Below, one piece after another: positions 1 through 36,602 of a stretch of 36,602 bases of DNA. How positions within the stretch are numbered: position 1 is the first letter of the stretch; the number at the start of each line of letters is the position of its first letter. Origin of the DNA: an uncultured Treponema sp. Lineage in GTDB: Bacteria; Spirochaetota; Spirochaetia; Treponematales; Treponemataceae. The stretch is taken from NCBI GenBank assembly GCA_945868875.1, contig CAMBMW010000006.1, forward strand, positions 1-36,602, given 5' to 3'. Under the pieces are notes generated by a model, which did not search any database, was not told the origin of the DNA, and worked only from the letters and a program-made list of their open reading frames with translations. The position numbers and the translations under genes were made by a program.

Positions 1-53
1 ACATTGTTTATTTCATCTTCCATAAAATCCTTTTTTTTGGTAAAATTAATTTT

Positions 54-1478
54 ATGGAAACTCGTAATATTTTTGAAAATTTGTCTTGTATCGATCACAG
101 ATACTCTTTGTCGGAAGCCGATGTTTTTGCTGGCCTTTCTAAATATATTTCAGAAGAAGCTTCTATTCGTTCTTGTGCAAAATGCGAAGCAGCTCTTGTA
201 AAGGCTCATTTGAAGCTTCGCGGAAAACTGACTGACCAGATTGCTGCTGAACTTGATTCTGTTGCAGAAAATATTGATCCTCAGGAAGTTTATACAGAAG
301 AAGAAAAAACAAAACACAATATTCGTGCTCTTGTAAACGTAATGAAAACAAAAGTTAATGCTGAAATTGGACCTTTCATTCATTTGGGTGCAACTTCTGT
401 TGATATTCTTGACACTGCTTTAAGCTGCCGCATGCGCGATGTTACTCAAAATGTTGTTCTTCCAGAACTAAAAAAACTTGAAAACTATCTTTGTGATATT
501 GCTGAACGCGAATCCAGCACTCCGCAAGTTGGTCGTACTCACGGTCAGCATGCTGTTCCTATTACTTTTGGCTGGTCAATTGCTGAATTTGTAAGCAGAC
601 TTGGAAAATCAATTCTCCGCATTGAAGAACTTTCAAATCAACTTGTAGGAAAACTTGCTGGTCCTGTTGGTTCGTACAATGGTCCAAGTATGATTGTAAA
701 AGATCCTGAAGAATTAGAAAGAATGTATACATCTTATCTGGGCTTGCAGCCAAGTGAATATTCTAATCAGCTTGTTGAACCTGAATATGTTCTTCGCCTT
801 TTGCTTGAGATGAATGTTGCTTTTGGAATTATTGCTAATCTTGCTGATGATTTGCGCAATCTCCAGCGTTCAGAGATTGGTGAAGTTTTTGAATATTTTG
901 CTTCTACACAAGTTGGTTCTTCAACTATGCCTCAAAAACGAAATCCATGGAATTCTGAACACGTTAAATCTTTGTGGAAAGCTATGTGTCCGCGTGTTAT
1001 TACTTTCTATATGGATCAGATTTCTGAACATCAGCGTGATTTGACAAACTCTGCAAGTCAGCGTTTTATTGCTGATTATGTTTCAGGTTTTACAATGGCT
1101 GTTGCACGCATGAATAGTGTTGTAAAAGGTTTGCAGGCTGATAAAGAAGGAATGGCAAAAAATCTTCAGGGAGCTGGCGGAAAAGTAAAAGGTGGTGTTC
1201 TTGCTGAACCTGCTTACATTTTGCTTGGCGAAGCTGGATATAATGATGGTCATGAGATTATCCGTAATATAACATTGGAAGCTGAAAAATCTGGTAAAAC
1301 TTTCTTTGAAGTTCTCAAAACTCACGAAAAAGAATTTGCAGATATTACTGCTCAACTTGAAAAACTTGGAATTGAAAATCCTGCAAATTTCTTTGAAAAT
1401 CCTGCAAATTATTGTGGTCTTGCTGCTGTTAAATCTAAAAGACTTGCACAAAAATATCGTGATTTGATGAAAAAATAA
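54..1478 (+). CDS. purB: adenylosuccinate lyase
   Basis: 474-aa ORF with the fumarase/aspartase superfamily signature GSSTMPQKRNPWNSE and VGRTHGQHAVPITFGW. Confidence 0.95.
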   Translation: METRNIFENLSCIDHRYSLSEADVFAGLSKYISEEASIRSCAKCEAALVKAHLKLRGKLTDQIAAELDSVAENIDPQEVYTEEEKTKHNIRALVNVMKTKVNAEIGPFIHLGATSVDILDTALSCRMRDVTQNVVLPELKKLENYLCDIAERESSTPQVGRTHGQHAVPITFGWSIAEFVSRLGKSILRIEELSNQLVGKLAGPVGSYNGPSMIVKDPEELERMYTSYLGLQPSEYSNQLVEPEYVLRLLLEMNVAFGIIANLADDLRNLQRSEIGEVFEYFASTQVGSSTMPQKRNPWNSEHVKSLWKAMCPRVITFYMDQISEHQRDLTNSASQRFIADYVSGFTMAVARMNSVVKGLQADKEGMAKNLQGAGGKVKGGVLAEPAYILLGEAGYNDGHEIIRNITLEAEKSGKTFFEVLKTHEKEFADITAQLEKLGIENPANFFENPANYCGLAAVKSKRLAQKYRDLMKK

Positions 1479-1496
1479 GTTTTCGATTGATGACTC

Positions 1497-1575
1497 CACA
1501 GCGCACCGAGCATGGAGCCACCGCCGCAGGCGGGTCCGTAGGACTGAGCGGCTAGCGAATGGCGTAACGCGACTT
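1497..1575. repeat. GC-rich intergenic block, candidate dispersed repeat
   Basis: Markedly GC-rich against an AT-rich background; contains hairpin CCGCC-GCA-GGCGG; no gene overlaps it convincingly. Confidence 0.4.
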
Positions 1576-1622
1576 GGAAGAAGAATTTTGCTGAAATCAT
1601 TAAAAAGCAGAAAATTTCTTCC
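1576..1622 (+). terminator. long imperfect inverted repeat, possible purB transcription end
   Basis: GGAAGAAGAATTTTGCT ... AGCAGAAAATTTCTTCC, downstream of purB. Confidence 0.4.
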
Positions 1623-1651
1623 ATGTTTTTGAATATTTAAATAGGAAGAAA

Positions 1652-2440
1652 ATGAACAATATTGGTTTTATTGGCATGGGAAATATGGCTCAAGCCATTG
1701 CGTCTGGTTTTTTGAAATCTGGCAAAATTAGTGGAAAAAATCTTTTTGCATATGCGCCAAATCAGGAAAAATTGCAGAAAAATGCTGAACTGATTGGTTT
1801 TTGTGCGGAAAAAAGTCTTGTGGATATGGTCAAAAAATGTGACACGTTGATTATCGGATGCAAACCGTATCAGATTGAAGGCGTGCTTGTCCAAATTGGC
1901 GAATTTCTGCCTGGTAAAGCGCTTGTTTCTGTTGCCGCTGGTTGGGTTCATTCTACTTTTTTTGAAATTCTTGGTGAAAAGGTTCGCATTCAGTGTATTA
2001 TGCCGAACACTCCTGCTATGGTTGGTGAAGGCGTGATGCTTTTTGAACAAAAAAATTCGCTTTTGCCGGATGAGCTTTCTGAATTGAAAGATTTGTTCAG
2101 TTCGCTGGGACTTGTGGAAATGCTTCCAACTGAGTTGATGGGAATTGGCGGTGCTGTAAGTGGCTGCGGTCCTGCATTTATGGATTTGATTATGGAAGCT
2201 TATGCTGATGCTGCTGTAAAATACGGCGTTTCGCGTGAAGTTGCTTACCGCATTGTTTCCCAGACTATGCTTGGAAGTGCAAAACTTCAGCAGGTTACTA
2301 AAAAGCATCCTGGTGTGTTAAAAGATGAAGTGTGTTCACCTCGAGGAACGACTATCCGCGGTGTAGATTCTCTTGAAAAAAACGGTGTTCGTGGAGCACT
2401 TATTTCGAGTATTGACGTGATTATGGATATGAAAAAGTAA
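1652..2440 (+). CDS. proC: pyrroline-5-carboxylate reductase
   Basis: N-terminal Rossmann motif IGFIGMGNMAQAIASG; P5CR signature region GGAVSGCGPAF...SPRGTTIRGVDSLE. Confidence 0.93.
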   Translation: MNNIGFIGMGNMAQAIASGFLKSGKISGKNLFAYAPNQEKLQKNAELIGFCAEKSLVDMVKKCDTLIIGCKPYQIEGVLVQIGEFLPGKALVSVAAGWVHSTFFEILGEKVRIQCIMPNTPAMVGEGVMLFEQKNSLLPDELSELKDLFSSLGLVEMLPTELMGIGGAVSGCGPAFMDLIMEAYADAAVKYGVSREVAYRIVSQTMLGSAKLQQVTKKHPGVLKDEVCSPRGTTIRGVDSLEKNGVRGALISSIDVIMDMKK

Positions 2441-2490
2441 TCGAATTGTGTTGAAGGTTTAAATTATTGCATAAAAAAAATCTTTATTGC

Positions 2491-2525
2491 GTCCGCACAG
2501 AAATAAATCTGGCGGACTTTTTTTA
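2491..2525 (+). terminator. Rho-independent terminator after proC
   Basis: GTCCGC ... GCGGAC stem followed by a T-run. Confidence 0.75.
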
Positions 2526-3440
2526 TTTGATTTCGTCGATTGCAAACGGTGTTGCCTGGTAAACGTAATAATTCAGCCAGTTTGAATAAAACAAATGGGC
2601 TGTTGCTCTCCAATAACTTGATGGCATTCTGTTTACGTTATTTGTGGGGAAATAGTTTTTTGGAAGCGGAACTTTCATTCCTTTTCCGATGTCGCGATAA
2701 TATTCTTCTGCCAAAGTTAAAGTGTCATATTCCAGGTGTCCTGTCATAAAAATTTCACGGTTGTCTTTTGATTTTATAATTGTAACGCCGGCTTCTGCAC
2801 TTTCTGCTAGAATTGTCAAATCAAAAACTTTTAGAACATCTTCTTTTTTGAGTGTTGTGTGACGGCTCTGAGGAATTGGAAAAGTGTCGTCAAAACCACG
2901 TAAAAGAGGTTCGCCTTCCACCGAACGTTCATTCATAAAAATGCCAGAAAGTTTTCTTTCAAGAGGATATTTTGGAATGCCATAATGATGATAAAGCCCT
3001 GCAAAACTTCCCCAGCAGACATAAAGTGTGGAAAAAACATTTTTTCTTGCATAATCCATAATCTGGCAAAGTTCTTCCCAATAGTCTACATCTTCAAAAG
3101 GAAGCTGTTCAACCGGCGCACCTGTAATTATCATTCCGTCGAATTTATGTTTAAAAACTTCGCTTGAAGGAATGTAAAACTTATCAAGGTAGGAATCATC
3201 TGTGTTTTTGCTCTGGTGATTTTCCATTCGCACAAGAGATATTTCAATCTGAAGCGGTGTATTTCCCAAAAGACGCAAAAGTTGTGTTTCTGTCACTTCT
3301 TTTGTGGGCATTAGATTTACAATTGCAATTTTTAGTGGACGAATATCTTGAGTGCTTGCCCGTTTTTCTGTCATCACAAAGATGTTTTCTTTTTCAAGAA
3401 TCGAGCAGGCTGGCAGTTCTGATTGAATTTTTATTGGCAT
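2523..3440 (-). CDS. metA: homoserine O-acyltransferase (MetA family)
   Basis: MPIKIQSELPA start, LKIAIVNLMPTKEVTETQLLRLLGNTPLQ, YVCWGSFAGLYHHYGI, TGHLEYD. Confidence 0.93.
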   Translation of the reverse strand: MPIKIQSELPACSILEKENIFVMTEKRASTQDIRPLKIAIVNLMPTKEVTETQLLRLLGNTPLQIEISLVRMENHQSKNTDDSYLDKFYIPSSEVFKHKFDGMIITGAPVEQLPFEDVDYWEELCQIMDYARKNVFSTLYVCWGSFAGLYHHYGIPKYPLERKLSGIFMNERSVEGEPLLRGFDDTFPIPQSRHTTLKKEDVLKVFDLTILAESAEAGVTIIKSKDNREIFMTGHLEYDTLTLAEEYYRDIGKGMKVPLPKNYFPTNNVNRMPSSYWRATAHLFYSNWLNYYVYQATPFAIDEIK

Positions 3441-3487
3441 GGTTGCATTGTAGCAGAAAAAAAGAAAATTTGCTATAATATTTTTTT

Positions 3488-4504
3488 ATGGATATTGTAA
3501 ATGACAGAAAATCGGCAATAAAAAAAATTAAGACTTTGCTTTTCGGAGCAAAAGGAACGCCAAAATCAAATTATGAAGCTTTTCGTGCAAAAATTGATGA
3601 TGAGTTTAAAACTGTTTTTTTGCCAAACGGAGTGGAATGTTCTGAAAATAATTACGGCGGAGTTCTTTGCGATGTTCTTGCGCCCGAGATTTATTCTTCC
3701 AACAGAGTGATGATTTACATTCACGGCGGTTCTTTTGTGGGAGGTTCACGTGAAGCTTATAGAAGTTTTTGTTCTTCCCTTGCAACAAAATGTTTTTGTC
3801 GTGTTGTAGTTCCTGAATATCGGCTTGCGCCAGAGTTTCCTTATCCTGCTGCAAACGAAGATTTGCAAAATGTTTTTAAAAATCTTTTTACTGAAGAACA
3901 GGTTGCATGTGCTCTAAATGCAGAAAAAGGAGCAAAGCCAAAGCTTCCTGAAATTTTGATTGCGGCAGATGGAAGTGCGGCTAGTATTGCGTGTTCCTTA
4001 ATTTTTAATCTCCGCGACCGCTACCGAAACTGTATAAAAAAAATTATTTTATTTTCACCCTGGCTTGATTTTTCTGATAATTCCATCATTTTGAGTTCCA
4101 AAAAAAAATCTGATGAATTGATTACACCTGAAATCATCAGAAAATGTCGTGATATTTACACTTATAAATCAAATGCTTCAAATCCTTTTGTTTCTCCTCT
4201 TCTGGCCAGTGAGGAAGATTTTAAGAATTTTCCATCAGTTTTCATTCAGATGGGTGCAAAAGAAGTTTTGCTTGAGGATGCGAAAACTTTTAAGGAAAAG
4301 CTTAATAGAGCAGGAACAGAATGTGAACTTGATATTTGGCCAGATATGATGTTTATGTTTCAACTGGCAGATGAATTTTTGCATGAATCACATCTTGCAG
4401 TTGATAAAATTGGCAGAATGGTAACTGGTGTAAACAGTGGTGATGAAACTTTGCAGATAGAAAACAAGCCAAAACTTGAAAAAAGTTTGTATTCGGAGGC
4501 ATAA
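3488..4504 (+). CDS. alpha/beta hydrolase fold protein, HSL/esterase-like (catalytic motifs degenerate)
   Basis: IHGGSFVGGS oxyanion motif and VVPEYRLAPEFPYPAA typical of the HSL family; nucleophile elbow reads ADGSAAS. Confidence 0.8.
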   Translation: MDIVNDRKSAIKKIKTLLFGAKGTPKSNYEAFRAKIDDEFKTVFLPNGVECSENNYGGVLCDVLAPEIYSSNRVMIYIHGGSFVGGSREAYRSFCSSLATKCFCRVVVPEYRLAPEFPYPAANEDLQNVFKNLFTEEQVACALNAEKGAKPKLPEILIAADGSAASIACSLIFNLRDRYRNCIKKIILFSPWLDFSDNSIILSSKKKSDELITPEIIRKCRDIYTYKSNASNPFVSPLLASEEDFKNFPSVFIQMGAKEVLLEDAKTFKEKLNRAGTECELDIWPDMMFMFQLADEFLHESHLAVDKIGRMVTGVNSGDETLQIENKPKLEKSLYSEA

Positions 4505-4505
4505 A

Positions 4506-5999
4506 ATGGAACTTTTATCTCCTGCAGGAAATGTTGAAAAACTGAAATATGCTTATGCTTATGGTGCAGACGCTGCTTACATCGGACTCAAAAAATTTTC
4601 TCTGCGTGTCAAAGCTGATAATTTTTATGATGACGAATATAAAAAGGTAATAGAACTTAAAAAAAAATATCCACAAAAGCGTCTTCATTGTGCGCTGAAT
4701 ATTTCTTTTCATGATGAAGAAATTGATTCGCTGAAAGAAAATCTTGATTATTTTAAACAATACCCTATCGATGCTTTTATTGTGCAAGATATCGGGATTG
4801 TCCCTCTTTTACAAAAAGAATTTCCTCACGCCCAGCTGCATCTTTCTACTCAGGCAAGTTGTGTAAATTCCGAAGCTGTGAAAATGTATCAGAAAATGGG
4901 ATTTAGTCGTGTTGTTTTAGGACGCGAGATTTCTATAAACCAGATAAAAAGAATAAAAGATTCTGTTCCTGATATGGAGATTGAAACTTTTGTTCACGGA
5001 GCGATGTGCATTGCTTATGCTGGACGATGTTTGATGAGTGCGTATCTTACAGGTCGCAGCGCTCAAAGCGGATTTTGCAGTCACACTTGCCGCTGGAATT
5101 TCAATCTTTCTACTGATAAAGTTTCTGTACCTGATAAAAAAATTCTGACGCTGAAAGAAGCAAAAGAGATTGCACAAAGTGGTACACTTCAGATTGAAGA
5201 AGAACAGCGTCCAGGTGAATATTTTCCGATTTTTGAAGGAGAAGATTTTACAGCCATTTTATCTTCCAAAGATTTAAGGATGATTGAACATCTTGATGAT
5301 TTGAAAAAAGCTGGCGTTGATTCTTTGAAAATCGAAGGGCGCATGAAAAGCATTTATTACGTTGCAATGGTTACTCGTGCGTATCGAAAAGCTTTGGATG
5401 CATTGGATGGAAAAATTTCTGTTCAGCAGGCAAAACCATTCATCGATGAACTAGAAAATGTAAGTCACCGCGAAAGTACGACAGGTTTCTACTATAATAA
5501 AGCAGATGCGGACAAAACAACGATTGGTGCCAGCGACAGTAAATATCAACTTGCTGCCCAGATTGGTGAGCAGGTGCAGGGACAGACCTTTGAGGATTTG
5601 TATAACGAAGGTCAAAAAAGATATTCAGACTTTTGCGAAAACCTTGAGAAAATGCATCCTGCAGCACGTGAAGCCCGCCTTAAAGATTTGGAAATTCATA
5701 CTGACCGAAAACTAATTCCTTTTGAAAAAAAAGACGGCTGGAAGATGTATTACTGTACTGCAATGAACATGATTAAAGCTTCAGACGAAATAGAACTTGT
5801 TTCGCCTGATTTTTGCTGCATCAAAGTTTCACCTTCCGATTTTGAAATCATAAGTTTGGAAACAGGATTAAAACTCAACTGGATTTGCGATGGTCATCCG
5901 GCTGTGATTTATCTGAATCAAAAGTTACCTGAGGGAACTCTTCTAAGAACAATTGATCCAGATTACGTTGAAGGAAAAATTCGCGACACTGGAAGGTAA
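4506..5999 (+). CDS. peptidase U32 family protein
   Basis: MELLSPAGNVEKLKYAYAYGADAAYIG start; TFVHGAMCIAYAGRCLMS and SLKIEGRMKS motifs; GGAGG SD just upstream of ATG 4506. Confidence 0.9.
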   Translation: MELLSPAGNVEKLKYAYAYGADAAYIGLKKFSLRVKADNFYDDEYKKVIELKKKYPQKRLHCALNISFHDEEIDSLKENLDYFKQYPIDAFIVQDIGIVPLLQKEFPHAQLHLSTQASCVNSEAVKMYQKMGFSRVVLGREISINQIKRIKDSVPDMEIETFVHGAMCIAYAGRCLMSAYLTGRSAQSGFCSHTCRWNFNLSTDKVSVPDKKILTLKEAKEIAQSGTLQIEEEQRPGEYFPIFEGEDFTAILSSKDLRMIEHLDDLKKAGVDSLKIEGRMKSIYYVAMVTRAYRKALDALDGKISVQQAKPFIDELENVSHRESTTGFYYNKADADKTTIGASDSKYQLAAQIGEQVQGQTFEDLYNEGQKRYSDFCENLEKMHPAAREARLKDLEIHTDRKLIPFEKKDGWKMYYCTAMNMIKASDEIELVSPDFCCIKVSPSDFEIISLETGLKLNWICDGHPAVIYLNQKLPEGTLLRTIDPDYVEGKIRDTGR

Positions 6000-6003
6000 T
6001 TCA

Positions 6004-7809
6004 TTATTCATCTCCTTTATCCCATTGCACTTCCACAACCCTTGCTCCTTTATTTGGAATGCGGTGATAAATCAAACAATCTGCTTTGTGAATTGTGACA
6101 CCTTTTGAACGTGTTACATAACCTACAATAAGATCGGGATAATGAGGATGACAGCACTGCGCCAGATTGTAAAGTACATTTTTATCGCCTTGTACGAGAA
6201 CTTTACAGTTTTTTACAATCTGCGGCTGATCTTCTTTTTTTCCAGCTTTAGGACGTCGTTTTTGAGGAAATTTTTGTTCATTATTGTGACTTTGAGTGGC
6301 TAGAATTTCGGCTTCCTTTTGGAGCGTAATTTTTTCACTGAAAGTCGGGTCATTTGTCATGAGCCATGAATGAATTTTCTGATGTGCTTTCGAAGTTTTT
6401 ACAAGTTTAAGCTGATTTTCCGTCGGATGAGCCTGAGGATTTGTGATGATTTCGATAATCTGTGTATTCGCAAGAGGTTTTGAAAGTGGAATTATTTTTC
6501 CGTCCGCTTTTGCCGCAATTATTTTTTCACCGATTGCCGAATGAATTGAGTATGCAAAATCTATTGCTGTGGCGCCTGCCGGCAGTTTTCTTACATCCCC
6601 TTTTGGCGTAAAAACATAAATTTCATCGCCTAAAAGTTCATTTTTGAGAGTATTGAAAGTTGCTTCATCAGTGAGAGAATTTTCTTTAAACTGCTGCAAT
6701 TTGTTGAAAATATCAAGTTTATCAGCTTCTACTAAATCGTGGTTTGTCCCCTTTTTATAAAGCCAGTGAGATGCAATTCCGTGTTCTGCCATGTTATGCA
6801 TTTCGTAAGTGCGGATTTGAATTTCAAGAGGTTTTCCTTCACAAATCACAGTCGTGTGCAATGACTGATAACCGTTTGATTTTGGCATTGCAATATAGTC
6901 TTTGAAACGTCCGTCCATAGGTTTCCACAAACCGTGAACAATTCCAACCAAAGTGTAACATTCTGCCTGAGTATTGCACAAAATTCGCAAAGCAAGTAAA
7001 TCATAAAGTTCACTGGCCTCTTTGTTACGTTTGCGCATTTTTTGATAAATCGAATAAAAATGTTTTGCGCGGCTTTTTATCGTCACAGAAATTCCCATTT
7101 TTTCTGCCGATTTATAAATGCTGTTAACAGCCTTTTCAAGATAAGCAGCTCTTTCTTCCTGCGATTGCGAAACAATTTCTTCTATCTGTTTATACACTTT
7201 TGGATTAGTGTATTTCAAACTCATGTCTTCAAATTCATTTTTTTCTTTCTGCATTCCAAGTCGGTCTGCAAGCGGTGCCCAAATTTCAATAACCGCTTCA
7301 GCCAGTGCATGCTGCTGTTCTTTTTCCAGACTTGAAATGTTTCTGATGCGGTCAAGTCTGTCAGAAAGTGTAAGCAAAATTACTCTTGGATCATCACACA
7401 TTGCAAAAAGCATTTTTCTGATGGCGTCAGATTCGTGAAGCGTTTTGGAATTCATAGGAAGTGTGATGATTTTGTTTGTCGTAATTAAAATTTTTGCTAC
7501 ATTTTCACCAAACTCCTGTTTTATCATTTCTGGAGAAACTTCAAATTTATGAATTGGATGCAAGATTCCAGCGACAATTGTATCTGCATCAAGTCTATTT
7601 GCCGCAAGAATATAAGCAACTCTCAAAGGATGAAAATAATAAGGTTTTCCACATGCGCGAACAATTTTTTCTGTCTTTGAAATGAGTAAATCCCATGCTT
7701 TAGTGATTTTTTGTCTGTCAGAATCTGAATAAGAATCGTTCGTTTTAAAAAAATCAGAAAGTAATTCGGCAGGAGTTTTGTCCATTGGTAAATCAAATTC
7801 GTTTCTCAT
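6004..7809 (-). CDS. RelA/SpoT family (p)ppGpp synthetase homolog with degenerate HD hydrolase motif; TGS domain present, ACT domain absent
   Basis: Synthetase region YDLLALRIL...GRFKDYIAMPKSNGYQSLHTTV; TGS region IYVFTPKGDVRKLPAGATAIDFAYSIHSAIG; HD region reads ILHPIHKFE. Confidence 0.93.
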   Translation of the reverse strand: MRNEFDLPMDKTPAELLSDFFKTNDSYSDSDRQKITKAWDLLISKTEKIVRACGKPYYFHPLRVAYILAANRLDADTIVAGILHPIHKFEVSPEMIKQEFGENVAKILITTNKIITLPMNSKTLHESDAIRKMLFAMCDDPRVILLTLSDRLDRIRNISSLEKEQQHALAEAVIEIWAPLADRLGMQKEKNEFEDMSLKYTNPKVYKQIEEIVSQSQEERAAYLEKAVNSIYKSAEKMGISVTIKSRAKHFYSIYQKMRKRNKEASELYDLLALRILCNTQAECYTLVGIVHGLWKPMDGRFKDYIAMPKSNGYQSLHTTVICEGKPLEIQIRTYEMHNMAEHGIASHWLYKKGTNHDLVEADKLDIFNKLQQFKENSLTDEATFNTLKNELLGDEIYVFTPKGDVRKLPAGATAIDFAYSIHSAIGEKIIAAKADGKIIPLSKPLANTQIIEIITNPQAHPTENQLKLVKTSKAHQKIHSWLMTNDPTFSEKITLQKEAEILATQSHNNEQKFPQKRRPKAGKKEDQPQIVKNCKVLVQGDKNVLYNLAQCCHPHYPDLIVGYVTRSKGVTIHKADCLIYHRIPNKGARVVEVQWDKGDE

Positions 7810-7862
7810 ATTTTCACCTTTCTTATTTATAACAATTTTTTCTATTAAATAACAGTTATTTT

Positions 7863-7892
7863 TTGAATTTTATTACAATTTTTTTGTATAAT
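7863..7892 (+). promoter_or_regulatory. candidate sigma-70 promoter of the efflux operon
   Basis: TTGAAT, 18 nt, TATAAT. Confidence 0.5.
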
Positions 7893-7932
7893 TAATAATA
7901 GCTCAAATGTGAGTTTTTTATTTTTATATTTT

Positions 7933-8026
7933 GGGTGGTATTTTAAGGTACAAACTGATTTTGTACCTGCATGCACCACTACTATTGCGGTGATTTAGCG
8001 AATGAGCTACATTCACCATCGCTATC
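7933..8026 (+). promoter_or_regulatory. structured 5' leader / operator-like palindromes upstream of the efflux operon
   Basis: AGGTACAAA-CTGAT-TTTGTACCT (7946-7968) enclosed by GTGGT/ACCAC; then overlapping GGTGA/TCACC and TAGCGA/TCGCTA pairings. Confidence 0.45.
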
Positions 8027-8047
8027 GTAAAAATTTTGGAGATATGA

Positions 8048-9355
8048 ATGAAAAAAAAAGTACATTTTGTTCGTGCCAGGCGGTCGTTTTTCTTTTCAGC
8101 ATTTTTGTTTTTTTGTGGATTTTGTTTTGCCCAACAAAAGGAAACAAGAATCATCACTGTAGATGACGCAGTTTCGCTTGCTTTAGAAAACAACATTTCC
8201 ATAAAAAGAAATCAAATCACGCTGGAAACTCTTGAACTAAAAAATAAATATTCATGGAACTCAGTAAGTCCTTCTATCAGTGCCTCTGCAAATTATAATC
8301 AGCCTCTTGGGAATGGGAAAAATGATAATTATTCGTTGAATGCTTCAGGCTCAGTTTCCATTCGTCTTTCACCTTCTGTTTACACTTCCATTCAGAGTGC
8401 AAAACTTAATTACGAAATGGGAAAAATTTCTTATGAGCAGGCAGTTAAATCTGTAGAATTGGAAGTGCGAAATGCTTTTTATCAGATGTTATATGCAAAA
8501 GAAAATCTTTCACTTTTGGAACGAAATCTTGAAACTGCAAAACAGCGCTATAATCTTAATCTCGAAAAATATCAAAAAGGTCAACTCTCCGAACTTGATT
8601 TACTTTCTGCCCAATATAGTTATGAAAGTTTGATTCCAAATATCGAAGCCTCACAAATAACAATGGAAAACAATATGTCAACTTTCAAGCAGTTGCTTGG
8701 ACTTAATCAAACTGAAAGTATTGAATTGTCAGGCAGCCTTGATGATTTTCTTTCTTCTTTTGATTTTACATTTTCTTTTGATATAAATGAAATTCCTTCT
8801 ATGAAAAATTTGAATTATCAAATTGAGAGTGCAAAAAATCAGCTTTTGGCAACGCGCTTTTCAGCTTATGGTCCAAGTTTAAGTTTCGGTTTTTCAGCAG
8901 GCAAAGATTTGAAAAACACTGATTCAGATTTTACGTTTTCATTGTCTGCAGGAGTTTCTGTTCCTCTTGACGGATTTTTGCCATGGTCAAGTGGAGCATT
9001 AAGCATTGCCAATCAGAAAGCAACTTTAGAAGATTTAAAACTTCAGCTTGAAAACCAGAAAACAACACTCGAAATCCAAATTCAAAATTCTACAAAAAAA
9101 ATCATGCAGGCTCAAAGTCAGCTTGAATTACTTGAAAAAAATGTTGACCTTGCCCAAAAAAAATATGATATGACACAAACAGCTTACTCTCACGGTTCAA
9201 AAGATTTTCTGACACTTCAAGATTCAGCAAATTCTTTATTAAACGCGAAAATTTCTCTTATGAGTCAAAAGATTACACTTTTAAATGCTGTTTTATCTTT
9301 GGAAAACACTTTGGGCATTCCTTTTGGAACTCTGATGGATTCAGAATCTAAATAA
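8048..9355 (+). CDS. TolC family outer membrane efflux protein
   Basis: Signal peptide, then ITVDDAVSLALENNISIKRNQ and repeated coiled-coil region LEKYQKGQLSELDLLSAQ. Confidence 0.9.
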   Translation: MKKKVHFVRARRSFFFSAFLFFCGFCFAQQKETRIITVDDAVSLALENNISIKRNQITLETLELKNKYSWNSVSPSISASANYNQPLGNGKNDNYSLNASGSVSIRLSPSVYTSIQSAKLNYEMGKISYEQAVKSVELEVRNAFYQMLYAKENLSLLERNLETAKQRYNLNLEKYQKGQLSELDLLSAQYSYESLIPNIEASQITMENNMSTFKQLLGLNQTESIELSGSLDDFLSSFDFTFSFDINEIPSMKNLNYQIESAKNQLLATRFSAYGPSLSFGFSAGKDLKNTDSDFTFSLSAGVSVPLDGFLPWSSGALSIANQKATLEDLKLQLENQKTTLEIQIQNSTKKIMQAQSQLELLEKNVDLAQKKYDMTQTAYSHGSKDFLTLQDSANSLLNAKISLMSQKITLLNAVLSLENTLGIPFGTLMDSESK

Positions 9356-9393
9356 ACTTGACAAATAAAATATTAATATATTGAGGGAAAACG

Positions 9394-10557
9394 ATGCAAA
9401 AAACTACAAAGATTATTGTAACTCATGTAATTGTGGGAGTTATTTTGATACTGACTTTTCTTGCAGTCAAAATGATTGGCTCTTCAAAAAAAAGTGCTTC
9501 TGGAATGCCTGGAATGATGCCGCCTGCAAATTCTATGGCAGGAGGAGGCGCTGGTGGTGGAGGTGCCGGGAATGGCGGTACCGCTAAACCTGGTAGCAGT
9601 ACTTCTAAAGAAGCGGCAGCTGGTAACGGCACATCGGGTGCTGGCGCAGGAAATGCAAACGGAGGCACTGGAATGGGTACCAATGACGCTGGTAAAAATG
9701 GGATGGCAGCTGCTGGAAATACAATGCCTGGTAATGCTAATTCAAATACCAGCGGTAAAAAATCACAAACTGTTACACCGGTGCGAACAGTTGTTGCTAA
9801 CGAAGTCATTTTGCAAGATTACGTTATGACAAGTGGTGATATTCAAACTCAAACATCAATAGAAGTTTTCCCTTCGATTGGTGGAACAGTAGTTCAAATG
9901 AATGTTTCACTTGGTTCTCCAGTCAAAAAAGGGGAAGTCATCGGATACATTGATCCTTCAGAACCGGGAAGTTATTATGCAAAATCTCCGATTACTTGTC
10001 CTATTAGTGGAAGCATCTTGTCTGCTCCAGCAAAACCTGGTCAAAAAGTGCAAGCCAGTTCTGTCATTACAAAAATCGGTGATATCGAAAATCTTCAGAT
10101 TTCTGCAAAAATTCCAGAACGTTATGTTGCTGAACTTGCAGTTGGACAAAAAGCCGAAATCAAACTGGAAGCGTATCCTGATGTCAGCTTTTCTGCTTCA
10201 GTTGTAAGAATTTCTCCTGTCGTAGATTCAGCAACTCGCACAAAAGAAATAATTTTAAATTTTGATAAAAAAGACAGTCGCATAAATGCCGGAATGTTTG
10301 CAAAAGTCAAACTTTTTACATCAGCTTATAAAGGTACATTTGCTATCGGACAAGATTCCATCGTTTCGAATTCTGACAAAAATTATCTGTTTGTTGTTAA
10401 TGATGATGATACAGTTTCTAAGCGGGAAGTAACACTTGGAAAAAATGTTGACGGATATTATCAGATTTTAAGTGGAATCGAATTTGGCGAAACAGTTGTA
10501 ACAGAAGGAATGCTCACTTTGTACGAAGGTGCAAAAGTGCGTGATATTGGAAAATAA
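9394..10557 (+). CDS. efflux RND transporter periplasmic adaptor subunit
   Basis: N-terminal anchor; biotinyl/lipoyl-like GGTVVQMNVSLGSPVKKGEVIGYIDPSEP; located between TolC and RND genes. Confidence 0.9.
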   Translation: MQKTTKIIVTHVIVGVILILTFLAVKMIGSSKKSASGMPGMMPPANSMAGGGAGGGGAGNGGTAKPGSSTSKEAAAGNGTSGAGAGNANGGTGMGTNDAGKNGMAAAGNTMPGNANSNTSGKKSQTVTPVRTVVANEVILQDYVMTSGDIQTQTSIEVFPSIGGTVVQMNVSLGSPVKKGEVIGYIDPSEPGSYYAKSPITCPISGSILSAPAKPGQKVQASSVITKIGDIENLQISAKIPERYVAELAVGQKAEIKLEAYPDVSFSASVVRISPVVDSATRTKEIILNFDKKDSRINAGMFAKVKLFTSAYKGTFAIGQDSIVSNSDKNYLFVVNDDDTVSKREVTLGKNVDGYYQILSGIEFGETVVTEGMLTLYEGAKVRDIGK

Positions 10558-10588
10558 TTTATTTGAATTTTTATAGGATGAAAAAAAT

Positions 10589-13500
10589 ATGAGTCTTTCA
10601 AGAAAAACAATGGATCACCCGATTCTTGTACTTATGATTTTTACACTTTTGGGACTTTTGGGAATTTTTACATTCAGCAAGATTGCCATCGCTTTGTTTC
10701 CAGAAACAGAAAACCCAGTTCTGCAAATAATGACAACTTATTCAAATGCGGGACCTGAATCAATAGAAAAAACAATCACAAAACCTATAGAAAGTGCAGT
10801 TGCCAGCGTAAACGGATTGCAAAGCATATCTTCCACTTCAAGCGAAGGTTCTTCATCAGTTCAACTCATTTTTGATTACGGCACAGATTTAGATGTTGCA
10901 GTTGATGATATAAGGCAAAAACTCGAAAGAGTTACAAGAAGCCTGCCAGATGCAGCAGGTTCTCCTTCAATCATGCGTTTTGGAAGTGACAGCATGCCTA
11001 TAATGAGAATTCTTGTACGCGGAAATCGTTCCGCAGACGATCTTAAAAAAATCGCTGAGAATTCGATTATTGATGTTCTCGAGCAGGCAGATGGAGTTGC
11101 AGAAGCTGATGTAATGGGCGGACGAGCAATTCAGGTGAATATTGAACTTGATTCAAGTAGACTTCAAGCTTATGGTTTTACAATTCCAACAATTACTTCA
11201 GCACTTTCCAAACAAAATCTTGAACTTGGTGGCGGAAAAGTTCAAGAAGGAACAAAAAATTACATTGTAAGAACAACCGGAGAATACACAAGCATAGATG
11301 AAATCAACGATACTGTTATTGCCACAGTAAACGGTTACAATGTAAAACTTCGCGATGTCGGAAATGCTTATTTGGGATATGCTCAAACATCACAAGAAAG
11401 TTACATCAATGGAGAACAAGGTGTTTATGTTTCCATCACAAAACAGTCAGGTTCAAATTCTGTAAATGTTGCAAACAGCGTTTATAAAAAAATCGACCAG
11501 TTGCAGGAAACACTGCCATCAGACATCACTTTGGAAATCATTTCAGATGACACAGAATCAATTCGTGAAACAATTAATATTCTCGTGGAATCTTTGTTGC
11601 AAGGTTTAATTTTATCGATTGTGATTTTGTGGGTTTTCCTTCAGAGTTTTAAATCTACGATAATAATCGGCATTTCAATTCCATTGTCCATGATTGTAAC
11701 TCTTTTTGCAATGAGTATGTTTGGCATCACTTTGAACATGATGACATTGACAGGACTTATACTTGGACTTGGTATGGTCGTTGATGCATCCATCGTTATG
11801 ATAGAAAACATTTATTCATACAGACAGCGTGGTGCAAGACCAAAAGTGGCGGCAATTCTTGGAAGTCAGGAAATGCTTATGTCTGTCATTTCGGGAAACC
11901 TTACAACAATTTGTGTTTTCGTACCATTTTTATTCTTCATAGAAGATTTAGGAATGATGGGACAGATGTTTCAAGGAATTATTTTCACAATCGTAATTGC
12001 CCTTGTTTCATCTTTACTTGTTGCAATTTTCCTTGTACCTGTTCTTGCAGGAAAATTCCTTCCACTAACAAACAGAAATGAAAAACCAGTAAGAAATCCT
12101 GTTTTTAAATTTCTGTACGGAATTTTCCAGAAAGTTATCAGTATTTTTACAAACGGATATGCAAAACTTTTAAAACTTTGTCTTAATAACCGTCTGATTA
12201 CTCTGGTTGCAGCTTGCGCTGTTTTAGTAATCGCATTTGCAATGATTCCTACAATGAAAATCAATTTGATGCCAGGCGGACAATCAGATTCAGTAACACT
12301 CAATATTACATTACCAGTTGGAACAACTTTTGAAGAAACAAAAAAAGTCTTACTTGCATTCGAAAATTATGTTAATACAGAAATTCAGGGTGCAAAAAAC
12401 ATAACAACTTCTATTGGTTCAAGCGGTAGAAACAGTTCCACAAACAGAGGTTCCATTCAAATTTCTTTGCCAGATTCAGAAAATCAAATAGATTCAGCTC
12501 AGGTAATGGAACAAAAACTTCGTGCTCATTTTGATGAATTTCCAGGTGCAACATTCAGCTTTAGAGGTGGAATGCGAAGTCAGATGTTTGGAGCGGATAT
12601 TGATATAGTTTTACGTTCAAATGATTTGGACGCTGCTTTGGACACAGCAGATAAAATTGCCGAAGTTATCAGTGCAAATGCAGAATGTGGCGAACCTTCT
12701 ATCAGCATGGACAAAGGACTTCCACAAGTTGAGGTTGTAATTGATCGTCAGCGTGCTTATGATTTTGGGGTTGATATTACAACAGTTGCCAGAGAAATAA
12801 ACTATGCAATCAACGGAACAACAGCATGTGTTTATCGTTCGAATGGTGAAGATTACGATGTTGTAGTTTCTTATCGCCCAGAGGACAGAAAAACAATAGA
12901 CGATTTGGAATCAATATACGTGCGCGGTTCAAACGGAATGGTTAGCGTTGCAAATTTTGCTACCCTCAAAAAAGGACTAGGACCAGTTTCTATCAATCGC
13001 GAAAATCAATCGAGAATTATTCACGTAACTGCTAGCATTTTAACAGACACAAATGCAAATATTATTGAAGACCAGATAAAAGAAGGCATAAACTCATCTT
13101 TCATCATTCCAGATTCTGTAAGCGTAACTTACGAAGGTTCATGGGGCGACACAATGGAACAGATGAGTCTTTACTTGAAAATCATTGCAATGGCTGTAAT
13201 TCTCGTTTTTGGCGTAATGGCTGCAACTTACGAAAGCTGGAAGGCTCCACTTATCAACCTTGCCACAATGCCGTTCCTCGTAATTGGTGTAATTTTCCTT
13301 TATAAAATAATCGGACAGGCAATTTCTTTGATGTCAATGGTCGGAATTATCATGCTTGTTGGAATTGTTGTAAACAACGGAATCATTCTTGTTGACTACA
13401 CAAACCTGCTTGTGGGACGCGGTGTTCCACTAAAAGATGCGTGTTATCAGGCTGGAAAAAGTCGTTTCCGACCAGTTTTGATGACCACTTTGACGACAAT

Positions 13501-13729
13501 TCTTGGAATGCTTCCTATGTGTTTTGCTTCCGGCGGACAGTCAGAAATGGTTCAGCCAATTTCACTTGCCGTTGTAGGAGGACTTATTTCAAGTACGTTC
13601 ATTACACTGCTTGTAATTCCAGTATTATACAGTCTTGTGATGAAATCATTTAAAAAGAAAAAACGAATGATAAAACTTGAAGGAATTGAATATAATCAAA
13701 AAGAGACAGTAGAACTAAACACAAAATAG
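10589..13729 (+). CDS. efflux RND transporter permease subunit
   Basis: 1046 aa; AcrB-family motifs, FPETENPVLQIMTTYSNAGPESIEKTITKPIE, GLGMVVDASIVMIENI, VGIVVNNGIILVDY. Confidence 0.95.
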   Translation: MSLSRKTMDHPILVLMIFTLLGLLGIFTFSKIAIALFPETENPVLQIMTTYSNAGPESIEKTITKPIESAVASVNGLQSISSTSSEGSSSVQLIFDYGTDLDVAVDDIRQKLERVTRSLPDAAGSPSIMRFGSDSMPIMRILVRGNRSADDLKKIAENSIIDVLEQADGVAEADVMGGRAIQVNIELDSSRLQAYGFTIPTITSALSKQNLELGGGKVQEGTKNYIVRTTGEYTSIDEINDTVIATVNGYNVKLRDVGNAYLGYAQTSQESYINGEQGVYVSITKQSGSNSVNVANSVYKKIDQLQETLPSDITLEIISDDTESIRETINILVESLLQGLILSIVILWVFLQSFKSTIIIGISIPLSMIVTLFAMSMFGITLNMMTLTGLILGLGMVVDASIVMIENIYSYRQRGARPKVAAILGSQEMLMSVISGNLTTICVFVPFLFFIEDLGMMGQMFQGIIFTIVIALVSSLLVAIFLVPVLAGKFLPLTNRNEKPVRNPVFKFLYGIFQKVISIFTNGYAKLLKLCLNNRLITLVAACAVLVIAFAMIPTMKINLMPGGQSDSVTLNITLPVGTTFEETKKVLLAFENYVNTEIQGAKNITTSIGSSGRNSSTNRGSIQISLPDSENQIDSAQVMEQKLRAHFDEFPGATFSFRGGMRSQMFGADIDIVLRSNDLDAALDTADKIAEVISANAECGEPSISMDKGLPQVEVVIDRQRAYDFGVDITTVAREINYAINGTTACVYRSNGEDYDVVVSYRPEDRKTIDDLESIYVRGSNGMVSVANFATLKKGLGPVSINRENQSRIIHVTASILTDTNANIIEDQIKEGINSSFIIPDSVSVTYEGSWGDTMEQMSLYLKIIAMAVILVFGVMAATYESWKAPLINLATMPFLVIGVIFLYKIIGQAISLMSMVGIIMLVGIVVNNGIILVDYTNLLVGRGVPLKDACYQAGKSRFRPVLMTTLTTILGMLPMCFASGGQSEMVQPISLAVVGGLISSTFITLLVIPVLYSLVMKSFKKKKRMIKLEGIEYNQKETVELNTK

Positions 13730-13739
13730 GAGTGATTTT

Positions 13740-14096
13740 ATGGCAGAAAGTAATGAAAAAAATAATGAAAATATTTCTGATAAACAAGATAATCAAAATC
13801 AGATTGAATATCGTGTGGAAATAATCTGTAATCAATCAATACAAGATGATGTGATTGAACTTTTGGAACAAGAAATACAAGATATTCAATATACGGTTAT
13901 TGAAAATGTAAATGGAAAAGGCTTAAGTTCAAAAAAACTTGGAAACACAACGTGGCCGGAAATGAATTTTTTGCTTTTTGCCTATACTGATTTGTCTGGA
14001 GCAAAAAAAATCAAAATTATTGTTGAAGCACTAAAAAAGAAATTTCCAAAAGAAGGAATCAGCATATTCTTTTCAAAATGCGAAATTCTTGCATAA
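13740..14096 (+). CDS. small PII-like/ferredoxin-fold protein associated with the RND operon (PG0541-like, tentative)
   Basis: 118 aa, 10 nt downstream of the RND gene; pattern YRVEIICNQSIQDDVIELLEQE...YTVIENVNGKG... Confidence 0.55.
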   Translation: MAESNEKNNENISDKQDNQNQIEYRVEIICNQSIQDDVIELLEQEIQDIQYTVIENVNGKGLSSKKLGNTTWPEMNFLLFAYTDLSGAKKIKIIVEALKKKFPKEGISIFFSKCEILA

Positions 14097-14159
14097 AAAA
14101 AATTGACTGAACATTTGCTCTTGAACATTTTAATTTGTCCATTTGCAATAAAAAACAAA

Positions 14160-15122
14160 TTAAAGCGGATTGAAAGCCCTGTCTTTCCAACATTCCACAA
14201 CACGAAGTTGCCCTTCCAAATCTTTGTGGAGTGTTGTTTTAAAATGATGGGAACTGGCAATTTTTTGGGCATCCAAAGCATTATATTCGCCAGTTTCCAT
14301 CAAGATTACACCTTCAGGACAAAGATGATTATAACACTGTGGCAAAAGTGAACGGATGATTTCAAGTCCGTCATCAGTCTGTGAAAAATCACCGGGCATG
14401 AAGCCGTTCTTTTTTTGAGTACAAACATCGCCGTCAAGTGCTAAACGTGGTTCATTTCTTCCATCCCGTAAGAGTTCTTCTACCATTTCATGGGGAACAT
14501 AAGGAGGATTTGTCAAAATGACATCAAAAGTCCATCCTCCATCATTTGAAAACTGTTCAAAAAGATTTGAACGCACAAAACGCACTTTATCAGACGGAAT
14601 TCCAAGTTTTTTTGCATTCTGCATAGCAATTTCCAAAGCTGCAGGAGAAATATCCGCGAGAGTAAATTTTGGAAGATTAGCGGATGAAATCTTATATATA
14701 TCGATTAATGCTTTTGCAACAGAAAGCCCAATGCATCCCGAACCAGTGCACATATCACAAACAGTCAAAATCAGATTTGGATGATTTTCCATTTTTTCCA
14801 GAATAATCTCAATCCCGCGTTCCACAAGAATTTCCGTATCAGGTTTTGGAATCAAAACAGCGGGCGAAACATCAAATTCATACCCAAAAAAATCTTTTTT
14901 TCCAGTGATGTAAGCAATAGGAAGACCTGTTTTACGTTTTTGAACAGCCTGAAGAAGTAAGTTTTCCTGCTCAGGCAAGATTTCCTTTTTATAATTCAAA
15001 AGAATCTGCGTTTTATTAAAATCCAAAAAATGTTCAAGTAGAACATTTACATCAAGCATAGGAGAAGGCGAGTTTTTTAATTCATTTAATGCATACTTTT
15101 TAAAATCTTCAATTGTCATCAT
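14160..15122 (-). CDS. prmC: peptide chain release factor N(5)-glutamine methyltransferase
   Basis: NPPY motif in DVILTNPPYVPHEMV; VCDMCTGSGCIGLSVAKAL SAM-binding motif; linked to prfA. Confidence 0.93.
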   Translation of the reverse strand: MMTIEDFKKYALNELKNSPSPMLDVNVLLEHFLDFNKTQILLNYKKEILPEQENLLLQAVQKRKTGLPIAYITGKKDFFGYEFDVSPAVLIPKPDTEILVERGIEIILEKMENHPNLILTVCDMCTGSGCIGLSVAKALIDIYKISSANLPKFTLADISPAALEIAMQNAKKLGIPSDKVRFVRSNLFEQFSNDGGWTFDVILTNPPYVPHEMVEELLRDGRNEPRLALDGDVCTQKKNGFMPGDFSQTDDGLEIIRSLLPQCYNHLCPEGVILMETGEYNALDAQKIASSHHFKTTLHKDLEGQLRVVECWKDRAFNPL

Positions 15123-15159
15123 TCAAAGTTAGTAAATAAAATACCATATTTTCAAAAAA

Positions 15160-17067
15160 TTATTTCCTGCGGTTTTTCTTTGCAATTTTTTTCTTGTACA
15201 TCAATTCGTCGGCAAAAGAAAGCATAGCATCAAAATTTTTGTCACAAGATGAATGAATGCCAATGCTTGCAGAAACTTTATAAGGATTGCCTGAATTCAC
15301 ATTATATTCTTCTATATAATTATTGATTTTATCTTCGATAGACTTGGGGTCAACTTTTTTTGTGAATAGAGCTAGAATTTCATCTCCACCATAGCGGCAA
15401 CAAATACATTCATTTGAATCGAATGAACTCAAAAAAGCATTTGCAACAGTTTTAATGGCAATATCACCATGTGCATGACCGTAAGTATCGTTGATTGTTT
15501 TAAGATTGTCTAAATCACACATCATAAGCGTCAAAAACTCGACTTTATCATTCTTTTTGAGCGCTTCAAACATTTTCAAAAAAGCTGTTCTGTTGTAAAG
15601 TCCTGTTAAAGCATCTAGACTGTACATTCTTTCAATGCGATTTTGAAGATAATGCTGATATTGTAACGTTCTGAACCCAAAAAGTGCATTGCTAATCCAA
15701 GTCGTAATCTGAGAAACTCTGTTAAAATTTTCTTTATGATAAAAATCAAAATAAAAAACAAGATAACCAAGCGTCAAATCAATATGATTAAGTGGAGAAA
15801 AAATCAAAGGTTTTTTAATATCAAAAAGTTCATCAATATTATAAACTAAATCTTTTGTATCAAAAAGTTTTTTTTCGTTCTGAGGAGAAGTTGGATCAAA
15901 AAGTACGTACATCATATCGCCATAAACAGACTGCGTGTGAGAAGTATTTGGACAGTTTTCATCAGAAATACATTCTGCCTTCAAAAAACATTTCACATTA
16001 ATTTTTAAAGTTTCGTGCATTTTTTGCGCAACTTCATCAAGACTGGAACATTCCTGAATAGAAAAAGAAAGCTGGCTGTAAATATATTCTTCGTCTCGGA
16101 AAAGATTATAGTAAGTTCCTAAACTAGTGATAAATTCCAAAGATTGATTTGAAAAAGATTTAGAAAAACTGCTTAAAGATGAGTTTGAAGCACAGCCGCA
16201 GGATTCAGAAATGATTAAATTCGGTTCAATAAATTTTGAAAACGGTTTAAGTTGTGGATTTTCTTTTATCTCATTGTCTATCTGTAAAATGAATTTTGCA
16301 ACTTCAATTCCAAGCATCTGGAAGCTGCACAAAGCCGAAGTAATTTTTGGATTTGAATAAAAAATGTACTCAATGCCGTCAAACCCCGTAACAAGCACAT
16401 CACGAGGACATTTATATCCATTTCGTCGAAGTACAGAAACAGCCGCAATCGCCATAGAATCATTTGCACAAATAATCGCACCAGGAACACGTCCTTCATC
16501 AACAAGTTTTTGAACAGCTTTTTTTGCAGGTTCTTCCCAAAAATCACCGAAACTTATCATAGACTCATCAAAATGAATTTTATGTTCGGCAAGAACTTCC
16601 TTAAAAGCTTCAAGACGTTCATTTGAAACATCACTGTCCTGACGACCACACAAAAAATGTAAATCAGTTACATTATGCTGCTCAATTATATGTTTTGTAA
16701 TTTTTCGGATTCCAAGTTTGTGATTAAATCCAATATTAAAATATTCAGAATTTGTTCCACCAAAAACAAACGTTGGAATATTGTGAGCTTTTGCTTTTTG
16801 GAGGATACCGTTTTTAACCTCAGCATTTAACAGATTTTCATTTGAAACAAAAACTGCATCAGCAATTTCGTAATTTATAAGGTCAAAAATTTTTGCTTCA
16901 CCTTTGGAATTATCTGTTTTTAAAAATAAATCAGTTAATGTTGAAAAAATTAGAATTCTCCAACCATGAAGAACCAAATCATCATTCAATGCGGAAATAA
17001 AATAATTAAAATTGCTTTCGTGAATCCTAGAAGTACAATAGACTAAAATTTTATATCCGTTTAGCAT
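15160..17067 (-). CDS. GGDEF-domain protein with N-terminal LacI/GalR-type ligand-binding domain
   Basis: N-terminal ~280 aa resembles LacI sensor domains (VPGAIICANDSMAIAAVSVLRRNGYKCPRDVLVTGFDGIEY); C-terminus LDALTGLYNRTAFLKMF...CRYGGDEILALF. Confidence 0.88.
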   Translation of the reverse strand: MLNGYKILVYCTSRIHESNFNYFISALNDDLVLHGWRILIFSTLTDLFLKTDNSKGEAKIFDLINYEIADAVFVSNENLLNAEVKNGILQKAKAHNIPTFVFGGTNSEYFNIGFNHKLGIRKITKHIIEQHNVTDLHFLCGRQDSDVSNERLEAFKEVLAEHKIHFDESMISFGDFWEEPAKKAVQKLVDEGRVPGAIICANDSMAIAAVSVLRRNGYKCPRDVLVTGFDGIEYIFYSNPKITSALCSFQMLGIEVAKFILQIDNEIKENPQLKPFSKFIEPNLIISESCGCASNSSLSSFSKSFSNQSLEFITSLGTYYNLFRDEEYIYSQLSFSIQECSSLDEVAQKMHETLKINVKCFLKAECISDENCPNTSHTQSVYGDMMYVLFDPTSPQNEKKLFDTKDLVYNIDELFDIKKPLIFSPLNHIDLTLGYLVFYFDFYHKENFNRVSQITTWISNALFGFRTLQYQHYLQNRIERMYSLDALTGLYNRTAFLKMFEALKKNDKVEFLTLMMCDLDNLKTINDTYGHAHGDIAIKTVANAFLSSFDSNECICCRYGGDEILALFTKKVDPKSIEDKINNYIEEYNVNSGNPYKVSASIGIHSSCDKNFDAMLSFADELMYKKKIAKKNRRK

Positions 17068-17070
17068 CTT

Positions 17071-18165
17071 CTAAGCATTACTCTCCAATGAAGTAACATC
17101 AGCAGCAAGTTGCTCTTCTTTTGCATAAACATTCAAAGCGTCCAGCATATCGTCCATTTCACCCATCATAAATGAAGGAAGATTATGAGCTGAATAGTTA
17201 ATTCTGTGGTCCGTCACTCTGTCCTGAGGAAAATTATAAGTCCTGATTTTTTCAGAACGAGCTCCAGAACCTACCATACTGGAACGAGCTGCAGCACGCT
17301 CCGCCTGTTTTTTACTTTCTTCCAAATCAAACAAACGAGCACGTAAAACACGGAAAGCCTTTTCCTTATTCTTTATCTGAGATTTTTCATCCTGCTGGAT
17401 TACGACAATACCTGTTGGAATATGTGTAAGTCGCACAGCAGAGTCTGTTGTATTAACACACTGTCCACCAGGACCACCGGCACGCATAACATCAACACGA
17501 ACATCATTCATATTAATATTGATTTCAGTTTCTTCAGCTTCAGGCAAAACAGCCACTGTTGCAGTTGAAGTTTGAAGACGTCCCTGACTTTCTGTTTGAG
17601 GAACACGCTGAACACGATGCACACCACTTTCCCAACGCAAAGTCCCATAAACAAATTTTCCAGAGATGGAAGTTACAATTTTATTAAAGCCACCAACTTC
17701 AGTTTCCTGAGCTTCCATAGTTTCAGTTTTCCAGCCTTTTCTATCGGCAAGATGAGTGTACATTTCCCACAAATCACGAACAAAAAGAGAAGCTTCATCG
17801 CCACCAGCAGCAGAACGAATTTCAAGAATAATATTTTTTTCATCAAGAGGATCAGGGGGAACAAGTTTTAACTTAATCTCTTCTTCCAATGCAGGCTGAC
17901 GTTCTTCAAGTTCTTTGAGTTCTTCACGTGCCATTTCACGCATGTCAGCATCATCTTCTGCAGTAATCATTTCTTTTGCATCTTGAATGCCATTCAAAAC
18001 TTTTTTATATTCATCATAAAGCGCACAGACTTCACTCAAATAGCCATGTTCGCGCATTGTATCTTTATATTTTTTTGCATCTTTGACCAGGTTAGGGTCC
18101 ATAACAAGCTCGCTCACAACTTTAAAGCGATTTTCACATTCATCAAGTTTTTTAATCAAATCCAT
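17071..18165 (-). CDS. prfA: peptide chain release factor 1
   Basis: GGQ motif MRAGGPGGQCVNTTDSAVRLTHIPTG; 364 aa. Confidence 0.96.
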   Translation of the reverse strand: MDLIKKLDECENRFKVVSELVMDPNLVKDAKKYKDTMREHGYLSEVCALYDEYKKVLNGIQDAKEMITAEDDADMREMAREELKELEERQPALEEEIKLKLVPPDPLDEKNIILEIRSAAGGDEASLFVRDLWEMYTHLADRKGWKTETMEAQETEVGGFNKIVTSISGKFVYGTLRWESGVHRVQRVPQTESQGRLQTSTATVAVLPEAEETEININMNDVRVDVMRAGGPGGQCVNTTDSAVRLTHIPTGIVVIQQDEKSQIKNKEKAFRVLRARLFDLEESKKQAERAAARSSMVGSGARSEKIRTYNFPQDRVTDHRINYSAHNLPSFMMGEMDDMLDALNVYAKEEQLAADVTSLESNA

Positions 18166-18216
18166 ATCTCAAATTATAACATTTTTTCTAACTTTTTTCA
18201 ATGAACGTTTTTTTTA

Positions 18217-18251
18217 CGTAAACTTTTGTTTGTGTAAACGTTTTGTTTACA
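18217..18251. promoter_or_regulatory. operator-like palindrome TGTAAAC-GTTTT-GTTTACA with a degenerate upstream copy
   Basis: Perfect 7-bp arms at 18233-18239 and 18245-18251; related GTAAACTTTTGTTTGT immediately 5'. Confidence 0.35.
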
Positions 18252-18431
18252 AACCTGAAGTTTCAGGGCAAACCCATTATTGCACGTTTTTGACCTGTGA
18301 ATCACGACCGGTAGCCAGAGTTTACTATTTTTTATAATGCGTTTACCCTGCTCCTCTTTCCTCTCCACTTTAAAAAAAAATTAAACAGTGCTATTATCTT
18401 TCAAAAGATTTTTTTACTGGCGGAATGAAAA

Positions 18432-19079
18432 ATGAAATACAAAATTGCGATTTTTGATTTGGACGGAACAATCTTAAATACTTTAGATGATTTAGCAGAT
18501 TCATTGAATGTCGTGCTTCAAGAATTTCAAATGCCACTCCACACTTATGAGCAGGTTCGATTTATGGTTGGAAACGGCATACCCAAACTGATAGAAAGAG
18601 CCATTCCTGATGGTATTACAAATCCAAAATATCAGCAGGTTTTGAGCGAATACATCAAATATTATGAAACACATTGTGCCAAAAAAACTGCGCCTTATGA
18701 CGGAATCTTAAATATTCTCGCTCAAATGAAAAGTCATGGTATGAAACTTGCTGTAAATACAAATAAAGTTGCTCAGGCTGCAATTGAACTTTGCAACCAT
18801 TATTTTCCATCAACATTCGACTATGTTTGCGGCAATTGTCCTCAAATGCCTGTAAAACCTTCACCAGATGGGGTTTACAAAATTCTACATCATTTTAATC
18901 TTCATAAAGAAGATGCAGTTTATATCGGTGACTCAGATGTAGACATTCAGACAGGAAAAAATTCTGGCATAGATGTGATTTCTGTCGCTTGGGGATTTCG
19001 TGGAAAAGATTTTCTTTTACAAAATGGAGCAGAAAAAATTGCACAAAATGCACAGGAACTGCTCAAAATGATTCTGTAA
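18432..19079 (+). CDS. gph: HAD family hydrolase, phosphoglycolate phosphatase-like
   Basis: IAIFDLDGTILNTLDDLADSLN; VYIGDSDVDIQTGKNSGIDVISVAWGFR. Confidence 0.85.
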   Translation: MKYKIAIFDLDGTILNTLDDLADSLNVVLQEFQMPLHTYEQVRFMVGNGIPKLIERAIPDGITNPKYQQVLSEYIKYYETHCAKKTAPYDGILNILAQMKSHGMKLAVNTNKVAQAAIELCNHYFPSTFDYVCGNCPQMPVKPSPDGVYKILHHFNLHKEDAVYIGDSDVDIQTGKNSGIDVISVAWGFRGKDFLLQNGAEKIAQNAQELLKMIL

Positions 19080-19102
19080 AAGTTTAAGACAAATCAAAAA
19101 AT

Positions 19103-19681
19103 CTAAAAGTTTTCAGATATATAAAAATTCAGAAGATTATCGTAAGAATATTTTCCTCGTGGCATAAAAGTCCAGCTGCAGCCTATTGCAGGAAGCCATT
19201 TATGTTCACTGTCATAAGCAAAATCATATTCACATAAAAATTTAAATCCATTTCCCCACGAACTTGCAGTATTTCTTTTTGGATAAGAATCAGCTCTGTA
19301 AAAATTTGCACGAAATCCAAGTGCATAGGCAACACCAAGATTTAAACCTCCAAGATTTGGATAAAACCTGAATCCCACCGGAAAACAAAGATGTATAAAA
19401 TTCTTATATTCATCATTTTTCCAGGCAAAATCTGTGAACAGCTCAATTCCTGCAAAAAATCTGGCTTGATTAATCACATTGAAATTTATATTCGCAAAAC
19501 TATCCAGGACAATTTTGTTTTGAGTTGAAATGCTATCAAATTCCTGAAATTCTTCCTCCATTTTGCCATAAAACGGAATTCCAGAGCCAAGTCCTACGGT
19601 GAAACTTACAGGTTTTTCGGTAGCAAAAAAGGAAAATTGAAATATCGTATAAAACAAACAAACAAAGAAAAATTTTTTCAT
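19103..19681 (-). CDS. hypothetical exported protein, possible outer-membrane beta-barrel
   Basis: Signal peptide; alternating aromatic/hydrophobic strands; VGFRFYPNLGGLNLGVAYALGFR. Confidence 0.55.
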   Translation of the reverse strand: MKKFFFVCLFYTIFQFSFFATEKPVSFTVGLGSGIPFYGKMEEEFQEFDSISTQNKIVLDSFANINFNVINQARFFAGIELFTDFAWKNDEYKNFIHLCFPVGFRFYPNLGGLNLGVAYALGFRANFYRADSYPKRNTASSWGNGFKFLCEYDFAYDSEHKWLPAIGCSWTFMPRGKYSYDNLLNFYISENF

Positions 19682-19696
19682 AATCTGTTTCCAGCA

Positions 19697-20887
19697 TTAT
19701 TTCTTAAATATAGAAAGAAGTTTTGCAATCACGTTTGAACCACCAGCAAAAGTTCCAAGTGCACTTCCGAGTGTTGACAGAATAAAAACAAGGAGAACTC
19801 TTAGAATTCTGTTCTTATAAAATGTTTTTACAGAGCCAACATCATCCTGCAAAGATTCCATATCAGAAACTTTTGGTTTACAGACAAGAGCCTGCACAAT
19901 CGCAGTGCAAAAACCTATTCCAATAAACGGACAAAGTGATGTAAATGGAGCTGCCACAAAAGCAACAAGAATTGTAATCGGGTGAGCCAGCGCAATAATA
20001 GAAAGTAAAGCTGCTGGAATTGCATTCCACAAAAACCAGGTTGTCAGAAGTTGTGCACCAGCTTTTCTTCCACCATACACAAAGCCAGCCCCAATCAATC
20101 CGATAATCAAAGCAGGAATAATCCATGCTGCAATTTTTGATAACACGCTTTTTGGAGGAATTGCTGAAATATCATCTACATCTGATGTTTTTTCTCCAGC
20201 TGCCAGTTTTTGAAGATGTTTTTCAACTCCAGGAAGATGTCCTGCTCCTAAAACTGCAACTATATTTTCACCCTTTGCATCCCAAATCTTTGAAGCAAGA
20301 TATTCATCACGTTCGTCAATAAGCACTTTTTTGATGACAGGCATTTCTTTTGCAAGTTCTTCCATCATCGAATCCATTTCACTGCTATTTTTTAGATTTT
20401 CTATTTCAGCTGGATCTACTTCTTCTTTTGAAAACGCACTCGAAATCAAAAGTGCAAAAAGTTTACATTTTCCCCAAAAGGAGTTTTTTGCCCATGCACG
20501 TTTGAGAGTAATCTGAATTGGGCGGTCAACCATTACAGAAGATATGTTCATCTGGTTTGCAGTGTTAATAGCTGCAAGCATTTCATCACCAGGTTTGACA
20601 CCAACATTCAAGCCCATTCTTCTTTGAAACGAAGATAAAATCAAATTTGCCAAAAGCAAAAAACCTTCGTGACGTTTAAGCACTTTTATAATGTCAAGTT
20701 GACTGTATCGCTCAGCATTTTGAATAGAATCCGCACGTTTTTCATCCAATTCTATTGCAACGCAATCTGGACTTAATGTTTTTATAGTTTGTGTTACTTC
20801 TTCAATACTTTCTTTTGAAACATGCGCCGTTCCAATCAAAGTGATTTTTCTTCCATTTAATTCTAAAACTTTTTGAGTCTGACTCAT
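19697..20887 (-). CDS. TraB/PrgY family protein
   Basis: GRKITLIGTAHVSKESIEEV, CVAIELDEKR; C-terminal TM helices; start ATG overlaps the upstream TPR gene stop (ATGA). Confidence 0.85.
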   Translation of the reverse strand: MSQTQKVLELNGRKITLIGTAHVSKESIEEVTQTIKTLSPDCVAIELDEKRADSIQNAERYSQLDIIKVLKRHEGFLLLANLILSSFQRRMGLNVGVKPGDEMLAAINTANQMNISSVMVDRPIQITLKRAWAKNSFWGKCKLFALLISSAFSKEEVDPAEIENLKNSSEMDSMMEELAKEMPVIKKVLIDERDEYLASKIWDAKGENIVAVLGAGHLPGVEKHLQKLAAGEKTSDVDDISAIPPKSVLSKIAAWIIPALIIGLIGAGFVYGGRKAGAQLLTTWFLWNAIPAALLSIIALAHPITILVAFVAAPFTSLCPFIGIGFCTAIVQALVCKPKVSDMESLQDDVGSVKTFYKNRILRVLLVFILSTLGSALGTFAGGSNVIAKLLSIFKK

Positions 20888-22335
20888 TCCTGAATACCCC
20901 ATTCTGCAAGTCTATATTCAAAAAACATCGGAGCCTGCATACTAGTTACGCGTGCATAATATTCTTTTGAAAGTTCAGATGCTTTTTTGATTTCGCAGTA
21001 TAAACCCATATAAAATAGCATTTTTCCTTTTTTGTTGCTATTAGTTTCTTTATCAATTTTTTGTTTTAGTGTAGTTTCTGCATTTTTACTGTAATTATCA
21101 AGAAAAAATCTGACAAGTTCATATTCCACAGTTGCCCTGTCCATTTTTTTTAATTGTGTTTGCAAAACATTTTTTGAACCGTTTGTATTTCCAAGTTTTA
21201 GATAACAAGCCGAAATCATCAAAGCATAAGACCATTGTGCATTATATTCATAAGCTTTTGCAAACATTCTAATTGCTTCTTCATAGTTTTTTGCATGATA
21301 TTCCAGCACAGCAGCTGATTCATAAGCGTAATAATATTTTGGATTAGTTTCAATAACTTTATGATAATTTTCCAACGCTTTATCAAACTGCCCTAAATCG
21401 TCAAAACTTCCTGCAAGATAAGCATAAGCCAAAAAATATGATGGATCTAGTTGAGTTGCGTAAGTCCATGCTTTTTCTGCTTCTTCAAATTTTCCCTGAT
21501 ATCGCAAGGCTTTTCCATAATCCAGCCAGTAGTCATAATTTGAAGAATCATTGTCTATTGCCTGTTTGAAAAATTTGGAAGCTCTCAAGTAATTTTCTTC
21601 GTCGTAAGCAATTTTTCCCATATAAGCGAGTGCAGAAGCATTATTTGGATTTTTGTTCAGTATTTTTTCCAGATAAGTTTGGGCAGTTTTTAAATCATCA
21701 GTATAAAAACACATTTGTGCATAACCAAACATTGCATCTTCATTTTCAGGATTTCCTTTCAATGCTTTTCTGTAACTGTCTTTCGCCATTTTATATTTTT
21801 TTGCAAGAACATATTCTTCTGCTTTTTGAATATTAACAGTAGGATTATATGGATCTACAGCAAGAATTTTATTTGCATTTTCGTTAAATGCGGCTTTATC
21901 TCCCATAGCATGCTTAGAAAGCGTAACCAGTTCAAGTGCATCAATATTATCCGGCTCAATTTCAAGAATATCGTATGCAATTTCTATAGCTTTTTCATAC
22001 TGACAATCAGAATAATAAAGTGCACCTAAAATAAATTTCAATTCCAAATCATCTTTTAGTTCTTCAGGCAGATTATTAAAGTGATTGATTGCAGCTTTTA
22101 TATCACCTTTATCCAAAAACTCTCTGAGCTGTTTAGCAAATTTTACATTTACAGGTTCTTCGGGCTGTTTTACGATTTCTTTTTTTTCACTTTTTTGTTC
22201 CTGCTGCTGGATTTGTGGCGAAACAATCTGTGTTTCTGTTTTTTCTTTTTGACTTTCCACTTTATTTGAAGCACAACTAAAAATCACAAAAGTGATACAA
22301 AGCAAAATAAACGGAATAATAATTTTTTTAATCAT
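20884..22335 (-). CDS. TPR-repeat lipoprotein
   Basis: Lipobox FSCA after hydrophobic leader; multiple TPR motifs (DNIDALELV, NASALAYMGKIAYDEENYLRASKFF, etc.). Confidence 0.88.
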   Translation of the reverse strand: MIKKIIIPFILLCITFVIFSCASNKVESQKEKTETQIVSPQIQQQEQKSEKKEIVKQPEEPVNVKFAKQLREFLDKGDIKAAINHFNNLPEELKDDLELKFILGALYYSDCQYEKAIEIAYDILEIEPDNIDALELVTLSKHAMGDKAAFNENANKILAVDPYNPTVNIQKAEEYVLAKKYKMAKDSYRKALKGNPENEDAMFGYAQMCFYTDDLKTAQTYLEKILNKNPNNASALAYMGKIAYDEENYLRASKFFKQAIDNDSSNYDYWLDYGKALRYQGKFEEAEKAWTYATQLDPSYFLAYAYLAGSFDDLGQFDKALENYHKVIETNPKYYYAYESAAVLEYHAKNYEEAIRMFAKAYEYNAQWSYALMISACYLKLGNTNGSKNVLQTQLKKMDRATVEYELVRFFLDNYSKNAETTLKQKIDKETNSNKKGKMLFYMGLYCEIKKASELSKEYYARVTSMQAPMFFEYRLAEWGIQE

Positions 22336-22460
22336 TTTAAATTCCTTATAAAATTTTTAATTTTTTCAGATATTTTATCATAACAGGTCATTTGAAAAAC
22401 TTAAGATTTCTGTTTCCTATTATTGAAAATATACCATTAATAAGTTAAAATGACAAAACA

Positions 22461-24413
22461 ATGAACATACGAATTATTAGAAAGGCAATTAGTCTGCTGA
22501 TTGTTGATGTCATTATAATAATCGGCATTTTTGTTTTACAATTTAGAACAGATTCAAGCATTATTGAAAAAATCGGAAATTTGCAACTCACTTTTTCTCA
22601 AACAGAAGATGCTGAAAAAGGAATGATTCTGCAAAATAAATTCCGCCTTACATACAACGGCATAAATTTCTATTTTGACAATCAAAACCCTGTGACTGTT
22701 GTAAAATCTGATGAAACAAAATCATCTTTAACGCTCGAAAGCTGGCAGAAAGATGATGACCTTTCCTATACATTAAACTTTAGTGATGATGTAAAAGTTA
22801 CATTTAACCTCGATTCTACAGAAGAAAATTCTTCACTTTTTATAAACACAGTTCTTCCTGCGAAAATCCACAGCGTTTTCCTTCCATTTAATTATTCTTC
22901 GAACATAAAAATTGAACAGCAGGAAAATCATAGTCTTGTTTTAAACAACAAAAATAATTCTTGGGAACTCCAAGCAGATTCTATAGATTCAGGACTTTTT
23001 GCACTCAGTAATAAAAAGCCAAAGGGCATCTATTCAATTTACCAGGAAGAAACAAAATTTACGTTTGACGTTCTGCATGACTCTCCGCTTGCAGATTTGT
23101 CTTTGTTCCAGAAAAACATTGCAGCTTTAAAAGTAAATCTTATTTCATCGTTTAAATCAAATACAAATAATGCAAATATTTCTGAACAAGTTATTGTTTC
23201 ATATATTGCTGCACAGGCTGAAAGGGGAAATTACTCAGTTGCCATCGACGAAATTCCTTCTAGCCTGAAAAAAAGTTCAAAAAGAACATATCTTTCAGCT
23301 CCATATTTAAATACTTTGAGCGATATGAATGAACTTCTTGAAAAATCAATTTCAGATTATGAATCAAAGATTTCTACAAATGTAAATGCTGAATCTTTGG
23401 ACATCTTTACAATTCATAATATTTCAAATTACATGGCAATCCATTCAAAACCAAAGGATGTAAAATCTCTGCTTGAAAACACTTCTAAAAAAGATTTAAC
23501 AAACGCTTCCATTTCTCAAGTTTCTGGTATTCTGCAGGTTTATATAAATCTCGCAGATTTAATGCCATCTTATGCTAAAATTCTAGAACCGATTTTACCT
23601 TCTTGTATCGAAAAAATTACGCAGGCTTGTTCTTATGATAATAATAAACTTACTATTTCAGAAAACGGAACGTTCCTTTCTGTTATGCAGGCTGTTGAAA
23701 TTGGTTTTGCAGTAATGCGTTACGGAATTCAGATAAACGATAATTCTCTGCAAAATGCAGGCTATGTTCTTGTAAACTCTTATCTCTCTGAAAATTCTTC
23801 TTTTGATTTAAGAACGCTTGCAAATCTTTACCCGGTTATTGCTTATGATAACTGGTATTATCCTCATCTTCAGATAATAAACAAAGGTTCTGATAATATT
23901 ATGTGGGCATGGACTTGTGCAAGAACAATTTCTTACGAAAAAGAATCTGATGATATTTTGAATTTGACAATAGATTTCCCTGAAGGTTACACTCATTATA
24001 TTATTTTAAAGGGACTTCCTCATTTTTCTACTATTTATATTTATGATATGGCATTTAGAACAGATCCAAGATTTGAAACTTACAATTCATCTGGATATGT
24101 TTATAAACAACAATCAAAAACGCTTCTTTTGAAATCCCGTCATAAGACAAGAAAAGAAAATATCCGTTTTGATTTTACTGAACCAGAAAAGAAAAAAACT
24201 ACTGAACAAAAAAATAATAACTTGAAAGAAACTGAAGGTTCAATTACTTCAGATAAAACTACTGAAAGTGACACTTCTGGAAATGACACTTCAAAAAATT
24301 CAGTTAATACAAAAATCGAACAAAAAGAGATTTCAAATACTCAGGAAACAAATATCAGTAATGAACTCTCTGAACATAAAGAAACGAACAATGAAAGTGT
24401 CGAATCTGAATGA
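22461..24413 (+). CDS. conserved hypothetical membrane-anchored protein
   Basis: 650-aa ORF, N-terminal TM anchor, low-complexity Thr/Glu/Asn/Ser/Lys-rich C-terminus. Confidence 0.7.
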   Translation: MNIRIIRKAISLLIVDVIIIIGIFVLQFRTDSSIIEKIGNLQLTFSQTEDAEKGMILQNKFRLTYNGINFYFDNQNPVTVVKSDETKSSLTLESWQKDDDLSYTLNFSDDVKVTFNLDSTEENSSLFINTVLPAKIHSVFLPFNYSSNIKIEQQENHSLVLNNKNNSWELQADSIDSGLFALSNKKPKGIYSIYQEETKFTFDVLHDSPLADLSLFQKNIAALKVNLISSFKSNTNNANISEQVIVSYIAAQAERGNYSVAIDEIPSSLKKSSKRTYLSAPYLNTLSDMNELLEKSISDYESKISTNVNAESLDIFTIHNISNYMAIHSKPKDVKSLLENTSKKDLTNASISQVSGILQVYINLADLMPSYAKILEPILPSCIEKITQACSYDNNKLTISENGTFLSVMQAVEIGFAVMRYGIQINDNSLQNAGYVLVNSYLSENSSFDLRTLANLYPVIAYDNWYYPHLQIINKGSDNIMWAWTCARTISYEKESDDILNLTIDFPEGYTHYIILKGLPHFSTIYIYDMAFRTDPRFETYNSSGYVYKQQSKTLLLKSRHKTRKENIRFDFTEPEKKKTTEQKNNNLKETEGSITSDKTTESDTSGNDTSKNSVNTKIEQKEISNTQETNISNELSEHKETNNESVESE

Positions 24414-24475
24414 TCAAATAACAGAAAACTGACTTAAGTCTAACAGTAATCACAATTACAAAAGGAGATTTCTAA

Positions 24476-25150
24476 ATGAAAATATCCGAAAAAAAGGCAA
24501 AAGAAAATAACAGAGACTACGCATTTAGAATTATAAAAGAAAATATTATAAACTTGGAATTAAAACCTGGCAGCATGATAAGTGAACAGGATATTGCAAA
24601 TGAATTGAATCTTTCGAGAACTCCAGTTCACGAAGCTTTGCAGGAATTATCAACAACAAAGATTATTCAGATTTTACCACAACGAGGAAGTTATGTCAGT
24701 TTGATTGACCTTTCTCTTGTTGATGAAGCAATTTTCATGCGTTCAACAATTGAAGTTGCCGTAGCTGAACTTGCTTGCGACAAGGCTTCGGAACAAGATT
24801 TGATAAATATGGAAGAAAATCTTAATCTTCAGAATTTTTTCCTGGAAAAACAAAATATTGACAAACTTTTTAATTTAGATGATTCTTTTCACAAAAACTT
24901 ATACAAAATCACAAATAAATTACAATGTTATCAGATGATAAAAACTATGAATATTCATTTGGATAGAATCAGGGAACTTCATTTGCAATCTACCAATCCA
25001 TCTTCTGTGGTTGATGAACATAAAAAAATTTTTATTGCTTTGAAGAATAAAGATAAAAATGGAGTAAGAAATCTTTTGAATGAACATTTAACTAAACTTT
25101 ATTCTCAGGAAAATGAAATAAAGAAAAAGTTTTCAAATTATTTTGAATAA
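24476..25150 (+). CDS. GntR family transcriptional regulator (FadR/FCD subfamily)
   Basis: wHTH: LKPGSMISEQDIANELNLSRTPVHEALQELSTTKIIQILPQRGSYVS; C-terminal helical FCD domain. Confidence 0.92.
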   Translation: MKISEKKAKENNRDYAFRIIKENIINLELKPGSMISEQDIANELNLSRTPVHEALQELSTTKIIQILPQRGSYVSLIDLSLVDEAIFMRSTIEVAVAELACDKASEQDLINMEENLNLQNFFLEKQNIDKLFNLDDSFHKNLYKITNKLQCYQMIKTMNIHLDRIRELHLQSTNPSSVVDEHKKIFIALKNKDKNGVRNLLNEHLTKLYSQENEIKKKFSNYFE

Positions 25151-25175
25151 ATTTAAAAAAAATAAGTTTTACTTA

Positions 25176-25204
25176 TTGACACAAAATGTGATTTAATATA
25201 TTAT
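25176..25204 (+). promoter_or_regulatory. promoter of tRNA-Asp
   Basis: TTGACA, 17 nt, TATTAT. Confidence 0.6.
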
Positions 25205-25216
25205 TAAACACATCGA

Positions 25217-25290
25217 GCGGGCATAGCGAAGCTGGTTATCGCGCTGGCCTGTCACGCCGGAGATCGCGGGTTCGAGCCCCGCTGCTCGCG
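25217..25290 (+). tRNA. tRNA-Asp (anticodon GTC)
   Basis: Cloverleaf: GCGGGCA/TGCTCGC acceptor, GCGA/TCGC D-stem, anticodon loop CTGTCAC, GCGGG-TTCGAGC-CCCGC T-arm. Confidence 0.95.
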
Positions 25291-25325
25291 AAAAGCTTTC
25301 TGATTCTTCAGAAAGCTTTTTTTTT
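25291..25325 (+). terminator. Rho-independent terminator between the two tRNA genes
   Basis: AAAAGCTTTCTGA-TTCT-TCAGAAAGCTTTT plus T-run. Confidence 0.85.
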
Positions 25326-25337
25326 CAATTTTTTTTA

Positions 25338-25410
25338 CGGGTATTAGCGCAGCTGGTAGCGCGCGACGTTCGGGACGTTGAGGTCGCTGGTTCGAATCCA
25401 GTATACCCGA
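25338..25410 (+). tRNA. tRNA-Pro (anticodon CGG)
   Basis: Cloverleaf: CGGGTAT/ATACCCG acceptor, GCGC/GCGC D-stem, anticodon loop TTCGGGA, GCTGG-TTCGAAT-CCAGT T-arm. Confidence 0.95.
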
Positions 25411-25452
25411 TATCTAATCCTTATATTATAAAGAATTAGATAAATCGTTTAA

Positions 25453-25740
25453 CTTTCAGGTTATTTTGCTATCACCAAAATATCATCTAAGGGTAGTTAT
25501 TATTCTTTTGTCGATCCAGCGACAGGAGTAAAAAAACAGCGTGTAATTTCCGACTGTCACAACAGAGCAGATGCTTATACTTATACTTACATACAAACTC
25601 TTCCAGTAACCGCTGTAGACAATTTTCTTAGAGACGACACAAAGCACAAGGGAAGTTGGAAAAATGCTTTTTTAGAAACACTTAATTATGTTTATAAAGA
25701 AGCACCATTCTTTGGTTGTACTGGCATTGTAAAGCCACCC
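25453..25740 (+). pseudogene. start-less coding remnant, possibly N-terminal fragment of a tyrosine recombinase/integrase
   Basis: Open frame without ATG: LSGYFAITKISSKGSYYSFVDPATGVKKQRVISDCHNRADAYTYTYIQTLPVTAVDNFLRDDTKHKGSWKNAFLETLNYVYKEA; immediately 3' of tRNA-Pro; right boundary uncertain. Confidence 0.45.
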
Positions 25741-25928
25741 TCGGTTTCTGGATCATGTCGGAAAAGTTCTTTAATTTCCTCATTTGTTTTTAAAGTATCA
25801 ACCGGCGTATACATATCAAAAGGATCATCCAATTGTTCTTGCCGGCTGTAATAAAAATATTTATTCTTTAAGGAATCTAGAGTAAAGTCATTAATTGGTT
25901 TATATTTATAAAAAGTATTATTCTGCAT
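25692..25928 (-). pseudogene. truncated DUF2971-like protein
   Basis: MQNNTFYKYKPINDFTLDSLKNKYFYYSRQEQLDDPFDMYTPVD resembles the DUF2971 N-terminus; frame stops after ~78 codons; ATG at 25928 overlaps the 3' end of hsdR. Confidence 0.6.
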
Positions 25929-28900
25929 ACTTCTTAAAATTCTCTGCCTGTTCAAAGACCTCATTGTAAACTTCGTTTCTTGGTACTGGTGGGTATCCAT
26001 TATCATCCAGAAGAATCATTAAGTCAGCTTCCATTTCAGCTTTTACATCAATTCTCTGGTCCCAATCAGTATACTTTGTCTTATCATCAACAAGAGCTTT
26101 AACTTTTTTCGCAAGATCTTTCATTTTGTCATCTGGATATTGATTTTCAAAATGGAATTTCTGTGCGCAGCTAACAAGAATATCGTAGAAAGCTTTTTCT
26201 TCAAAGCTGATTCCTAGTTCCTTAAAGTGCTCTTTGTCTTTCTGAATATCATTTAGCAATTCGTTCAACTGTTTTGTAACTTCATCAAGAACCTGTGCCG
26301 TAAAATCATCAAGATGTCGGTTGTTATAATCCTCAACAAGTTTTTTAAGCCGCTCACTGAATTCCATGGCTTTGATTTTATTTGTACGTTTGTAATCAGC
26401 AATTACTTGCTGTAAAAGCTGCTGCAGGATTTTGATTTTTGTATTCGGCAGCTGAATTGCATTTATCTTTTCAAGATATTCAGGAGTAAAAATATCAAAG
26501 TTTACATTCTTTCCAATCTGGAATAGTTCTTCTACTCCGTCAGCTTTTATTGCTTCATTTATAAGCTGTGCAACATGATGATTCATTGTTGTAATATCAG
26601 GAGCGTCACCTTTTGTAAGTTTGAACAAAATGGAACGAATTGCAATGTAAAAGTTTATTTTATCTTTATCACTCTTTGTAATGCTCTCGCTGGAAGAACA
26701 AAGATTGAATGCCTTTTTCATTCTGCGAACTGCATCCATAAAACGCTTTTCTAATTCTTCACTTGCCTGAATAAACTCAACAGCTTTATTCAAACATTCA
26801 AGCTGTTTAAGTGGGCTTCCATTGTAATAGTCAGAAAAATCAAACTCATTGAACATTGCATCCAGAACGCTAATCTGGTCTTTTACAATTACAACGGCCT
26901 TGTCTGTATCTTCAAACTCTTCGTTATCATCGCCGGTATATTTTTTGAGGGCTTCGTTCATAGCCCGCTTGATTCCGATGTAGTCTACAATCAAACCGCG
27001 GTCTTTTCCTTTGTAAGTTCTGTTTACACGGCTGATTGTCTGAATCAAAGTATGCTTTTGTAATGGCTTGTAGATGTAGATTGTATCAAGTGATGGAACA
27101 TCAAAACCTGTAATCCACATATCAACTACAATCGCAATCTTAAAGTTTGATTCTACCTTCTTAAACTGACGGTCCAACTCTCTTCTGTATTCATGATTGC
27201 CAAGAAGTTCATAAAGTCCTTTTGTATCTTTTGCCTTGTTCTCGGTCATTACCATTTTGATTTTTTCAATTGGCTTATAATCTTTGTCACTCACTTCGAC
27301 ATGCTCAGGGAGCGCACGAGGAACATTCCATTCAGGACGAAGCTCTACAATCTTCTGCCAGAGCTTATAGGCAATCTCTCGATTTGAACAGACAAACATC
27401 GCTTTACCTTCAACGGTAGCGCCTTCACGAACTCGAGTTTCATAGTGATTAATAAAATCCTGGGCAACTTCTGCAACTACATCATCATCACCAATAATTG
27501 CATCAAGGTTTGCAACTGCCTTTTTACTTGCGGCAATCTGAGCTTCGTTTGCGCCTTCATCCTCGCACTGAGCATAATACTCTTCAATCTCGCGGACTTT
27601 CTTCTGGTCAAGAATTACCTTAGCGGCACGGCCTTCATAAACAAGATTTACTGTAATTCCATCGGCAACAGATTCTTTCATTGTGTAGGATTCAACAACA
27701 TCCCCAAAGACCTGAGTCATTTCATCAATAGGAGTTCCTGTAAAACCCACATAAGTTGCATTAGGAAGTGAATCATGCAGATATTTTGCAAAACCATATT
27801 TGTGTTCAACGCCCTTATCTGTAATTACAGTTTTTTCTTCAAGGTTATTCTGACTACGGTGAGCTTCATCACTTATGCAGATAATATTTGAACGCTCAGA
27901 AAGAAGCTTTATATCTTCACAGAATTTCTGAATTGTAGTAAGAAAAACACCTCCACTTTTTCTGTCCTCAAGTTTTTCTTTCAACAGGGCTCGACTTTCA
28001 ATACATTCAACATTTTCATCGCCAATATAGTTTTTGCTTTCAATAAAGATTTTACTAAGCTGGGCATCCAGATCTGTTCGGTCAGTAATTACAACAATAG
28101 TCGGGCTATTCAAATCGCGAGACTTCATCAAAAGCCTGCTCAAGAAAACCATTGTATAGCTTTTACCGCAGCCTGTAGCACCAAAGTAAATACCACCTTT
28201 ACCATTTCCCTTTGGACGGATTGCAGAACCAATGCTTTTATACAAAGATTCAGCCGCGAAGAACTGAGGATAACGGCAGACTATTTTTATTTCCTTATCG
28301 CTGGAATCTGGAAAGTAAACAAAATCTTTTATAACCTTTACAAGCCGGTCTTTACGGAATAGTCCTTTTACCATTGTGATAAGAGAAGAAATTCCATCTA
28401 CTTCCTTGTCTGTGCTCTCAACTTTACGCCATGCATAAAAATATTCATAAGGGCTGAACAGAGAACCAATCTTATTATTCACTCCGTCGCTGATTACAAC
28501 AAAAGCATTGTATTTGAAAAGCTCCGGAATATCGCGGCGATAGCGGATTGTAAGCTGTTTATAAGCATCTTCAATTGTTGTGTTTTCTTTGATTGCCGAC
28601 TTAAACTCAAGCACAACAAGCGGAAGTCCGTTTACATAAACAATTCCATCTGGAATACGAAGCTGCTCCCGCCCCTGAATTTCAACCTGATTTACTATTT
28701 CAAAGAAGTTTCTTTCAGGTTCTTCAAAATCAATAAGTTGAATAAAAAGGTCCTTCTGAGTTTTGTCTTCCCTGCGGAAAGTAAAGCCGTTGCAGATTAA
28801 GTCCAGCATCCGCTTGTTGGCATCGTAATCAGAACCGCTTATGTTTTTAAGTTGAGTAATGATTGTTGCAATTTCAGATTCAGTAATTCCATCAGCAGCA

Positions 28901-29049
28901 TAACGATGAAGAAGAGAAGCACTAAGCAATTCAGGTAGCAGAACATCAGTCTTTTCACGGTGAATATCCTGTCCAGTCTGGTGAGTATATCCTTCGTTTT
29001 CAAAGAGCTCCATTATCGAAAGTTCAAGACTGTGTTCGGTGAATTGCAT
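25918..29049 (-). CDS. hsdR: type I restriction endonuclease subunit R
   Basis: 1043 aa; nuclease motif PDGIVYVNGLPLVVLEFKS; helicase motifs GATGCGKSYT, SDEAHRSQ, VGFTGTP; QTISRVNRTYKGKDRGLIVDYIG. Confidence 0.96.
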   Translation of the reverse strand: MQFTEHSLELSIMELFENEGYTHQTGQDIHREKTDVLLPELLSASLLHRYAADGITESEIATIITQLKNISGSDYDANKRMLDLICNGFTFRREDKTQKDLFIQLIDFEEPERNFFEIVNQVEIQGREQLRIPDGIVYVNGLPLVVLEFKSAIKENTTIEDAYKQLTIRYRRDIPELFKYNAFVVISDGVNNKIGSLFSPYEYFYAWRKVESTDKEVDGISSLITMVKGLFRKDRLVKVIKDFVYFPDSSDKEIKIVCRYPQFFAAESLYKSIGSAIRPKGNGKGGIYFGATGCGKSYTMVFLSRLLMKSRDLNSPTIVVITDRTDLDAQLSKIFIESKNYIGDENVECIESRALLKEKLEDRKSGGVFLTTIQKFCEDIKLLSERSNIICISDEAHRSQNNLEEKTVITDKGVEHKYGFAKYLHDSLPNATYVGFTGTPIDEMTQVFGDVVESYTMKESVADGITVNLVYEGRAAKVILDQKKVREIEEYYAQCEDEGANEAQIAASKKAVANLDAIIGDDDVVAEVAQDFINHYETRVREGATVEGKAMFVCSNREIAYKLWQKIVELRPEWNVPRALPEHVEVSDKDYKPIEKIKMVMTENKAKDTKGLYELLGNHEYRRELDRQFKKVESNFKIAIVVDMWITGFDVPSLDTIYIYKPLQKHTLIQTISRVNRTYKGKDRGLIVDYIGIKRAMNEALKKYTGDDNEEFEDTDKAVVIVKDQISVLDAMFNEFDFSDYYNGSPLKQLECLNKAVEFIQASEELEKRFMDAVRRMKKAFNLCSSSESITKSDKDKINFYIAIRSILFKLTKGDAPDITTMNHHVAQLINEAIKADGVEELFQIGKNVNFDIFTPEYLEKINAIQLPNTKIKILQQLLQQVIADYKRTNKIKAMEFSERLKKLVEDYNNRHLDDFTAQVLDEVTKQLNELLNDIQKDKEHFKELGISFEEKAFYDILVSCAQKFHFENQYPDDKMKDLAKKVKALVDDKTKYTDWDQRIDVKAEMEADLMILLDDNGYPPVPRNEVYNEVFEQAENFKKYAE

Positions 29050-29061
29050 AAAAATCTCCTA

Positions 29062-29277
29062 CTATTTTTGATTTTTAAATTCCTCAGCAACGGCAGACGG
29101 ACCATCCCACCAGAGTTTTGTTGAATCATCATAAAGCATTTTTGCAGTATTAGATTTCATAAAATCAAGAAGGACTTTTTCCTGCGGCTGATTTGTTTCC
29201 AAAGCAAGCTGTTCAACAGCCATTTTTGCAGTCAAATCCATGGCAAACAAAGTTTTATCACTGGGCTTATTATCCAT
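29062..29277 (-). CDS. small protein associated with DUF3990/DUF3791 module
   Basis: 71 aa, 4 nt from the DUF3990 gene in the same operon. Confidence 0.6.
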   Translation of the reverse strand: MDNKPSDKTLFAMDLTAKMAVEQLALETNQPQEKVLLDFMKSNTAKMLYDDSTKLWWDGPSAVAEEFKNQK

Positions 29278-29281
29278 TTTT

Positions 29282-29848
29282 TTACTCCAAAGCTACCTTT
29301 TCGCTTTTTAAGAACTCTAAAGCAGAAATTGCTTTTTCACTTCTAAAACAAAACTGGTCTTTTAAGCGTTCTGGCAGCAATAAACTGATGCACATTTTAT
29401 CAGCCTGCTCACTTCCCATCTTGCCAAAAACATTATCCATATATGCAATAATCGTTGCGTTAGTATCATCATTTGCAATCTTACCGGAAATCACATCATA
29501 ATCCTGCATAGATTTTCGAACCTCAGAAAATGAACCTTCTTTTCTATGAGCAACAATACAATGAAGCCAATCTATATCTGCAGTTTCAAATGCAAAAAAT
29601 TTTAAATCATCAATGTTATCAACTTTGAAAAAAGATATATATGCAAACTTCTCATCATAAGGAATAATTCCTCTAGATTTTGCTTTAGTTGCAGAAATCT
29701 TTGCAAAAGACTTAGCTTGTTCTTTAGAAGTTGTAAGATAAAAGCCTCGTCCAAAATCCTTAAAAACAGCACATTTTTCCAAATCAGGATTTTCTACGAC
29801 ACAATAACTTCCGTGATACAAGACCATTCTATTTTCCAAGTTTTTCAT
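29282..29848 (-). CDS. DUF3990 family protein, ADP-ribosyltransferase-like
   Basis: MVLYHGSYCVVENPDLEKCAVFKDFGRGFYLTTSKEQAKSFA (H...GFYLT pattern), NDDT near C-terminal third. Confidence 0.78.
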   Translation of the reverse strand: MKNLENRMVLYHGSYCVVENPDLEKCAVFKDFGRGFYLTTSKEQAKSFAKISATKAKSRGIIPYDEKFAYISFFKVDNIDDLKFFAFETADIDWLHCIVAHRKEGSFSEVRKSMQDYDVISGKIANDDTNATIIAYMDNVFGKMGSEQADKMCISLLLPERLKDQFCFRSEKAISALEFLKSEKVALE

Positions 29849-30063
29849 AATGATGCCCCTTTAGATTTCAGAAAGCCTTTAACTTCTTCAAAAACAGCTT
29901 CATCACCTTCTACATGAAATATTCCAAATCCCTCGCGGATAAAAGGCAGCACATTGTATGCTGCAAAAATTTGGGCAGCCTGCTTCAAAGTAAGCCCATA
30001 CTTTTCTGCCATCATGCGTAAAAGTCGAATCTGCATAAATAAAATCTGTTCACTTTCGTTCAT
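29845..30063 (-). CDS. DUF3791 family protein
   Basis: MNESEQILFMQIRLLRMMAEKYGLTLKQAAQIFAAYNVLPFIREGFGIFHVEGDEAVFEEVKGFLKSKG; overlaps DUF3990 start by 4 nt; GAGG SD before ATG 30063 (track ORF extends to 30075). Confidence 0.72.
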   Translation of the reverse strand: MNESEQILFMQIRLLRMMAEKYGLTLKQAAQIFAAYNVLPFIREGFGIFHVEGDEAVFEEVKGFLKSKGASL

Positions 30064-30079
30064 TGGTTTCCTCATAAAT

Positions 30080-30088
30080 ATTATAGCA
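30080..30088 (-). promoter_or_regulatory. extended -10 promoter for the DUF3791/DUF3990 module
   Basis: Minus-strand TGCTATAAT just upstream of ATG 30063. Confidence 0.45.
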
Positions 30089-30097
30089 CAAGTTTTT

Positions 30098-30185
30098 CAT
30101 TTAGGAGGGGAAAGTCTTCCCTTCCCTTCACTCCAGCCCGTTTGAGGTCTTCTGCTATCCCTTCTGCGGGAGAGGCCCTCATGTA
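30098..30185. repeat. GC-richer intergenic block, candidate dispersed repeat
   Basis: aggaggggaaagtcttcccttcccttcactccagcccgtttgaggtcttctgctatcccttctgcgggagaggccctc; contains GGGAA-AGTC-TTCCC; composition unlike flanking AT-rich genes. Confidence 0.4.
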
Positions 30186-30196
30186 GCATTAACTTT

Positions 30197-33100
30197 TTAT
30201 TCCCGATAATCATTCTCGTCTTCAAAATTTATAAGATATTGATATTTCTTACCATCGAAACATAATAAGATTCTTTTATTATGTAAGCTACTATTAAAAC
30301 CTGAATCTGGAACATACATCTTTTCCTTATATATTCTAAAAAGCAATCTTTTTTTTGTTTTGATTAGAAATTCTATTAAACTTTTTCTTCGAATAAATAA
30401 ACATATGTGCTCTTCAAACGATTGACAAAAAATTTGTACTTGACCTTTTTTATCTATCCAACCTGAATCACAGTCCCAAGAAAGATTCAAATTTTCAATA
30501 AGTAGTTTTGCAGGTTCCAATAAATTTTCAGAGTCAAAACTACAATCATATTCCCATTCGTGACCACGTAAAAGTTCAAAAGAAGTAGGATATAATTTTA
30601 TTTCATCATCTCTATATTCAATTTCTTTAATGTATTTCCGTTCTTCATATTCATTATAAGCTCTTGATTCTGTATATTCTCCTAAGAATAATCTATAATC
30701 ACGAGTTATATTGTCATAAACATTACCATTAACTAATTCTTTCATTTTCTCATTTGATATTTTTTCTAAATCTGTTAAGTCAATTATTGAAGAAGACAAT
30801 AATATACATGATTCACGATATGGATATTCTGAATCCAATTCTTGAACTTTTACCTTTTGTATAAAATTTAAGGGTATCCATTCTTCACCAGCTTCATCTC
30901 TTATATTTTGTATTAAAACTTCTTCCTCAAAAAAATCTTCTTCATCAGTAATCCACTCCTTCGGATCTTTTTCCATATTTATTACAATATCTTCACTGTA
31001 AATTTTTGGATACTTATTCTTTATAGAAAATCTTTGATCAGACAAATCTATATCACGCAAAGGAATGCTGTACAAGAGAGGATATAATGATTCTTCTTCA
31101 TCATCATATTTTATTGGTTTCAATTTACAAGTATTACTTAATAATCCAATTAATCTATGTAATAAAATCCAATAATATTTCTTTGAAAGTCTTTCAATAT
31201 AAATAGGTTTCCCTCGTCCACTTCCATAAGTTCCTCTTAAATAATTATCAAAATGATAAGCTCTTTTATCTTGTCCTGGGTAACCCAATTCATATAAACA
31301 AACTACAAACCACTTATAGATATCATCAATTGATATGTTTGCGGCTTCTAAATCAAATATATCGATTTTATTTTTCAATATATATCTTTGAAAATCCGTA
31401 TACCAATGTCCAACAAAATTTATATCAGAATCATTAAATGGTTCTTCTTTTATTAAATCGCAAAATAACGATTCTTCAACTTTTTCAAATTTAAGTGATG
31501 ATGTAATATTTATTACTTTATTATACTCATTCTTTGACAAAAATGTTGGATTGTATAAATAAGCCAATTCAATTATCAATCTATGCGAATCATGAATAAT
31601 AATATTTGAATATTGCTCAAAGAATTTATTGTCAATTATATACTTTGCGAAATTCTCAATATTAGTTTTATTCTTTGATAATAAGAAACTAGAATAGATT
31701 GCCTGAATTAATCTCTCAATAATATAATCATCATCCACATTTCTGAAAAACTCATAAACTCTTTTGCATAAAACTGGACAAGACCATAAAATTCTAGTCA
31801 ACGCTTTACTGCTTTGATCTCTAACTCTTCTATCAGAAGATGAACAAAACCAACACAAGATGATACACCATAAAAATAGAGCTTCTTCTGTATAATTAGT
31901 AAGATCTGAAAAACAGGCTCTATTTATAAGTTGCCATGCAGAGTTTTTTGATGAATAATCTGATATTAAATAATATACAAAAAAAGCATCTCTTTCACAC
32001 ATTGAATTTTCAGATAATAAATCACTAACAAACATAGAATTAAGTTGATTATTTGGAGTAACAGACATAGATATCAAAGAACTCATTACTTTCAGAGAAT
32101 AATCATTTGAGGATAATAATTTTCTAACATAAAAAATTGTTTTTCTTGTTATCGAATTAGGACTACGCCAACAAAGCCCATTTATAAATGTGTCAGAAAA
32201 AACTTTAGTTGATGAATAATCTAATATTTCAACATATTGATTTATTTCAGGTAACAATATGGACAACATTTCTATTATAGACGGATTCGTTTCTGTAAAT
32301 TCTACATTTTTTAGATATTCTTCATAACCAGATGATATAATACTTTCTGCAATATAATAATCTGTCAATTTGTCATAGGAAAATCTAATTCTAATTTGAT
32401 TTTGAAATTTCGTTTTTGTTATAATAGATTCTTTTTCCAATACATTCATCAATGATTTTGAAAATGACTCTGTTGAATAAATAGAAGCTAAAATTTGCTT
32501 AAAATCTGTATATAATAAAGAGCGAGATTTATTTTCTAACATTTTATTGGTAATAAGCAAAAATACTTTTTCCAAAATATTATCTTCTTCATCTATATCA
32601 CATTTTTTTGATATCTTCCTATTTTTCATTTTTGTAAAATTTTTAAATATATTTAATAATCCAATCTGACCTTTAGGGAAAAATTTATCTTTACTATTTG
32701 AAATAGTTTCACAAAGCAAATGCAGAAATAAAGGATTGCCAAATTCTGAATTAAACAAAGGATATGACGGCGGAATTATTTTATAATACTCACAAAATGA
32801 ATTTATCGCTAAATATTCATTTCCAATAAAACCATTGTGTTTAAAAATAAACAAATCTGAAAACTCATCTTCAAATTCACTTATAAAAGTGTCTCTACAA
32901 GAAATGCATAATTTCAAATTAGGATAATATAAAATTTCTTGTATTAGAATAGGAATCCATATATGCCATTTATTTATATCAAAACTCTCATTAATTGCAT
33001 CAATAAATATAATTCCTATAGATTTTTTTGATTCTGCATTTATAGAGAAAATTTGAAATAATTCTTCTTTTGAAATTTCGTTTGAAAAACCTAATTTATC

Positions 33101-34285
33101 TCGAAAAACAATCCAAGGTTCTTGTGTATAAAAATCTTCTCCAAAAAATACAAAATCTGTGTTTAAGGAATTATTTCTCATATAGTCAACAATACTATGA
33201 GTTTTACCTATACCAGCAGGACCTGTTATTATCAAAGTCTTAGAGCAATAAGCTTTTATATTTTCACTATTAAGAAATTCTTTTGAATCATATATGTCTT
33301 TTTTTAAATCTCGAATTTCATCCAATAATGCACATGGGAATTCACACATATATTCAGCCATGAATTGTCTAAAATTTGGACTATCATGAAATTTTTCACC
33401 ATATTTTTTTTCTAATTCTGAAAGTGCATTCTTTTCTTCTGCGTAAATATAATCCAAAAAGGTATCAATAATTTGATTTATTTCAATTAATATATTTTCA
33501 TCCTTTTTGTGAAAAAGGATTTTCATTCGAGCTAAGATAAGCTCGATACTTTTTTTAATACTTAAATAAAACTCTTGATTACTTTCTTTTAGAGTATAAC
33601 TATTTAAATATTTTGACAGAGATTCCAAAATATTTTTGTAATCTGAATTTAATACCTCTTTTTCTGAAAAATAGTTTAAAACTTTATATAAAGGAACCTC
33701 AATATTTAATTCAGGTGTATATCTTTTACCAGCTTGAGCAATTATTTCATCTGTATATCTAAGATAACTTTCATAAGAAAGACAATTTATATCAAACCAA
33801 TAAGTATACAAACCACCAGAATTATCATGTTTATGTAATAAATCAGATAGTACTGTCGAATTCCATAAAATTATTTTTATAGAATAACTGTTTTCATTTT
33901 TTGTTTTCCATTCTTCAAATTTTTCAGTTTGACTTTTACCTCGATGACCGTTTGATACTTTTCCTGTTAAATTAAACGGAATTGAAATATAATATTGTTT
34001 TAGATTTGGATGATTCGCAAGAGCGGTAGTAAGAGAATCTGATAATTGGGATAGTTCTGATGTCCCAAATGAATTATTTTCCCAATACTTAGACTGTAGT
34101 CCAACTTCAGACAAATCTTCGTTTATATAAACAGCTTCAACACCACCATCGCCACCATCACCTCTATATCTTTGAAAGTTTCTTTCAGCTGAATAGAGTT
34201 CTCTACGGAACAATTGACATGATAATTCTTCGAAACTATCTCGTTTTCCTTTTAATCCCGATTTTATATCATAAAAATTTTCCAT
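30197..34285 (-). CDS. STAND NTPase with N-terminal PD-(D/E)XK (Mrr-like) nuclease domain, Avs-like antiphage protein
   Basis: 1362 aa; nuclease region FEELSCQLFRRE...RYRGDGGDGGVEAVY...VGLQSKYW; Walker A ITGPAGIGKTHS; Walker B IGIIFIDAINES; sensor LKLCISCRD; GNPLFLHLL (GxP); long helical C-terminus. Confidence 0.82.
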   Translation of the reverse strand: MENFYDIKSGLKGKRDSFEELSCQLFRRELYSAERNFQRYRGDGGDGGVEAVYINEDLSEVGLQSKYWENNSFGTSELSQLSDSLTTALANHPNLKQYYISIPFNLTGKVSNGHRGKSQTEKFEEWKTKNENSYSIKIILWNSTVLSDLLHKHDNSGGLYTYWFDINCLSYESYLRYTDEIIAQAGKRYTPELNIEVPLYKVLNYFSEKEVLNSDYKNILESLSKYLNSYTLKESNQEFYLSIKKSIELILARMKILFHKKDENILIEINQIIDTFLDYIYAEEKNALSELEKKYGEKFHDSPNFRQFMAEYMCEFPCALLDEIRDLKKDIYDSKEFLNSENIKAYCSKTLIITGPAGIGKTHSIVDYMRNNSLNTDFVFFGEDFYTQEPWIVFRDKLGFSNEISKEELFQIFSINAESKKSIGIIFIDAINESFDINKWHIWIPILIQEILYYPNLKLCISCRDTFISEFEDEFSDLFIFKHNGFIGNEYLAINSFCEYYKIIPPSYPLFNSEFGNPLFLHLLCETISNSKDKFFPKGQIGLLNIFKNFTKMKNRKISKKCDIDEEDNILEKVFLLITNKMLENKSRSLLYTDFKQILASIYSTESFSKSLMNVLEKESIITKTKFQNQIRIRFSYDKLTDYYIAESIISSGYEEYLKNVEFTETNPSIIEMLSILLPEINQYVEILDYSSTKVFSDTFINGLCWRSPNSITRKTIFYVRKLLSSNDYSLKVMSSLISMSVTPNNQLNSMFVSDLLSENSMCERDAFFVYYLISDYSSKNSAWQLINRACFSDLTNYTEEALFLWCIILCWFCSSSDRRVRDQSSKALTRILWSCPVLCKRVYEFFRNVDDDYIIERLIQAIYSSFLLSKNKTNIENFAKYIIDNKFFEQYSNIIIHDSHRLIIELAYLYNPTFLSKNEYNKVINITSSLKFEKVEESLFCDLIKEEPFNDSDINFVGHWYTDFQRYILKNKIDIFDLEAANISIDDIYKWFVVCLYELGYPGQDKRAYHFDNYLRGTYGSGRGKPIYIERLSKKYYWILLHRLIGLLSNTCKLKPIKYDDEEESLYPLLYSIPLRDIDLSDQRFSIKNKYPKIYSEDIVINMEKDPKEWITDEEDFFEEEVLIQNIRDEAGEEWIPLNFIQKVKVQELDSEYPYRESCILLSSSIIDLTDLEKISNEKMKELVNGNVYDNITRDYRLFLGEYTESRAYNEYEERKYIKEIEYRDDEIKLYPTSFELLRGHEWEYDCSFDSENLLEPAKLLIENLNLSWDCDSGWIDKKGQVQIFCQSFEEHICLFIRRKSLIEFLIKTKKRLLFRIYKEKMYVPDSGFNSSLHNKRILLCFDGKKYQYLINFEDENDYRE

Positions 34286-34297
34286 CTAATTATCCTT

Positions 34298-35452
34298 TTA
34301 CATTCCGCTTATGCAAGAAATTACCAGTTGCCTAAAAGATTGCAATTGTATAATCTCTTCCAAATTATTTGAAATACAAGTGAAAGTTTTTCTCAAAAAA
34401 TCATTGTATCCTTTCATAATCGAATCTTCAAAAAATGGAAGATCCAAATTCTGAATATTTTTCAAAGGTAACTTTGCTTGAACAGCTCCTACTGTTGCTT
34501 GTAAAATTGCAGATTGTCCAGCCTTAGTTCTTAAATAAATAAGAACATATTCTGGAATAAGATTTTTCATCTTTGTAAGTTTTACACAATTTTCTGTAAG
34601 ATTTGCTTTATCAAGCGATTTATGAACTAGCACGGTAAGTCCAATTGTACCTACAATCGAAATCAATAAATCGTTAGTTTCTGTTATATATCTTGCAATT
34701 TCTTTTTGGGTTTCATCATCAACATATAGAAATTCATTGTTCAGCATAACAAAACAATTCTCTTTTATATCACGGATTCTTATATACGGATGTGAATTCC
34801 TGTTTTCTATTAAGTATGAATCTAATGGTAATCTCTTGCCACCTTTTACTTCACAAATTGATTCAATCTTAATACTTTTCTTTTCAAGAGACTCATTATC
34901 AAGCATATTCTCAAATTTGAGAATTGCCGTCTTTTCTAGATTTTCATTTATCTTCTGCTTAAGCTGGATGCGTTTTGTGATGGCTTTGTAGGTGTTTACG
35001 ATTTTTTCTTGTTCTTTTAGGTCGGGAACTGGAAGTTCTATTTCGCAGATATCATTCCATGTAATTCCGCCGCGAACACTTCCATCAGTTCTAAACCAGC
35101 AGTTTCTATCAAAATCATTTCGCTTAAAAATCAGCATCAAGAAATCTGGCAAAACTTTATTTTCATCTTTTACCCTAAACATAAAATATGCAGGAGAAAC
35201 AATTGCTGGAATATCTTTCTTGTACAAAGAAACAGGCAATCGTTCATCACGACCAACATGCATCGGATTACAGGCAAATGTATTCATCCTGAGAAGTTTG
35301 TAATTGCTTAAATCAGTTCCAATTGTATTTGCAACTGATGGCATAAATTCTTTATCAATACTTATTCCAAGCACTTCCGAACTTTCAAGAGCTTTATTTC
35401 GTTCATCAATGAGTTCTACAATTTCTCCAAGCTTTCTATAATTCGCACTCAT
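34298..35452 (-). CDS. hsdS: type I restriction-modification specificity subunit S
   Basis: Two TRD-like halves, each followed by a helical linker (IELPVPDLKEQEKIVNTYKAITKRIQLKQKINENLEKTA); IVGTIGLTVLVHKSLDKANLTENCVKL. Confidence 0.9.
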   Translation of the reverse strand: MSANYRKLGEIVELIDERNKALESSEVLGISIDKEFMPSVANTIGTDLSNYKLLRMNTFACNPMHVGRDERLPVSLYKKDIPAIVSPAYFMFRVKDENKVLPDFLMLIFKRNDFDRNCWFRTDGSVRGGITWNDICEIELPVPDLKEQEKIVNTYKAITKRIQLKQKINENLEKTAILKFENMLDNESLEKKSIKIESICEVKGGKRLPLDSYLIENRNSHPYIRIRDIKENCFVMLNNEFLYVDDETQKEIARYITETNDLLISIVGTIGLTVLVHKSLDKANLTENCVKLTKMKNLIPEYVLIYLRTKAGQSAILQATVGAVQAKLPLKNIQNLDLPFFEDSIMKGYNDFLRKTFTCISNNLEEIIQLQSFRQLVISCISGM

Positions 35453-36525
35453 TTTAAAATCTCCCAGTGTCCGCCTTTTGGGGAGCCTTCGCGTTTTATA
35501 AATCCTTTTTCAACAAGTGAAGCAAGCTGTTTTTCTACTGCTCGGCTTGTTATGCCGATTTTTTCTGAAAGCTTTTTGGCAGAGAGTTTTGGATTTTCTT
35601 TTAAAAGTTCTAGAATTATCTCCGAACTTTTTTGATTATCTCCGAACTTTTTCTCCGAACTTATAGCTTTTTCTCCGAACTTTTTGATGTATTCATCATA
35701 ATCAATATGGGTGTAACGGTTTTTAAGCTCGTTGTTTTCGCCTAAAATAAGGTTTCGGAAAAAGCGTTCCAGAAAGACAGGATTTTCTTCTATTCCTTCT
35801 TTAAGATTTTTGTAATTGGCACGCACAAGGGCATTTCTAAAATACCAGCTGTTTTGGGCAAAAATATCATTATCAACTTTGTAGCCCATTGAACGAAGAT
35901 ACTTGATTGTAAAAACGGCAGTTGTACGAGTATTTCCTTCTCCAAATGCGTGAATCTGCCAGAGCCTTGAAACAAAGAAAGTAATATGCTTTATGATTTC
36001 ATCTGTAGAAAGCCCTTTATACTTAAAATTACGTTCCATCTCAAAATCGTAATCAAGAGCAGCCTTAAGTTCAAAAGAAGCTCCGTACATTACTGTATCG
36101 CCATTTAATACCCATTCTTTTTTTGTAATATCGTAATCGCGGATTTTACCGGCAAACTTAAAGATTCCTTCAAAAAGTCTTTTGTGAATTGCAATCAGAT
36201 GAGAAGGACTAAAATTAAAAGATGGCTCGCTGAGAATCTGTGCAATACGGCTGGAAACTTTATCGGCCTCCTCAGTTCTTTCATCATCCTGAGTTCGGGC
36301 TGTACGGCTTTCATAATAAGAATCAATCAGTCTTTTTGCTTCATCAAAAGAAAGCTCGCCTTCTATATTCTTTTTGGCTGTTTCATACAAATATGAAGAA
36401 GGCTTAAGACCATCAACCTGCTGCAAACCAATAGCTGTAGACCAGGCAAGAGTTTTGTCTTTTTTGCTTGCATCTGTATGGCGGATGTATTCTTCAAAAT
36501 CAATTTCGTACGGATTCTTTTCCAC
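35449..36525 (-). CDS. Fic family protein with C-terminal winged helix domain
   Basis: Fic core IHAFGEGNTRTTAVF; Fic_N region LIAIHKRLFEGIFKFAGKIRDYDI; C-terminal wHTH LSAKKLSEKIGITSRAVEKQLASLVEKGFIKREG; GTG start with AGAGGAT SD; 4-nt overlap with hsdS. Confidence 0.9.
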   Translation of the reverse strand: MEKNPYEIDFEEYIRHTDASKKDKTLAWSTAIGLQQVDGLKPSSYLYETAKKNIEGELSFDEAKRLIDSYYESRTARTQDDERTEEADKVSSRIAQILSEPSFNFSPSHLIAIHKRLFEGIFKFAGKIRDYDITKKEWVLNGDTVMYGASFELKAALDYDFEMERNFKYKGLSTDEIIKHITFFVSRLWQIHAFGEGNTRTTAVFTIKYLRSMGYKVDNDIFAQNSWYFRNALVRANYKNLKEGIEENPVFLERFFRNLILGENNELKNRYTHIDYDEYIKKFGEKAISSEKKFGDNQKSSEIILELLKENPKLSAKKLSEKIGITSRAVEKQLASLVEKGFIKREGSPKGGHWEILK

Positions 36526-36562
36526 TTTTATCCTCTGCTTATTAACAAGCGGATTTGTTCAG

Positions 36563-36602
36563 GTCTAACGACCTTCACTTTTTAATGTGAGCATCGTTAG
36601 AT
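36563..36602. other. attC-like integron recombination site (candidate)
   Basis: GTCTAAC...GTTAGAT match RYYYAAC/GTTRRRY; TCTAACGA/TCGTTAGA perfect 8-bp arms, inner TCAC/GTGA stem, 8-nt terminal loop; at the very end of the window. Confidence 0.45.

Follow-up and report, generated by a model that had tools for sequence, protein, structure and literature searches.

An autonomous-looking Avs2 with a predicted Mrr-like nuclease domain occupies the hsdS-hsdR gap of a Treponema type I restriction operon

Type I restriction-modification (RM) operons can carry other defence genes, and a gene found inside one raises the question of whether it serves the restriction enzyme or is only lodged there. The window analysed here, a stretch of 36,602 nucleotides from an uncultured Treponema sp. 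(GCA_945868875.1, contig CAMBMW010000006.1), holds such a gene between hsdS and hsdR. An earlier note, made from the letters alone, had read it as an Avs-like sensor-nuclease wired into the operon. We asked which Avs protein it encodes, what its domains may do, and whether that wiring exists. Our reading, to which we give a probability of about 80%, is an autonomous Avs2 with a Mrr-like nuclease effector, carried as cargo in the hsdS-hsdR slot and acting by terminase-triggered abortive infection.

The open reading frame is intact: it runs from an ATG through 1362 codons with zero internal stops and occupies exactly 30197-34285 on the minus strand. The strand, absent from the earlier note, is the same as that of hsdS, the DUF3990 gene and hsdR. 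Every motif quoted before could be located in the translation: GDGGDGGVE...LQSKYW at residues 42-68, GPAGIGKT at 355-362, IIFIDAINES at 425-434, CISCRD at 460-465 and GNPLFL at 516-521. The hsdS stop codon occupies 34298-34300 and avs2 begins with its ATG at 34285, which confirms the 12-nt gap reported earlier; the AAGGAT Shine-Dalgarno sequence stands ahead of the start. Judged by spacing alone, avs2 would be co-transcribed with hsdS; a promoter scan was uninformative in this AT-rich stretch (42 matches vs 39.2 +/- 5.9 in shuffles). In order of transcription, all on one strand, the operon reads as follows.

35449..36525, minus strand: Fic domain and winged-helix protein, 358 aa, PADLOC candidate PDC-S72; 4-nt overlap with the hsdS start
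34298..35452, minus strand: hsdS, type I specificity subunit, directly upstream of avs2; Pfam Methylase_S E 5.6e-19, PADLOC Specificity_I
30197..34285, minus strand: avs2, 1362-aa AVAST type 2 protein (putative nuclease, STAND NTPase, C-terminal sensor)
29845..30075, minus strand: DUF3791 small protein, first gene of a PDC-M13-type cassette; Pfam DUF3791 E 3.3e-10, PADLOC PDC-M13
29282..29848, minus strand: DUF3990 protein, PDC-M13A/B, weakly similar to ADP-ribosyltransferases
29062..29277, minus strand: 71-aa protein, third PDC-M13-type gene; PADLOC PDC-M13C/B E 1.3e-7, conserved in L003, L096 and L100
25918..29049, minus strand: hsdR, type I restriction subunit, last gene of the operon; NCBIfam TIGR00348 493.9 bits, over the cut-off, PADLOC REase_I E 0

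The PDC-M13 candidate cassette is thus complete at 29062-30075, with its three genes in tandem, and may be a toxin-antitoxin-like module, given the weak ADP-ribosyltransferase similarity of DUF3990. It is separated from avs2 by a 121-nt spacer, of which no repeat copies were found in the source genome. Both hsdS and hsdR are present, and the contig stops at 36602. In the relatives G535, G538 and G081, hsdM lies upstream; a matching HsdM family was not found in the source assembly, which is 85% complete. Only one N6_Mtase-type HsdM there (C7) matched strongly; it was rejected as the partner, being 25% identical to the expected HsdM. The contig end (36540-36602) is a short palindromic element, copies of which lie near hsdS in G508 and G081 at 77-97% identity; the element may explain both the assembly break at this point and the missing hsdM. 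The gene for the Fic and winged-helix protein has its own pattern: G535 and G538 carry homologs between hsdM and hsdS, which marks a second place for cargo in the operon, and a Fic fragment 97.5% identical to it precedes a different hsdS in G529.

Six PADLOC models match the avs2 protein, all of them Avs2 (best E 8.5e-211), and PADLOC models of other families, including the other Avs types, gave zero matches. A phmmer search with the window protein retrieved the solved Avs2 9o4e at E 2.8e-53; with these two E values, chance is excluded for the identity. The gene product is Avs2 (AVAST type 2). The NCBIfam Avs2 model (NF041813) matches at E 2e-146 with 489.8 bits, below its equivalog cut-off of 1000, a threshold set for annotating close E. 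coli-type Avs2; the PADLOC profiles accept the protein. We therefore regard it as a divergent Avs2 and not as an equivalog of E. coli Avs2. A profile built from the window protein and six full-length homologs aligns to residues 164-1469 of 9o4e (E 9.2e-262), showing that the STAND core and the sensor are both homologous to those of 9o4e. The nuclease-STAND-sensor architecture proposed earlier is thereby upheld and sharpened to Avs2. The HMM and structure search that the earlier note had suggested gave Avs2 with the sequence models, and Avs4 (8dgf) and Avs3 (8dgc) with models of the two halves of the protein. Three regions were delimited.

33971..34285, minus strand: predicted Mrr-like PD-(D/E)XK nuclease domain, ~residues 1-105; candidate active site E19, D46, E50, Q64, K66
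32666..33268, minus strand: STAND NTPase core, ~residues 340-540; Walker A GPAGIGKT 355-362, Walker B IIFIDA with D429, R464 and GNPLFL 516-521, in invariant columns
30200..32365, minus strand: sensor, helical-repeat and beta-rich, ~residues 641-1362, aligned to the whole C-terminus of 9o4e

The N-terminus is well supported as a Mrr-like PD-(D/E)XK domain with putative nuclease activity. In the alignments, F18-E19..D46..E50..Q64-x-K66 is invariant in all sequences with this domain (9/9), which include the window protein and those of Burkholderia, Moraxella, Haloplanus, Rhodothermus, G191 from the same phylum, a Fibrobacter MAG and a Treponema relative. Pfam Mrr_cat matches residues 16-87 at E 0.0013, slightly under its cut-off, and the predicted model runs H14-29 E36-39 E51-54 E60-65 H75-91 E95-101, which is the order of the PD-(D/E)XK core topology. 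The assignment draws on these three lines together, and the signature noted from the letters holds up in both the catalytic residues and the modelled core. Neither residues 1-163 of 9o4e nor the N-terminal part of the closely related L053 aligned in sequence with the window protein. Effector exchange is known among Avs proteins.

Walker A and Walker B are intact, and K361 of Walker A, D429 and R464 are invariant across the aligned homologs. A structure model of residues 1-640 (A2), covering the nuclease, linker and STAND core, has Avs4 8dgf as its top match (E 1.5e-8). For the model of residues 560-1362 (A3), the two PDB matches below E 1e-3 are both chains of the Avs3-terminase structure (8dgc_A/B, E 5e-7 and 3e-6). 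These models are of medium confidence (pLDDT ~73-75, low TM-scores), so that the fold match supports the class of the sensor and not its ligand.

Avs1-3 detect the phage large terminase subunit and Avs1-4 act by a nuclease; EcAvs2 senses through its C-terminus and undergoes ATP-dependent oligomerisation (PMC12724215; PMC12931631). By analogy, the C-terminal sensor of the window protein would bind a conserved protein that the phage makes during infection, the large terminase subunit being the most probable one. Once bound, the sensor would let the STAND NTPase load ATP and oligomerise, whereupon the clustered nuclease domains would become active and cut DNA, and the infection would be aborted with Avs2 working alone. 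The ligand is the part of this scheme most open to revision. The sensor shares only ~21-23% identity with that of the studied E. coli-type Avs2 and the protein scores 490 bits against a cut-off of 1000, so it may have another ligand; a Klebsiella Avs2 that has been studied binds the phage protein Ksap1 as well (PMC12724215). A sensor changed to read a phage protein other than terminase nevertheless seems unlikely to us, since the sole significant fold match of the C-terminal half is Avs3 bound to terminase, and since R1032, K1035, K1036, Y1037 and W1111 are invariant and common to distant Avs2 proteins.

We then considered the position of avs2 in the operon. Eight other genomes of the genus have HsdR orthologs 92-97% identical to that of the window. 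The hsdS-hsdR gap is filled in every stretch that has both genes, and its contents differ among relatives of the same genus, Avs2 occurring in the window alone among them. The flanks are ~90% identical, whereas the cargo varies:

G063: AAA_13/PrrC-like PDC-S06 and Fic PDC-S04
G535: KAP NTPase
G508: Fic
G405: three genes, with no family match over the cut-off, and PDC-M13
G538: two genes and Fic
G501: PIN_12, a gene very similar to the KAP NTPase of G535, and PDC-M13
G081: AAA-DUF4143
G033 (hsdR 55% identical): PDC-S06
G529: a 717-aa protein

The junctions are sharp. Against G405, the DNA match ends at operon-oriented base 2314, which is 4 nt short of the avs2 ATG, and resumes at 6540, within the DUF3791 gene. 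In the comparison with G063 the match likewise ends at operon-oriented base 2314 and resumes at 7554, which is the hsdR ATG. The simplest reading of such junctions would be homologous replacement through conserved flanks. Defence cassettes probably swap by recombination at the conserved 3' end of hsdS and in hsdR (or PDC-M13) sequences. The uncharacterised cargo at L093:9006-12886, L094, L100, L097, L102 and L106 comprises candidate defence genes, among them 793/794-aa KAP-like membrane NTPases and the 717-aa protein, which lacks any Pfam or PADLOC match.

The closest relative of the window gene lies in Treponema sp. RGIG9108 (L003, on the same 427,628-base contig as G402), where Avs2 is intact and 65% identical over its full length. 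Ahead of it stands a stub, IISRISGM* (8 codons of the hsdS end), with no further hsdS; downstream follow the PDC-M13 genes and then a frameshifted, internally deleted hsdR. Between the window and L003, dN/dS for avs2 is 0.22 (NG86, dS 1.16), an average that cannot date constraint to after the loss of the RM system, and 0.13 for the nuclease part. The open frame of 1364 codons beside ruined neighbours suggests continued selection on the L003 gene. There Avs2 is apparently independent of the host operon.

The shared arrangement in the window and L003 could also mean that Avs2 and PDC-M13 form one system, with PDC-M13 as regulator or second effector. The four genes avs2, DUF3791, DUF3990 and the 71-aa gene are kept in both loci, and dN/dS is low for all (4/4). 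However, the hsd operons of both G405 and G501 have PDC-M13 beside other cargo and without Avs2, the cassette is absent from other Avs2 loci, and the spacer sets it apart from avs2; we hold a joint system to be quite improbable.

Outside Treponema, two E. coli chromosomes carry avs2 at the end of a lambda-like prophage, with no adjoining hsd genes, and none were found next to Avs2 at the plasmid and archaeal loci examined either. In L003 and at the plasmid and E. coli loci, genomic context thus presents Avs2 as a single-gene system. This bears on the possibility that Avs2 guards the type I enzyme as PrrC does for EcoprrI, restrained by the RM complex and released when a phage inhibits it. PrrC, whose gene lies within a type IC operon, stays in the complex until T4 Stp frees it (PMC3874165; PMC12707154). 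A PrrC-related AAA_13 protein does occupy the same slot in G063, and avs2 starts just behind hsdS. As for guardians of this kind, embedding in a type I RM operon is found here, but dependence on the RM complex is not: Avs2 stays intact in L003 though the RM genes are broken, it occurs elsewhere without RM genes, and its C-terminus matches phage-protein sensors and no RM-binding domain. Such a guardian role is very improbable. Looser coupling, with Avs2 held off by the RM enzyme or armed when restriction is inhibited, would put restriction first and Avs2 suicide second, and we find it scarcely credible.

The wiring into a type I RM operon claimed earlier therefore stands as to position inside the operon and is not supported as to function. 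Functional wiring was rejected because relatives with 72-97% identical hsdR hold other genes in the slot, because the L003 Avs2 outlives its RM system, and because plasmid and E. coli prophage Avs2 lack adjoining hsd genes. By context, Avs2 acts alone, embedded as cargo between hsdS and hsdR, and it sits there because the gap in the Treponema-type hsd operon is a cargo slot.

Among 393 genomes of the phylum, the matches of clear Avs2 strength were four, namely the window, L003, G407 and G191. The G407 gene is split and lies beside transposases. That of G191 is a contig-end fragment (L044, G191:C218, 5244-9283) with a 4-nt overlap with a type IIG/DrmMI-like methyltransferase gene; Avs2 is thus embedded in modification operons in two unrelated settings. 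The methyltransferase gene itself lies downstream of a DpdE/DrmD-like helicase. Phylum matches with low scores (E 1e-6 to 1e-3) extend over ~70-190 aa around the STAND region, and we left them out of the Avs2 count. A protein-level search of 148 genomes for relatives returned the window alone. In viral contigs, a close-sequence scan gave zero matches and an alignment-based scan nine distant relatives; phage records gave weak partial matches only. At L004 (6256-8948), two genes of 584 and 257 aa upstream of a Fibrobacter Avs2 fragment resemble, by eye, restriction endonucleases of the Mrr type.

Avs2 has been described before, and so has embedding in the hsdS-hsdR gap; the window is a fresh case of both and does not represent a new kind of system. 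What it contributes is a divergent Avs2 with a nuclease domain, from a host of Treponema type, together with a clean case of an exchangeable cargo slot, with conserved flanks, sharp junctions and different defence genes in each relative, which holds many interchangeable defence genes, Avs2 being one of them. In L003 the cargo has outlasted the restriction system, and this relic offers a natural test of whether defence genes that are embedded depend on their host operon.

Compared with E. coli-type Avs2 (9o4e; PADLOC PDLC02161-02166; NF041813), the alignment runs from end to end over the STAND core and the whole C-terminal sensor; both are single-gene systems and both keep the Walker and STAND residues. 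The window protein differs in being ~120 aa shorter, in falling below the equivalog cut-off and in carrying the Mrr-like PD-(D/E)XK N-terminus, a predicted nuclease, in place of the N-terminal domain of 9o4e and L053. Avs3 and Avs4 (8dgc, 8dgf) are the best structural matches of its two half-models, but their PADLOC sequence models do not match it. Plasmid Avs2 proteins (Burkholderia glumae NZ_CP100265, Haloplanus HW8-1, Moraxella) share its nuclease-to-C-terminus layout and active-site residues at 24-32% identity; unlike the window gene, they stand alone, without adjacent hsd genes. The Avs2 of RGIG9108 has the same downstream PDC-M13 genes and an hsdR remnant, but its hsdS is cut to a stub and its hsdR is broken. 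The embedding of one defence system in another is termed 'guilt-by-embedding' (Payne et al. 2024, as cited in PMC12255303 and PMC12988326). In the RRDM island of EPEC, DarTG2 likewise lies as a separate defence module between hsdS and hsdR of a type I RM operon, a gap called a potential hotspot (PMC12255303), and PrrC, the classic example of an embedded gene, is a separate module inside such an operon in EcoprrI (PMC3874165). The window differs from both cases in its cargo, Avs2 with PDC-M13, for which no sign of PrrC-like control by the RM complex was found.
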